Below, one piece after another: positions 1-64,000 of a stretch of DNA of 64,000 bases. This DNA comes from Lachnospiraceae bacterium (lineage in GTDB: Bacteria; Bacillota; Clostridia; Lachnospirales; Lachnospiraceae), in the NCBI GenBank assembly GCA_021770755.1, contig JAETQI010000002.1, positions 107,973-171,972 on the forward strand, given 5' to 3'. Numbering within the stretch: the stretch's first letter is position 1; each line of letters opens with the position of its first letter. Made by a program: the position numbers and the translations under genes. The notes beneath the pieces are model-generated. The model worked only from the letters and a program-made list of their open reading frames with translations. It was not told where the DNA came from and searched no databases.

Positions 1-117
1 TTCGACCACGACCGGCTTGTTGCGCCAGCGCACCGCCATCTCCGTGTCAGCCGCCGTGATCGGCCTCAAATATACCTGTTGTCCCCTGATCACTGTATCC
101 TTTTTCATCGGTTTCAT
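1..117 (-). CDS. GNAT-family N-acetyltransferase, N-terminal fragment cut by the window edge
   Basis: Minus-strand translation from ATG at 117 (or 108): MKPMKKDTVIRGQQVYLRPITAADTEMAVRWRNKPVVVE..., a GNAT-like N-terminus; open at the window edge, so absent from the ORF track. Confidence 0.65.
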   Translation of the reverse strand, partial: MKPMKKDTVIRGQQVYLRPITAADTEMAVRWRNKPVVVE

Positions 118-149
118 ACAATCGTGCTATCTCCTTCTTTTTATCATTT

Positions 150-1967
150 TTATCTTCTTGTCAGCTCATACACGCTGAATGCCGCTTCTGCCGCATCTGT
201 CCTGATCTGATCCACACATCTAAGTTCGACCTCGATCCCGCGCTTCGCATAGTACTGTGCAAGCCATCCAAGATCCGAGTCCGCATCCGCCACAAAATAT
301 GTGTTCATCTGCCTGCCCGCTTTGGAAGCACAGAGCGCGCCCTGAATGTCCCTGATGTGATGCCTCTCCAGCTTCTGCCGCGCAAGCGGACTCTTCGCCG
401 CCCAGCCTCCGCAGAGATCAAAATTTTTGTACGTGTCATCCACATCGGTAAACATTTTTTCCGAGTACGGCACCCCTTCATACGAGGTCGAGGAATACAC
501 ATCGATCACATAATAGTTATCTCCATTTTTCCGGCAATAATCCATCATCGCCCCCCAGCGCGCATCTGCCGCTGCCCGCCCGTCATACTCCGCATGCACG
601 GTCCGCCAGCTAACCACAAGCGCGGCAAGGATACCGGTGATGCCCAGGATACAACTGACCGCTTTTACCGCACGAAAGCGCCCAGCGCCGTATGATCCAG
701 CGCAGTCACAGATCAGAAATCCCGCCAGCATGACAAACTCCGTCATCAGAAGCGGCATCGTCACCCGGTCGAGCACCCTGTCCACCATGCACAGATACAG
801 CCACAAAACGCTGCGCACTACCAGGAGGCACACGATCTTGAAGGCCGCGCCCGCGCGCAGCTTCCCCCTTGCCGGCGCCACACACAGGATCAGATACAGC
901 AGGTAGAGGACGATCACCGCCGCACTTGCGGGCGAGACACTGCCGGATAGCTGCTTTTTATACTGCCACAGCGCCTCCTTCAAGCTGTTTTTGCTGACAA
1001 ACCCGAACGTGTCATGCAGCCCCCTGCCCTCCGCTGCCAGCCGTTCCTGATAGGAGACGATCGCATCCAGCCTCCATGTATCGATCGACTCATCGAGCGC
1101 AAAATTATAATTTTCCAGCAGTGTGTACGACTCCCGCGACAGACCGATGGATTCATAAAAATCCCTGTTGTCCTCATAATCCGGAAGTCCATAAAAGTCA
1201 TACAGCTTGGTCCGCGCGTCAAAAAAGCGCCGAAAGCCTGTCCACTCACTGCCCCTGTACGCCAGCAGGTCCAGGGAGTACACCGCCGCCATGCACAAAA
1301 GCGCCGTGACGATCAGCGTGATATATTTTCTGAAATTCAGTACTGTAAAAAATCGCTCCTCGCCGCACCATCTTAAGATCCCCGCAAACAGCAAAAACGG
1401 CAGCAGCATGATACACACTTCTGTCCGGATCAGGAAGGAGATCACGACGAGAAACAGCGGCAGCAGGTTTCTCCGGAAAAAGACCGATGCCTTGTCCGTC
1501 CCCTGCTCCGTGAGGAAGAGGAACACCGCGCCCGCCATGCACATCCCCGAAGTGACGCTGTACTGCACCACCACAAACTGGCGCAGGAACAGGCCGTACA
1601 CCAGTACTGCCTCCGCCGCGAGCGCAAAAATCCCTGCCTTTGCCCCCCGCATCAAAAAGAGAAGCCTTGCCGCAACCAGAAACACCACGCCAAACTGACA
1701 CAGACACAAAAACAAGCCATACCATGGTACTGACGGGATGGCTCTGTAAAAAAGCGCAAGACACCACGCCAAGGGATACAGCATCTGTATACAATAGCCG
1801 CTCGGCTCACCTGTATAAGCGCCTGACACAATATCCTTGATCATGGTATCGTCATTCAGATCATAATAAAAATCAAACTGGACAGTCAAAAGCAGCGCAA
1901 GCAAGAGGGTAAAAACAAAAGCACCACACACTTTTGCCGCTTTTACTCCTGTGCGGTCATCCATCAT
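150..1967 (-). CDS. Large polytopic membrane protein, possibly GT-C-type glycosyltransferase
   Basis: 605 aa ORF, many hydrophobic segments, start overlaps the stop of the upstream aminotransferase gene; glycan cluster context. Confidence 0.7.
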   Translation of the reverse strand: MMDDRTGVKAAKVCGAFVFTLLLALLLTVQFDFYYDLNDDTMIKDIVSGAYTGEPSGYCIQMLYPLAWCLALFYRAIPSVPWYGLFLCLCQFGVVFLVAARLLFLMRGAKAGIFALAAEAVLVYGLFLRQFVVVQYSVTSGMCMAGAVFLFLTEQGTDKASVFFRRNLLPLFLVVISFLIRTEVCIMLLPFLLFAGILRWCGEERFFTVLNFRKYITLIVTALLCMAAVYSLDLLAYRGSEWTGFRRFFDARTKLYDFYGLPDYEDNRDFYESIGLSRESYTLLENYNFALDESIDTWRLDAIVSYQERLAAEGRGLHDTFGFVSKNSLKEALWQYKKQLSGSVSPASAAVIVLYLLYLILCVAPARGKLRAGAAFKIVCLLVVRSVLWLYLCMVDRVLDRVTMPLLMTEFVMLAGFLICDCAGSYGAGRFRAVKAVSCILGITGILAALVVSWRTVHAEYDGRAAADARWGAMMDYCRKNGDNYYVIDVYSSTSYEGVPYSEKMFTDVDDTYKNFDLCGGWAAKSPLARQKLERHHIRDIQGALCASKAGRQMNTYFVADADSDLGWLAQYYAKRGIEVELRCVDQIRTDAAEAAFSVYELTRR

Positions 1968-3094
1968 ACGTGATAGAACTCCTTCACTTTCCCTACGATA
2001 TAATCAACCTCTTCCGGCGTCAGCACATAGAACATCGGCAGACGCACCAGCCTGTCACTTTCCCTTGTCGTGTACACATCCTCACCCGCAAACCTGCCAA
2101 ACTTGCGTCCCGCCGGCGCCGAGTGCAGCGGCACATAATGAAATACCGCCCAGATGCCGTTCGCTTTCAGAAAATCGATGAGCCTTGTCCGCTCCTCAAG
2201 ATCTTTTGCCTTGATGTAATACATATGCCCGTTGTGGACACAGCCCTCCGGCACATGGGGAAGCTCTAAGATACCGCGGTCCTCAAGCGGCCGCAGCAGT
2301 TCATCATACTGCTTCCACAGCGCCACGCGCTTTGCGGTGATCTCCTCGACCAGCTCGATCTGTGCCCAGAGATAGGCGGCATTCATGTCGCTGGGAAGAT
2401 AGGACGAGCCGTAATTTACCCAGCGGTACTTATCGATCTGCCCTCTGTAGAATTGGGAACGGTTTGTTCCCTTCTCCCGGATGATCTCCGCGTCATTGAT
2501 ATATTTCGGATCCCTGATCAGCAGCGCGCCGCCCTCGCCCATGCTCAGATTCTTGGTCTCATGGAAAGAATAACACCCGAAATCCCCGATCGATCCAAGC
2601 TGTCTTCCCTTGTACGTCGCCGCCATTCCCTGCGCGGCGTCCTCCACCACGAAGAGATCATGGCGCCTTGCAATGTCCATGATGGCATCCATCTCGCAGG
2701 CGACGCCCGCGTAGTGGACGGGCACGATCGCCCGCGTCCTGTCCGTCACCGCCTGTTCGATCAGCGTCTCATCGATGTTCATCGTATCCGGCCGGATATC
2801 GACAAACACTGCCCTGGCGCCGCGCAGCACAAAGGCATCCGCGGTGGACACAAACGTGTAGGATGGCATGATCACCTCGTCGCCCTCCCGGATATCGATC
2901 AGAAGCGCCGCAAGCTCAGTCGCCTGCGTGCAGGATGGCGTCAGCAGACACTTTGCCATGCCCGTGTACTGCTCGATCCACTCACTGCACTTCTTCGTGA
3001 ACGGACCGTCCCCGCATATTTTCTGGTTTTCGACTGCCTGTCGGATATATTCCATCTCCCTGCCTGTAAATGGCGGTACGTTAAAATTGATCAT
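1964..3094 (-). CDS. rffA: DegT/DnrJ/EryC1/StrS aminotransferase, RffA/WecE-like (dTDP-4-amino-4,6-dideoxyhexose transaminase)
   Basis: 376 aa; INFNVPPFTGREMEYI, GDEVIMPSYTFVSTADAFVLRGA, VVEDAAQGMAATYKGRQLGSIGDFGCYSFHETKNLSMGEGGAL. Confidence 0.85.
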   Translation of the reverse strand: MINFNVPPFTGREMEYIRQAVENQKICGDGPFTKKCSEWIEQYTGMAKCLLTPSCTQATELAALLIDIREGDEVIMPSYTFVSTADAFVLRGARAVFVDIRPDTMNIDETLIEQAVTDRTRAIVPVHYAGVACEMDAIMDIARRHDLFVVEDAAQGMAATYKGRQLGSIGDFGCYSFHETKNLSMGEGGALLIRDPKYINDAEIIREKGTNRSQFYRGQIDKYRWVNYGSSYLPSDMNAAYLWAQIELVEEITAKRVALWKQYDELLRPLEDRGILELPHVPEGCVHNGHMYYIKAKDLEERTRLIDFLKANGIWAVFHYVPLHSAPAGRKFGRFAGEDVYTTRESDRLVRLPMFYVLTPEEVDYIVGKVKEFYHV

Positions 3095-3195
3095 GCTCTG
3101 CCCATGCCTTTCCGTGTTTCTGTGCGCTCTCAGCCGCAGTTTTGGAAAATATTTCCCGCTTTATTGTACTCTTTTAATATGATTTTGGCAAGGTT

Positions 3196-3225
3196 TTGAC
3201 AGGAATATACAACAGCTTTTATACA
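3196..3225 (+). promoter_or_regulatory. Candidate sigma-70/A promoter upstream of the two-gene + strand module
   Basis: TTGACA - 18 nt - TATACA, about 115 bp upstream of ATG 3341. Confidence 0.4.
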
Positions 3226-3340
3226 ATTCCCCACAAATATGATTGAAGCCCCAGAAATCCCATGTTACAATATGATTATCAATCTATCCTGCGGCGTGTT
3301 TGAAAAACACGCTAATAAATCTAAAAAAGGAGTTGATCAC

Positions 3341-3610
3341 ATGGTTTATCCTTATATGGTTTTAAATGATGGAACCGAAATTGTGCACACACAGGTCTTT
3401 GAGGAAGACGGGATCAATAAAATAGAAGTCCATTTTGAACGGCCTACCCCATCCGGATTTGATACAGCCCGGTGTCAGTTGCCCTCCTATACATGGCTGA
3501 TCAAAGAGGGGTTTTCAGACGAAGAAATGCAATTGTTCGATCAGATCGTACACAGCCATGCTCATTTGTTCTACAAATACGGCGCTAACGGAGGGATTCA
3601 GATTGCCTAG
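3341..3610 (+). CDS. Small uncharacterised protein, partner of DUF4160-like protein
   Basis: 89 aa from ATG 3341 preceded by AAAAAAGGAG; stop overlaps TTG start of next ORF. Confidence 0.65.
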   Translation: MVYPYMVLNDGTEIVHTQVFEEDGINKIEVHFERPTPSGFDTARCQLPSYTWLIKEGFSDEEMQLFDQIVHSHAHLFYKYGANGGIQIA

Positions 3611-3881
3611 TATTTTTTCAGTCGGTGGATATAAAGTATTCTTTTGGTCCAACGAAAATAACGAACCGATTCATGTGCATATTACAAAAGGCCAGCCTAA
3701 TGCAGCCTCCACCAAAATATGGCTTACCAAAAATGGAGGCTGCATTATTGCCAATAATAAAGACCGCATTCCAAACAAAGATCTGGACAAATTAATGGAA
3801 ATGATCCAGGCGCACTACTTCATCATATGTGCTGAATGGAAAAAACATTTTAAAACGGATGAAATTCAATTCTACTGCTGA
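3603..3881 (+). CDS. DUF4160-like protein
   Basis: TTG start 3603 gives MPSIFSVGGYKVFFWSNENNEPIHVHITKG..., a typical DUF4160 pattern; translationally coupled to the previous ORF. Confidence 0.75.
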   Translation: MPSIFSVGGYKVFFWSNENNEPIHVHITKGQPNAASTKIWLTKNGGCIIANNKDRIPNKDLDKLMEMIQAHYFIICAEWKKHFKTDEIQFYC

Positions 3882-6736
3882 TGATCTGCAGACAGTACAA
3901 TATACGCCCCACTCTCAAAACACTGCCTGTACCCGTTCGCTTCTGCAAAATCCATGATACGCGCAAGCTTCTGCCGTTCCAGGCTGTCCTCGTCCGCAGC
4001 GCGCTCCACCGCAGCGCGCCCGAGGATCACGACCGGAAAGGCATCCGGCTCCGCTTTCGACACACGGTCAAGCTCCTGTATGAGCACATCCATATCATAA
4101 GAATCTAAGTCTGCCCATGTCGTGGATATCGCCGGTTCCATGTCAAACAAATACGCCAATGCCGGGATCTGCCCATACAATATCACCTGTTTTTTATTCA
4201 ATCCGTTCTGATACAGATATCGGTCAAGCTCCTCGAGCGCGTCCTTCCTGTCCGCCGTCGTCACAAGTCCTGTACCGGCGTCACTGCAGAGCAGCTCAAC
4301 CGCGCTGCTGTCCTTGCCCGCCGCGCCTTTGTCATGAAACACAAACGCTGCTCCAAACAAAAGGCCCTGCACCGCGGTACACACCGTCACGAAGCCGAGC
4401 ACCAGGCGAAATGCAAAACCTGCCGTTCTCTTTGCATGCTTTGGCAGCACAGCATTTTTGCCCGCAAATACATCGAAAAGCATCATGATGGAGACCGGCA
4501 TCACGAGAAACAGGTTGTTGATAATCGGATACAGCCCGTTGTTGCTGCCAAGCGGTGTCACAAAGATCACGACCAGCAAAAACACTGCCCACAATCTGAA
4601 TTCGCGGCTCGCCTTTCCATAAAATAACAGCCGCACACACATGCAGATCACGACCAGCAGATAGACCGTCACCCACTTGTACATACAGAAATAGTCACTG
4701 TAATCCAATCCGAACATGCCCCTGCCATAGCAGAAGCGGAGCACGACCACAAGTCCCAGCACATAGAATACCTTAAAAACATAAACCCCTTTATTCACGA
4801 GTACTTTGTCCATGAAATGAAAAAATAGCACCCCGGCCAGCATATAGCCCGCAAACAGCAGCAGCCACGGGCTGTAACCGATGTAGTCGCCAAACATCGC
4901 CGTGACCATCGATGTCGGCTTATAGTCCGTCGCATGGTCTGTCATGCCAAACAGGGAGGCGATCATCTGCGGATACGACGCCGCACCGTAGCGCATGCAG
5001 ATCACCGCAAGCGGCACGGCAAGTCCCGCCAGATAGCCGCCGGCGCAGCAGAGCGTGCGCTTCACCAATACGCCAAACCGCCCTGCCCTGTCCTGGTTCC
5101 AGAAACAGTCGCACCACACCGGCAGGATCAGCGCCATGTATGTGATATTCGGCATTCTCACCGCCACACAGAGTCCTAAGATAACACCCGCTGTGACAAA
5201 ATATTTCGTCCGCTCTCCCTCCTGCTCCTTCATAAGCCCTGCAAACAGTACCATGACAGCGATCGTCATGAGGAGATATCCGAGATAGTGATATAAGATA
5301 ACGCCCGGCGCCCAGCAGAGCGAGAGTGCCGTCAGCTCCGCGGCAAACATCAGGGCGCACAATAACTTCTGTTTTTTTCCGTAGCGCTTCTGAAAAAAAA
5401 GATATACCCCCGCAGCCACAGCACCGATCAGCATGCCAGCGTACACATTCATGCCGATCCAGAGACTGCCAAAGGGCAGCTTTGACAGCAGTACACCCGT
5501 TATATTTGCCAGATATGTCGCAAGCTTCCACATCTCATTCAGCGAGTTAAAAAAACGATAATTGCCAAGCGCATAGCCCGCATCCATCAGATCCAGCCCG
5601 ACCGCGGCATGGCGCAGCGGGTACAGCAGCAGGATCAGCGCCGGCAGGAGCGTCACAAAAGCCTTCTGCCGTATCAGTTCGACCGCAGTGCAGACCAGAT
5701 ACACGCACAGCACCGTGCCTGCCATATGCGCCAGGAAGCTTATCACAGAGCCCTGAAGCAGCGCCTCACTGTGCACCCATCTCGTCCACATGGCACGGAT
5801 ATCGATGTGCTCATGGATCAGATAGACGCCAAACGTCGCGCCCGAGAACAGCTCAATCGGCTTTCGGAAGCGCTCCAGCGCAGCAAAGGAGTGGTTCCTG
5901 TACTCTTTAAATAGAAGAAACAGTCCCACCGCACCCGTGTAGCAGAACAGAAAATTGTAAGTATATCCATAGTTGATCAGATCCTCCAACCGTCCCGTCT
6001 TTAAAAAGACCTGCCTGATCAGGAAAAAGGAAGCAAACACCGTCAGCATACTGCCAGCGTACAGCGCCGCCGCCCGCCACGCTGTCCTGATCCATGTAAC
6101 CTCATACCGCCTAAGATAAGCCCCCGTCAGATACAGGACCACAAACCACAGACTGTCATATCCATACTTGTCCCACGGTAACTGCATCGGTATAACCGTC
6201 TTTGAGACACTCAGCAGCAGCAGAAACCCAGCCAGCAGATATTTTAATTCCCGCTGGTTCATATACGCGATCCCGGCATTCAGAAACGGCATCATCAGAC
6301 ATAAAATAACATAAGATGCCGCAAACCAGTAATGTTCCGTCACGATCGGAAAACAGTAGGAAAACAACCGGTAAACATCAAACTCCTGCACACCGGTGAC
6401 AAGTGCGGTACAGCCAAAGAGCACCGAGTAAAAGAACACCTGCTTCCATATCTTAAGCGGCTTTCGCAGCACCTCCCGGAACGTGAAATTCTTCCCGTTC
6501 GTCATGTTTCCCCGCGCATCCACGCCAAAGTATCCGCTGATGAGCACATAGACATTGACCGCCACTAGGAAAAATGCCTCCGCAAACCATGCCGTGTATC
6601 CGGCAGCAGTCATATCCGCCCTAGCAGGATCACCCAGAAGCCCCCCTTTACTGAGATAGTGCAGACTCACGATCATCAGCATCGCTATGATGCGGAGCAG
6701 CTCGTAATTTAATTGTCTCTTTTTTTCTGCAGCCAT
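3872..6736 (-). CDS. Acyltransferase-3-like N-terminal domain fused to a C-terminal GT-C-like polytopic domain
   Basis: ATG 6736 preceded by GAGAGGAGAACC; N-term LNYELLRIIAMLMIVSLHYLSKGG (acyltransferase 3); C-term DAGYALGNYRFFNSLNEMWKLATYLANITGVLLSKLPFGS polytopic membrane region. Confidence 0.75.
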   Translation of the reverse strand: MAAEKKRQLNYELLRIIAMLMIVSLHYLSKGGLLGDPARADMTAAGYTAWFAEAFFLVAVNVYVLISGYFGVDARGNMTNGKNFTFREVLRKPLKIWKQVFFYSVLFGCTALVTGVQEFDVYRLFSYCFPIVTEHYWFAASYVILCLMMPFLNAGIAYMNQRELKYLLAGFLLLLSVSKTVIPMQLPWDKYGYDSLWFVVLYLTGAYLRRYEVTWIRTAWRAAALYAGSMLTVFASFFLIRQVFLKTGRLEDLINYGYTYNFLFCYTGAVGLFLLFKEYRNHSFAALERFRKPIELFSGATFGVYLIHEHIDIRAMWTRWVHSEALLQGSVISFLAHMAGTVLCVYLVCTAVELIRQKAFVTLLPALILLLYPLRHAAVGLDLMDAGYALGNYRFFNSLNEMWKLATYLANITGVLLSKLPFGSLWIGMNVYAGMLIGAVAAGVYLFFQKRYGKKQKLLCALMFAAELTALSLCWAPGVILYHYLGYLLMTIAVMVLFAGLMKEQEGERTKYFVTAGVILGLCVAVRMPNITYMALILPVWCDCFWNQDRAGRFGVLVKRTLCCAGGYLAGLAVPLAVICMRYGAASYPQMIASLFGMTDHATDYKPTSMVTAMFGDYIGYSPWLLLFAGYMLAGVLFFHFMDKVLVNKGVYVFKVFYVLGLVVVLRFCYGRGMFGLDYSDYFCMYKWVTVYLLVVICMCVRLLFYGKASREFRLWAVFLLVVIFVTPLGSNNGLYPIINNLFLVMPVSIMMLFDVFAGKNAVLPKHAKRTAGFAFRLVLGFVTVCTAVQGLLFGAAFVFHDKGAAGKDSSAVELLCSDAGTGLVTTADRKDALEELDRYLYQNGLNKKQVILYGQIPALAYLFDMEPAISTTWADLDSYDMDVLIQELDRVSKAEPDAFPVVILGRAAVERAADEDSLERQKLARIMDFAEANGYRQCFESGAYIVLSADHQQ

Positions 6737-6778
6737 GGTTCTCCTCTCATTTCTGTCGTTCGCATCCACGCACACGCG

Positions 6779-7912
6779 CTATTTCACCGCAAGCTTTGAC
6801 AACCGCTCCGCGATGCGCCCCGCCCCTTTTGCGTCGATCAGTTCCTTCTCCTGCCGATGTAAGAGCGCTCTGTACGTTCTGTCGGCGATGCATCTTCTAA
6901 GCGCTGCCGTCATACGCGCGGTCACTTCCGCTTCATCCTTCGCAAAGCACCCCGCGTTGACGATGTCTGTCAGCCGCTCCAGCGCCTCCGCTCCCTGACG
7001 CTGGTTCTCGGCAAAATAAAAGACGATCATCGGCACACCGATAGTGCTGACCTCATAGATCGTGCTCCCCGTCGCTGAGATCACCACGTCGCTTTTCAGA
7101 AGCAGACTGCGCATATCCTTCACATTCTCATGGATCACGATGGACATCTGACCGCCGCTGCAGTCCTGTACTTTATCATCCTGGTACCTGTGTTTCAGCT
7201 CATCGGCATACTGATTAAAGGGACCGCTGACCAGATGAAGGCAGATCCCCTGCCCGGCGATCGCGCCATCACTGCGCAGTGCCTCCGCAAAAGCCCCCGC
7301 CGCAAAGCAGGGATCACTGCCGCCGGTTGTTATCATAACATCTGTCACTTTACTGCGGACCGCATATCCTGCCGGCTCCTGAAAGGCTTTCCGCAGCGGC
7401 ATGTAACGGGCTCCCAGAAGGAGCCTGCTGTTTTCCATTCCCGCATCCCTATACTTTTGTGCCAGATCCGGCGCATAGATATTGTAATTGATCAGCAGAT
7501 CCACCGGATAGGCGTCTCCCATATCCTCAAAGCACGCCACCCGCAAGGAATGCCGTCCCATTTTTTTTAGTTCAAGGTAATACGCACAACTCACCTGATA
7601 GCTGTCCACCAGCAGCACGATGCCGTCTGCAGCCTGCTCCGCACAGAGCACTGCCGCAAGCCGCGGAAGTTCGCCCATCATGTCCCTGTAGTCCGTATCC
7701 AGCACGATCACGCGAAATCCCCTGTCCTCAATCAAAGCGCGGCAGCCTGCATCCGCCGTGATAAAGACAGGCGGATGCAGGCTGTCCCTGTCCGCTGCCG
7801 CCTCCGCCACCGCAAGGCAGCGCATCACATGCCCCATACCAATCTCCGTATTGCCGTCTGCACGAATATATAACACCCAATCCCTCCTGTCAGTCCCTGT
7901 ATCACAATCCAT
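6779..7912 (-). CDS. pseG: PseG, UDP-2,4-diacetamido-2,4,6-trideoxy-beta-L-altropyranose hydrolase
   Basis: IRADGNTEIGMGHVMRCLAVAEA, ITTGGSDPC, VVISATGSTIYEVSTIGVPMIVFYFAENQ; Pse operon context. Confidence 0.88.
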   Translation of the reverse strand: MDCDTGTDRRDWVLYIRADGNTEIGMGHVMRCLAVAEAAADRDSLHPPVFITADAGCRALIEDRGFRVIVLDTDYRDMMGELPRLAAVLCAEQAADGIVLLVDSYQVSCAYYLELKKMGRHSLRVACFEDMGDAYPVDLLINYNIYAPDLAQKYRDAGMENSRLLLGARYMPLRKAFQEPAGYAVRSKVTDVMITTGGSDPCFAAGAFAEALRSDGAIAGQGICLHLVSGPFNQYADELKHRYQDDKVQDCSGGQMSIVIHENVKDMRSLLLKSDVVISATGSTIYEVSTIGVPMIVFYFAENQRQGAEALERLTDIVNAGCFAKDEAEVTARMTAALRRCIADRTYRALLHRQEKELIDAKGAGRIAERLSKLAVK

Positions 7913-9347
7913 TCGAACCCGGAAAGCGCTGCCGGATCAGCATGAACGCCTCCGCCCGCTGCATCCCTGCCGCCATGCCGCGCGTCCTGGAGAGCACGTC
8001 CATCCCGGTCAGGCTCCTCGGGTGCGGAAAAGTGCACAGCTCGGACACATAACAGTTCATCGCCTGCTCCTTCTGCCCGTAATAACCAGTGATATCCACA
8101 AATACATTGGGGCAGAACGCGGGCTGTGCGCTGCAGTCAAAATTCCACTCCGAGGAGGAGAGCGTCTCAAACGCATAGACCGTCTCCACACAGCAGTCCG
8201 CCATCGGTCTCGTCGCCGTGAGCACCGCGCGCGCCGTATACTGATGATCCACATTCAGATCCCCGCTGTAATGAGTATAGATGATCTGCGGCCGCAATTC
8301 CCGTATTTTCTGCTCCACCGCCTTTACAATGTCGAGCAGGTCGACACCGTCAAAACGGTTATCGGGAAAATCCGCAAAAAATACTTCCCGATAGCCTACT
8401 GCCTTCGCGCTCTCCAGCGTGTTGCGGTGAAGCGCTTCCACAGTCTCCCTGTCCGTATCCTCCCTGTGCGTGCTGCGCGAAGTCTGCCCTTCTCCCAGGA
8501 TCAGGGCGTAGACCACGTCGCCCTGCGCCGTATATCGTGCCACTGTGCCGCCGACTCCCAGGATCTCGTCGTCGGGATGCGCCGCCACGACCAGCACCGT
8601 TTTTTTCTGCGATTCTTCGCAAGCCTCCGGCTGATCTGACGCACGCCGGAAGACAACCCGCGCCGAAAGCTCTGTTTCATCGTCGCGCAAATCATCGTGC
8701 AGATATTGCGCCTGCTCAAATTCCAGACGATGATCCCCAAACTCGATGAACGCCCTCGGATATCCCTCGGCGTCCAGCATCCGGATATGATCATAGATCC
8801 GGTCCGTTTTCATATCAGGCGTTATACGCCCGTCCTCCGGCTTTCTGCGCTTAAATATCACCGGTTCTCCCTCCTGCGGGACAGGTGATATCTTCGCTTT
8901 CGAATCGTCCAGGAAACGCGGGATCATCTCACGGAAAATGATATCCGCGCAGCGCACGAAGATCTCCTGAGCGCTCCCATCCAGAGATAACGCATGCTTC
9001 ATATAGACCGGACCGCCGTCGAGCTTCTCTGTCATCCTGATCGCCGAGATCTTCGTCTCCTTATGTCCGCGCACGATCAGGTTCTGCAGTGGGCTTCCGC
9101 CGCGCCCGTAGGGCAGGTCTGTCATGTGAAACACCACACACTCCCAGTGATCTGTTATCTCGCGCGGCATGATGTAGGACCAGTGCGGCAGAAAGATATA
9201 GTCCGGATGGAAATCACATACGTTATCGGCTGTGAACTCCTCCCTGCGCGTATAAATAACAATGTCGTGCACACCCTCGTACTGCCTCTGCAGCGCCTCC
9301 GCGCGCTCAATATTCCAGGATTTGATCGTTGCAATGATAATCTTCAT
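7902..9347 (-). CDS. Fusion: formyltransferase-like N-terminal domain plus PIG-L/LmbE-type deacetylase C-terminal domain
   Basis: N-term VVFHMTDLPYGRGGSPLQNLI...KLDGGPVY (formyltransferase fold); C-term KKTVLVVAAHPDDEILGVGGTVARY and YTHYSGDLNVDHQ (PIG-L signature). Confidence 0.87.
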   Translation of the reverse strand: MKIIIATIKSWNIERAEALQRQYEGVHDIVIYTRREEFTADNVCDFHPDYIFLPHWSYIMPREITDHWECVVFHMTDLPYGRGGSPLQNLIVRGHKETKISAIRMTEKLDGGPVYMKHALSLDGSAQEIFVRCADIIFREMIPRFLDDSKAKISPVPQEGEPVIFKRRKPEDGRITPDMKTDRIYDHIRMLDAEGYPRAFIEFGDHRLEFEQAQYLHDDLRDDETELSARVVFRRASDQPEACEESQKKTVLVVAAHPDDEILGVGGTVARYTAQGDVVYALILGEGQTSRSTHREDTDRETVEALHRNTLESAKAVGYREVFFADFPDNRFDGVDLLDIVKAVEQKIRELRPQIIYTHYSGDLNVDHQYTARAVLTATRPMADCCVETVYAFETLSSSEWNFDCSAQPAFCPNVFVDITGYYGQKEQAMNCYVSELCTFPHPRSLTGMDVLSRTRGMAAGMQRAEAFMLIRQRFPGSNGL

Positions 9348-9360
9348 TCAATAACACCCT

Positions 9361-9816
9361 CTACATCATGTTTTGTTCATATTGTATGCACTCCGGCAGC
9401 TCTTTTTTATGAAAACCGCATTTTTCAAAAGCCCTGGCGGATGCCTCATTTCCATATTTTACCTGTCCGACAAGTTTCGTAACGCATGGTATCCCATCTG
9501 CCGCAAGCTGTGTCCGCAGCAGGCGCAGCAGCCGGATCCCATAACCCTTTCCCCGCTGATCCAGCGCGACGCTGTAATCGATGTACGCCGCACTGTCCTC
9601 CACATTCAGGCGGATCTGTCCTACAGGTACACCGTCATCATCCAGAATATACTGATGCACCGACGCGTCCGCCATCATCTTATCAAACCATACCACATGT
9701 TTTTCATAGGGAATCTTCTCTGTGTGAAAGGCATTGGCACGGACAGCATCATCGTTTGCCCAGCCAAACAACAGATCCCTGTCGGCACGAACCGCCCTCC
9801 TTAGCTGCAGGCTCAT
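9361..9816 (-). CDS. pseH: PseH-like GNAT N-acetyltransferase
   Basis: 151 aa GNAT; LFGWANDDAVRANAFHTEKIPYEKHVVWFDKMM; between pseI and the fusion gene. Confidence 0.85.
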   Translation of the reverse strand: MSLQLRRAVRADRDLLFGWANDDAVRANAFHTEKIPYEKHVVWFDKMMADASVHQYILDDDGVPVGQIRLNVEDSAAYIDYSVALDQRGKGYGIRLLRLLRTQLAADGIPCVTKLVGQVKYGNEASARAFEKCGFHKKELPECIQYEQNMM

Positions 9817-10883
9817 GGCTCTGACTCCCCCATCCCGTCGATCACGTCAAATGTGAGCGGCGTACCGCGCTTAAGAAAGCACCTGGCGGTCCTGCCAAGC
9901 ACTTCTTTGTAGTACTTTGGTTTCAGTCCATATGCCGGTCGGATACTTCTGATGTTTTCGGGCGTGAACACCTCGCCGGCTGCAATGTCCTGCACCACAA
10001 AGAGCGAGCGCCGGAAACAGCGATTGCTCTCCTCCTGCGCCGAGACGCCGTACGCAACCGTTCCCATCGCTTTCTCCACCTCGCGCACCTGCCTCACCAT
10101 ATCCGCAAACTCGTCCGGTTCCATGGAAAAGCTCGAATCCGGGTTCTCGATCGCACGGCTGACACAGAAATGTTTTTCGATGATGCTGGCACCCATCGCG
10201 ACCGCCGTCGCAGCGCTGAAAGCGCCCATCGAGTGGTCCGAAAGTCCAACCGGGATATCAAAACGCGCTTTCAGATCCCGGATCGTGGCAAGATTCATCC
10301 CCTCGCTCTTAGCAGGATACGCACTCGAACACTTCATCAGCGCAAGCTGTCTGTTGCCGGTGCTATAGATTGCATGAACCGCTTCCGTGATCTCCTCCAG
10401 CGTCCCCATCCCCGTCGACATGATGATCGGCTTATTCCTGGAAGCGATATATTCCAGCAGAGGGATATCCACCAGCTCAAACGATGCGATCTTGTAAAAG
10501 CGCACGCCAAGTTCCTCCAGGAAATCCACCGACGTCCTGTCAAACGGCGTTGACAGAAAATCAATGCCCACCTCTGCCGCCTCGTCGCGCAGCCTTGCCT
10601 GCCACTCCCACGGCGTGTATGCCTTCTGGTACAGGGAATACAGATTCTCCCCCTCCCATGTGCCCTTCCCGATCTGAAAATATTCGTTGCTGCAGTCGAT
10701 CGTCATCGTGTCCGGCGTGTAGGTCTGTATCTTTACACAGTCCGCCCCCGACTCCTTCGCCACATGGATCAGCTCCAGCGCGCGGTCGATGCTCCCTGCA
10801 TGGTTCGCAGACATCTCTGCGATGATGTAGGCGGGCTGACCCTCCCCCACCATTCTTTCATTGATCCTGATCATGCTGCTCAT
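9813..10883 (-). CDS. pseI: PseI, pseudaminic acid synthase
   Basis: ATG 10883 overlaps pseF stop (ATGA); MSSMIRINERMVGEGQPAYIIAEMSANHAGSIDRALELIHVAKESGADCVKIQTYTPDTMT; C-terminal SAF-like region. Confidence 0.92.
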   Translation of the reverse strand: MSSMIRINERMVGEGQPAYIIAEMSANHAGSIDRALELIHVAKESGADCVKIQTYTPDTMTIDCSNEYFQIGKGTWEGENLYSLYQKAYTPWEWQARLRDEAAEVGIDFLSTPFDRTSVDFLEELGVRFYKIASFELVDIPLLEYIASRNKPIIMSTGMGTLEEITEAVHAIYSTGNRQLALMKCSSAYPAKSEGMNLATIRDLKARFDIPVGLSDHSMGAFSAATAVAMGASIIEKHFCVSRAIENPDSSFSMEPDEFADMVRQVREVEKAMGTVAYGVSAQEESNRCFRRSLFVVQDIAAGEVFTPENIRSIRPAYGLKPKYYKEVLGRTARCFLKRGTPLTFDVIDGMGESEP

Positions 10884-11578
10884 ATCTTCCTCCCCCGCAA
10901 AAACTGATACTTCATCTCCGCGATCTCCCAATCCTCGGGCGCGTCAATGTCCTGCACGTACATCTCATCCTGTATAAAGGGAACCGCATGCTCCATCCAG
11001 ATCGCCTTCTGCCGCTGAAAGCTTTTGACATTCAGGCAGTAGAACTGACCGCAGTCATGATACAGCGGCTCTAAATCCTGCGAACGCTTTGCCATGTTTT
11101 CAGGCCACTTGGGCGCGAGCCGTCCATCCTGCACCACGACGCCCCGCTGCGGCGGAAAAGAGAACTTCACCACCGGGATCACACAGTCCGCCTGCTCCTG
11201 TTCTAAGAGCGTCATCGCTCTCCTGATGGTATCGCCTGTCACGAACGGCGCCGTCGGATAGATACAGCACACCGTCTGAAACTGTCTGCCGATGCGCTCA
11301 TACGATGCGAGGACTTCCTCGACGACATCCGCTGTCGTGGCAAAATCCCCCGCGGTGTTCCCGCTCCTGAGAAATGGCACCACAGCGCCCGCCTGCTCTG
11401 CAGCCTGCGCGATCTCCCCGTCGTCCGTCGATACCATGACCTCCTCAAACAGATCCGCCTGCAGCGCCGCCTCGACACTGTATTCCAGGATCGGTCTCCC
11501 CAGAAACGGTTTGATATTCTTGCGCGGGATCCGCTTGCTGCCGCCCCGCGCTGTTATGATCGCTACACTTTTTCCCAT
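10880..11578 (-). CDS. pseF: PseF, pseudaminic acid cytidylyltransferase
   Basis: MGKSVAIITARGGSKRIPRKNIKPFLGRPILEYSVEAAL. Confidence 0.92.
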   Translation of the reverse strand: MGKSVAIITARGGSKRIPRKNIKPFLGRPILEYSVEAALQADLFEEVMVSTDDGEIAQAAEQAGAVVPFLRSGNTAGDFATTADVVEEVLASYERIGRQFQTVCCIYPTAPFVTGDTIRRAMTLLEQEQADCVIPVVKFSFPPQRGVVVQDGRLAPKWPENMAKRSQDLEPLYHDCGQFYCLNVKSFQRQKAIWMEHAVPFIQDEMYVQDIDAPEDWEIAEMKYQFLRGRKI

Positions 11579-11649
11579 GATCCACTTTTCCTCCTTCCAA
11601 TCGATCCCCGTTCATCGCGAAAAGTCTGGTTTCTCAACCAGACTCCTGC

Positions 11650-12876
11650 TCATTTCTTATAATACGCCACGATCTTTCTGACTGCCTCGATCACGTCATC
11701 CACGTCCTGATCCGTCAGCGAATAGTAGATCGGCAGACTCATCATCTCCATATAGAGCTTCTCCGCATTGGGACAGATCCCTCTCTGATAACCCAGTTTC
11801 TTCTCATAATACGGATGCCAGTACACCGGGATATAGTGCACATTGCAGCAGATATTCTCCACCGCCATCGCCTCGAAAAATCCCCGCCGGTCGATCGTGA
11901 GCATCTCAGGCCGGATGCGCAGTATGTAGAGATGCCTTGTCGTGTCAGACTCCGGGATCTCCCGCTGCACAAAAAGCTCCGGCATCTGCGAAAATGCCCT
12001 GTCATACCGCTCGACAATCTCCCTTCGTCTCCGGGCAAACTGCCCGAGCTTGTCGATCTGGCTTAGGATCAACGCGCACTGGATATCGGTGATCCTGTAA
12101 TTGTATCCCAAGTCAATCTGCTCATGATACCATGGGCCATGACTCTCATTCACATAATCTTCCTCGTCCTTTGTGATCCCGTGGGAACGATATAACAGAA
12201 GCTTCTCGTATATGTCCGCCCTGTCCGTGAGCACGGCGCCGCCCTCACCGCCTGTCACCGTCTTGACCGGATGGAAGCTGAACGTCGTGATATCCGCAAT
12301 ACTGCCGACAGGCTTTCCCTTGTATTTCGTGCCGATGGAATGGGCGGCATCCTCGATCAGCACGACGCCTTTCTCGCGGCACATGGCAAGCAGTTCGTCA
12401 AGCCTCGGCGCCTGCCCTGTAAAATCGACGGCAACCACCGCCCTGGTGCGGTCTGTCATCCTCTCCCGCACACGCGCCGGATCGATATTGTAAGTCGCAG
12501 GATCAATGTCCGCAAAAACCGGCCTGCCCCCGCAGTAGAGCGCACAGTTCGCCGACGCCGCGAACGTGATCGGCGTCGTGATCAGCTCATCTCCCGCGCC
12601 CACCCCCGCCGCCATCGCAGCGATGTGGAGCGCGGCGGTGCCGTTGCTGACAGCGACCGCATATTTTGCCCCTGTGATCTCGCAGAGTTTTCTTTCAAGC
12701 TCCACGACCTTCGGGCCGCAGGTGAGATAATCACTGGTGAGCACCTGCTCCACAGCTTTCACATCCGCCTGGTCCACAAACTGGTGTCCATAGTAAAGCT
12801 TCGTGTCCCTGACCGGTTTTCCGCCGGCAATCGCTGGTTTTTCCATCCTGACACCCATTTCCTTTCCACCGATCAT
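11650..12876 (-). CDS. pseC: PseC, UDP-4-amino-4,6-dideoxy-N-acetyl-beta-L-altrosamine transaminase
   Basis: PAIAGGKPVRDTKLYYGHQFVDQADVKAVEQVLTSDYLTCGPKVVELE; IEDAAHSIGTKYKGKPVGSIADITTFSFHPVKTVTGGEGGAV. Confidence 0.92.
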   Translation of the reverse strand: MIGGKEMGVRMEKPAIAGGKPVRDTKLYYGHQFVDQADVKAVEQVLTSDYLTCGPKVVELERKLCEITGAKYAVAVSNGTAALHIAAMAAGVGAGDELITTPITFAASANCALYCGGRPVFADIDPATYNIDPARVRERMTDRTRAVVAVDFTGQAPRLDELLAMCREKGVVLIEDAAHSIGTKYKGKPVGSIADITTFSFHPVKTVTGGEGGAVLTDRADIYEKLLLYRSHGITKDEEDYVNESHGPWYHEQIDLGYNYRITDIQCALILSQIDKLGQFARRRREIVERYDRAFSQMPELFVQREIPESDTTRHLYILRIRPEMLTIDRRGFFEAMAVENICCNVHYIPVYWHPYYEKKLGYQRGICPNAEKLYMEMMSLPIYYSLTDQDVDDVIEAVRKIVAYYKK

Positions 12877-13868
12877 TCATGCAGATCGGTCTTTAAGAGT
12901 TCCTTGATCTGATCGACTGTAAGCCACTCCGTATTGTTCCCGGACGAATAATAAAATCCGTCCTCCACCTTTCTGCCGCTCGGGTTCGGACGCTTGGACT
13001 CCTGCCAGAACATCTGCGGGTAGATGATATAATTCTTCTCGTACTCGTAGGTCGTCACGGAATCCTCCGCCGTGACCATCACCTCGTGAAGCTTCTCCCC
13101 CGGACGGATGCCGACCTCGACCGTCCGCATGCCCGGCGCCATCGCCTCCGCAAGATCCGTGATCTTAAACGACGGGATCTTGCTGATGAAAGTCTCACCG
13201 CCCTTTGCTTCCTCGAGCGCCTTGACCACAAGCTCGACCCCCTGTGTGAGACTGATCCAGAAACGCGTCATGCGGAAATCCGTGATCGGAAGCTCTTTGG
13301 CACCCTCGTAGATCAGCTTCTGAAACAGCGGAATGATCGAACCGCGGCTGCCCGCCACATTCCCGTACCGCACGATCGAGAAGTTCAGATCCTTCGTGCC
13401 GCAGTACGCATTCGCCGCGATGAACAGCTTGTCCGATACTAATTTCGTACCTCCGTAGAGATTCACCGGGTTGACTGCCTTGTCCGTCGACAGCGCCACC
13501 ACTTTCTGAACGCGCGTGTTCAGCGCCGCATCGATGACATTCTGCGCGCCGTTCACATTGGTCTTGATCGCCTCGTTGGGATTGTACTCGCACGCCGGCA
13601 CCTGTTTCAGCGCCGCCGCGTGGATCACAAAGTCAACGCCCTCAAACGCGCGTTTCATGCGCTCATAGTCGCGCACGTCGCCGATAAAGAAACGCAGTTT
13701 GTCCTTGTACTGGGCAAAATCGTTTGCCATCACCCACTGCTTGAACTCATCCCTGGAATAAATGATGATCTTCTTTGGGTTATAATGTGCCAGCACATAC
13801 GCGGTAAAACACCTTCCAAAAGAGCCGGTGCCGCCGGTGATCAGTATCGTTTTATCATCTAATATCAT
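12873..13868 (-). CDS. pseB: PseB, UDP-N-acetylglucosamine 4,6-dehydratase (inverting)
   Basis: DDKTILITGGTGSFGRCFTAYVLAHYNPKKIIIYSRDEFKQWVM; overlaps pseC. Confidence 0.94.
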   Translation of the reverse strand: MILDDKTILITGGTGSFGRCFTAYVLAHYNPKKIIIYSRDEFKQWVMANDFAQYKDKLRFFIGDVRDYERMKRAFEGVDFVIHAAALKQVPACEYNPNEAIKTNVNGAQNVIDAALNTRVQKVVALSTDKAVNPVNLYGGTKLVSDKLFIAANAYCGTKDLNFSIVRYGNVAGSRGSIIPLFQKLIYEGAKELPITDFRMTRFWISLTQGVELVVKALEEAKGGETFISKIPSFKITDLAEAMAPGMRTVEVGIRPGEKLHEVMVTAEDSVTTYEYEKNYIIYPQMFWQESKRPNPSGRKVEDGFYYSSGNNTEWLTVDQIKELLKTDLHE

Positions 13869-13911
13869 CTTAAACCTCCAAACAAATCAACTGTTTTCCG
13901 AATCCTTTCCA

Positions 13912-13940
13912 ATTCTACCACATTTTACCGTATCCGTCAA
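13912..13940 (-). promoter_or_regulatory. Candidate sigma-A promoter for the pse operon
   Basis: Minus strand TTGACG - 17 nt - TAGAAT in the 87-bp gap upstream of pseB. Confidence 0.65.
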
Positions 13941-13955
13941 AACAATGCGAAACAT

Positions 13956-15314
13956 TTATTCATCAAACATGAGATCTGCCGCGACGCTTCCAAGGATCTT
14001 GTCATACACGGTGATATTCCACCGTTTCCCCGCCTGATAGTGCTCCACACCGTCGATCAGCACCTGCTGGAGCGGCCCCATCCTGGCGAGTACCAGCTCG
14101 CTCTCCCCGATCTTCCTGTGCCGGATGCCGTCGTCCTGCCATTCCAGGTCCAGCGCCACGCGGCAGTCCTCATACACCCACTGCCGCACACCGCCGTTAT
14201 GCTGCGCGTCCGTCACGATCAGCGCATAATCCCTGTCATCCTGCAGCATCTCGATGCATTCCCGCGCCGTCTGCGCATCCATATACGCCTGCCAGCCCTT
14301 GCGCTGTCTGTAGGCGCACGCCTCATCCCACGAGTTGGGCACTGCTTCCCCTCTCCTGTCCGCAAGCTCATAATTTTCCTTGAGATAACCGCCCAGATAG
14401 CTTGTGACCTTGCGCGCACCGGAATCATTTAAGTGCTGCGGATCCCTGAAATCTGCCGCCATGTCAAGCGCGATCTTCCCGTCGCTGTACAGCTCATTGA
14501 AATCCACGAACCTTAGCCCCTGCGCGTCAGCGAGCGCCCGCACCGCCTCCGTCTCGTATCGGTGCCAGTTCTCCCGCGGCGACTTGAACAGCATCAGTTC
14601 CGCATTGTTCTGCCTGCACAACTGCAGGATCTCTCCAAGGCAGTAGGCATTCTCCTCCTCGATCTGCACCGCGCCCTCAAAATCATACTCCGTCAGGTTG
14701 ATCCGCTCCTCCGAGACCGCCTGCGTCTCCAGATATCCTTTTGTATAGTTTGTCTTATCCTGATAAAAATATGTGTAATCCGTCCTGGAAAGCTCCTTCC
14801 AGCGGCCATGATAGCGAAAGATCGGAAATACATACGAAAAATACTCCGCATTCACCGCTCCCACCGACTGATAGATGCATTGGAGCTTGTCCGCCGAGAG
14901 CGGTATATTCGTAAATCCCCAGCGCAGTCCCGCCTCGCTGCGGCTGCTCGCACTGTCGCTCGTCATCATGTTGACCTCGAGTGCCACAACCCTGGGCTTC
15001 TGGGTTTTGAACACTTCCTTAAGATACAGCACCGAGATGTTCATCGGCTGCGATGAACTGCCAAAATCATATGCCGCGATACCGTACTCCTCGTACAGCA
15101 CGAGCGGATCGACCGTGCAGAAGCTGTTGCTGCTGCCGATCACGACCAGATCGATATCATTTTTCTCCTCCGCATAAAAACCGTCCACGATCGAGGTGGA
15201 ATCCCCTATGAACTTCGCGCGGATGATCTGCCCCGTGACAGCAAACACCAGACCGATCACCAGGATAAAGACCGCTATGGATAGGATCCTCGAAACGACT
15301 GCCCTTCTTGACAT
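13956..15314 (-). CDS. SGNH/DHHW-like protein, companion of MBOAT
   Basis: ATG 15314 after GGGGAGGTTGGC; N-terminal TM, LVVIGSSNSFCTVDPLVLYEEYGIAAYDFGSSSQPMNIS, DFRDPQHLNDSGARKVT. Confidence 0.78.
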   Translation of the reverse strand: MSRRAVVSRILSIAVFILVIGLVFAVTGQIIRAKFIGDSTSIVDGFYAEEKNDIDLVVIGSSNSFCTVDPLVLYEEYGIAAYDFGSSSQPMNISVLYLKEVFKTQKPRVVALEVNMMTSDSASSRSEAGLRWGFTNIPLSADKLQCIYQSVGAVNAEYFSYVFPIFRYHGRWKELSRTDYTYFYQDKTNYTKGYLETQAVSEERINLTEYDFEGAVQIEEENAYCLGEILQLCRQNNAELMLFKSPRENWHRYETEAVRALADAQGLRFVDFNELYSDGKIALDMAADFRDPQHLNDSGARKVTSYLGGYLKENYELADRRGEAVPNSWDEACAYRQRKGWQAYMDAQTARECIEMLQDDRDYALIVTDAQHNGGVRQWVYEDCRVALDLEWQDDGIRHRKIGESELVLARMGPLQQVLIDGVEHYQAGKRWNITVYDKILGSVAADLMFDE

Positions 15315-15352
15315 GCCAACCTCCCCTGTATATATAGATGTCCTCTTCGTTT

Positions 15353-16843
15353 TCAGAACTGGAAATAGATGAACTGGCTCGCGTCGTACCCCTCTCCGTA
15401 CACGCCAAACACGACGACCATCACGAGCAGCACCGCCACGATCACATACTGCACCGCCAGGCACTGGCTCTTCACCATCGTGTCAAACAACACCTTTTTC
15501 CGTGCATAATACGCATCCACGATGATCAGCAGCAGTACGCCAAGCCACAGAATGCCCATCTCCTTCCTGTCAAGACCCAGATAATAGATGGACTCGTCAA
15601 ACAGCGACCACACGTCAAACGTCGTGAACATCCGCCGGATATAATAGACGGCATCCGGCACCGTATCCGCCCTGAAGAACACCAGCGAGAGCGCGTACAG
15701 CAAAAATGTGCACAGCCCCTGAAAGAACTGGTATCCGAATGTCTTCACACGCACATGGAAAAAATTGAGCCACTTCGTCTTAAACGGCCGCAGCAGATCC
15801 CCGATCACGATATATGCGCCCTGTATCAGCCCCCACATCACAAAGTGCCAGCTTGCGCCGTGCCAGAACCCGCTCACAAAAAATGTCACAATCGTGTTAA
15901 AATACTTTCTCGCCCTTGAGCATCTGTTCCCGCCCAGTGGAATATAGAGATAATCCCGCAGCCAGGAGCTCAGCGACACATGCCAGCGCCGCCACAGCTC
16001 ACTGATGCTCCTCGCAAAATACGGCGCCTCGAAGTTTGTCATCAGATCGATCCCGAGCACCTTCGCCGCCCCCATCGCGATCAGCGAGTAACTCGCAAAG
16101 TCACAGTATAGCTGTATGGCAAACAGCAGCGCCGCCAGCATGAGCGCCACGCCGCTGAACATATAATAGATCCCAAACACCTGGTTGACCAGCACCGCCG
16201 CCCGATCCGCGATGACCATCTTCATGAAAAATCCCCACAGCATCAGAAGCAGGCCTCTCGTCGCTTTCTCAAAGCTCCACGGTCCCTCAGACAGCTTTTT
16301 ATCGGAGATCTTCTCAAGCTGTCCCAGCAGGTTCCCGCTGCGCTCGATCGGCCCCGCCACAAGCTGCGGAAAGAACGACACGAACAGAGCATACCGCACA
16401 AAATTCTTCTCCGCCCTCACCGTCCCCCGATACACATCGATCGTGTAGCCCAGCGCCTGAAACGTGTAGAACGAGATGCCAACAGGGAGCAGGATATCGA
16501 ACCCCGGCGCCCTGACCTGTACGCCAAACACGGCAAGCAGCGACGCGAACGTGTCGTGCAGGAAATAAAAATATTTGAAAAATACAAGGATCGCAAGATT
16601 GCTCGCGATCCCCGCCGCAAGGATCAGCCTGCGCTTTTGCACGAAGCGTTCCATCAGGATCGCACACAGGTATGTAATGACCGTCGACGTCAGGATCAGC
16701 AATGCGTACTTTGCGTTCCAGCCCATATAAAAATAATAGCTTGCCAGCAACAGCCAGAGCTGCCGGAGCCGCTTTGGCATCACATAGAACAGCATCACTA
16801 CCGCCGGAAAAAAGATCAGAAAATCAAAAGAAGTAAACTGCAT
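15353..16843 (-). CDS. MBOAT family O-acyltransferase (AlgI/DltB-like)
   Basis: QFTSFDFLIFFPAVVMLFYVMPKRLRQLWLLLASYYFYMGWN; WRRWHVSLSSWLRDYLYIPLGGNR; WHGASWHFVMWG. Confidence 0.93.
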   Translation of the reverse strand: MQFTSFDFLIFFPAVVMLFYVMPKRLRQLWLLLASYYFYMGWNAKYALLILTSTVITYLCAILMERFVQKRRLILAAGIASNLAILVFFKYFYFLHDTFASLLAVFGVQVRAPGFDILLPVGISFYTFQALGYTIDVYRGTVRAEKNFVRYALFVSFFPQLVAGPIERSGNLLGQLEKISDKKLSEGPWSFEKATRGLLLMLWGFFMKMVIADRAAVLVNQVFGIYYMFSGVALMLAALLFAIQLYCDFASYSLIAMGAAKVLGIDLMTNFEAPYFARSISELWRRWHVSLSSWLRDYLYIPLGGNRCSRARKYFNTIVTFFVSGFWHGASWHFVMWGLIQGAYIVIGDLLRPFKTKWLNFFHVRVKTFGYQFFQGLCTFLLYALSLVFFRADTVPDAVYYIRRMFTTFDVWSLFDESIYYLGLDRKEMGILWLGVLLLIIVDAYYARKKVLFDTMVKSQCLAVQYVIVAVLLVMVVVFGVYGEGYDASQFIYFQF

Positions 16844-16846
16844 ATC

Positions 16847-17899
16847 CTATACCTCTCCACTCCCGGTATTGCGGCGCACCTTACGGCATATCTGATTGCG
16901 GTAAAAATAGAGCAGTTGAAAATAAATCCTGAATCTGAGCGGTGACTCCATATGCATCGCCGCGAGCTTCTTCTGTTCCGCGTCAAACTCATTCTGATAA
17001 TAGATATTGTCCTGAAAATCCGGAAATTCTTTCCGGATTCCCTCCGCGATCTCTTTTAAAAATTTTACCTTTGGCTTTTTTACCCCGAGCATGTAAGTAA
17101 AAAGTGTGTTCATATAATAGAGCTTGGAGAAGGCAAATTCAAACTCCTGCCTGTACGGCTTATAGATCCCGCATCTGCGCGCCTCCTCGATCAGCCGCTT
17201 CCCCATCGCCATCCTCGCCTCACACTTCTCGACACTGACTGCATGAACCGTGGATGTATCGTGCTGATAATAGTAGTAAAGCGGTTCCTCCACCTTCTCA
17301 AAGTGTGTAAAGTGCAGCATCCAGATCGGTGAGGCACAGTTGTCCTCGTAGAACGTCCGCTCGGGAAACCGCAGATGATACTCGTCGATCACATCTTTCT
17401 GGTACACCTTGATCACCATGCTCCCCGGGTTCATGACAAGCTTTCTGTACCGCTCGTGATCGAGCACTCCGGTCTGGTCGATCGTATTGTTCGGCATCAC
17501 CCTGCCGACATTCATGGTGTGTTCATCGACCATGCAGTAATCACACCCGACGACATCCGCCCCCGTCTGCTCCGCTCTCCTGATCAGCTTCTCATACATG
17601 TCCGGTGCCACCCAGTCGTCGGAGTCGACAAAACCGATCCATCTGCCGCGCGCGATGTCAAGCCCTTTGTTGCGGGCGCCGCCCTGCCTGACATTCTCAT
17701 AGGACTGGATCACTTTGAATTTCCACGGATATCTGGACTCGTATTCCCTGAGGATCGCAAGCGACTCGTCCGTCGAGGCATCATCGACCGCGATCACCTC
17801 ATAGTCCGCGATCGTCTGGCTGATCAGCGAATCGAGACAAAACCTTAGCTTATTGTCCGCCGCCATATTGTAAACAGGTACTATTATACTAAGCTTCAT
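16847..17899 (-). CDS. GT2-family glycosyltransferase
   Basis: MKLSIIVPVYNMAADNKLRFCLDSLISQTIADYEVIAVDDASTD...GFVDSDDW. Confidence 0.92.
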   Translation of the reverse strand: MKLSIIVPVYNMAADNKLRFCLDSLISQTIADYEVIAVDDASTDESLAILREYESRYPWKFKVIQSYENVRQGGARNKGLDIARGRWIGFVDSDDWVAPDMYEKLIRRAEQTGADVVGCDYCMVDEHTMNVGRVMPNNTIDQTGVLDHERYRKLVMNPGSMVIKVYQKDVIDEYHLRFPERTFYEDNCASPIWMLHFTHFEKVEEPLYYYYQHDTSTVHAVSVEKCEARMAMGKRLIEEARRCGIYKPYRQEFEFAFSKLYYMNTLFTYMLGVKKPKVKFLKEIAEGIRKEFPDFQDNIYYQNEFDAEQKKLAAMHMESPLRFRIYFQLLYFYRNQICRKVRRNTGSGEV

Positions 17900-19653
17900 A
17901 ACCTACCACCACTTCCCCGATCTAGTTCGATCTTTCCGTTTTCCACCCTAAATACCATATCACATTTTTCGATCGTCTGTAACCTGTGCGCTATAATAAC
18001 AAGTGTTTTCTTGCCGTGCAGCCGGTTGATGGACTCCATGATCGCCGCCTCCGTGTCATTGTCCAGCGCCGAGGTCGCCTCGTCAAGGATCAGCACCTCC
18101 GGATCATTGTAAAGTGCCCGCGCGATGCCGATGCGCTGCCGCTGTCCGCCGGACAGGCGGATACCGCGCTCACCGATCCCCGTGTGCACCCCGTCAGGCA
18201 GGGTTCTTACAAACTCGTCAAGCTGCGCTTCCTGCAGGGCATACCAGAGCTTTGTGTCGTCGATCTCCTCCTCCGGCACGCCAAAGGCGACGTTTTTGCG
18301 GATATCCGCATCCAGCAGGAAGATCATCTGCGGAATGTAGCCCACATTGGCAAGCCACTCCCTGTAGTGATCCTGGATGTCCACATCGTCCGCGAGCACG
18401 CTGCCGCCCTGCAGCTTCAAAAGCCCCAGCAGGATATCGATGATCGTCGTCTTGCCGGCGCCGCTCGTCCCCACGACGCCGATCGACTTACCGATCGGGA
18501 AAGAGACTGTCGCATGGTCGAAGATCAGCTTGTCCGAACCCGGATAGTGGTACGTAATGTCCGACAGCCGGACCTCCCGCGTGACCGGCAGCTTTTCCTT
18601 CGCAACCACCGCGTAAGAGATATCCGTGTGCTCCTCGTCCGTCTCCTCGATGAGATTATCGCTCACGTTAAAGAAAAACGGCTCGTTGAACGCCATGCTC
18701 GTCAACTGGTTATTGATACGGCTCGCAGCAGGCAGCAGACGCATCGCCGCGATCCCAAACGCCGCGAACAAGGAAACCATACTGGACACATTCGCACCGG
18801 AGACGATCAGCACCAGGATATAGCCGAGCAGTCCCGCCATGCACACGGTCTCGATCAAAAGCTTCGGGGTGTTATTGAACAGGCTGAACCGCTCCATCGC
18901 CTTCACATACCCTTCGCCGACCTTGCAGTACTCACCGATAAAATACTGCTCGCGCCCTGCAACCTTGATCTCCTTGATCCCCTGCACCGTCTGCGAGATC
19001 CACGCGAACATGGATGCGCCGTAGTCCTGGTTCTCCTTGCCGGTGCGGTTCATGATCGGCTTGATGATATTCTTAATGACCACCAGCGTCACGACCAGAA
19101 GCACCGCGATCACAACCGTCATGACCGGATCCTGCACAAAGAGCGCCGCCACGAGAAACACGGCGACGATCGCCTCCGACGCGATCTGCAGGACAGACAT
19201 GATCAGCGCGTACATATTGCTGACATCCGCCGTGATACTTCTTTGAATAACAGACGTTTCCGCATTCAGATAATATTCATACTCGCGTCTGACAAAATTT
19301 TTCATCAGGCTCGACGCTGTCTTAAACTGGTTGCTGTACACAAAACGGTACAGATTTCTCTGCAGCAAAAACTGAAACGCATTTTTTGCCACATACAGCA
19401 CGATCAGAAACAGGATCGCAAGCACTGAGAACTGCACCGTACCCTGCAAGTGGAAAATGCGGCATATCATCTGATATTTTTCTCCCTGCTCCAGCGCGAC
19501 CGGATCCAGGATAAGCTGTACAACAGCCATCACCATCATCACTGCGCCCGTCTCAAGCCCCGCAGAGACCACCATCATCACGAACAGACGCGCCATGGCG
19601 CCTTTCTGTCTCCGATCCATCAGTATGTTGATTTTCTTCAATATCTTAAGCAC
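17896..19653 (-). CDS. PglK-like ABC transporter (permease-ATPase fusion), candidate glycolipid flippase
   Basis: TM domain plus GVVGTSGAGKTTIIDILLGLL, IRLSGGQRQRIGIARALYNDPEVLILDEATSALD. Confidence 0.87.
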   Translation of the reverse strand: MLKILKKINILMDRRQKGAMARLFVMMVVSAGLETGAVMMVMAVVQLILDPVALEQGEKYQMICRIFHLQGTVQFSVLAILFLIVLYVAKNAFQFLLQRNLYRFVYSNQFKTASSLMKNFVRREYEYYLNAETSVIQRSITADVSNMYALIMSVLQIASEAIVAVFLVAALFVQDPVMTVVIAVLLVVTLVVIKNIIKPIMNRTGKENQDYGASMFAWISQTVQGIKEIKVAGREQYFIGEYCKVGEGYVKAMERFSLFNNTPKLLIETVCMAGLLGYILVLIVSGANVSSMVSLFAAFGIAAMRLLPAASRINNQLTSMAFNEPFFFNVSDNLIEETDEEHTDISYAVVAKEKLPVTREVRLSDITYHYPGSDKLIFDHATVSFPIGKSIGVVGTSGAGKTTIIDILLGLLKLQGGSVLADDVDIQDHYREWLANVGYIPQMIFLLDADIRKNVAFGVPEEEIDDTKLWYALQEAQLDEFVRTLPDGVHTGIGERGIRLSGGQRQRIGIARALYNDPEVLILDEATSALDNDTEAAIMESINRLHGKKTLVIIAHRLQTIEKCDMVFRVENGKIELDRGSGGRL

Positions 19654-19812
19654 GCGTACTCCATCCCTTCTTACTTCTGTTTTCTTCTGTCCTCTTCTGC
19701 CTTAAATTATAGTATATGTCATATTTTCGATAAACACAACAGTTACACAAATCATCTTTTCGTTTTCTGTGTTTTGTGGTATAGTTGACATGAAATCGAT
19801 CAAGGAGAGAAC

Positions 19813-21393
19813 ATGATGAATAGACAAAAGATATCAAAACGGTCATTCCTTTGCTATGCGCTGTTTATTGCGATGTGCGTCTTTATCATACTGTTAAAGC
19901 AGCAGCTACATGTAGACGAATATATCAGCTACGGCTCTGCAAACCACATCGGCAGCCTGCATATAGAGGTCGAGGACTGCAGGAAATACACACAGTCCGA
20001 TACACCCTTTCTCAAATATATGGCGGCGGATCCAGCGGACCGTTTTAACTACAGGAATGTCTGGCAGAATCAGGCAGCGGACGTCCATCCGCCGCTGTAC
20101 TATGTCATACTGCACACGATCTGCTCCGTCTTTCCGGAGACATTCAGTTTCTGGTATGCGGGCGTGATCAACATTGTTTTTGGCGTGATGACACTCTATG
20201 TGCTGCGCAGGCTTCTGCGGGTGTTGTGCGGAGATGACGCGCCCATAAACCTGCTGTCGCTCACCTATGCCGTGTCCGCTGGCATCATGTCGTCCATCTC
20301 TTTTTTCCGCATGTATGTCATGGCAATGTTCTTCGTGACATTGATCTCGCTCTGCTTTGTCAACGCGGTCGGTAAAGAGCTGCATGCCCGGTTTTACTGC
20401 ACGATCTTTGCCGTGTCCGTATCTGGCGCACTGACGCACTACTATTTTATCGTATATCTCGCACTGATGTGCGTAGTTTTTGGCGTCTATCTATTGATCG
20501 AAAAAAAATACAGGGCGTTTGGCCTGCTTGTCTTTTCCATGATGGGGGCAGGCGGACTTTCTGTCGCCATCTTTCCGGCGATGCTGCGGCACGTCTTCTC
20601 CGGATACCGCGGTAAGGAGTCGATCGACAACCTGCTCGTTCCCTCCCTTGCGGACTATCTTTCGAGATTGCGGGCTTTCTGGGATTTTATCAGCGCCGAG
20701 CTGTTCGGGGGAAGTGCGGCGTTCATCCTTTTGACCGCAGCGCTGATCGTCCTGTCCGGGATCGGTTTCCTCAAAACAGGGAAAATGTCAGCCCGAAAAA
20801 TGCCGGAATTCAAATGGATCCTCCTGGTGGTTCCCGTCCTGTCATACTTCCTTTTGGTCTCCAAGATGGCAGTGTATGTGGCGGACCGCTATCTGTTTCC
20901 GATCTATGCCGTTGCCCTGTGCATTTTCACCAGCGCAGTACACCTCGTGTTCAAAAAAGCGCTGGGCGGCAGAAGAATAACAGGTGATATCACCATGACA
21001 AATCTCGCCACGCTGCTCCTTGTCGGCATTGTCATCCTTCTTAGCTGGAAAAACACGACATGGAACTATATCTACCGCAATGAGGCGGCGCGGTTTCAGG
21101 AACTGGAAAAATATAGGGACACCGACTGCATTATTGTCTATGACCACCGGTGGAAAACGGAATCCACCTATCTGGAAGCTTCCCTGTATAACAGCGTGAC
21201 CTTTTTCCCGCTTGCAGAACTGGAGCAGATCGATACATCCGGTCTGACACCGGACGATCTGATCGTGCTTGCAGTCGGCAGCAACGACGAGATCCTCCGG
21301 CAGATTTCCGATAAGTTCCCCTACCTGGACCAACATACCGCACTCGGTTCATATGCATACTCTACGACTTATTATTTTTATCATGGCAATTGA
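19813..21393 (+). CDS. GT39/ArnT-like GT-C glycosyltransferase
   Basis: 526 aa polytopic; LHVDEYISYGSANHIG and DVHPPLYYVILHTICSVFPETFSFW. Confidence 0.75.
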   Translation: MMNRQKISKRSFLCYALFIAMCVFIILLKQQLHVDEYISYGSANHIGSLHIEVEDCRKYTQSDTPFLKYMAADPADRFNYRNVWQNQAADVHPPLYYVILHTICSVFPETFSFWYAGVINIVFGVMTLYVLRRLLRVLCGDDAPINLLSLTYAVSAGIMSSISFFRMYVMAMFFVTLISLCFVNAVGKELHARFYCTIFAVSVSGALTHYYFIVYLALMCVVFGVYLLIEKKYRAFGLLVFSMMGAGGLSVAIFPAMLRHVFSGYRGKESIDNLLVPSLADYLSRLRAFWDFISAELFGGSAAFILLTAALIVLSGIGFLKTGKMSARKMPEFKWILLVVPVLSYFLLVSKMAVYVADRYLFPIYAVALCIFTSAVHLVFKKALGGRRITGDITMTNLATLLLVGIVILLSWKNTTWNYIYRNEAARFQELEKYRDTDCIIVYDHRWKTESTYLEASLYNSVTFFPLAELEQIDTSGLTPDDLIVLAVGSNDEILRQISDKFPYLDQHTALGSYAYSTTYYFYHGN

Positions 21394-21427
21394 TCAATGC
21401 ATCACAAACTCCGGCTGACATCGTCTG

Positions 21428-22567
21428 CTATTTGTCGGCGAGCGCAAGCCCCGCCTTTTTGTTATATGCGTGCTTCTCCAGATCCTCGTAGGCGTCCCAG
21501 AAGGAGGCGCCGAGATTGATCTTCTCCTCCACGAAATCCATATTGTTCATCGCCGTGGTCACGATCGACACCGCGCGTTTGATGCGGAGCCCCTCAAAGA
21601 AATTGAGCACCTCAACGGGAAAACGGCCGCGGAGCACGACCACGTCGGGACACAGCGCCTCATAGTCGATCGTGTCCCGCGGGTGCGGCTTGATCAGGAC
21701 ACGGTAGCCGCCGCAATACCGCTCGATCACATCGAGACAGACCCGCTTCCTCGCCTCCACGTCAACCGGGTGCGGTTCTGTCAGGAAACACGCAAACTCC
21801 TCGCCCTCGTATGACGGTGCCAGTTGGCGGATCAGCTCGTCCGCGTCCTCGATAAACGCCTGGATCATCAGCCGCTTCTGTTCTGATGTCAGCGCCCGCT
21901 CCAACGGCTTTCTCGGCTCCTCGACAAAGCGCGGGCATTCGGTCGGCACCACACTCCGGTCATTGATCTCCATGTCGATACAGTACTTTCCCCAGCCGTT
22001 CATGATAAAGATCAGATTCAGACGCGAGAACAGCGTTTTCAGCTTAAAGTGCCCGTGATTGGCGACATAGGCATCGTCGAGATTCTTGAGGCAGTCAAGC
22101 CCGTCCTCCACCGCATGATAATAGAGATGCCTGTAGTTCAGATAATACCCGATCGGATCACTGTCGCAGAACACATAGATGTCCTCATACGCCGCGAAAT
22201 CGATCACCTTCATATACGGAATCTCGCACTTTGCGAGCTTTTTCGTAAAGATCATGCGGTTTACCATGTGTTTCAGGATATTGCTGTAATTTTTCCTGTA
22301 CTTTGCCAGCTCCGGGAAAAAGTCCTCCCGCTTCTCATCAAGCGCGATGACCTCATGAAAGATCCCCGTCCCTGCAAGCCTGTCCCCGAGCTTCTCAAAA
22401 TTGGTGGAAATGGCGCTCAGCGCGATATCCGCTTTTCTGTAATCTCCAGCAGGCGTATTCCTTGCCAGCTTCATCTCCTTAAGCACCGCCACATATACAT
22501 GATAAAAAGTGTGGCAGACGTAGATCCTGGACTTTGTCTTGTTTTTCTTTCCTTTTCCTGTTTTCAT
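21428..22567 (-). CDS. GT52/polysialyltransferase-like glycosyltransferase, candidate pseudaminyltransferase
   Basis: ATG 22567 overlaps upstream stop (ATGA); RIYVCHTFYHVYVAVLKEM, VEDGLDC (D/E-D/E-G), YRVLIKPHPRD (HP motif). Confidence 0.7.
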   Translation of the reverse strand: MKTGKGKKNKTKSRIYVCHTFYHVYVAVLKEMKLARNTPAGDYRKADIALSAISTNFEKLGDRLAGTGIFHEVIALDEKREDFFPELAKYRKNYSNILKHMVNRMIFTKKLAKCEIPYMKVIDFAAYEDIYVFCDSDPIGYYLNYRHLYYHAVEDGLDCLKNLDDAYVANHGHFKLKTLFSRLNLIFIMNGWGKYCIDMEINDRSVVPTECPRFVEEPRKPLERALTSEQKRLMIQAFIEDADELIRQLAPSYEGEEFACFLTEPHPVDVEARKRVCLDVIERYCGGYRVLIKPHPRDTIDYEALCPDVVVLRGRFPVEVLNFFEGLRIKRAVSIVTTAMNNMDFVEEKINLGASFWDAYEDLEKHAYNKKAGLALADK

Positions 22568-23775
22568 TCTTTCCTGTTCCCGCTTTCCCGCCTCGTATAC
22601 GCATACCCATCCCGCGGCGCGATCAGCGGCGCCGCGCTCAGCGGTCCCTCCTTCTCCGGTCTCGCTTTCCCATTCAGCAGTCCCTCGCAGAAGCGGTACA
22701 GCCTCTCCGCCGCCGCCCTGGGATTCCATTCTCCGGTCATTGTCCGGTAAGCGCTGACACCGAGTTCTTTCCGCAGCGCCTCGTCCCTGCACAATGATAA
22801 CACCTGTTCTCGAAATTCCCTGTAATGCTCGTTCCTGAATACCAGTCCGTTCTGCCCATGCCGGATCAGAAACGGCACCGCACCGATCCCGCTCCCCGCC
22901 ACGACCGCGCACGCACTGTTCATGGACTCGTTCAGGACTGCCCCCCAGCCCTCGAGATGATTGCTGGTAAACAGGAAGATATCCGACTCCTCCATAAAAC
23001 GGCGCACATTCTGCGGCGGCTGGAAGCCATAGAACGTGACGCGCTGCTCCAGATGCCATCTCTGAACCAGCCCCCGCAGCTTTTCCTCCAGCTCTCCGCC
23101 GCCCACCATATTCAGATGAAACGATATGTGCTGCCGTTCCAGATATCTTGCCGCCCTGATGGCATACTCCGGGTGCTTTAATTTCATGAACCGCCCTGCC
23201 CAGAGGATCCGGACTTCCGGTCTGCCGCCCTGGTCATAGTGCAGCTTTCGGAAAAACAACGTGTCAAGATCATACGTGTTGACCGCCGGAAAATACCCCC
23301 ACACATACTTTTTGCCCGGATACGCATGTACGATATTAAAATCGGACGCAACATAAGCACCGTGACACAGCAGATACACCGGCGCGTCCGCGTACTGCGT
23401 GTGATCCTCGTATTTTTTCTTTCTGCCGCGCGGAGAGATTGATCTCCACTGTCCCTCCCGATAGAGGCGCTCGCTCGCACGGATGACGATCTTACCCGCG
23501 TTCAGCCTGGGTTTGATATAGCGCTCGTCCTCCACACCGCCAAACACGACGATATCGCTGTCCAGGATCAGCCGCGCACAGCGCTCCTGCTCCTCGTAAT
23601 ACAGCTTTAGATAAGGGATCGATGATACCTCGCTCCCCCACCCCATCTTCACCCGCTCCTCCTCCATCCTGGAGGTCTGTACAAAGGCAAAATCCGCGCC
23701 AAGCTTTCGGTACAGCTCATTGGCCATCGGTATCTGATGATGATTGATATAATTAGATACAATGGTTAATCTCAT
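22564..23775 (-). CDS. GT4-family glycosyltransferase
   Basis: MRLTIVSNYINHHQIPMANELYRKL; FLFTSNHLEGWGAVLNESMNSACAVVAGSGIGAVPFLI. Confidence 0.88.
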   Translation of the reverse strand: MRLTIVSNYINHHQIPMANELYRKLGADFAFVQTSRMEEERVKMGWGSEVSSIPYLKLYYEEQERCARLILDSDIVVFGGVEDERYIKPRLNAGKIVIRASERLYREGQWRSISPRGRKKKYEDHTQYADAPVYLLCHGAYVASDFNIVHAYPGKKYVWGYFPAVNTYDLDTLFFRKLHYDQGGRPEVRILWAGRFMKLKHPEYAIRAARYLERQHISFHLNMVGGGELEEKLRGLVQRWHLEQRVTFYGFQPPQNVRRFMEESDIFLFTSNHLEGWGAVLNESMNSACAVVAGSGIGAVPFLIRHGQNGLVFRNEHYREFREQVLSLCRDEALRKELGVSAYRTMTGEWNPRAAAERLYRFCEGLLNGKARPEKEGPLSAAPLIAPRDGYAYTRRESGNRKE

Positions 23776-25054
23776 GATATATATCCAGAAGCCTCCTGTA
23801 ATTCGTATCCGGATCATGCGTCCGGAGCGCATGCGTCCTCGCGTTGGAGGATAGCGACAACGCAAGCTTGTCATCCTCAAAAATGCGCAGGATCGAATCC
23901 TTCATCCTCTTGGGCTTGTCCTTGGGATAGAGGAATCCGTCCTTCCCGTCGTTGACCAGATTGTGCACGCCGCCCACATTTGCCGCCACCACCGGGACGC
24001 CCAGCAGCATCGCCTCCCCGACAGAATTCGGGGAATTTTCAATAGCGGAGGGACATAAAAATACATGTGTTTTCAAAAAGCGCGCGCACATCTGATCCGC
24101 CTGCAGCTTCCCCACAAATCGGACATGATCCTCCATCCTGCTCCGCTTGATCTGGTTTAACAGAAACTTGCCGTACCCTGACAGTTTGATCTTATCCTTG
24201 ATGCTGTCGTTTGCCGTGATGACATCCCCCGCCACATAGACCACCGTCTCCTCAAACTCCTCCACCAGCTCCGGCAGAATGTCAAGCACATAGTGCAGAC
24301 CCTTGATCGGATAATTTCCCTGGCTCAAAAAGATGGAATGACGCTCGATCTGGTCGATCTTCCACTCGTCATTGTAAAAATCCGTCCGCAGCGTCTCATT
24401 CATAAAATGATATTTCGCATCGGGCGCAAACACTTTCGTCATCTCCCTGTCAAAATCCGTCCGCCCGGTGACATGCCCGACCATCGAGAGCGCCTCCTTC
24501 TCGTATGTACCGCGCTTTGCAAACTTCGCCTGCTGGTCAAACAGTCCGTCCTTTTTCAGAATATCGCGAAACGTCTTTTTCTTCTGTACCGAGTAGGGAA
24601 GATCCGCCATGTACACCTCCGCGATCGAGCTGCACAGTCCCTGTATGCCGATCAGTGTCCGCGCCGGATGGCGAAACGCCTTCACACAGGCAAGCGTATG
24701 CGGGTATTCCGTCCCAAAGATGTGTACGATATCCGGTCCGAAATCCCGGATCACGGCCCTGAGACTCTCCTCCATACCAGCGTCATAATTCTCCGGATGC
24801 GCCGTGTCCTCCCGAAAAATATAATAGTCGATCCCCTGTGCCTTGTCCTTCACAAACAGCGAAGTGTCGCCCTTCACAAACCTCCGGCTCTCCGATTCCG
24901 GAAAACAGATCGCAAGTGTTATGTCATTTCTCTCCTGATTTGCCGTCAGCTTGCTGGCAAGCCCGGAAAGCCACCCTTCTTTGATCACGATCTTCTGCCC
25001 CAGACTCTTTGCGATAAACGGGAGCATGATATTGCACAACCACAAAACCCTCAT
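23753..25054 (-). CDS. GT4-family glycosyltransferase
   Basis: MRVLWLCNIMLPFIA; FLCPSAIENSPNSVGEAMLLGVPVVAANVGGVHNLVNDGKDGFLY. Confidence 0.9.
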   Translation of the reverse strand: MRVLWLCNIMLPFIAKSLGQKIVIKEGWLSGLASKLTANQERNDITLAICFPESESRRFVKGDTSLFVKDKAQGIDYYIFREDTAHPENYDAGMEESLRAVIRDFGPDIVHIFGTEYPHTLACVKAFRHPARTLIGIQGLCSSIAEVYMADLPYSVQKKKTFRDILKKDGLFDQQAKFAKRGTYEKEALSMVGHVTGRTDFDREMTKVFAPDAKYHFMNETLRTDFYNDEWKIDQIERHSIFLSQGNYPIKGLHYVLDILPELVEEFEETVVYVAGDVITANDSIKDKIKLSGYGKFLLNQIKRSRMEDHVRFVGKLQADQMCARFLKTHVFLCPSAIENSPNSVGEAMLLGVPVVAANVGGVHNLVNDGKDGFLYPKDKPKRMKDSILRIFEDDKLALSLSSNARTHALRTHDPDTNYRRLLDIYHEINHCI

Positions 25055-25136
25055 ATGATTCCCTCCGTTCCTAATTCCATCAGCCTACGAACCTTCCCAT
25101 ACCTTTTCCGAAACCCGTATACCGCCAACAGACAAG

Positions 25137-25961
25137 TCATCTCTTTAGCTTGTATAACGCCGTCTTGACCGCATTATATGCGCCGGACAGATACCTGTTG
25201 TCTGCGACAGCACTGCGAAGCGGCGCCAGTGTCAGCAACATGATCAGGCGATATCTGTCCGCCCTCCGCCGTCCCATATAGCGCACCACGATCTCACGGT
25301 GCTGCTGCCTGGAACGCTTTTTGTTCTCTTTTGTCTCCGAATACCCGCCGCCCTCGTAGGATGCGATCACGACAGGCACATAGGCGGCAACTGCCTTCCT
25401 GTCATAATAACACCACAGAAAATGTTCATAATCCGCCCTCACATTGTACGCGGTATCGTACCCTCTCACATCAAATAACGCATGGTGGTAAAAGCAGGTC
25501 TGATGGCAGGGCACATTTCTATAACAGGTGAAATCATTGATCTGCGGCGACGCATAGATCACCGTATTCAAAGCTTTGTGGTACATATTCCCATAAATAA
25601 TATCCGCTTTTTGACCCCTTTTTTCAAGCTCCTGTATCTCCTGTGTTATTTTGCCCAGAACTTGCTCATCGTAAAAGCTGTCACCCGCATTCAGGAACAA
25701 AAAATACGCGCCTTCCGCCAGCTTTACCGCCTGATTCATCGCATCGTAGATACCGTTATCTTTTTCTGTGTACACGCGGATGCGCTCATCGTGATACTGT
25801 CTTGCGAGCATCTCAACCGAACCGTCCGAAGATCCGCCGTCCTTGACTACCACCTCAAAATTGTTGTAATGCTGTCCCAGGACACTGCCGACCGTGTCAC
25901 ACAGCCTCCGCCCCGCATTCAGACAGACAACGATAATACTGTACATCGTCTCCTGCTCCAT
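25137..25961 (-). CDS. GT2-family glycosyltransferase
   Basis: MYSIIVVCLNAGRRLCDTVGSVLGQHYNNFEVVVKDGGSSDGS; start chosen at MEQETMYS. Confidence 0.88.
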   Translation of the reverse strand: MEQETMYSIIVVCLNAGRRLCDTVGSVLGQHYNNFEVVVKDGGSSDGSVEMLARQYHDERIRVYTEKDNGIYDAMNQAVKLAEGAYFLFLNAGDSFYDEQVLGKITQEIQELEKRGQKADIIYGNMYHKALNTVIYASPQINDFTCYRNVPCHQTCFYHHALFDVRGYDTAYNVRADYEHFLWCYYDRKAVAAYVPVVIASYEGGGYSETKENKKRSRQQHREIVVRYMGRRRADRYRLIMLLTLAPLRSAVADNRYLSGAYNAVKTALYKLKR

Positions 25962-25995
25962 AGACCTGTTCCGCCTCCCTCGTTGATGATGCATA

Positions 25996-27138
25996 CTATC
26001 TGTACGTATAACGCTCCGTCTCAAAGAGCCAGCTCCTGTAAGGAAGGAGCCGCACGCCGTCCTGATCCGCCTGCAGCAGAAATACCAGAAAATACAGGAT
26101 GCACACTGCCGCTACAAGGGCCGTCACTTTCCTGCGAAGCTTTTGATCCCTGATATTGTGCAGGATCAGCGGGATCATCAGAAGCTGGGAAACCCCAAAA
26201 TAATAGGAGATGCGCGTCACTACCGGCAGAAAGTAAAAAAATGTCCCGGTCACTACCGCCAGGAGATTGAGCTGCGCGTAAAACCGAAGTTCCCTTCGCG
26301 CCTCTTTCGACATACCACTCTGCTGCGTGCGGACAAACCATACATACAGCGCGAGCACCGCGAGCGTGCGCAGCGTGCCAAACAGCGTTCCCCCGCCCTC
26401 AAGATATATCGTGTTTTTGTAGGACGGGTACAACACCAGCGCGAGCTTTAGAACCAATCCCTTTCCCAGAAAGCAGGCGGCACTGACCGCCAGCCCCGCC
26501 GCCATCTGCCACCGCCGCCACTCCCAAGAAGCGATCCAGTACGCGGGCAGCACCAGCAGTACCGACTTGTGGAACAGCGCTGCCAGCAGGATCCAGAAGA
26601 CGAACTTCAGATAGTCCCTCTCCAGCACATACTTCATGGAAAACAGGGCGATCGAGAGCGCAAGATAATAACGCACGGTATTAAACGTCTGAAAATACAG
26701 CCCCAGCGTCATGAACAGAAAAAAAGTCTGCGAAAAACTGACGCTCTGCCTTGTAAACGCCCTGATAAAAAGAACCAGGGTGGCAAAAGCAAACACGGCA
26801 AACACCAGCTCATAGCACTCCCAGCCGGCGATCCCGTACAAAAAACGCACCAGTCCGTTAAACCCTGGCTCCGTCACCACATATCCGCCCACATATGCCT
26901 CATGTGCCGTCTGCGTGTACTGTCCATAGTCATTACCGATATCAAACCGGAGCGCTGACACCGCAAAGAGGATCACAAAGATCCCTGTGGCCAGCAGCCT
27001 GTTGCGAAAGCTTTTCCCCGTCCTGCGGCCGCAGACCCACACCGGCTCGCCGGCACGATACGGCTGTATGCAATGCGCCATCGCACAGGTTCCTGCCGCG
27101 ACCGCCAGATAAAATAATATAGAAACGATCCTCGTCAT
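25996..27138 (-). CDS. EpsG-like membrane protein, candidate polysaccharide polymerase
   Basis: Polytopic; FDIGNDYGQYTQTAHEAY...EPGFNGLVRF; ATGA overlap with upstream stop. Confidence 0.78.
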   Translation of the reverse strand: MTRIVSILFYLAVAAGTCAMAHCIQPYRAGEPVWVCGRRTGKSFRNRLLATGIFVILFAVSALRFDIGNDYGQYTQTAHEAYVGGYVVTEPGFNGLVRFLYGIAGWECYELVFAVFAFATLVLFIRAFTRQSVSFSQTFFLFMTLGLYFQTFNTVRYYLALSIALFSMKYVLERDYLKFVFWILLAALFHKSVLLVLPAYWIASWEWRRWQMAAGLAVSAACFLGKGLVLKLALVLYPSYKNTIYLEGGGTLFGTLRTLAVLALYVWFVRTQQSGMSKEARRELRFYAQLNLLAVVTGTFFYFLPVVTRISYYFGVSQLLMIPLILHNIRDQKLRRKVTALVAAVCILYFLVFLLQADQDGVRLLPYRSWLFETERYTYR

Positions 27139-27917
27139 AATCCCTCTACCGACCTGATTCCCTTTTTCATCAGTTCCAGCGCGTTCTTCTTTGGGATCGC
27201 GGTGCACATCACCTTTCCGTGTGCCATGATAAAACGCACCGCCATCAGGTACGCCAGACCGCCATACAGAAAGTGGTACAGCACGCCCCTGTCGATAAAA
27301 AACTTATCCGTGTATCCCTCAAACCACGTCGACTCGCGCTCCCGTTCCGCACCGATCTCAACCGGCACTGCATAGACCACAAGGCCGTATTTCAGACAAT
27401 CCTTCAGAAACAGACTGTCCTCCCCGTTGCTGTATTTTGCCCCGCCGCCAAAGAGCAGGGAAAACGCGATGTGGGACGCGTGCAGTTTTGCACGCCTGAC
27501 AGCGAAAGAATATGTCGGGTAGCGCCCTGCATTCCACACATGGACTCTGTGATATTCCTTTGTGTAGTAGGTGGCACGCGCCTCTCCCACCCGCACGTTG
27601 AACAATAAAAAGTCTGCCTCCGGGTGCTGCTCGAACGCATCCAGGATCCGTCTTTCATATCCCTTGTCATACACGACATCCTCGTCAGAGAACAGTACGA
27701 TATCCCCCTCCGCGCGCATCAGCGCATTGTTCCTGCTAAGCCCCACGCCCTTCTCCCTGAACTCATAGCATTGGATCCGTCTGCCTCCGTGTGTGTATTC
27801 CTCATAACCGAAATGATCTGTCTGGTTGATGATGATCGCATCGCTTTCCAGATGCATCCGCTCTGCCATCGTCAGCACATCCTGGTCCACAGCGGACACC
27901 AGTACCTGCAGTTTCAT
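27135..27917 (-). CDS. GT2-like glycosyltransferase
   Basis: MKLQVLVSAVDQDVLTMAERMHLESDAIIINQTDHFGY; GVGLSRNNALMRAEGDIVLFSDEDVVY. Confidence 0.8.
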   Translation of the reverse strand: MKLQVLVSAVDQDVLTMAERMHLESDAIIINQTDHFGYEEYTHGGRRIQCYEFREKGVGLSRNNALMRAEGDIVLFSDEDVVYDKGYERRILDAFEQHPEADFLLFNVRVGEARATYYTKEYHRVHVWNAGRYPTYSFAVRRAKLHASHIAFSLLFGGGAKYSNGEDSLFLKDCLKYGLVVYAVPVEIGAERERESTWFEGYTDKFFIDRGVLYHFLYGGLAYLMAVRFIMAHGKVMCTAIPKKNALELMKKGIRSVEGL

Positions 27918-27925
27918 CCAAGTCC

Positions 27926-28969
27926 TCACTTCCTTTCTGTGCAACATGCATAATAGATCCGCATCCATCTTCGATCCGCCTGCACAAGCACCGCCGACAC
28001 GACCCTGCCGCCATGGAGCCGCGCGTCATTGATCTCGTCCGCGATCTTTTCCCTGTACGGCACTCCAAACGGGATCACCGCCACAAACACGGCGTCCTCC
28101 TCTGTGCGCTCCTCCGCGCTATACACCCGAAAGCCGTCTCCTGCCGCCAGCCCGCGGTCACGGATATCCTGCAGAAACGCTCCAGCCTCCCGCCCGCCGG
28201 ATGCATCCAGCAGCCAGATCGGCGCATATCTCTCCGACAGCATTTTCAGGTTTTCCGACAGCATCTCCTCCTGCCTTCGTTCGAGTGATCCCTTCCTGTT
28301 TCCACGGCACTCGCCCCGAAATGTCATCCCGCAGGCAGGGATCCCCAGCCGCACTGCCATGTCCGTCTTTGTGTAAAAGGCCGATCCCAGACAAAAACAA
28401 AATGCCGTCACAAAGGCGCCGGCACCCACTGCAGCCACTGCGCCCAGAAAGGCGGCGCGCCATCCGAAAAAGGAAATCTCCTCCCGCACGATTTCCAGAT
28501 CCTTTATCTTATATATCTCGTCAAATGTGTCCCTGCTCGTCCCGAATGCTTCCAGGGCTGTCCCGACGGCATTCTTGACCGCCTCGATCTCTGCCGGATC
28601 CTGCCCCCTGACAAGGATCGTCAGATAGCGCACATCCGACGGCATCTTAGCACTCAGCATCGCTTTCACACGGTCTTTGTCGAAGCCGCTGCCAAGCAGC
28701 TCCATCACCCTGCCAAGGATCGGTTCTGTCCCAAGCACGTCATTCCACGTAAACGCATTGTAGTGATCCCGCGCCTCATAACGCCCCTCGGCAAACTGAA
28801 TGTAGTACTCTGTCTCAGAGACATAGCAGAGATCCTGCGCCCTGGACAGCGCGGCCATCAGGTACAGACCGCTTCCCAGTACGGCACCCGCGACTGCCAT
28901 GAGAAGCAGCCGCGGCAGTTTTGTCACAAAAACCGCAAGCATCGCCCTGCTGTCGATTCCCTGCTGCAT
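27926..28969 (-). CDS. Wzz-like chain-length determinant/polysaccharide co-polymerase with extra cytoplasmic C-terminal domain
   Basis: N-terminal TM (LPRLLLMAVAGAVLGSGLYLM), second TM (WRAAFLGAVAAVGAGAFVTAFCFCLGSAF), then ~130 aa C-terminal domain. Confidence 0.68.
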   Translation of the reverse strand: MQQGIDSRAMLAVFVTKLPRLLLMAVAGAVLGSGLYLMAALSRAQDLCYVSETEYYIQFAEGRYEARDHYNAFTWNDVLGTEPILGRVMELLGSGFDKDRVKAMLSAKMPSDVRYLTILVRGQDPAEIEAVKNAVGTALEAFGTSRDTFDEIYKIKDLEIVREEISFFGWRAAFLGAVAAVGAGAFVTAFCFCLGSAFYTKTDMAVRLGIPACGMTFRGECRGNRKGSLERRQEEMLSENLKMLSERYAPIWLLDASGGREAGAFLQDIRDRGLAAGDGFRVYSAEERTEEDAVFVAVIPFGVPYREKIADEINDARLHGGRVVSAVLVQADRRWMRIYYACCTERK

Positions 28970-28986
28970 CAATCCAATCTCCTCCG

Positions 28987-30387
28987 TCAACCCTTTTCTT
29001 CCTTTTTCATCGCAGTTGTCTGGTTTGCATCCACGCCCTCCGTGCTCTCCGCCTGAAACAGGATCTTGAGTGTCAGGAGCATCAGCTTTAAATCCAGCCA
29101 CACACTGTAATTTTCGATATAAAACAGATCCAGCTTGAGCTTGTCATACGGCGTCGTGTTGTACTTCCCGTACACCTGCGCATAACCTGCAAGCCCTGCT
29201 TTCACCTTTGTCCGAAATGTAAACTCCGGCATGTCCTCCTGGTACTGTCTGATGATCTCCGGCCGCTCCGGGCGCGGGCCGATGAAGGACATCTCGCCGT
29301 TCAATATGTTAAAGAGCTGCGGCAGCTCGTCGATCCTCGTCTTCCTGATAAACCTTCCGACCGGTGTGATACGGCTGTCATTCTTGGCGGCAAGCCTTGC
29401 GACGCCGTCCTTCTCGGCATCCGTGCGCATGCTCCGGAATTTCAGTATCCGGAATTCTCTCATATCCCGTGTACACCGCACCTGCTTATACAGGACAGGT
29501 CCGCCGTCATACAGCTTGATCGCGACCGCGGTCACGATCATAAACGGCGATGTCACGATCATTAAGATCATCGCACACACAATGTCGATCAGACGCTTCA
29601 CAACGCGCTGCTCGATCGTCATCGCATACTCCCTCGTGAGCAGGATCGGCGTGTCAAAGAGATGCAACTGGTCCGAACCTTTGATCATGATATCTGGGAT
29701 CTTGGGCATCATATACACGCGGATCCCCCTGCTGTAGCAAAATTTCAGCAGCTTATTGCGCAGCACCGTGTCCATGTCCCACAGCACGACGCCGTCATAG
29801 CAGGAGACGATCTCCCGCTCCAGCGCCTCAAGCCCCTCGCTCTCCGCCGCACATCTGATGATGTTATACTTGTCCCTGCGCGTCTCGAATTTCTTCAGGA
29901 TATCCTCCGTCGGTCTGCCGCCGCTGATAAACAGCAGCTTCTTCGGCGGAAAAAAACGCTGGTAAAGCTTATGGCTTATGAACGTCCACCCCGCAGACAC
30001 CACGATCTGCCCTAACATCATCAACAGCAGCGGATAGGGCGTCACAAGCCCCAGCGACAGCAGCGATATCTGAAAATACGAGACGATATTGGCGCACAGC
30101 AGTGAGATCACCTGCGAGAAAAACACGTCCATCGGCTTTAGATACCCCACTTTCAGCCCGCCGTATGTCGCCGTAAAAAACAACAGCAATATAAAATAAA
30201 CGGCTGCCAGAAGCCAGAAGCCCTTTCTGTGAAAGCTCCTCCACATACCGCTCTGCATGATGTCATTGTACACCTCGTACCAGACATAGATATACAAAAC
30301 CGTCTGGAAAACAAGCCCGATCAACGACATCTGTAATATAATCGTCCTCTTCGCTGCCTCTATCCGTCCCACTTTTCCAGCCTCCAA
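28987..30387 (-). CDS. Polyprenyl glycosylphosphotransferase (priming sugar-1-phosphate transferase)
   Basis: VVKRLIDIVCAMILMIVTSPFMIVTAVAIKLYDGGPVLYKQVRCTRDMREFRILKFRSMRTDAEKDGVA; RKTRIDELPQLFNILNGEMSFIGPRPERPE. Confidence 0.94.
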   Translation of the reverse strand: MEAGKVGRIEAAKRTIILQMSLIGLVFQTVLYIYVWYEVYNDIMQSGMWRSFHRKGFWLLAAVYFILLLFFTATYGGLKVGYLKPMDVFFSQVISLLCANIVSYFQISLLSLGLVTPYPLLLMMLGQIVVSAGWTFISHKLYQRFFPPKKLLFISGGRPTEDILKKFETRRDKYNIIRCAAESEGLEALEREIVSCYDGVVLWDMDTVLRNKLLKFCYSRGIRVYMMPKIPDIMIKGSDQLHLFDTPILLTREYAMTIEQRVVKRLIDIVCAMILMIVTSPFMIVTAVAIKLYDGGPVLYKQVRCTRDMREFRILKFRSMRTDAEKDGVARLAAKNDSRITPVGRFIRKTRIDELPQLFNILNGEMSFIGPRPERPEIIRQYQEDMPEFTFRTKVKAGLAGYAQVYGKYNTTPYDKLKLDLFYIENYSVWLDLKLMLLTLKILFQAESTEGVDANQTTAMKKEEKG

Positions 30388-30395
30388 TCAAGGAA

Positions 30396-31187
30396 TCAAA
30401 TCCGCCGCAACACCGCCCTGCATGCCCAGAAGCACATGCAGTACATACTTTTTATGACAGACAGGCACTCCTGCCTGCGGTACAGATTCCATATCCTCCT
30501 GACTGCAGTCAGTTTATTCGACGACAACGTATCTGCACTCCTTCTATACCGGACCAGATTTTCGTCCGCACCGTATGCCGCACCGTATTTTTTCAGCAGA
30601 CGCCACCACGTCGCTGTGTCCTCGCTCGCAATACATGGCATACAGATATCCTCATCTGGTATCTTATTCCGGTCGATCATCACGGTCGACGTGAATATCG
30701 TTGTATTTTTCAATGCCTGCCGGTATGTGATCCGCGCAGGCACGTGCACCACCCTGCCAAGCCCTGTGCCCGATTCGTCCGCAAATTCATACCCCATGAA
30801 CACAAATCCCGCATCGGGATCCCTGCCGCGCTGCACGCTCCGGATAAACGCCAGTTCCCGCTCTAACTTATCCGGCAGCCAGATATCATCCGCATCCAGA
30901 AAGCAGAGATACTGTCCGCGCGCCTCGCTGATACCGCGGTTTCTTGCCCTCGCCGCACCGCCGTTCTGATCCTGCACGATCAGCCTGATCCGTCCGTCCT
31001 CCCTGCTCTTCATGGCGATCTGCTCCCTGCCTGCGTCGGTTGAACAGTCGTCTACCAGCAGAAGCTCCCAGTTGCCATATGTCTGCGACTGCACATAACC
31101 GATCGTCTCCGCGATAAACTGCGCTGCATTGTACACTGGCACCACGATGCTCACAAGTCCGGCTTTCTTCTCATCCATAGCATCCAT
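30396..31187 (-). CDS. GT2-family glycosyltransferase
   Basis: MDEKKAGLVSIVVPVYNAAQFIAETIGYVQSQTYGNWELLLVDDCSTD...CFLDADDIW; start 31187 or 31178. Confidence 0.9.
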   Translation of the reverse strand: MDAMDEKKAGLVSIVVPVYNAAQFIAETIGYVQSQTYGNWELLLVDDCSTDAGREQIAMKSREDGRIRLIVQDQNGGAARARNRGISEARGQYLCFLDADDIWLPDKLERELAFIRSVQRGRDPDAGFVFMGYEFADESGTGLGRVVHVPARITYRQALKNTTIFTSTVMIDRNKIPDEDICMPCIASEDTATWWRLLKKYGAAYGADENLVRYRRSADTLSSNKLTAVRRIWNLYRRQECLSVIKSMYCMCFWACRAVLRRI

Positions 31188-31192
31188 CCTAC

Positions 31193-32134
31193 TCAAAATT
31201 CTTCCCTGATAAGGTATTTGGGTCTGTCCTTCACTTCCATATACATCTTGCTCATATACTGTCCCATGATGCCAAGGCACAGAAGCTGCACGCCGCCGAT
31301 CAACGAGATGATGCACATCATGGACGGCCAGCCCGCCACCGGATCCCCATAGATCAGCGCCCTGACAAAGATAAAGATCATAAACACAAACGCCACAAAA
31401 CAGAACAGGATCCCAAATATGGACGCGATCGACAGCGGCGCCGTCGAAAATGCCATGATCCCATCGAGCGAATACAGAAAAAGCTTCCAGAAGGACCACT
31501 TTGTCTCTCCTGCCACCCGCTTAACATTTTCATACTCGATCCATTTCGTTTTGTAACCGACCCACCCAAAGATCCCCTTGGAGAAGCGATTGTACTCCCG
31601 CATCGCAAGGATCGCATCCGTCACCTGCCGCGTCATCAGGCGGTAATCCCTGGCGCCGTCCACGATCTCCGTCTTGGAGATCCTGCGCATCAGGCCGTAA
31701 AACCGTCTTGCAAAAAAAGACCGGATCGGCGGTTCCCCCTTCCTATCCACGCGCCTCGTCGCGACCGAGTCATACCCCTGCTCCATATAGCTGTACATCT
31801 CAGGCAGGATCGCCGGCGGATCCTGCAGATCCGCATCCATCAACACCGTAAAATCCCCTGTTGACTTCTCAAGCCCGGCGATGATGGCAGCCTCCTTCCC
31901 AAAATTTCTCGAAAACGATACCAGATGTACGCGTTCATCCTTTTCCCGAAGCGCCTTAACGGCTTTCACCGTATCATCCCTCGAGCCGTCATCCACAAAT
32001 ATAAACTCAAACTCCACATCCTTCTCATGAAAAAATGTTTCCTGCTTCACTGTCTCTGCATAGAAATGCGGTACGCTTTCCTCCTCATTATAGCAGGGCA
32101 CAATGATGCTCAAAATCTTCGTATAAGCTTTCAA
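31193..32134 (-). CDS. GtrB/DPM1-like polyprenyl-phosphate glycosyltransferase
   Basis: LSIIVPCYNEEESVPHFY, SFSRNFGKEAAIIAGLEKSTGDFTVLMDADLQDPP, two C-terminal TM helices. Confidence 0.9.
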   Translation of the reverse strand: MKAYTKILSIIVPCYNEEESVPHFYAETVKQETFFHEKDVEFEFIFVDDGSRDDTVKAVKALREKDERVHLVSFSRNFGKEAAIIAGLEKSTGDFTVLMDADLQDPPAILPEMYSYMEQGYDSVATRRVDRKGEPPIRSFFARRFYGLMRRISKTEIVDGARDYRLMTRQVTDAILAMREYNRFSKGIFGWVGYKTKWIEYENVKRVAGETKWSFWKLFLYSLDGIMAFSTAPLSIASIFGILFCFVAFVFMIFIFVRALIYGDPVAGWPSMMCIISLIGGVQLLCLGIMGQYMSKMYMEVKDRPKYLIREEF

Positions 32135-32168
32135 CTGCCTCTTCCTCCAACTTAATCTTTGGAATCCT

Positions 32169-32597
32169 CTATATTCTTAAAAAACCAACCATCTTTTCGA
32201 TCACCTCTGTGTTGGTCGGTCTGATCGTTCCGTCGCCATAGATTTCTTTAAAAACCTCTTTCAATGTCTCTGGTTCTCCATTGCTCCATGCGGTTTCGAT
32301 CGCATTTCGTATCGCACGTTCCACCTGTTTGTCTGTAGTACTGAAACGCTTCGCCACTTCAGGATACAAGCGTTTCGTGACCGAAGTCAGGACTTCGGGC
32401 TCCTGATAGGCTATCCATACCGCTTCCCGCAGGTAACGATAGCCCTTCTGCCTCGCCTGAAATCCGCATCTGACCATATGGTATGTAGTTCGTTTATAGA
32501 TGTTTACCCTCGAACATTCACCATCCATATTTACTTTATCACACCCTAATTCAGCCGTCCCGCATATCAAAAATATCCGTGCACGGTCCCTGATCAC
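32169..32597 (-). CDS. Orphan Spo0A C-terminal-type DNA-binding protein without receiver domain
   Basis: KGYRYLREAVWIAYQEPEVLTSVTKRLYPEVAKRFSTTDKQVERAIRNAIETAWSNG...RPTNTEVIEKMVGFLRI; start GTG 32597 or ATG 32528. Confidence 0.85.
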   Translation of the reverse strand: MIRDRARIFLICGTAELGCDKVNMDGECSRVNIYKRTTYHMVRCGFQARQKGYRYLREAVWIAYQEPEVLTSVTKRLYPEVAKRFSTTDKQVERAIRNAIETAWSNGEPETLKEVFKEIYGDGTIRPTNTEVIEKMVGFLRI

Positions 32598-32610
32598 TCC
32601 CCCATCCTCA

Positions 32611-33552
32611 TTATAGCCGGGCGTCCTTTACGTTCTCCCGGAACCAGTCATACGCCAACTGCACGCCCTCCTCGAGTTCTACCCTGTGGGTCCACCCAAG
32701 GTTGTGCAGCTTTGTCACATCGGTCAGCTTCCGCGGCGTGCCGTCGGGCATATCCGGGTTCCACACGATCTCGCCCTGATAGCCTACTACCCGCCGGACG
32801 GTATCAGCCAGCTCCCTGATCGTCACTTCCTTGCCGGTCCCGATGTTCACATGCTGTTCCCCATCGTAATGCTCCAGCAGGAATACACAGGCATCCGCCA
32901 TGTCATCCACGTACAGGAACTCGCGCAGCGGCGTGCCTGTTCCCCACAGCTCCACACTTGGGACATTGTTCATCTTTGCATCATGGAATTTGCGGATCAT
33001 CGCAGGCATGACGTGGGAGCCTGACAGATCATAGTTGTCATAAGGCCCGTAGAGGTTTGTCGGCATACAACTGATAAAATCGTCACCGTACTGTCTCTTG
33101 TAGAATTTGCACATCTCCAGTCCGGAGATCTTAGCGATCGCGTACGCCTCGTTCGTCTCCTCCAGCGGTCCCGTGAGCAGTGCATCCTCCGGGATCGGCT
33201 GCGGCGCCATCCTCGGATAGATGCAGGTGCTTCCGAGAAACAGCAGCTTCCTGACATGATACACATGACTGCACTGGATCACATTGCACTGGATCTGCAT
33301 ATTCTCGTAGGCAAACTCCGCAGGCGCCGTGTTGTTGGCGTTGATCCCGCCGACCTTCGCGGCGGCAAGGACGACCACATCCGGCCTCTCTGCCTCAAAA
33401 AATTCCCGCACGGCCTGCTGGCTTGTCAGGTCAAGTTCCCTGTGCGTTCTTCCGATCACATTGGTGTATCCTTTTTCTTCAAGATTTCTCACAATGGCAG
33501 AGCCCACAAGCCCCCTGTGCCCCGCCACATAGATTTTGTCTGACTTATTCAT
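32611..33552 (-). CDS. fcl: GDP-L-fucose synthase
   Basis: [77 protein letters not shown]. Confidence 0.95.
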
Positions 33553-34627
33553 TGCTTCCTCCGTCCTTGCTGTTCCTGTACTGTGCGCATGACATTCCCG
33601 TGACTGCCTTCATATCCGCGTCCATCATCATGGACACCAGCCCCCTGAAATCCACTTTTCGCTTCCATCCAAGCTCCTTCTCCGCCTTCGCCGCATTTCC
33701 CCAGAGGAATTCAACCTCTGCCGGACGGTAGAACTCCGGGTTGACATCGACAAGCAGCTTTCCGCTGGCAGCGTCATAACCCTTCTCATGGACGCCCTCG
33801 CCCTCCCAGCGGACCGCGATGCCAAGCTCTCCAAACGCCGCCTCCACAAACTGGCGCACGGTATGCGTCTCGTTGGTCGCAAGCACATAGTCCCCAGGAG
33901 CATTCTGCTGGAGCATCAGCCACATCCCTTCAACATAATCGCCTGCAAATCCCCAGTCTCTCTTGGCATTCATGTTTCCGAGCGAAAGCTTGTCCTGCTT
34001 TCCGGCGATGATATTCGCGATGGCGAGCGTGATCTTTCTCGTCACGAAATTCTCGCCACGCCTGGGCGACTCGTGGTTGAACAGGATACCGTTGCACGCG
34101 AACATATTGTAGGACTCCCTGTAATTTACCGTGATCCAGTAAGAATACAGCTTTGCTACGCCATACGGGCTCTTGGGATAAAACGGTGTCGTCTCACTCT
34201 GCGGCGCCGTCTCCGGAAGCCCCCCGAAAAGCTCGGAGGTCGATGCCTGATAGTATCTGCAGTTGCCCCCGTTCACGCGGATCGCCTCCAGCAGCTTCAA
34301 CGTGCTGACGCCTGTCGCATCCGCCGTGTACTCCGGAACTTCAAACGAGACGCCCACATGGGACTGCGCCGCGAGATTATAGACCTCCGTCGGTCTGATC
34401 TCGCCGATGATGCGCATCAGATTGGACGAATCCGTCGTATCTGCAAAATGCAGAAAAAACTTTACCTTGTGATACTCCGACCGGATCAGATGGTCGATAC
34501 GCATCGTGTTCGAGATACTATGCCTTCTGATCAGTCCGTGCACCTCATATCCCTTTGCGAGCAGAAACTCTGCCAGATAGGAGCCGTCCTGTCCCGTGAT
34601 CCCAGTGATCAATGCTATATTATTCAT
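33545..34627 (-). CDS. gmd: GDP-mannose 4,6-dehydratase
   Basis: [52 protein letters not shown]. Confidence 0.96.
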
Positions 34628-34685
34628 ATCCTGTCTGTTTCCTTTCTCTTCCAAATTATTCCATTCTTAGTATACCTATACTTTG

Positions 34686-35558
34686 TCAGAATGACAAGCC
34701 CTTTATATATTCTGCGATCGCCTTTTCCCAATCTGCAAACATATAATCCGTCGTAAGTTTCAGCATATAATTCTCGAGCACAGAATACTTTGGCCTCGGT
34801 GCCACCACACCCGTCACATTTTTATCATACTGCTCTGTCGTCACCGTCTCGACCGCCGTGGATTTCCCCGCGAGCCGGTAGATCTCCCGCGTGAAATCAG
34901 CCCAGTTCGTGATCCCCTCGCAGGTTGCGTGAAACACCCCGAAATTGTCTGTCGGAAGCAGATACGCGATGGCTTTGGCAAGCTCGTCCGCGCTCGTCGG
35001 CGAGCCAAACTGATCCCCGACCACGGTCACTTTGTCATGCTTCTCTGACAGGGCGAGCATCGTCCTCACGAAATTCTTTCCGTCGCCGTAGAGCCACGCC
35101 GTGCGGACGATAAAATACTCCCTGGCAAATTCCTTCACAAAATCCTCACCTGCAAGCTTCGTCCTGCCATAGACCGTCTTCGGATCCGGCGTGTCAAACT
35201 CGGTATACGGCGTGCCTGCCTGTCCGTCAAACACATAATCCGTGGATACGTGCATCAGCTTTGCGTGATACCTCGCCGCCGCGATGCCAAGGTTCCTCGG
35301 GCCGACCGCGTTGATCCGGTATGCATTGTCCACATCCGTCTCGCATCCGTTTACGTTCGTGTGCGCAGCACAGTTGATGATGGCATACGGCTTTACTTCC
35401 GCCACAAACCGGTCCACGGCATCAACCTTCGTGATATCGAGTTCACCGACATCCGTATTCACGCACTCATACTCTGTGCTGCCCTGATATATTTTGTTGA
35501 TCGCACGCCCAAGCTGTCCGTTGCAGCCTGTGACGATAATTTTTTTCACCACACCCAT
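34686..35558 (-). CDS. rfbD: RfbD-like dTDP-4-dehydrorhamnose reductase
   Basis: KKIIVTGCNGQLGRAINKIY; LMHVSTDYVFDGQAGTPYTEFDTPDPKTVYGRTKLAGE. Confidence 0.85.
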   Translation of the reverse strand: MGVVKKIIVTGCNGQLGRAINKIYQGSTEYECVNTDVGELDITKVDAVDRFVAEVKPYAIINCAAHTNVNGCETDVDNAYRINAVGPRNLGIAAARYHAKLMHVSTDYVFDGQAGTPYTEFDTPDPKTVYGRTKLAGEDFVKEFAREYFIVRTAWLYGDGKNFVRTMLALSEKHDKVTVVGDQFGSPTSADELAKAIAYLLPTDNFGVFHATCEGITNWADFTREIYRLAGKSTAVETVTTEQYDKNVTGVVAPRPKYSVLENYMLKLTTDYMFADWEKAIAEYIKGLSF

Positions 35559-35634
35559 TTGTCCATTTCCTTTCCCGATATTGTTAGCTTTTCTCATACA
35601 GTCAAACTCTATTCATACACCGTCCATACTGCTA

Positions 35635-35694
35635 AGGAACTGTTCATAAATTACTGATCCTGATGTAGCCCGCTACGCTTTCTGAACAATTCCT
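35635..35694. repeat. Imperfect inverted repeat
   Basis: AGGAACTGTTCA (35635-35646) / TGAACAATTCCT (35683-35694), 11/12 complementary, with internal GTAG-CCCG-CTAC. Confidence 0.6.
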
Positions 35695-35699
35695 AACAT

Positions 35700-35731
35700 G
35701 AAATTAGCCCGAATCGCTTCGGACTAATTTC
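35700..35731 (-). terminator. Strong hairpin immediately after HPr gene, possible intrinsic terminator lacking a clear T-tract
   Basis: GAAATTAGTCCGAA-gcga-TTCGGGCTAATTTC on minus strand, 13/14 paired. Confidence 0.5.
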
Positions 35732-35995
35732 CTACTCTCCTAACCCGTCGGCTATGACACTGATCATCGTCGACAATGCCTCATTTTCATCCGAACCTTC
35801 ACAAAAAACCTCAATCTCGTCGCCACATTTGATACATGCACCCAGCACACTCAGCACACTCTTTGCATTAGCTGTACTTCCGCGGAATGTAAAGGTTATC
35901 AGCGAGTTAAACTGCATCGCTTCCTTACATAAAATTCCTGCCGGACGCAAATGCAGCCCTGTCGGGTTCTTGATCACTACTTTCTGACTAACCAT
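35732..35995 (-). CDS. HPr-family phosphocarrier protein
   Basis: MVSQKVVIKNPTGLHLRPAGILCKEAMQFNS...NAKSVLSVLGACIKCGDEIEV. Confidence 0.92.
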   Translation of the reverse strand: MVSQKVVIKNPTGLHLRPAGILCKEAMQFNSLITFTFRGSTANAKSVLSVLGACIKCGDEIEVFCEGSDENEALSTMISVIADGLGE

Positions 35996-36032
35996 CTCTC
36001 GCTCCTCCTTATACACCATACACCCATGTGCA

Positions 36033-37382
36033 TCACAGCATAACGTTCTGGATCAGCTCGGCAAGCGCCCTCGCCTCCTGCTCGATCAACTGCTGGTCCT
36101 TTCCCTCGATCATTACCCGCACCAACGGCTCCGTGCCCGACGGTCTGATCAGCACTCTGCCCTCACCCGCAAACTTCGCACTCACCCGTTCGATCGCATC
36201 CGCGATCTCGGTATATTCCATATAACTGTTCTTTTTGTGATTGGGAACCTTCGCTCCGACAAGCGCCTGCGGCAGCACCGTCATGATCGTCGCAAGCTCC
36301 GACAGGGATCTTCCTGTCTCAACCATCACCTGCAGCAGATGCAGGGCACTGAGCAGACCGTCGCCTGTCGTGTTCTCATCGAGGAAGATGATATGTCCTG
36401 ACTGCTCCCCGCCGAGATTCGCGCCGAGCTCCAGCATGCGCTCCAGCACATAACGGTCTCCCACCTTCGTCTGTTCTATATTGATCCCGTTCTCCTTGCC
36501 CATGAGGAAGAATCCCAGATTGCTCATCACCGTTGCCACGATCGTATTGTCTTTCAGCGTGCCTTTGGATTTCATATGGTTGCCGATGATCGCCATGATC
36601 ACATCGCCGTCTACCTGATTGCCGTTCTCATCCACCGCCAGCAGCCTGTCGGCATCGCCGTCAAACGCCAGCCCGACATTCGCCTTCTCATACACGACGC
36701 GCGCCTGGAGCTCCTCCATGTGGGTGGATCCGCAGTTCGCATTGATATTCGTCCCGTCAGGATTGTTGTGTATCGCCACGATATTCGCGCCGAGCTCCTT
36801 TAACGTCTCCACGGATGTGTAGAAGGACGCGCCCTCCGCGCAGTCCACCACGATCTTCATGTTGCTCAGATCGACCGGAACAGCCTGCACGGAATGATTG
36901 ATGTACTCCTCCCGCGCATCCGTGCGGTATTTGATCTTCCCCACACTAGGTCCCGTCGGGAACTGGACATCCTTCATGCCGCTGCTGATCAATGCCTCGA
37001 TCTCATCCTCCATTGCATCCGGCAGCTTGAAACCGTTCCCGTCAAAGAACTTGATCCCGTTAAACTCAACCGGATTGTGCGATGCCGATATCACAACTCC
37101 CGCATCGACTCTGTATTTCTTGGTCAGATAGGCGATCGCCGGTGTCGGGATCACGCCTACATACACTACATTTGCCCCGACAGAGCACGCTCCTGCCATC
37201 AGTGCGTTCGCCAGCATATCCCCGGAAATGCGCGTGTCGCATCCCACCATGATCGTCGGCTTGTGCTCGTTTTCCTTCGACAGTACATACGCCCCCGCCT
37301 GACCTAACTGCATGGCGAGCATCGGTGTCAGCTCATCATTTGCCACTCCGCGCACTCCGTCTGTTCCAAATAATCTAGCCAT
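36033..37382 (-). CDS. glmM: Phosphoglucosamine mutase
   Basis: MARLFGTDGVRGVANDELTP; VVISASHNPVEFNGIKFF; GDADRLLAVDENG; ATG 37382 with GGAGG RBS. Confidence 0.97.
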   Translation of the reverse strand: MARLFGTDGVRGVANDELTPMLAMQLGQAGAYVLSKENEHKPTIMVGCDTRISGDMLANALMAGACSVGANVVYVGVIPTPAIAYLTKKYRVDAGVVISASHNPVEFNGIKFFDGNGFKLPDAMEDEIEALISSGMKDVQFPTGPSVGKIKYRTDAREEYINHSVQAVPVDLSNMKIVVDCAEGASFYTSVETLKELGANIVAIHNNPDGTNINANCGSTHMEELQARVVYEKANVGLAFDGDADRLLAVDENGNQVDGDVIMAIIGNHMKSKGTLKDNTIVATVMSNLGFFLMGKENGINIEQTKVGDRYVLERMLELGANLGGEQSGHIIFLDENTTGDGLLSALHLLQVMVETGRSLSELATIMTVLPQALVGAKVPNHKKNSYMEYTEIADAIERVSAKFAGEGRVLIRPSGTEPLVRVMIEGKDQQLIEQEARALAELIQNVML

Positions 37383-37406
37383 CTCTTCCAATCCTCCAAA
37401 ATTTAT

Positions 37407-38744
37407 TTATTCGTCAGCCTCCTGCTCCATCGCTTCCAGCACAACCGTCATGTGATACGGCTGTTCCAGCGTCACTTCATCCAGAACGCTATTGAACGTG
37501 ATCTCTCCCTGATACACGCCCGGAACCCACTCTGCAAGCCCCAGCTTCTCGAGGAGCGCGTTCATGTCGATCACGCCGATCACGTCGTCGGCGTTCACCG
37601 CATCCACGGCTGCCCTGGTGCCCCGTATGCGGATCGTATAATACTCCTGGTTCGCCAGCTCCCGCAGCGTCAGCTTCAGATCCTGCGGTTCGCCTCCCGC
37701 CGCAAAACCAGCCGCAAAGTGCGCTGAATTTGCCGGTATGCGCAGTTCCTTTGTCACAAGCTGTTCAATCCCCACCGTGACACTTGCATTGCCGCCAAAG
37801 CTGCTGTCAGCAAACTGCACCCCTGATGGCAGGTACTTTTTGACGTTGATCACCGCAGTCATATTTTCCGTCCGGTCCTCCACACTGAGCGCCGGATCCG
37901 ACACGACGATCTTTGAGATGCCGTCCAGGACACTGCTCCTGCCCGCGATCGTCACTGTCTCCGGCATGCTGAACGGCTCCCCGCTCACAACATACCCTTC
38001 TGCCGGTTCATCCGGAACGACAAAACTCAACGGAACGATCTTTGTCCCAAGGATCGTCACGGCTACATTGACGGTCGTTATATTCATCTTGATCGAACTG
38101 TTCCGGATCTCCTTGTTCTCTGCATCGTAGAGCTTCAACTCAGCGCTTGTATTGATATCCGAAGAATAGCCGTTCACGCTGATCACCGCCTCCACATGAT
38201 CGATCTGTTCGATCTGTGACTCCGGTCCCGTGATCCGGACGACGTTCTGGCTCGGCTTCGCCTCGCCGATCACATACCCTTCCGCCGGCTCCCCTGCGAT
38301 CGTGATCTTGATCGGCTTCTGATCCGCCCTCATATTCTCGATCGCCAGTTTCACGCTGTCGATGTTCGTCTTGAAATCAAGATCCGAATTGCTGCGCGTG
38401 CTCGACACCTTGATCCCGATCGTGTTCATGAAGGTAAGCTCTGACATGTCTGCAACTGCCCTGATGTCCTCCTTCGCAACATACGAGAGCAGCGATTTCT
38501 TTCCCCGCACCGTGACGTTGACCACGTCCGTCCCGTCCAGCACGTCATAGACCTTCCCCTCATTTGTCACCAGATCCGCGTTGATGATGTCAACCGGTAC
38601 ATTGTAAAAGGTCTCCGAATCAAGCGGATCGTTGATGTTGTCAACCACAACCCACAAGCCGCAGGATACGATCACCGCCAGGATCTTTAGTCCGAAATTG
38701 TTCACGACCAGTCTGACCGCTTTCTTCAATATACTATTTTTCAT
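37407..38744 (-). CDS. cdaR: CdaR (YbbR-domain regulator of CdaA)
   Basis: N-terminal TM plus repeated YbbR-like modules; between cdaA and glmM. Confidence 0.9.
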   Translation of the reverse strand: MKNSILKKAVRLVVNNFGLKILAVIVSCGLWVVVDNINDPLDSETFYNVPVDIINADLVTNEGKVYDVLDGTDVVNVTVRGKKSLLSYVAKEDIRAVADMSELTFMNTIGIKVSSTRSNSDLDFKTNIDSVKLAIENMRADQKPIKITIAGEPAEGYVIGEAKPSQNVVRITGPESQIEQIDHVEAVISVNGYSSDINTSAELKLYDAENKEIRNSSIKMNITTVNVAVTILGTKIVPLSFVVPDEPAEGYVVSGEPFSMPETVTIAGRSSVLDGISKIVVSDPALSVEDRTENMTAVINVKKYLPSGVQFADSSFGGNASVTVGIEQLVTKELRIPANSAHFAAGFAAGGEPQDLKLTLRELANQEYYTIRIRGTRAAVDAVNADDVIGVIDMNALLEKLGLAEWVPGVYQGEITFNSVLDEVTLEQPYHMTVVLEAMEQEADE

Positions 38745-39606
38745 CTTTAGCCCTACCTTTCCAGAGCCTGCGCTTCTTGTTCTCCTCCACTTCCTTATTC
38801 TGGATCATGCTGATCTTCTCCCGCAGCCCGTTAGCGTCGAGATTGCGGTACAGTTTTCCCTCGTAAGTGACACTGACATGACCGGTCTCCTCCGACACAA
38901 TGATCGTGAGCGCGTCCGTCACCTCTGATATGCCCACGCCCGCGCGGTGCCTCGTCCCCAGCTCCTTGCTGATCTGCATATTGTCAGACAGCGGCAGATA
39001 ACAGGTTGCCGATACCACCCTGTTTCCGCGTATGATCACCGCGCCGTCATGCAGCGGCGTATTATGTTCAAAGATATTGATGATCAGTTGGCTGGAGATC
39101 AGACCATCCACCTCAATACCTGTTCTCTCGTATTCCGTGAGCAGCACATTCTGCTCGATCACCATGAGCGCACCCGTCTTCACCTTGCCCATCTCGAAGC
39201 TCGCCTTCACCAGATCGTTCACCGTCTTGTCTGAAAAGCGCTCATCCGTCGGTTTCTCAAACGTGATCAGGTTCGTGACGAAGCTCTTGCGCCCGAGCTC
39301 CTCGAGCGCATGCCTGAGTTCCGGCTGAAGGATGACGATCATCGCCGTGACCGCTATGCTCAGCACATGCTCCACGATCCATATGATCGTGTGCATCTTA
39401 AAAACGATCGCCAGCAGGATGAATGCTATGATGATGACGATCCCTTTCATGAGAAGCCACACCTTGGTATGCTTTACCCATGCCATGATCTGATACAGTA
39501 AAAAGGATATAATGATAACCTCCACTATATCCTGCCATCTGATGTTAAAACTGCGCAATGATAACGTCTCCATATAGGAACTAAGACGTTCAAGAATCAT
39601 ATCCAT
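38734..39606 (-). CDS. cdaA: Diadenylate cyclase CdaA
   Basis: Three N-terminal TMs, then HDGAVIIRGNRVVSATCYLPLSDN and GTRHRAGVGISEVTDA (DAC motifs DGA, RHR). Confidence 0.96.
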   Translation of the reverse strand: MDMILERLSSYMETLSLRSFNIRWQDIVEVIIISFLLYQIMAWVKHTKVWLLMKGIVIIIAFILLAIVFKMHTIIWIVEHVLSIAVTAMIVILQPELRHALEELGRKSFVTNLITFEKPTDERFSDKTVNDLVKASFEMGKVKTGALMVIEQNVLLTEYERTGIEVDGLISSQLIINIFEHNTPLHDGAVIIRGNRVVSATCYLPLSDNMQISKELGTRHRAGVGISEVTDALTIIVSEETGHVSVTYEGKLYRNLDANGLREKISMIQNKEVEENKKRRLWKGRAKDEK

Positions 39607-39621
39607 TTTGATCCATCCTTT

Positions 39622-40581
39622 TTATCTATCCCTCTTCTGCTCCCTGACTGCCTTTTCCGGCACCCGGATCGTCTTGACCCGCTTCTGCGGTGCCGCCACT
39701 GTATTCTTGGGGACAGCCTTCACATAATAATAATATTCATCATCCTCAAACTGCACATACTCCGTGCGGGAGTAATCCACATTGAACACAAAAAATTCCA
39801 GTATCTTTGCGATCGCCACCGACACCACACTGCCAACGATCAGTCCGACGATCGAGAGGTTCGTGTTGTACATCAGATCCCCGAAAAGCATAATCAGTAC
39901 ATCCAGAAGCGCCCCCGTGATCATGGCGATCATCCACGCATAATCGACGCTGAGCCGCCGGATGAAATACACGACGATCAAGGTGGCAACAAAAGCTGCC
40001 AGCGTCACATACATCGCTTTGTTCCCGAGCATCCCGTCAATGACATAGCGGAATTTCTCCAGCGCGCCGTCGTCCTCAAAGGTGCTCAGCATCGACGCAT
40101 TGTCGATCATATAACTCACCGTGTAATACACGATGGTCCCGCTCGCGACCGACACCGCCGAGAACGGTGTTCCCACAAGCCCCATTGCGATCGGCATCAC
40201 ATAGGGGATCTTCAGCATGAAGCAAAGCGGTGTGAACAGCACAGCGATCGTATCCCTGGACGAAAACCGAAAATAGAGAATGAACAGCAGCAGAAACACC
40301 ACCAGCGCCACCAGTGCACATTCCATTGAAAATTTGTACAGGTGTCCGAGCGTGACCGCCGCTGCCACGAACACGATAAAATTCATCGGCAGGAACGAAC
40401 ATATAAGCGCAAGTACCAGAACGACCACCGCTTTTTTCAGTTCGCTCATGTAACCGATGCTGCTGTTGATCATGACCAGCGTCACGAGCGCCAGCAAAAA
40501 CTTAAAGATTGGCGTGAGATACAGCTCATATCTGCTATAAAACTTCCTCAACTGTTCCCTAAAAACCAAAAGGTCTGTCAT
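39622..40581 (-). CDS. Uncharacterised polytopic membrane protein
   Basis: 319 aa with multiple TM segments, co-directional with cdaA. Confidence 0.75.
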   Translation of the reverse strand: MTDLLVFREQLRKFYSRYELYLTPIFKFLLALVTLVMINSSIGYMSELKKAVVVLVLALICSFLPMNFIVFVAAAVTLGHLYKFSMECALVALVVFLLLFILYFRFSSRDTIAVLFTPLCFMLKIPYVMPIAMGLVGTPFSAVSVASGTIVYYTVSYMIDNASMLSTFEDDGALEKFRYVIDGMLGNKAMYVTLAAFVATLIVVYFIRRLSVDYAWMIAMITGALLDVLIMLFGDLMYNTNLSIVGLIVGSVVSVAIAKILEFFVFNVDYSRTEYVQFEDDEYYYYVKAVPKNTVAAPQKRVKTIRVPEKAVREQKRDR

Positions 40582-40611
40582 AATTATTTCCTCTCCAACC
40601 TATCCCAAAAA

Positions 40612-41010
40612 TCATTTTTTGGTCTCCCGCTCATACATATAAGCAAGTTTTTTGAGATTATTGTAATATGTTTTAAGGCTCTTTCTTGCCTTTGTATACC
40701 GATAGGTATATACCCCGTACGAGATCAATGCATATGCCGCCGTAAAGATCAGATAATAAATAATCACTGACTTTGCAAAACCGAACAGATCCATCTTGTA
40801 GATGTCTGCCATAAAAACTTCAAAATCATAGAAAATAAACATTGCAAATAAAATAACATACGCAATCGTTGCGCTGATGATCGACTTGATGACCTGAAGT
40901 CCGATATAATCGCCCCGGAAATAATTCCCGATCGCGACATTCTTCCTCCCCTCATCCGCCTCGTAACATGCCATTTTTGTCATCAGCCGGACTCTTTCTT
41001 CATTCAACAT
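40612..41010 (-). CDS. Uncharacterised membrane protein
   Basis: 132 aa, two predicted TM segments, basic C-terminus. Confidence 0.65.
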   Translation of the reverse strand: MLNEERVRLMTKMACYEADEGRKNVAIGNYFRGDYIGLQVIKSIISATIAYVILFAMFIFYDFEVFMADIYKMDLFGFAKSVIIYYLIFTAAYALISYGVYTYRYTKARKSLKTYYNNLKKLAYMYERETKK

Positions 41011-41038
41011 AACGGTCCTTCCTTATGCGGTCATAAAG

Positions 41039-41452
41039 CTACTGTCTGTCGAGGAAACGCATCTTATTCCCTGTGGACTGCGGCTTCTTGGGCTCCACCA
41101 GTACAGCCTTTGGCTTATCCATCACGCTGGAAAGATTGTTCGTCATCTCGCGCTTGCACTTCTCGCAGTACTTTCCTGACCGGATCGACGCTCCGCAGTT
41201 CTCGCACGGGATCTTTACCGGGGAATCCTCCGTAAACTCCAGGCGCTCCTCACGGATCCACTGCTGGATCTGACCCACCTCAACCTCGCAGTCCTCAGCA
41301 ACCTGCTTGATATCCGCCAGACGGTTCTCGCGGATGTACTTCTTCACCGCCTGAAACTTTTCCTCAAGCTTATCCTTGCACGCCGGACAGATCGGCATCC
41401 CCGATATGTAATTGAACAGCTTGCCACATTTTCTACAGTTTCTTACATTCAT
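41039..41452 (-). CDS. Flagellar-operon-type zinc-ribbon protein (YvyF-like)
   Basis: MNVRNCRKCGKLFNYISGMPICPACKDKLEEKFQAVKKYIREN...IPCENCGASIRSGKYCEKCK. Confidence 0.75.
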   Translation of the reverse strand: MNVRNCRKCGKLFNYISGMPICPACKDKLEEKFQAVKKYIRENRLADIKQVAEDCEVEVGQIQQWIREERLEFTEDSPVKIPCENCGASIRSGKYCEKCKREMTNNLSSVMDKPKAVLVEPKKPQSTGNKMRFLDRQ

Positions 41453-41481
41453 TGAAAATCCCTCCATTGATAATTTTATTC

Positions 41482-42228
41482 CTACATCCCTTCGCCGATG
41501 CAGAGTGCTATGAAATAAACCGACTTTACTCCATGCCGCTTTAACTCCAGGGCAACGGCATCCAATGTACTCCCTGTCGTGTATATGTCATCGACAAGAA
41601 TTGTTTTCTTTAATTTTACAACATTTGAGGTAATATTGAAAGCCTTTTTCAAATTATTTTGTCTTTCTTGTATGGTAAGTTCTTTCTGGGGCACTGTTTT
41701 CCTGACTCTTTTCACCAGTTTTTCATACATCGTTATCCCCGTGAGCCTTGACAGCTCCGCCGCGACAAGCTCTGCCTGGTTGTATCCCCTGCTCCTTCTG
41801 CGCGAGGCGTGGACCGGGACCGGGATGATGGAATCCGCCTGCATCATGCGGATCTCATCCGCAAGCCGCCCGCAGATATCCTGCGCATAAAACGCCGCGT
41901 ACTCGCACCGCCTGCCATACTTGAAACGGTAGATGCTCTTGCGCATACTCTGATAGTCATACAGGGCATAACCGTGATCATACACATGTTTTCGCCGCGT
42001 ACAGTCCTGACAGTATTCTCCCGCGCCAGACTCCCCCGGCTCCCCCATAAGCTGTTTTCCGCACCGCCTGCACCGAGGCTCGACGATGTACTGCGGTTTT
42101 GTCCTGCACTGGCTGCAGATCAGCCCGTCTCCCATCGGCACAGGCTCGTCGCACACAGGGCACCGCCGCGGAAATGCCATGCCAAGCAGCGCGTCCTTTA
42201 TTCTGTTTCCTGATTCATGATCTCGCAT
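41482..42228 (-). CDS. ComF family protein
   Basis: RRCPVCDEPVPMGDGLICSQC zinc finger; KTILVDDIYTTGSTLDAVALELKRHG PRTase motif. Confidence 0.92.
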   Translation of the reverse strand: MRDHESGNRIKDALLGMAFPRRCPVCDEPVPMGDGLICSQCRTKPQYIVEPRCRRCGKQLMGEPGESGAGEYCQDCTRRKHVYDHGYALYDYQSMRKSIYRFKYGRRCEYAAFYAQDICGRLADEIRMMQADSIIPVPVHASRRRSRGYNQAELVAAELSRLTGITMYEKLVKRVRKTVPQKELTIQERQNNLKKAFNITSNVVKLKKTILVDDIYTTGSTLDAVALELKRHGVKSVYFIALCIGEGM

Positions 42229-44468
42229 ATTCTTTCCTTTAACCCTGTATATCGCTTCTGCTCGTTCTCGTTGGCGATCATCTGGCTGACCGTCTCCCTG
42301 CTCCCCAGGATCGTCACACAGTTTTTCGCCCGCGTGACGCCGGTGTAGAGCAGGTTTCTGTTAAACAGCATCTTCGGACCGGTGAGCAGCGGCAGGATCA
42401 CCGCAGGGTACTCACTGCCCTGTGACTTGTGGATCGTGACGGCATAGGCAAGCTCGATCTCGTCAAGCCCGGTGATCGGGTAGGTGACCCTGCGCAGATC
42501 GTCATACTCCACGACCACCGTCTTTGCCGTCTCGTTGATCTCTTTTATGATACCCACATCTCCGTTAAATACACCCTGCCCGCTGTCCACTGCAATGCCG
42601 TATCTGCTGACGACTTCCCACTCAAGCTGATAGTTATTTTTGATCTGCATCACCTTGTCGCCCAGGCGGAACACGCCGTCGCCGTGCGCCAGCTCAAGCT
42701 TCTCCGGAGAGGGCGGGTTGAGATACTGCTGCAGGATCCCGTTTAGGGTCTCCACGCCAAGCGCTCCCTTTCGCATCGGCGTGAGCACCTGGATATCATA
42801 GATTCCCGCCTTTACATATCTTGGCAGTTTTTCCGTGATCAGCAGGATCATATGTTTATAGATCACATTGACATTATCCCGCTCCAGAAAGAAAAAGTCC
42901 CTGCTCTTGTTGTCCAGCCTGATCGCTTTTCCTTCATTAATATAGTGTGCATTGACCACGATGTCGCTCTCACCCGCCTGCCGGAAGATCTTTGACAGCA
43001 CGACCGTGGCGATGCACCCGCTCACCATCAGGTCTTTGAGCACCTGCCCCGGCCCGACGCTTGGCAACTGGTTCCTGTCCCCGACCATCACAAGCCTCGT
43101 TCCCGGCGCGATCGCCTTTAACAGCGACTGAAACAGATGGATATCCACCATCGACATCTCATCGATGATGATGACATCCGCCTCCAGCGGATTGAGCTCG
43201 TTCTTCTCAAAATGCACAGCGGATGACTGCCTGTCATCCGACATATCACCGTTTAACTCCAGCAGCCGGTGGATCGTCTTCGCCTCAAATCCCGTCGCCT
43301 CTGTCATGCGCTTTGCCGCCCTTCCTGTGGGCGCTGCCAGGAAGATATCCATGCCCTCCTGCTCAAAGTAGCGGATGATCATGTTGATCGTCGTCGTCTT
43401 TCCGGTACCAGGACCGCCGGAGAGGATAAAGATCCCGTTTTGAACCGCCTCCGTCACAGCCTTGCGCTGAAGCGAATCCAGCTCCATATGGCTGGCCTCC
43501 TCCAGCTTCCCGATCTTCTTTTCGAGCTGTTCCAGCTCCACTTTTGTAAAGCGCTCCGCCCCGTCGAACGCCCGCTGGAGCTCATAGAGCATTCTGGCGC
43601 AGTTCAGCTCCGCGTAGTAGGCACCCGTACTGTAGATGCACAGCATTTTCTCTCCGTCATCCAGCTCTTTTTCCTTGATCACAAGCTTCCTGTCGATCGC
43701 AAGGTTAGTGATCTGCGGCTCGATCTGCTCCGGCCGAAGCCCCAGCATATCGGCAGCTTTTTCCAGTAGCTGTCCCTGCGGCAGAAAGACATGTCCCTCC
43801 GCCCCTGCCTGTAGCAGTGTATACAGTATCCCGCTTCTGATCCTGTAATCCGAGTCCGTGTGGATCCCGATGCGCGATGCGATCTCATCCGCGATGCGAA
43901 AGCCGATGCCAGTCACATCCTCCGCCAGCTTGTACGGATTCTCCTGCATGATCTTATACAGTCCCATCCCGTACTGCTTGTAGATCTTAACTGCCAGCGT
44001 GTTGGAAATGCCATACTTCTGCAGGAAGAACATCGCATCCCTGGCGTCCTTTTTCTCCTCGACCTGCTCCGCGATCTCCCGCGCCTTGCGCTCGCTGATC
44101 CCCTTGATCTCCGCAAGCCTGTGGGGTTCCTCCTCGATGATCCGAAACGTATCATCCCCGAAATGCCGCACGATGCGGGCGGCGAGCGCCGCGCCGACTC
44201 CCTTGACCGCGCCCGACCCCAGATAGCGCTCCACCGCGACCCTGTCCTCCGGCGCGATCACAGCAAACCGTTCCACCTTAAATTGTTTTCCGTAGACTGC
44301 ATGCTCTACGTAAGTTCCCTCCGCCTCGATACTCTCACCCTCGTCCAGATTGGTGAAGATCCCGGTACAGGTAATCTCCAGATCCTCCACCTTGAGATTG
44401 ATCACCCCGTAACCGTTATCGGCGTTTTTAAATATCACATGCTCGACAAAACCTTTCAGTTTCTCCAA
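42198..44468 (-). CDS. recD2: RecD2-like ATP-dependent DNA helicase
   Basis: ILSGGPGTGKTTTINMIIRYF; IIIDEMSMVDIHLFQSLLKAI; AYAVTIHKSQGSEYPAVILPL; TTG start 44468 after GGAGGG. Confidence 0.92.
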   Translation of the reverse strand: MEKLKGFVEHVIFKNADNGYGVINLKVEDLEITCTGIFTNLDEGESIEAEGTYVEHAVYGKQFKVERFAVIAPEDRVAVERYLGSGAVKGVGAALAARIVRHFGDDTFRIIEEEPHRLAEIKGISERKAREIAEQVEEKKDARDAMFFLQKYGISNTLAVKIYKQYGMGLYKIMQENPYKLAEDVTGIGFRIADEIASRIGIHTDSDYRIRSGILYTLLQAGAEGHVFLPQGQLLEKAADMLGLRPEQIEPQITNLAIDRKLVIKEKELDDGEKMLCIYSTGAYYAELNCARMLYELQRAFDGAERFTKVELEQLEKKIGKLEEASHMELDSLQRKAVTEAVQNGIFILSGGPGTGKTTTINMIIRYFEQEGMDIFLAAPTGRAAKRMTEATGFEAKTIHRLLELNGDMSDDRQSSAVHFEKNELNPLEADVIIIDEMSMVDIHLFQSLLKAIAPGTRLVMVGDRNQLPSVGPGQVLKDLMVSGCIATVVLSKIFRQAGESDIVVNAHYINEGKAIRLDNKSRDFFFLERDNVNVIYKHMILLITEKLPRYVKAGIYDIQVLTPMRKGALGVETLNGILQQYLNPPSPEKLELAHGDGVFRLGDKVMQIKNNYQLEWEVVSRYGIAVDSGQGVFNGDVGIIKEINETAKTVVVEYDDLRRVTYPITGLDEIELAYAVTIHKSQGSEYPAVILPLLTGPKMLFNRNLLYTGVTRAKNCVTILGSRETVSQMIANENEQKRYTGLKERICEIMNQETE

Positions 44469-44490
44469 GTCGCCTGTCCCTCCATAATGC

Positions 44491-44530
44491 AACAGCCGAC
44501 CTGTTCTTTCAAACAAGGTCGGCTGTTTTT
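44491..44530 (+). terminator. Intrinsic-terminator-like hairpin oriented on the + strand
   Basis: AACAGCCGACC...GGTCGGCTGTT (11-bp perfect stem) followed by TTT on + strand. Confidence 0.65.
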
Positions 44531-44545
44531 CTCCAGAAATATTTC

Positions 44546-44935
44546 CTATTCCGCTGAAAGCTCTTCCGGCTGCACTACCCCGATACCGTAATTGCGTTTC
44601 ATCTGCTCGTACAGAATATTGGCCAGTCCCAGACCATCGCCGTCCGTCACATTATCGCACAATTCCTGCACTGCAAAATCCTTAAAATAATCTACCATTT
44701 TTGTCGCATAGCCATTTTCATCGTCATCTGAGAAAACTTTTGTCGTCTCCATCATCGAATTGAAGACCTGCTCCACAAAATAGGACTCAAACTCCTTGCA
44801 CGCCTCTTTGAGTTCTTTCTCATCCGCCGCCGTACTGCCATTTTCAAGCTTACTCTGCAGCGTCTCCGCCTTGCTGTTGGAAGCCTGGTTTGTCATGTAA
44901 TCTGCGTACGCAGAACCTATCCCGCCAATATCCAT
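44546..44935 (-). CDS. flgJ: Rod-binding protein, FlgJ N-terminal-like
   Basis: LKEACKEFESYFVEQVFNSMMETTKVFSDDDENGYATKMVDYFKDFAVQEL. Confidence 0.85.
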   Translation of the reverse strand: MDIGGIGSAYADYMTNQASNSKAETLQSKLENGSTAADEKELKEACKEFESYFVEQVFNSMMETTKVFSDDDENGYATKMVDYFKDFAVQELCDNVTDGDGLGLANILYEQMKRNYGIGVVQPEELSAE

Positions 44936-44956
44936 ACTACACTCATCCCCTTTATG

Positions 44957-45778
44957 TTATCTCTTCAACTGGTTTGCCTGCTGAAGCATCTCATCCGAAG
45001 TCGTAATCACCTTGGAGTTCATCTCATAAGCTCTCTGCGCCACGATCAGATTGACCATCTCATCCGCGATCTGGACATTGGAGCCCTCCAGATATCCCTG
45101 GATCATTTTTGTCTTGGGCAGGTTATCGTTCTCCGCCTCGTTCATCGCCTCTCCGCTCGCCGAAGTCTCCGAATACAGGCTGTCGCCTTCCTTGCTCAGA
45201 CCTGCCGGATTGTTGAACTGCCAGAGCCCGATCGAAACCTCCAGACTCTCCGGAACGCCTTCTTCATTCGGATAATACAGCATGCCGTCGTTGCGTCCCA
45301 CCGTGATCTTGCTGGTGACGATATCATCATCCTCGAGAATGATCGGCTCCCCCTCGGAGTCCAGCACGGGAAGTCCGTCTGTCGTCTCCAGTGTGATCCC
45401 TTCTGGTCCGACCGCAAAGACGAAATTACCGTTCCGTGTATAGTATGTATTGCCGTCCGCGCCCCTGATCCCGAAAAAGCCGTTTCCGTTCAGCGCAAAG
45501 TTCGCGGAGCCGGGCGTCTCGAGCAGGCTTCCGTCCGTGAAGATCGAGGTGATCGAAGAATTCCGGACACCCAGTCCCACCTCTGCGCCGATCGGTTTAT
45601 TCGCACCGTTTGCAGTCGTGGTCCTCGTCTGTATCGTCTGATATAAAAGTGATTTGAACTCCATAACCTCCGACTTATAACCTGTCGTGTTCACGTTGGC
45701 GAGGTTATTGGCAATATTATCTACATTTAACTGCTGCGCGATCATACCTGTCGCGCCTGTCCACAATGATCGTACCAT
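44957..45778 (-). CDS. flgG: Flagellar basal-body rod protein FlgG-like
   Basis: MVRSLWTGATGMIAQQLNVDNIANNLANVNTTGYKSEVMEFKSLLYQTI; NVQIADEMVNLIVAQRAYEMNSKVITTSDEML. Confidence 0.92.
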   Translation of the reverse strand: MVRSLWTGATGMIAQQLNVDNIANNLANVNTTGYKSEVMEFKSLLYQTIQTRTTTANGANKPIGAEVGLGVRNSSITSIFTDGSLLETPGSANFALNGNGFFGIRGADGNTYYTRNGNFVFAVGPEGITLETTDGLPVLDSEGEPIILEDDDIVTSKITVGRNDGMLYYPNEEGVPESLEVSIGLWQFNNPAGLSKEGDSLYSETSASGEAMNEAENDNLPKTKMIQGYLEGSNVQIADEMVNLIVAQRAYEMNSKVITTSDEMLQQANQLKR

Positions 45779-45794
45779 CTATCTTTCCCCCTTA

Positions 45795-46571
45795 TCAAAG
45801 CTTGCTGAGTGTCATCGTCTTCTCAAGCGTCTCGTCAAATGTCGTCAGCATCTTCTGATTTGACTCGTACTGCCTTGAGATCGTTATCATGTTCACCATT
45901 TCCTTGACAACATTCGCGTTTGACATCTCGAGATATCCCTGGCGGACATCCGGATCTTCCACGTCGATCTCCACTGCCCCCTCCTTGGTATCCCACATCG
46001 TCTCACCGTAATGCGTCAGATAATCCGTATCCTCAAAATCCGATATCTTGAGGCTCGCCACAAGCCTGTCATCCTGATAGATATCCCCGTTCCGGTCAAA
46101 GACCGTAGTGCCCGCTGTCGTAGAGAGCTGGATCCTGCCGTTCTCACCAAGGACATAATCGCCGTCCTTCGTCACAAGATACCCTTCCTTGGTGATGGTA
46201 AACCCACCGTCCCTCGTATATTTTGTGGAGGTCTCGCCCGATTTGCTGGTAAACTCAATATTGAAAAAACCGTTTCCGCCAAGCGCGATATCATACGTGT
46301 TCCCCGTATCCCTGAGCGATCCCTGCGAAAAATCCGTGAAAGTCTCTCCGATCTTCACGCCAAGACTCATATTTCCAAGTCTCCTGGGCGTGTTCGGATT
46401 CTCTGTCAGATCCTTGATCTTGACTGCCATCACTTCCGAGTATGCCTGGCTCGTAGAACCTTCCTTCTTGAAACCGGTCGTATCCGCATTTGCCAGATTA
46501 TTCGCCATGATATCCATTCTGTACTGCTCATTCAACATACCAGTGTATGATGTGTATAGACCTCTAAGCAT
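45795..46571 (-). CDS. Flagellar hook-basal body protein (FlgF/FlgG family)
   Basis: MLRGLYTSYTGMLNEQYRMDIMANNLANADTTGFKKE; SNANVVKEMVNMITISRQYESNQKMLTTFDETL. Confidence 0.9.
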   Translation of the reverse strand: MLRGLYTSYTGMLNEQYRMDIMANNLANADTTGFKKEGSTSQAYSEVMAVKIKDLTENPNTPRRLGNMSLGVKIGETFTDFSQGSLRDTGNTYDIALGGNGFFNIEFTSKSGETSTKYTRDGGFTITKEGYLVTKDGDYVLGENGRIQLSTTAGTTVFDRNGDIYQDDRLVASLKISDFEDTDYLTHYGETMWDTKEGAVEIDVEDPDVRQGYLEMSNANVVKEMVNMITISRQYESNQKMLTTFDETLEKTMTLSKL

Positions 46572-46645
46572 AAGTTCCTCCTAATCCGCTTCAAAACTTT
46601 GACATATTCTGTTCAGGCACTGTCGGAAGAAACGCCGTCTGCCAA

Positions 46646-47638
46646 TCACTCGTCCCTGCTGCCTGCAAGGAACTCCACGTACTTGCCCGTACCGATCGCC
46701 ACCGCGGTCATGGGATCCTCCGCGGTCATCGTGTTGATACCTGTCCGCGATTCGATCAGATCCTCCAGCCCGCAGAGCAGACTGCCGCCGCCCGTGAGGA
46801 CGATCCCCCTGTCTGCGATATCCGCCGCCAGTTCCGGCGGAGTCTTCTCAAGAACGCTGTGGATCGTATCGATGATCTGGGAAGTCGTCTCGCGGAGTGC
46901 TTCCTCCGTCTCCTCGGAAGAGACCCGGATCGTCTTTGGCAGACCTGTGACGAGGTTGCGCCCCCTCACATCCAGATAATCAACTTCCGCCCTCTTAAAT
47001 GCCGAACCTATTTTGATCTTAATGTCTTCTGCTGTTCTCTCACCAATCAAAAGATTGTGTTTTTTTCTCATATATCTGACAATGGCTTCATCGAAGTCAT
47101 CGCCTGCGACCTTGATCGATGCACTGACAACCGTGCCGCCAAGCGAGATCACCGCGATATCAGAAGTGCCGCCCCCGATATCCACGATCATATTGCCGCA
47201 TGGCTTTGAGATATCGATCCCCGCGCCGATCGCTGCAGCGATCGGTTCCTCGATGATCTTGACATCCCTTGCGCCTGCCTGATAAGTCGCATCCTCAACC
47301 GCCTTCTTCTCCACCTCTGTGACGCCGCTCGGCACACATACGGCGATGATCGGCTTTCGGAAAGTCTTCCTGCCAAGCGCCTTCTGGATAAAGTGCTTCA
47401 TCATCTGCTCCGTTACTTTATAATCAGAAATGACACCCTGCCGGAGCGGTCTGACCGCCACGATATTTCCCGGCGTCCTTCCGAGCATCAGCCGCGCATC
47501 CTCTCCGATGGCTTTGATCTTCTGTGTATCCCTGTCAAAAGCAACAACGGAAGGCTCTTTGAGCACAACGCCCTTCCCCCTGATGTAAACTAATATACTC
47601 GCGGTTCCAAGATCGATTCCAATATCTGTGTATTGCAT
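46646..47638 (-). CDS. mreB: MreB/Mbl-family actin-like cell-shape protein
   Basis: DIGIDLGTASILVYIRGKGVVLKEPSVVA; IIEEPIAAAIGAGIDISKPCGNMIVDIGGGTSDIAVIS. Confidence 0.95.
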   Translation of the reverse strand: MQYTDIGIDLGTASILVYIRGKGVVLKEPSVVAFDRDTQKIKAIGEDARLMLGRTPGNIVAVRPLRQGVISDYKVTEQMMKHFIQKALGRKTFRKPIIAVCVPSGVTEVEKKAVEDATYQAGARDVKIIEEPIAAAIGAGIDISKPCGNMIVDIGGGTSDIAVISLGGTVVSASIKVAGDDFDEAIVRYMRKKHNLLIGERTAEDIKIKIGSAFKRAEVDYLDVRGRNLVTGLPKTIRVSSEETEEALRETTSQIIDTIHSVLEKTPPELAADIADRGIVLTGGGSLLCGLEDLIESRTGINTMTAEDPMTAVAIGTGKYVEFLAGSRDE

Positions 47639-47986
47639 GGCTATGTGCCCCTTTCTTTGAATTCAAATTTGTAAAACCAAGTCATTTATCATGTAGGAAC
47701 AGTTCCGTTCCTTCGCTTCGCTGCATAATCTTCTGGTAATTTAGTATTCCCATTCCATTTATATCTATGAAGACAACCTGTAACTAAGCTATTATAACCT
47801 AATTTAACCATTTTTCAAAGGGTTTTCATACTTTTTTTACAATAAAACTTTTGGAACCTCAAATAGTGCCGTCAAATCGGTTTACAGTAACTATATCGGC
47901 CGCTTTTTCACAATACTTTAGTTATTTTCAAAATATTATGTAAATTCATTATATTATCTGACACTTGTTTTGTAAAGTGTTTTTTT

Positions 47987-48031
47987 ATTTAAAAAACTGC
48001 CACAGTCCAGTCTCACTGAACCGTGGCAGTT
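47987..48031 (-). terminator. Rho-independent terminator downstream of bactofilin gene
   Basis: Minus strand AACTGCCAC-n19-GTGGCAGTT followed by TTTT. Confidence 0.85.
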
Positions 48032-48041
48032 CCAGGATCTA

Positions 48042-48443
48042 TCATTCCGCCTCTGCGTCCCCATACATGCTGACCGGTGCCGACGACGACATCGTACATC
48101 TTCCGTCAAACGCCGCTCCCTCGTCGATGACAAGGGATCCTGCCGTGATGTTTCCGGCGATCTTGCCGGTGGACAACAGTTCCAGCTTTCCCTGGACCGT
48201 GATATCGCCATCCACCCTTCCGGAGATGATCACGCTCTGTGCCGTGATGTTTCCCTTAACCTGTCCCTCCGCGCTGAGTATCAGCTTTTTCTCGCAGGAA
48301 CAGTTTCCGTTGATCACGCCGTCGATCCGGATCGTCTCCGCCGAAGTCAGATCACCGTCAAAGGTGGTCTCCTTTCCGATCAGCGTGCTGACCTTCTCCC
48401 GTCCATCATCCGCATACGCAGAATTCTTGTTTTTTCCCAACAT
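48042..48443 (-). CDS. Bactofilin (polymer-forming cytoskeletal protein)
   Basis: TLIGKETTFDGDLTSAETIRIDGVINGNCSCEKKLILSAEGQVKGNITAQSVIISGRVDGDITVQGKLELLSTGKIAGNI. Confidence 0.93.
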   Translation of the reverse strand: MLGKNKNSAYADDGREKVSTLIGKETTFDGDLTSAETIRIDGVINGNCSCEKKLILSAEGQVKGNITAQSVIISGRVDGDITVQGKLELLSTGKIAGNITAGSLVIDEGAAFDGRCTMSSSAPVSMYGDAEAE

Positions 48444-48455
48444 GATATCCTCCTT

Positions 48456-49205
48456 TTAACCTTTCGCTTCCAATACAAGCAGCGGATCGATCACCTGTTC
48501 ATTGTAGATCACCTGGTAATCAAACTGTGTATCGTTTGCATTGATGACCATCAGTGTGTCACGGCTCTGCACCTGCTGTCCTGTCTCCACCTGCACAGTT
48601 ACATCCTGCCGGCACATATAGCGCGACCTGTAGCCATTCCCGTGATCGATCTCGATAACGACCGGATATGTATCGTCCGCCCCCACCGAGGCGACCGTCC
48701 CGTCTCCCGCCACAGTGATGCGGTCCTCCTGCTGCGCACTGATCGAGATGAACGGGTGCTCCTCCGAATAGGATTCCTTTAAGAGCCCTCCCGCCGTACA
48801 GGGATACTGGCTTGGCACAGAGGTATCCTTCCCGGGCGCTTCCTCCGTACTCTGCTCCACCTCGGACATCTCCGCTATCTGCGCCTTTACGATCTCCGCC
48901 TGTCGGTACAGTTCGTTTTCTTCTGTAAGAGCCGCGTTCTGGGCACTCAAAGTCTCTCTTTCACTCTCGAGCCGCTTCACCTGCTGTTCACTTGATGTCA
49001 GCTTCTGCCGGAGTTCGGATTCACTTTTGTAATGCGTCCCAGACCGGTATATGTTCCATACAAATGTGATACAGATCAACAGCATCAGGATAATGATCAG
49101 CCGCAGCGTCTTCAGTGAGAGAAAAAACTGCCTGGTCTCTTTTCCCGTGTTGGAGATCAGAAGAAGCGAAAAAGATTCCTTGCGCCTGTGTTTTTGCTGT
49201 TTCAT
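48456..49205 (-). CDS. Membrane-anchored coiled-coil protein with degenerate M23/LytM-like domain
   Basis: N-terminal basic region, TM, coiled coil, then DGTVASVGADDTYPVVIEIDHGNGYRSRYMCRQDVTVQVETGQQVQSRDTLMVI; metal-binding HxH region absent. Confidence 0.75.
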   Translation of the reverse strand: MKQQKHRRKESFSLLLISNTGKETRQFFLSLKTLRLIIILMLLICITFVWNIYRSGTHYKSESELRQKLTSSEQQVKRLESERETLSAQNAALTEENELYRQAEIVKAQIAEMSEVEQSTEEAPGKDTSVPSQYPCTAGGLLKESYSEEHPFISISAQQEDRITVAGDGTVASVGADDTYPVVIEIDHGNGYRSRYMCRQDVTVQVETGQQVQSRDTLMVINANDTQFDYQVIYNEQVIDPLLVLEAKG

Positions 49206-49327
49206 AAAAATCCCCATTCTACACTAATCATTCAAAAACGCCTCATTGACAATCTACGCCGTAAATCCAGCATTTTGTTCCGAACTATTACAACTATGTT
49301 ACAATTCTATCACAAATCTGCGAAATG

Positions 49328-51157
49328 TCAAACCTTAGATCCGTTTTTCTTTGGGTTTTGTATATCCTGATACATCGACGCCTGCATCCGGCAGATCTCC
49401 CTGTAGCGCTCATTTGTCCCAAGCAGCGCCTCGTGCGTATCAAATCCCAGCACCCTGCCCGCTCCAAGAAACAGAACTTTATCCGCATTGACAACGCTTG
49501 CCATGCGGTGTGTGACAAACAAAACCGTCTTATCCTTTGAGAGTTCCATGAACTTGCCAAACACCAGAAATTCTGTCCCGGGATCCAGCGCCGCGGTCGG
49601 CTCATCCAGGATCAGGATATCGGCATCCATATAAAATGCGCGCGCCAGCGCAAGCTTCTGCCACTGTCCTCCCGATAGTTCCCTGGAATCCCCAAACCGT
49701 TTGCCGAGCATCTGGCCGCAGGATATCTCACCGCCCGCTCCCTCCGCAAAGCCGCTCTGTCTCAATGCCGCCAGAACGTCCTCGTCCGTCTTCTGTGTGC
49801 AAACCTCCGAGAGTGTGACATTTTCACGCACAGTCAGGTCAAATCTGGAAAAATCCTGAAACACGGCGCAGAACTGCTTTCTGTATGACTCGATATCAAA
49901 TTCCTCAAAACAGACTCCGTCAAACTTCACAGTACCGCCGCTCTGCCGATACAATCTTAAGATCAGCTTTACCAGCGTCGATTTTCCCGCGCCGTTCTCC
50001 CCGACAATGGCGATCTTTTCTCCCTTTTTTACCGAAAATGAAACCTTGTCAAGAACCTGCTTTTCGCCTTGCGGATACCGGAAAGACAAGTTCTCGACCT
50101 TCATTTCCCCAAAATCCGTCCATTCCTTTGTCCCGTTAAATCCCGCAGTGTTCTCGATCGCCAGATATGCGAAAAGATCGGACATGTACAGCAACGTGTC
50201 ATAAAGCAGGCTGGAATCCTCCACAAACCTGCTGATCCCCTGGATCGTATAGACAATGGCTGACGTATAGACCAGTATCGTGCCGATATCCAGTCTGTGA
50301 CCGCAGACAGCATAGGTGATCTGACAGAATCCCAGAACGCTGACCGCACCGGTAAGGATCAGAAATACCGAGGCAAAGATCCATTGTCTGATCCTGCCCT
50401 TCTGCACGCTGGCATGGATCCTCCGATATGCACTTCTATATTTATTCTGAAAAAAGCCGTATAAATGATACAGCCGGACCTCTTTGATGTGCTCTGCCGA
50501 CAGCAGCGTCCCGGAATAATAAGCGAGCTTTCTGGAATCCTCACTGTTGGAGACCAGCGTCTCAAATGCCTGTTGCTGTATCTTATAGGAAAGAACACCC
50601 TGCGGGATCAGCGCGGTAAAAAGCAGCGCCGCAATGACTGGCTGAAAAGAACATAGCAGGACAAACATGGACACCAGCGATACCACGTTCATCATCAGGC
50701 TTGACCCAAATACAAGCAGATTGACTGGACGCCAGCTCGATTCACTGCTCAGCAGGCTGAGCTGATCGCGAAATCCGCTGTCCTCATAATGATCGATCGT
50801 CTGGAGCTTCTCCGACTGCTCCATAATACTGAAATTGAGCCTGTACGTAAGCCGGTCAGTCAACTGCCCCTGCACAAACGTGACCATCGGCGATGCCAGA
50901 TTACCCGCGACAAACGCGATCCCCCACACTGCCAGCAGCAGTGACAGCCGATTCGGATGCCCGGACTGTACCTGGCTGATGATCCTGTTTGTGAGATACA
51001 ACGTCACGGTGGGCAGCAATGCCTGTACAGGGATCAGCAGCAGCAATGCCGCTGTCAGTTTCCCTGATGACCCGCAGACAAACTGAAAACTTTTGATATA
51101 TAACTTTAGATAATGTAAGACGGATTGGAACTTTTTCATCTTCATGCACTCCTTCAT
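49328..51157 (-). CDS. ABC transporter, fused permease/ATPase
   Basis: IAIVGENGAGKSTLVKLILRLYR; RELSGGQWQKLALARAFYMDADILILDEPTAALDP. Confidence 0.92.
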   Translation of the reverse strand: MKECMKMKKFQSVLHYLKLYIKSFQFVCGSSGKLTAALLLLIPVQALLPTVTLYLTNRIISQVQSGHPNRLSLLLAVWGIAFVAGNLASPMVTFVQGQLTDRLTYRLNFSIMEQSEKLQTIDHYEDSGFRDQLSLLSSESSWRPVNLLVFGSSLMMNVVSLVSMFVLLCSFQPVIAALLFTALIPQGVLSYKIQQQAFETLVSNSEDSRKLAYYSGTLLSAEHIKEVRLYHLYGFFQNKYRSAYRRIHASVQKGRIRQWIFASVFLILTGAVSVLGFCQITYAVCGHRLDIGTILVYTSAIVYTIQGISRFVEDSSLLYDTLLYMSDLFAYLAIENTAGFNGTKEWTDFGEMKVENLSFRYPQGEKQVLDKVSFSVKKGEKIAIVGENGAGKSTLVKLILRLYRQSGGTVKFDGVCFEEFDIESYRKQFCAVFQDFSRFDLTVRENVTLSEVCTQKTDEDVLAALRQSGFAEGAGGEISCGQMLGKRFGDSRELSGGQWQKLALARAFYMDADILILDEPTAALDPGTEFLVFGKFMELSKDKTVLFVTHRMASVVNADKVLFLGAGRVLGFDTHEALLGTNERYREICRMQASMYQDIQNPKKNGSKV

Positions 51158-51404
51158 CTAATAAATCAAGTTTTTAGGAAAATGCACTCAAAATCTCCAC
51201 GCAAAAAAGAGGCCGGAAACCGAGGGCATGATCCACTCATGGTAACACAAAAACGCCGGCATCGTTAATGCCTTGTCTGTCACGTTTTTTGTTTGCCACA
51301 GCAGACTATACCCTCATGTTCGTACCTCTCTTTCTCTTACTTGTCTCTATCATAACATGCCGGATCGATCTCGTCAATCTTTCCGATCCGTATATCCGCA
51401 TTTA

Positions 51405-54299
51405 CTACTTTGCTTTTTTCGCCCGCTCCAGCATCCTTTTCACATAGATGCCCGTATAAGATTCAGGGCACTTGGCAATGTGCTCCGGCGTTCCTTCCGC
51501 GATCACCGTGCCGCCGCCGTCCCCGCCCTCCGGACCGATATCGATGATGTAGTCCGCGGTCTTGATCACGTCCAGGTTGTGCTCGATGACGATCACCGTG
51601 TTGCCGCCCTCCGCAAGACGCTGCAGGATCTCGACCAGCTTGTGCACATCCGCGAAGTGAAGCCCTGTCGTCGGCTCGTCCAGGATATAGATCGTCTTGC
51701 CGGTGCTCCGGCGGCTTAACTCCGTCGCGAGCTTGATGCGCTGCGCCTCGCCGCCGGAGAGCGTCGTCGAGGGCTGTCCCAGCCTGATATAAGAGAGCCC
51801 CACATCATATAAAGTCTCGATCTTTCTTTTAATAGAAGGAACAGGTTCAAAGAACGTCATCGCCTCCTCGACGGTCATGTCCAGCACATCGTAGATGCTC
51901 TTTCCCTTGTATTTCACATCGAGCGTCTCCCGGTTGTAGCGCTTTCCCTGGCAGACCTCGCACGGCACATACACATCCGGCAGGAAATGCATCTCGATCT
52001 TGATGATGCCGTCACCGCCGCACGCCTCGCACCGTCCGCCCTTGACATTAAAGCTAAAACGCCCCTTGCTGTAGCCCTTCGCCTTCGCGTCGACAGTCGA
52101 GGCAAACAGGTCACGGATCTGATCAAACACGCCCGTGTAAGTCGCCGGATTCGACCGCGGCGTCCTGCCGATCGGCGACTGGTCGATGGCGATCACCTTG
52201 TCGAGCTGATCCACCCCTTCTATTTTCTTGAACTTGCCCGGAATGGTGCGCGCCCGGTTCAGTTGTTTTGCCAGATATTTGTACAGGATCTCATTGACAA
52301 GGGAGGATTTGCCGGAACCGGACACCCCTGTCACACAGGTGAACACGCCAAGCGGAAACTTCACATCGATATTTTTGAGGTTGTTCTCCGCCGCTCCTTT
52401 CACCGTAAGCCACCCCGTCGGTTTTCTCCTTGCCGCCGGCACGGGAATCCGTATCTTCCCGCTCAGATACTGTCCCGTGATGGATTCCGGCACCTGCATG
52501 ATCTCCTGCGCCGTTCCCTGCGCGATCACTTCCCCGCCGTGTTCCCCGGCGCCGGGTCCGATGTCGATCACATGGTCCGCCGCCAGCATGGTATCCTCGT
52601 CATGCTCCACGACGAGCAACGTATTGCCAAGTCCCTGCAGATTGCGCAGTGCAGCCAGCAGCTTGTCATTATCCCGCTGGTGCAGGCCGATGCTGGGCTC
52701 GTCCAGGATATAGCACACGCCGACTAGTCCGGAACCGATCTGCGTCGCCAGACGGATGCGCTGTGCCTCACCGCCCGACAGGGAAGCGGTTCCCCTGGAC
52801 AGACACAGATATTCAAGCCCGACGCTTGCAAGAAATCCCACCCTCGCGCGGATCTCTTTTAAAATGCGCTTTCCGATCAACTGCTGCTGTTTTGTCAGCT
52901 CCATCGTGTCCAGAAAATTGTACAGGTTGCTGATCGACATGGAGGTGATCTCGTAGATATTCTTATCGCAGACTGTCACCGCCAGGGAAGTCTTTTTCAG
53001 ACGTCTCCCGCCGCACTCCTTGCAGGGCGTGATGCGCATGAACGTCTCGTACTCCTGTTTGATGCCCTCGGACGCAGTTTCCCGGTATCTGCGCTCCACG
53101 TTTTTGAGCAGACCCTCAAATGCGACAGGATACGTTCCCTCCCCGCGCTGTCCCTTGTAATGAACTGTCACTTCCCTGCCATTTGTCCCGTTCACCAGCA
53201 CGTTTTTCACTTTGTCTGACAGCTCCTCAAACGGTGTGTCGAGAGAGAAATCGTACTCCTTGCACAGCGCCTGCAGGATCGCATTCGTAAAGCTTCCCTT
53301 GTCCGCGCACGACTGCCAGCCCATGACCGTGATCGCCCCCTGGTTGATGCTGAGGCTTTTGTCCGGTATGATCAGGTCGATGTCAAACTCCATCTTGTAT
53401 CCAAGTCCGAAGCACTCCGGACAGGCGCCGAACGGATTGTTGAACGAAAAGCTCCTCGGCTCCACCTCGTCAATGCTGATATTGCAGTCGGGGCAGGCAA
53501 AGCTGTCGGAGAAATTCATCATCTCGCCGTCGATCACATCGACCATCAGCAGTCCGTCAGAGAGCGCCATGACATTCTCGATGGAGTCTGTCAGTCTCCT
53601 CTCGATCCCCTCCTTCACCGCGATCCTGTCCACGATGATCTCGATATTGTGCTTGATATTTTTCTCCAGCTTGATCTCCTCGGACAGATCGTACAGATTG
53701 CCGTCGATGCGGACGCGCACATATCCGCTCTTCTTTGCGCGGTCAAGCACCTTGGCGTGCTCGCCCTTCCTGCCGCGCACGACCGGTGCGAGCAACTGGA
53801 GTTTCGTGCCCTGCGGCAGCTCCATGATCTGGTCTACCATCTGGTCGATCGTCTGGCGCCTGATCTCCCTGCCGCAGTTTGGACAGTGCGGGATCCCGAT
53901 GCGCGCATACAGAAGCCTGAAATAATCATAGATCTCTGTCACCGTACCGACCGTCGAGCGCGGATTGCGGTTTGTGGACTTCTGGTCGATCGAGATCGCC
54001 GGCGACAAACCGTCTATGCGCTCCACATTCGGCTTTTCCATCTGTCCCAGAAACTGTCTGGCGTAAGAGGAGAGCGACTCCATATACCGCCGCTGCCCCT
54101 CCGCGTAGATCGTGTCAAATGCCAGGGAGGACTTGCCGGAACCGGACAGTCCCGTCAGCACCACAAACTTGTTTCTGGGAATATCCAGATCGATGTTTTT
54201 CAGATTGTGCTCATTCGCCCCGCGAATCTTAATGACTTCTCCCTTTGGAAGCATTTTCAGTTGTTCTCTGTCCATCTTCGTACCATACCTTTCCACCAT
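51405..54299 (-). CDS. uvrA: UvrA, excinuclease ABC subunit A
   Basis: [65 protein letters not shown]; start may be 54275. Confidence 0.97.
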
Positions 54300-54365
54300 T
54301 CTATTTCACTGTTTTGTGCTTTTATTTTCCTTTCGTCAACATGCTGCTGTTTTGTTGTCCGCAAT

Positions 54366-56357
54366 TCACAGCCCGCCTGTCATCTCCTGTAGCTGTTTCT
54401 TGAGCTCCATCATCTTGTCGCGCAGCTCCATCGCCGCCTCAAAGTTGAGGTCGGCAGCCGCCTTGCGCATATTTTTCTCGACAGTATCGATCAGTTTTTT
54501 CAGTTCCTTCTCATTCATGGACTCGGGATCTTTTGCAAACTTCTGCTCTTCCTTTGCCACTGCCTTAGAGATGCTGATCAGGTCGCGCACCGCCTTCTTG
54601 ATCGTCTGCGGCGTGATGCCGTGCTCTTCGTTATATTTCTGCTGGATCGCGCGCCTTCTGGCGGTCTCGTCCAGCGTCACCTGCATGGAATCCGTGATCG
54701 TATCGGCGTACATGACTACATGCCCTTCTGCATTTCTCGCCGCCCGCCCGACAGTCTGGATCAGGGAGGTCGCAGAGCGCAGAAATCCCTCCTTGTCCGC
54801 ATCAAGAACCGCCACCAGCGATATCTCGGGTATATCGAGTCCTTCACGCAGCAGGTTGATGCCGACGAGCACGTCAAACACGTCAAGACGCATATCACGG
54901 ATGATCTGGGCGCGCTCGAGCGTGTCGATATCCGAGTGCAGATACTTCACACGGACACCCACCTCGGACATATATTTCGTCAGATCTTCCGCCATGCGCT
55001 TTGTCAGCGTCGTCACCAGCACTTTGTTGTGCTTTGCCGTCTCCGCGTTGATCCTCGCGATCAGATCGTCGATCTGCCCCTCCACAGGATGGATCTCGAT
55101 CTCCGGGTCGAGCAGTCCTGTCGGCCGGATGATCTGTTCCGTGCGCAGCAGCTCATGCTGTCTCTCATACTCATTGGGCGTCGCGGACACGAAGAGCATC
55201 TGGTCGATCTTCTCCTCAAACTCCTCAAACCGCAGCGGTCTGTTGTCCAGCGCGGACGGAAGACGGAAACCGTACTCTACGAGCGTGTTCTTCCGCGAGC
55301 GGTCGCCGGCGTACATGCCGCGGATCTGCGGGATCGTCATGTGCGACTCGTCGATGATGATCAGGAAATCATCCGTAAAGAAATCCATCAGACAGTACGG
55401 CGGTTCCCCCTCTTTGGTTCCGTTCAGATGCCTCGAGTAATTCTCGATCCCGGAGCAGAATCCGGTCTCGCGCAGCATTTCGATATCAAAGTTTGTCCGC
55501 TCCGACACCCGCTGCGCCTCGAGCAGCTTGTCCTCACTCTTAAAATAGCGCACGCGTTCCTTCATCTCCGCCTCGATGGCATCGCACGCCTTGGCGATCC
55601 GCTCCGGCGCGACGACATAGTGCGACGCAGGAAAGATCGTGGTGTGCTCCAGCGTGGCATTGACCTTGTTCGTGACCGGATCGACCTCCGCGATGCGGTC
55701 GATCTCATCACCGAAAAATTCCACCCGGATCCAGTATTCGCCGCCCTGTGCGGGGTGAATGTCAACCACATCGCCGTGTACGCGGAAACGCCCTCTGTCA
55801 AGCTCCATATCGTTGCGGTCATACTGCATCTCGATCAGGGCGCGTATCACCTCGTCCCTGTCCTTTGTCATGCCCGGCCGCAGGGATAACATCATCCCCT
55901 GATATTCGTCGGGACTTCCCAGACCATAGATGCAGGAAACGCTGGCGACGACCACGACATCCCTGCGTTCTGTCAGTGATGCTGTTGCAGACAGCCGCAG
56001 CTTGTCGATCTCGTCATTTACAGCGGAATCCTTTGCGATATAAGTGTCCGATGACGGGATATACGCCTCCGGCTGATAGTAATCGTAGTAGGACACAAAA
56101 TATTCTACCGCATTTTCAGGGAAAAATTCCTTGAATTCGCCATAGAGCTGCCCTGCAAGAGTCTTATTGTGCGCGATCACCAGAGTCGGCTTCTGCAGCG
56201 CCTGTATGATGTTTGCCATCGTGAAAGTCTTACCGGAACCTGTGACACCCAGCAAAGTCTGAAACTGGTTGCCTTCCTGAAAGCCCTTCACGAGCTCCGC
56301 GATCGCCTCGGGCTGGTCGCCCGTCGGCTGGTATTCACTGTGCAGTTTGAACAACAT
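54366..56357 (-). CDS. uvrB: UvrB, excinuclease ABC subunit B
   Basis: [101 protein letters not shown]. Confidence 0.97.
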
Positions 56358-56579
56358 AAGACAAAATCACCTCCATGATTTTAATGTGAATAAAGTATCC
56401 GCATCAACCCCAAAAGTACTTTTGATTATAACACACGAACTTGTCTTTGTACAGAGAAAAGAAGATATTTTCGGAACTTTTGTTTGTCACCTGTTATTAT
56501 TTCCTTGTATACGCAGTTTCTCAAAGATACAGATTTCCCCTGCTTCTCCGGCAGGCACTTCCCTCCCTTTCTGGTCCAG

Positions 56580-56604
56580 AATCCGCATATCCACACCTTT
56601 TACC
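56580..56604. repeat. 25-bp direct repeat, copy 1 (followed by 16-bp palindrome TACCGTTGCAACGGTA at 56601-56616)
   Basis: AATCCGCATATCCACACCTTTTACC, 22/25 identical to 57681-57705. Confidence 0.6.
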
Positions 56605-56675
56605 GTTGCAACGGTAATAAATAGCGCACACCATGATATCCAGCCTTTTTATCTCCACTATCCTCCATCATACAA

Positions 56676-56707
56676 AATCCCCAGGGAAATCATATTCCTT
56701 GGGGATT
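56676..56707 (-). terminator. Rho-independent terminator downstream of the PD-(D/E)XK-like gene
   Basis: Minus strand AATCCCCA-AGGAA-tatga-TTTCC-CTGGGGATT TTGT. Confidence 0.7.
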
Positions 56708-56735
56708 GACATCAAATATCTTATTTTCATTTACG

Positions 56736-57554
56736 TTATTTACCCATAGCTGTACGCATTGGTATTATCTGATCCAATGTACAATTTAATTCTCTTATAA
56801 TAGTATCATTGTCCTTACCAGCCATAAGAGCGCTTACTATTTGAGCCATCATATTTCGTTCTTCTTCAACTTTTTTATTTACCTCTGGTTTCATCAATTC
56901 CATCAATGCCGATGCCATAATATCATCCTCCTTTATCTTTTCAAACAACTTTACGTTTGCAGACGAAAGTACATCTACGACGGTCTCTGCAAGCCGCTTG
57001 TTCTCGCCTTGTGGCATAGCATAGGCCGTAGATATAACATCCCTTGCTTTCGATTCTGTCAGCTTGTCAGTAAGGGCAGATAACCATCTGAAATTGTCAT
57101 TATCAATCTCTTCTGTTATTATAACCTGACATTTGATAAACTGCAGATCAGAAATATCATAAATGCCCTGGTGTCTCCTGCTATATCGGATACCCTGTCT
57201 GTCAAACCATTTAAGCAGATTGAAATGGCTCTTGCTGACAACCATAGATAATGTAACATCCATAGTCCTGTGTCTATCGTAATAATAGTACACATATGAC
57301 ATGGCCTGATACAGCCCATATTCATTGTACCCATGATCCGTCGGACTTTTGTATTCAAGGATATTGTTGTCTCCGAAAAATTCGCCTATATGATTATCTA
57401 TTTTTACATCAGATGATTTATGAATAATCAGCAGATCCACCCTAAGCGGATCTACATTCAAATTATGTTCATCATGGAACTCTAATGCCGGATTGTCTCT
57501 AAGTTCCAAACGCATTGCGGCACAAAACGCCGGATGCCATTCTGTCTTTTCCAT
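56736..57554 (-). CDS. PD-(D/E)XK-like (Rpn-type) putative nuclease/transposase-family protein
   Basis: DLLIIHKSSDVK...GEFFGDNNILEYKSPTDHGYNEYGLYQAMSYVYYYYD (D...ExK pattern); ATG 57554 with GAGGTGGG RBS. Confidence 0.65.
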   Translation of the reverse strand: MEKTEWHPAFCAAMRLELRDNPALEFHDEHNLNVDPLRVDLLIIHKSSDVKIDNHIGEFFGDNNILEYKSPTDHGYNEYGLYQAMSYVYYYYDRHRTMDVTLSMVVSKSHFNLLKWFDRQGIRYSRRHQGIYDISDLQFIKCQVIITEEIDNDNFRWLSALTDKLTESKARDVISTAYAMPQGENKRLAETVVDVLSSANVKLFEKIKEDDIMASALMELMKPEVNKKVEEERNMMAQIVSALMAGKDNDTIIRELNCTLDQIIPMRTAMGK

Positions 57555-57680
57555 CGAGCCCACCTCTTCACCATTGTATTTCAATTTTACCACATTTAGC
57601 AATATTGCACAATCTGATTTTTGCTCCTATTATTTCAAATGCTCTGCCTCTGTCCACTACGTCACTATTAGCATATACCC

Positions 57681-57705
57681 AATCCGGATACCCACACCCT
57701 TTACC
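57681..57705. repeat. 25-bp direct repeat, copy 2 (followed by TACCGGACGGTA inverted repeat)
   Basis: AATCCGGATACCCACACCCTTTACC, 22/25 identical to 56580-56604. Confidence 0.6.
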
Positions 57706-57794
57706 GGACGGTACGCCCCACCGGCCAGAACTTCCCCGCCGTTACGGGCAGGCAGAAGCGGGGGCAAATCGGAGCTGCCCCTGTCGCTTACCCC

Positions 57795-57883
57795 GCGAGG
57801 GTCTGATTGTGCGCGATCACCAGAGTCGGCTTCTGCAGTGCCTGTATGATATCTGCCATCGTGAAGGTCTTGCCGGAGCCTGT
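57795..57883 (-). pseudogene. uvrB relic (Walker A region)
   Basis: 80/89 nt identical to uvrB 56155-56243; translates as [30 protein letters not shown] then TAA. Confidence 0.88.
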
Positions 57884-57890
57884 TCGGATC

Positions 57891-59270
57891 CTACTCGCCA
57901 ACCGCCTTGTTTGTCAGCATGGTGTAATTGAGTTTTGCCATGCTGACACCGCCCATGTGTGTCTCCTTCTCTCCCAGACGCAGCACCTTATTCTGCCCCT
58001 TTTCCACCGGCAGCCACCTGGTCAGGCCCGTCCCGTTCGGGTCACCGGTCCTGGCAAAGTTCGTCAGATACGTACTCATCTGACGGCTGAGCGCATAATC
58101 CTTGTCCGTCATCGGACGCCAGCAGTTCTTCAAGGTTCCAAACCAGTACCACAGATCGCTGCTGTGCCATGCCCCGTTCTCGTCACCGGGAAGCATTCTG
58201 TCAAAAAACCAGGCATAGCTTAGCTGCTTTCCCTGATCAGCCTGCTGGCGGCACCAGTCTTTTGCCATTTTGAAGATAAATGGCGGCATGACATCGTGGC
58301 TGGTAGAGCCCATCATGTACGGAATATTTTTCTGCTCCCCGCTCTGCGCCGACTCCACAGAACTTTTGGTGAGCAGGCAGGAATCCATACACGGCCCCAT
58401 CATCTGTGACATCCTGGGCTGGGCAGCTTTCTCCTCCTGCCATGCTGCAAACAGCTTCTCCGGGCTGATCTTGCGAAACGCAGCCAGCGAGCTGCAGCCG
58501 GCACGCTCCATCACCTTCTGCCAAAACGGGTACTGCTTGTCGTAAGGCGCCGCTACGGGAAGCATTTTGCTGACACCGCCGCCGCTGCTCATAACCGCCT
58601 TGGCGAACAGATCATCCGTCAGCGGGCTGACACAGAGCAACTGCACGCTCATCGCCCCGGCACTCTGCCCCATGACTGTCACGTTCCCGGCATCTCCGCC
58701 AAAAGCGCCAATGTTTCTCTGAACCCACTTTAACGCAGCGATCTGGTCAAACAACCCGTAATTTCCGCAGTGCCCCGCCTCCCCGGCAAGCTCGGGCAGA
58801 CACAGAAATCCCATCGGGCCAAGGCGGTAGTTGATCGTCACGGCAACAACGCCCTGCGTCGGCCACACCGGACCGTCAAAATGTTTCTCATGTCCGCATC
58901 CGCCTGTAAAACCGCCGCCATGAATGTAGAGCAGCACCGGCAGCTTGCTGTCCGGCGAAGCATCCGCCGGTGTCCATATATTCAGGAACAGACAGTCCTC
59001 ATCGTAAGCATACTGCTCACCTTTGCGAAACTCGTTGTAATAAAAAGCTTTCTCCGGCACAGCCGCCTCGTCGTAAAAAGCTCTCGGCTGATAGCTGCAG
59101 GCGCCATATCTGGCAGCATCATACACTCCGTCCCAGCGCTCCACAACCTGCGGATACGCCCACCGTCCCGCCGTCGCAAAACGGATCCCCTTAAAGGAGA
59201 CTACGCCCGGATACTGGCAGGAAGTTCCCCTGATCTCACCACAAGGTGTCATTATCTGTTCCTTTATCAT
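57891..59270 (-). CDS. Type-B carboxylesterase/lipase family protein
   Basis: [56 protein letters not shown]. Confidence 0.93.
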
Positions 59271-60643
59271 ACTGCTTCCTCCTCTGCATGTTTTCTTTCC
59301 AGTTCCTCATGAATCTTCGCACTCTGTTCCTTTTTCAGATTAAAGATCAGTCCGAGTCCGACACAGATCAGGATACATGCGATCAGCGGCACTGCCGTAA
59401 CCAGATATCGGATACGCCCGGCAACCTCTGCCGTCTGCTGATTCACACCGGACACATAGCCGATCAGCCCCAGGGAATAGCTGGCAAATGCAGATGCCAG
59501 GGCACTTCCGATCTTCCGGGAGAAGGTGTAGATCGAGTAGATCGATCCGTTTGCCCGCTGTCCAAACTTATATTCATGGTACTCGATACAATCCGAGACG
59601 ATCGCCCAGCAATTGAGTGCATAACACATCGGTCCGATCACTGCCACCGCATTGATCGCCAGATAAACCCACGGGTTCCCGATCGGGACAAAGAACAGCA
59701 GCGCACTGAGCGCGACACCTCCTATGCACGGGTACAGCACAGAGCCAACTTTTCCGAACCTGCGCACCAGCTTTGGGATCAGCGGAAAGATGAGCAGCAT
59801 CAGCGGCATCGTGATCAGGGTTGCAAAAGTTATGATCGAAGTATCATGATAGTATTCCTTGAACATGTAGGACGATATCTGTCCAAATCCCGTGTTGTAA
59901 AACAAAAATCCGATCGCCGCTACCATACAGCCGATCAGCGGACGGTTACCCATACAGTTTTTCAAAACCTCGCTGTACTTGTATGTATCCTTTTTGACTT
60001 CATAATGAATGCGCTCCGTGCTGCCCGCCAGCAGGATCGTGTATGCCAGGATACTGCCCAGGCCAAAGATGACCGCGATCACGAAAAACGCCATGGGAAC
60101 CGGGTTGGTGTCCTTGTCATAGATGAACTGCGGGACGAGGGACAGAAGGATCCCCACGATCGCACCCCCGAAGGAACGTGCGCGGGAGAGCTTGGCATTT
60201 TCAACCGGATCGGAAGTGATCACCGTCGCCAGCGAACCATATGGCATCGAGGCGCCAGTGTAACACATTCCGTATGCAATGTAGGCAAAACACACCCACG
60301 CGTGTTTCCAGAGATCGGCAAATCCTGACACATTGGTGAAACAGAGCACCCCGCTCAATGCCAGCGGCAGCATGAACAGTTTGATATAGGGTTTGAACCG
60401 GTCCCCGCTCTTCCCCAGCATATGCCGGTCCGGTATTGACCCCATCAGCGGGTCATTGATCGCGTCCCATATTCTTGCGATCAGGAACAGTGTTCCCATG
60501 AAATAAGTACTGACACCCAGCACATAGGTGCAGAACACAAGAAAATACGCATCGACATACAGATTTACAAAACTGCCTCCCACATCTCCGAACAGATAGC
60601 ATATCTGATCCTTGACGCCAAACTTCTTTTTCTTTTTTTCCAT
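59267..60643 (-). CDS. GPH-family sugar:cation symporter (MelB-like MFS)
   Basis: MEKKKKKFGVKDQICYLFGDVGGSFVNLYVDAYFLVFCTYVLGVSTYFMGTLFLIARIWDAINDPLMGSIPDR. Confidence 0.92.
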   Translation of the reverse strand: MEKKKKKFGVKDQICYLFGDVGGSFVNLYVDAYFLVFCTYVLGVSTYFMGTLFLIARIWDAINDPLMGSIPDRHMLGKSGDRFKPYIKLFMLPLALSGVLCFTNVSGFADLWKHAWVCFAYIAYGMCYTGASMPYGSLATVITSDPVENAKLSRARSFGGAIVGILLSLVPQFIYDKDTNPVPMAFFVIAVIFGLGSILAYTILLAGSTERIHYEVKKDTYKYSEVLKNCMGNRPLIGCMVAAIGFLFYNTGFGQISSYMFKEYYHDTSIITFATLITMPLMLLIFPLIPKLVRRFGKVGSVLYPCIGGVALSALLFFVPIGNPWVYLAINAVAVIGPMCYALNCWAIVSDCIEYHEYKFGQRANGSIYSIYTFSRKIGSALASAFASYSLGLIGYVSGVNQQTAEVAGRIRYLVTAVPLIACILICVGLGLIFNLKKEQSAKIHEELERKHAEEEAV

Positions 60644-60723
60644 GTTGATTCCTTTCTGGCAATCTGCACAAAAGCACCATTGCCTTTTACTATTTTTTGT
60701 GATATTTTTATTATAAGGAATCT

Positions 60724-60768
60724 GAATCACATAGAAAATGATAATTACGGGAATTTATATTGTGATTC
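60724..60768. promoter_or_regulatory. Candidate operator: spaced inverted repeat in divergent promoter region
   Basis: GAATCACA (60724-60731) and TGTGATTC (60761-60768) in the GPH/araC intergenic region. Confidence 0.45.
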
Positions 60769-60806
60769 CGGTAAACAAATGAAAAAAGCCCTGGGAGGTG
60801 CAAAAA

Positions 60807-61784
60807 ATGCGGATCCGCTCATTTGATATCTATGAACTGCTCATGGGAAACGCCGACTCGGCAGACTACCGGCAATATCGGGAATCCTTTCTCTCCTCGC
60901 CGCCGGAACAGCGAATGCAGCTCAAAGAAAGCTATATCCAGCAGCTCAAAGCGCAGGGTGTGTTCAACATATATCAGGAGCTCAAGATGCAGTCCCAGTT
61001 TGTAGAAGCACACCGGGATATCAGCACGCACGGCGACACAGTCCAGCTTCACAGCCACTCTTTCTACGAACTGCTGTATATCTGTTCAGGAAAGACAGAA
61101 TATCTGCTTGGCACAGAACGGTGCGAGATTCAGCAAGGAGATGTCATCATCATTCCACCCAATCTCAGCCACCGCCCGCTCTTCACCATGTATATGGACG
61201 ACCAAAAATACGAGCGCATTGCGGTCTGGCTCAGCACAGCCTTCGCTGATTCCTGCAAAGATCTGCTGTCCGAGTTCTCAGAGAGCCATATCCTGCATTT
61301 TGGCAACGGACACTGGAATGCCATGTACGACTACTTCAGCCGGATCTACACAGAGTCAAGCCAGCAGCGCAAAGCTTACGAAAACGTTCTATACGGAAAT
61401 GCACTCGCGCTGATGGCATTGTTGTCGCGCGCGCTTTCGAGCGAGACACATCAAACTGCAGAAAAGGGGGAACTGCTGGACGATGTCATTTATTTCATCG
61501 ATATCCATCTGAGTGAAAAAATATCTCTGGAAGAGACAGCACGCTATTTTTATGTGAGCCAGAGCACACTCAGCAAACTTTTCCGCAGCCGCTTAAATGA
61601 AAGCTTTTACCAGTACGTCACACAGCGCCGCCTGATCGCCGCAAAACAGTTGGTTGACAGGGGACTGTCATTGAATCAGGCCAGTGAGCAGGCTGGCTTC
61701 TGTGACTATGCCGCGTTTTACCGCGCCTTTAAGAAGGAGTACATGGTCTCTCCGATCCAATACAAGGAGCTGATCCGCCAGTGA
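60807..61784 (+). CDS. AraC-family transcriptional regulator with cupin N-terminus
   Basis: HSHSFYELLYICSGKTEYLLG...QQGDVIIIPPNLSHRP; C-terminal HTH ISLEETARYFYVSQSTLSKLFRSRLNESFYQYVTQRRL; ATG 60807 after GGGAGG. Confidence 0.93.
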   Translation: MRIRSFDIYELLMGNADSADYRQYRESFLSSPPEQRMQLKESYIQQLKAQGVFNIYQELKMQSQFVEAHRDISTHGDTVQLHSHSFYELLYICSGKTEYLLGTERCEIQQGDVIIIPPNLSHRPLFTMYMDDQKYERIAVWLSTAFADSCKDLLSEFSESHILHFGNGHWNAMYDYFSRIYTESSQQRKAYENVLYGNALALMALLSRALSSETHQTAEKGELLDDVIYFIDIHLSEKISLEETARYFYVSQSTLSKLFRSRLNESFYQYVTQRRLIAAKQLVDRGLSLNQASEQAGFCDYAAFYRAFKKEYMVSPIQYKELIRQ

Positions 61785-61803
61785 CGGTGTTTTTGCCGCG
61801 CCA

Positions 61804-63867
61804 TCACTGCGCCAGCAGCACATATCTGAAACATTCCTCCATTCCCGACACATGCATCTTTCCAGTCTCATCCACCGAGATCCGGATCCTGCCAAACCCC
61901 TTCTTCTCGTGATCATATGTGGCAAAATCATCTTCATACAGCACAAAGCTGCCCGCCTTTTTCCCGAAATGCTTCACATGCATACGAAACACCGTATCCT
62001 CCCGCACGCACTGCACAGGCTCCGCAAACGGCACGACCGCGCCGTCGCGCACATACACCGGTATCTTCTCGACATCAGCACTGATATGAAACTGCCTCCC
62101 GCCAGCGATCTCCTCACCGCTGAACAGGTCATACCACGTTCCGCCCGGAAGGTATCCCACGCGTTCCCCCTTCTGCGCCGCCGTGAGCGGACAGACCACC
62201 ATATCCTTTCCAAAGAAATACTCGTCATCGATATTGCGTACCTGCAGATCATGCGGATACTCCATGCAGAGCGGGCGGATCGGCGGGATACCTTTTTGAT
62301 GATACTCCACAAATGCACTGTACAGGTAGGGCAGCAGGGACATGCGAAGTTCAAAGAGCCGCCTGCAGGCATCCGTATAATACTCTGCCTCCTCCATTTC
62401 TATACCGGCCAGATTTTTTCCAATGTCCGTCTGCTTCCAGGGCGGACTGGGAATGCGCCAGCCGTTGATCAGCGCCTGTGCGGAAAAGCATACCGTCTGC
62501 ATCCTGCGCAGCAGGTCTTCGCCGTTTGCGCAGTCGCGCACCTCCGGCGACCACAACAGCCCGGAAAAAGGCGCTGTCACGACTCCCCTGATAAACTCCT
62601 CATGCCGGTACAGATCAGAATACAGCACAAAAGGCAGCGGCGCGGCCAGCGCACCCGACGAGCGCACCTGTGACAGCGTCCTGATATTTCTCTCCCGGAA
62701 TGCCTGCTCCATCATCTGCTGGTACAGTATTCCGATCGCGCTGTGCATCTGCTCCCCGTCCATTCCCGACGGGAACTGGGACGCGTCGGGAAACGACCAG
62801 TTGGAGGGATTAAAGTCCGAGTTGTCGCACTCGTCCAGCTTAAATCCCGTGACGCCTTTGTCGATCAGATGCTCCTGATGCCATTTTCGGAAGACCTGCT
62901 GCGCCTCCGGCAGCGCCAGGTCAGGAACCAGTCCGTTCCACACCTCATAGTCGCCGCTGTGATCCTGCAGGCTGTCATAGATCTCCGCCGCCGGATACAC
63001 GAACGCATGCTCCCACAGATTCACATGAAAATCCTTTTCCTGTAAGGATTTCAGCATTGCATCCGGCTCCGGGAACAGATAGCTCCAGTCAAAAGTACAG
63101 GAATACGAATGGGAATGCCAGCCAGGTTCCACGCCGATCACGTCGATCGGAATATGCTCTTCGCGGAAAGAATCCGCAAGCCTGACAAGGCTCTCCCCGT
63201 CACTGCCTCCATACGCCCGGTACCAGATGCCAAGTCCCCACATCGGCGGCACGTAGCCCCCGCCGGAGAAGAGATTGTACCGCTGTACGACTTCCATGAT
63301 GTTTCCGGCAAAAACATAGAGATCTACTCCTTCTGCCGACGGAATATCAATGATAACCTGTCTGGTCTCATTTGATCTTTTCAGTGCATACAGGGCTGAT
63401 TCGCTGAACTCCTTATGCGGCTGGTTCACTTCTTTTTTCTGTGCCGACGCACCCTTCCCGGCGTTCGTTCCCATGGAGAACGTCACATACCGATAGGTAT
63501 CGACAAACAGCCCGTAGCCTGCTGTCGAGATGTAAAACGGCACTGGTGCGTGGCTCTCTCCGGTGTCCATCCGCGGATCCGAGTTAACCTTGACATAACG
63601 TCTCCTGCCCGCGTAATTCATGCTTAAAAGCTGCAGGCCAAATCCATAAATATCCTCATCGGAATCCATCGGACAGGTAACCGTAACACCGCGCCGGCGG
63701 ACCTGACATGCCAGCCGGCTGATGATATCCGGCATCGGTTCATCTGCCGTTTCTCCCATCTGTTCCAGTCCGTCAAAACAAATCTCTGATTTCCGCATGG
63801 AAACCGGGGTATGCTCCTCCGGCGTTCCATATGATATTTTCCATATACCCTTGGCAATCTGTTCCAT
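61804..63867 (-). CDS. GH31-family glycoside hydrolase
   Basis: WGLGIWYRAYGGSDGESLVRLADSFREEHIPIDVIGVEPGWHS; GFKLDECDNSDF (nucleophile region); downstream beta-sandwich DLFSGEEIAGGRQFHISADVEKIPVYVRDGAVVPFAEP. Confidence 0.9.
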   Translation of the reverse strand: MEQIAKGIWKISYGTPEEHTPVSMRKSEICFDGLEQMGETADEPMPDIISRLACQVRRRGVTVTCPMDSDEDIYGFGLQLLSMNYAGRRRYVKVNSDPRMDTGESHAPVPFYISTAGYGLFVDTYRYVTFSMGTNAGKGASAQKKEVNQPHKEFSESALYALKRSNETRQVIIDIPSAEGVDLYVFAGNIMEVVQRYNLFSGGGYVPPMWGLGIWYRAYGGSDGESLVRLADSFREEHIPIDVIGVEPGWHSHSYSCTFDWSYLFPEPDAMLKSLQEKDFHVNLWEHAFVYPAAEIYDSLQDHSGDYEVWNGLVPDLALPEAQQVFRKWHQEHLIDKGVTGFKLDECDNSDFNPSNWSFPDASQFPSGMDGEQMHSAIGILYQQMMEQAFRERNIRTLSQVRSSGALAAPLPFVLYSDLYRHEEFIRGVVTAPFSGLLWSPEVRDCANGEDLLRRMQTVCFSAQALINGWRIPSPPWKQTDIGKNLAGIEMEEAEYYTDACRRLFELRMSLLPYLYSAFVEYHQKGIPPIRPLCMEYPHDLQVRNIDDEYFFGKDMVVCPLTAAQKGERVGYLPGGTWYDLFSGEEIAGGRQFHISADVEKIPVYVRDGAVVPFAEPVQCVREDTVFRMHVKHFGKKAGSFVLYEDDFATYDHEKKGFGRIRISVDETGKMHVSGMEECFRYVLLAQ

Positions 63868-63945
63868 TTCTTTATCCTTTCATGCTAGTATAACCCGCAC
63901 TAAATAACCCTATGTTTCGCTTGTCTATTTTCCTGATAGCACTAC

Positions 63946-63990
63946 TCCCCAAGCCTCGACGTAGCCACCGCTACGCCTGCGTTTGGGAAG
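63946..63990. repeat. Imperfect inverted repeat/hairpin near window end
   Basis: CGTAGC-CACC-GCTACG core (63960-63975) with outer CCCAA/TTGGG arms. Confidence 0.55.
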
Positions 63991-64000
63991 CAGCACTCTC

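Follow-up and report, generated by a model that had tools for sequence, protein, structure and literature searches.

In lipid A synthesis, LpxC and LpxD act in turn on the C2 nitrogen of UDP-glucosamine, a UDP-sugar: LpxC deacetylates it and LpxD reacylates it. During pseudaminic acid (Pse) synthesis, the C2 nitrogen (C5 of Pse) enters as N-acetyl, and deacetylation must precede the attachment of any other group; the nitrogen at C4 (C7 of Pse) is a free amine supplied by PseC and can be acylated without a deacetylase. Flagella, capsules and S-layers bear nonulosonic acids in which C5 holds an unusual group. 5-N-formyl-legionaminic acid occurs in Halorubrum, where a formyltransferase alone was proposed (PMC6137143), Psychrobacter carries Pse5(R-Lac)7Ac, with a non-acetyl C5 (PMC7281560), and Pse5Ac7Fo is a reported formyl form of Pse, from Pseudoalteromonas (PMC3210612). 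Aeromonas pse islands contain deacetylases of unstated family (PMC7874193), and formyltransferases are noted in flagellin islands, with no joint role described (PMC5109656, PMC4875605). The LmbE enzymes covered by one review hydrolyse the N-acetyl or N-acyl group of a glucosamine core and share an HXDD + H motif with a spacing of 97-148 (PMC4101496). In the literature searched, which left most subscription journals outside, we found no paper linking PIG-L with pseudaminic acid, no report of a Pse5Fo7Ac structure, and no identified enzymes that replace the UDP-GlcNAc-derived acetyl at C5.

Here we analysed a 64,000-nucleotide stretch of a Lachnospiraceae genome (the window), in which one open reading frame (ORF) unites a formyltransferase with a PIG-L/LmbE deacetylase inside a pse operon. 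Its domains and neighbours suggest that the protein is likely a Pse-pathway enzyme that exchanges an N-acyl group in two steps.

The fused gene and its two halves

The operon runs pseB, pseC, pseF, pseI, pseH, fused gene, pseG, all on the minus strand, so that the fused gene is sixth of seven (Table 1). A first-pass annotation had called the operon complete, and every gene is indeed in place; pseB, pseC, pseF and pseI exceed their NCBIfam cut-offs, whereas PseG falls narrowly under and PseH is a divergent GNAT well under. The same annotation had placed a single ORF with both domains between pseH and pseG, which agrees exactly with a 481-aa frame bearing three Pfam domains over cut-off: Formyl_trans_N (residues 36-121, 35.4 bits against 26.1), Formyl_trans_C_2 (residues 170-219, 78.8 bits against 27) and PIG-L (residues 252-378, 98.7 bits against 28.2), the last assigning the second half to the LmbE/PIG-L family. 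An AlphaFold2 model of the fused protein has two confident domains and a weak linker (pLDDT 88, pTM 0.56), with a confidence minimum at residues 241-245; given this pTM and linker, the domain-to-domain geometry was set aside. Elsewhere, the source genome has a separate true fmt (303 bits), a PurN and one other, weaker PIG-L, as well as 18 flagellin matches on contigs other than the window's.

Table 1. Features of the window and of other loci named in the text.
Sequence	Feature	Position	Strand	Remarks
Window	pseB, inverting 4,6-dehydratase	12873..13868	-	over NCBIfam cut-off
Window	pseC, aminotransferase	11650..12876	-	over NCBIfam cut-off
Window	pseF, CMP-Pse synthetase	10880..11578	-	over NCBIfam cut-off
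Window	pseI, pseudaminic acid synthase	9813..10931	-	470 bits; NCBIfam cut-off 340
Window	pseH-like GNAT N-acetyltransferase (C4 amine)	9361..9816	-	43 bits; under NCBIfam cut-off 93
Window	Fused ORF, formyltransferase + PIG-L/LmbE deacetylase	7902..9347	-	481 aa; ATG start; Pfam
Window	1ZGH-type formyltransferase domain with Formyl_trans_C_2, residues 1-225	8673..9347	-	invariant H74 (9126-9128) and D110; V72 for usual Asn
Window	Stretch between conserved domains, residues 226-247	8607..8672	-	contains lost start codon of once-separate deacetylase gene
Window	PIG-L/LmbE deacetylase domain, residues 248-475	7923..8606	-	H257, D259 (base), D260, H368
Window	pseG-like UDP-sugar hydrolase	6779..7912	-	150.8 bits; NCBIfam cut-off 153.55; 11-base overlap with fused gene
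Window	Glycosyltransferase family 52 / polysialyltransferase-like protein	21428-23059	-	candidate CMP-Pse user on surface glycan
L034	LpxD-like hexapeptide N-acyltransferase	14119-15075		176 bits to PRK00892
L046	NeuC, ArnA-like formyltransferase and distant PIG-L in a row	7210-9979		near flagellin gene
L156	Gene pair in plasmid-borne pse cluster, Synechococcus sp. NIES-970	8983-10364		annotated 'methionyl-tRNA formyltransferase' and 'LmbE-like protein'
L166	439-aa protein, second-family formyltransferase C-terminal	7074-8390		preceded by a further N-terminal part

In the deacetylase half, the four HXDD + H residues are invariant in 29 sequences, with a spacing of 108, within the published limits. 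A fold comparison of the kind that the first-pass annotation had proposed, with Foldseek on the AlphaFold2 model, matched this half to LmbE deacetylases (TM by target 0.79 for TT1542 and 0.76 for BshB) and the other half to 1ZGH (0.85). Motif and fold together predict a zinc-type PIG-L/LmbE deacetylase. Three split pairs, each read through as one row, anchored the homologue alignment and served only for alignment and folding.

The nearest solved relative of the formyltransferase half is also 1ZGH (E 1.7e-72; 49-53% identity over ~215 aa), to our knowledge a structure without an assigned function, with which it has the HMTDLPxGRGGSPLQNLI block in common. Despite this fold and the Formyl_trans_N match, the canonical N-x-H...D triad is incomplete. 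Position 72, two before the catalytic His, is Val in 32 and Ile in one of 33 homologues, and 1ZGH shows the same replacement, whereas His74 and Asp110 are kept in 33/33. The replacement of the usual Asn, which had been remarked on in the first pass, is therefore a family trait and not a local defect, and since the position is Val or Ile in all 33, the domain is, by its sequence, a divergent branch and not a canonical N-x-H enzyme. Family-wide loss of the Asn could also mean that the domain no longer transfers formyl and that the deacetylase works alone, leaving a free amine or allowing another N-substituent. We consider this very unlikely, given that no variation is seen across phyla in His74, Asp110 or the HMTDLPxGRGGSP block, unlike in a decaying domain, and that a second formyltransferase family, discussed below, likewise has Val there in most members.

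Two other identities were considered for this half and set aside. TIGR00460, the model for methionyl-tRNA formyltransferase (fmt), gives 29.6 bits against a cut-off of 201.5. Because the window domain lies so far under that cut-off and the genome has its own fmt, the name 'methionyl-tRNA formyltransferase' looks wrong for the 1ZGH family as a whole. PseJ (6CI2/6CI4) formylates a Pse precursor, enzymes of its type acting on the amine that PseC makes. It was absent when the window protein was searched with E values of up to 1, and 1ZGH itself reaches PseJ with only ~28 bits.

The fusion itself looks real, recent and private to the source genome. In a genus survey, matches were present in 35/38 genomes, and the source genome alone had one unbroken frame through both halves; split relatives with both halves in a shared frame have at least one stop and an ATG between them. 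At the junction, ATG AAA ACA GTT, the deacetylase start of split relatives, corresponds to AAA AAA ACG GTG in the fused gene. It is because the stop has been lost, the frame kept and the old start codon altered to AAA that we favor a genuine fusion. Its confinement to one genome would also fit a sequencing or assembly artefact uniting two ordinary genes, and an artificial frameshift had been raised as a concern at first pass, but an in-frame junction with two start-codon bases changed and a stop lost is beyond one indel. We regard an artefact as extremely unlikely, and the comparison with split relatives led us to reject a frameshift or assembly join.

A conserved pair of genes across phyla

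Among 84,980 species genomes, a scan recovered 229 formyltransferase relatives, and the neighbours of the best 80 of these were examined; as these sequences are related and many belong to one family, the counts that follow are not independent events. Among the best 80 of 229, the PIG-L gene is adjacent to the formyltransferase in 71 and one gene away in 2. The contig ends after the formyltransferase in a further 6, in 4 of which PIG-L either lies at the edge of another contig or is truncated by the contig end. L106, which has room on the contig and no close PIG-L, is the single clear exception. These loci come from Lachnospiraceae, other Bacillota, Halanaerobium and Treponema, and from Planctomycetota, Desulfobacteraceae, Eremiobacterota, Omnitrophota, Auribacterota and candidate-phylum bins. 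Judged by gene neighbourhood, the conserved unit is the split gene pair, near-obligate partners across phyla. The fused architecture is limited to the source genome. Of the 80 relatives, 76 have a PseI/NeuB-like synthase. Flagellin genes lie near nine of the sampled loci; cultured carriers with one nearby include Desulfosporosinus lacus, Halanaerobium kushneri and Clostridium drakei. A phage search for relatives returned weak matches only, and a plasmid search one true relative, the annotated pair of Synechococcus (L156, Table 1); the other plasmid matches inspected were an ArnA-type gene and a true fmt.

As a control, 34 loci from the same phylum were picked by PseI alone, regardless of formyltransferase or PIG-L. 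PIG-L is present in 3/3 of those with a 1ZGH-type formyltransferase, including one (L163) in which the formyltransferase is split by an apparent frameshift, vs 1/31 of those without (P ~7e-4, phylogeny ignored). Hence pse operons do not generally include PIG-L. The lone PIG-L locus among the 31 (L166) carries the second formyltransferase family. The idea put forward at first pass, that one module deacetylates and then reformylates, consequently gains support that does not depend on the fusion: the pairing is near-obligate, PIG-L tracks the formyltransferase and not pse operons in general, and in some clusters a PIG-L without it is accompanied by other candidate enzymes for adding an acyl group. 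To that view we would add two refinements, namely that the nitrogen acted on is probably the one at C2 of a UDP-sugar (C5 of Pse), and that the fused state is recent and incidental.

Position and stage of the predicted exchange

The second formyltransferase family consists of compact, ~215-aa proteins with an HNLVVHES-LPxGKGW block, most of which lack the usual Asn. We did not retain 'PseJ' as a name for it, as it is a separate family; clear PseJ relatives occur only in L097, L161, L164, L165 and L186. The 1ZGH-type pair is kept in eight loci with the second family, in which PseH was not found (L098, L108, L110, L114, L121, L122, L124 and L126), and the second family occurs in 0/57 PseH-positive loci (chance ~2e-5, relatedness ignored). 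It probably formylates the C4 amine, predicting Pse5Fo7Fo in such clusters, which occur in Clostridium sp. KNHs214 and Clostridiaceae M8S5, for example. Similarly, in L097 the pair sits beside a PseJ homologue (E 8e-45 to the solved PseJ) and PseH is missing. The PseJ-type genes of control loci L161, L164 and L165, and of the short contig L186, have no PIG-L, as expected if the C4 amine requires no deacetylation.

Because the pair persists without PseH beside other formyltransferases, and because PseJ-type genes lack PIG-L, we favor action at the C2 nitrogen, that is, C5 of Pse, as the likely assignment. The pair could instead act at C4, with PIG-L stripping the acetyl added by PseH and formyl replacing it. 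The product, Pse5Ac7Fo, is a natural sugar (PMC3210612), and L165 encodes a single protein in which PseH is fused to a PseJ-like domain. Retention of the pair in clusters that have other formyltransferases in place of PseH, and the control-locus PseJ-type genes without a PIG-L neighbour, nevertheless make action at C4 very unlikely. In view of the PseH-PseJ protein of L165 and the two PseH-like domains of L089, which acyltransferase serves which position is neither strictly fixed nor always clear-cut.

With exchange at C2, the PIG-L domain, a predicted zinc deacetylase, would hydrolyse the original 2-N-acetyl of UDP-GlcNAc (the future C5), and the formyltransferase domain would move formyl from N10-formyl-tetrahydrofolate onto the freed amine. 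PseG, PseI and PseF would then yield CMP-Pse5Fo7Ac. The overall product is most likely Pse5Fo7Ac, with acetyl exchanged for formyl at C2 of the UDP-sugar.

Whether the exchange takes place at the UDP-sugar stage is, in our estimate, an even call. PseH-formyltransferase fusions are found in L053, L054, L087, L090, L094, L100, L102 and L106, with at least two origins on the tree. Together with a PIG-L-PseH fusion (L089) and the fusion described here, they suggest that the steps follow one another on UDP-sugars. Gene fusions are frequent in pse operons generally and usually involve PseH, further examples being PseH-PseI (L104), PseG-PseH (L171, L173, L175 and L177) and the PseH-PseJ protein of L165. 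When sequence distances were compared pairwise across 42 common loci, the formyltransferase and PIG-L correlated best with each other and with PseG (0.92 each); their correlations with PseI were lower (0.84 and 0.89, respectively). The same C5 exchange could occur at a different stage, with the free sugar left by PseG, Pse itself, CMP-Pse or the finished glycan as substrate, as the stage is left unfixed by operon order, pairing or sequence comparison. This is rather unlikely on indirect grounds, since the formyltransferase and PIG-L are each fused elsewhere with PseH, a UDP-sugar enzyme, PIG-L has an LpxD-like partner in L034, and the distance correlations, weakly, place PseG above PseI.

Other partners of PIG-L and comparison with known systems

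PIG-L also occurs with other candidate partners, judged by neighbourhood. A PIG-L-bearing pse cluster without a 1ZGH-type formyltransferase (L034) encodes an LpxD-like hexapeptide N-acyltransferase. In L029, L030 and L032, a PIG-L 53-59% identical to the window domain lies in PseB/PseC/PseH/PseG clusters that further encode an ATP-grasp-like protein, a methyltransferase, an amidohydrolase and a NeuB-type synthase under the PseI cut-off (the ATP-grasp and methyltransferase by domain scans of L029 only); the group added by these clusters may be an amino acid or a different acid. The gene row in L046 possibly performs the same exchange in a sialic/legionaminic-type pathway, by analogy with the legG-formyltransferase arrangement of Halorubrum. 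We tentatively propose, at somewhat less than even confidence, that C5 N-acyl exchange in nonulosonic acid synthesis is modular, with PIG-L as the shared first half and a 1ZGH-type formyltransferase, an LpxD-like acyltransferase or an ATP-grasp ligase as interchangeable second halves. If true, this would explain bacterial sialic-acid-like sugars with non-acetyl C5 groups.

Of the two results, the fusion is a modest one; the useful one is the module, which goes under a wrong name in databases. A conserved gene pair can now be named as a candidate for the C5 formyl, one whose widespread step is hidden by the misleading label 'methionyl-tRNA formyltransferase', and the question is testable with one fused enzyme and in cultured bacteria.

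Compared with individual known proteins, the halves differ chiefly in their company. 1ZGH, the 'methionyl-tRNA formyltransferase' of Clostridium thermocellum, has the same VVFHMTDLPFGRGGSPLQNLI block and fold as the window domain, but is a stand-alone protein and not fused. PseJ relatives, like the window formyltransferase, sit in pse operons, but PseJ belongs to another family that keeps the N-x-H motif and has no PIG-L alongside in the control loci. The deacetylase half shares its HXDD + H motif, fold and predicted N-acetyl sugar substrate with MshB, BshB and diacetylchitobiose deacetylase, whereas none of the LmbE/PIG-L enzymes in the available parts of the review is described in nonulosonic acid synthesis or as fused to a formyltransferase (PMC4101496). 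HrrPV6_1050, a predicted formyltransferase of Halorubrum sp. PV6 whose gene adjoins legG, is likened to our system by description and not by sequence: it would likewise place formyl at a nonulosonic C5, but in the legionaminic pathway and with no deacetylase mentioned by the authors (PMC6137143). Finally, LpxC and LpxD follow the same deacetylate-then-reacylate logic that we propose for the pair, although with an unrelated deacetylase fold, an acyl-ACP donor and another sugar. By this analogy, the pair would represent a fresh variant on a known logic.
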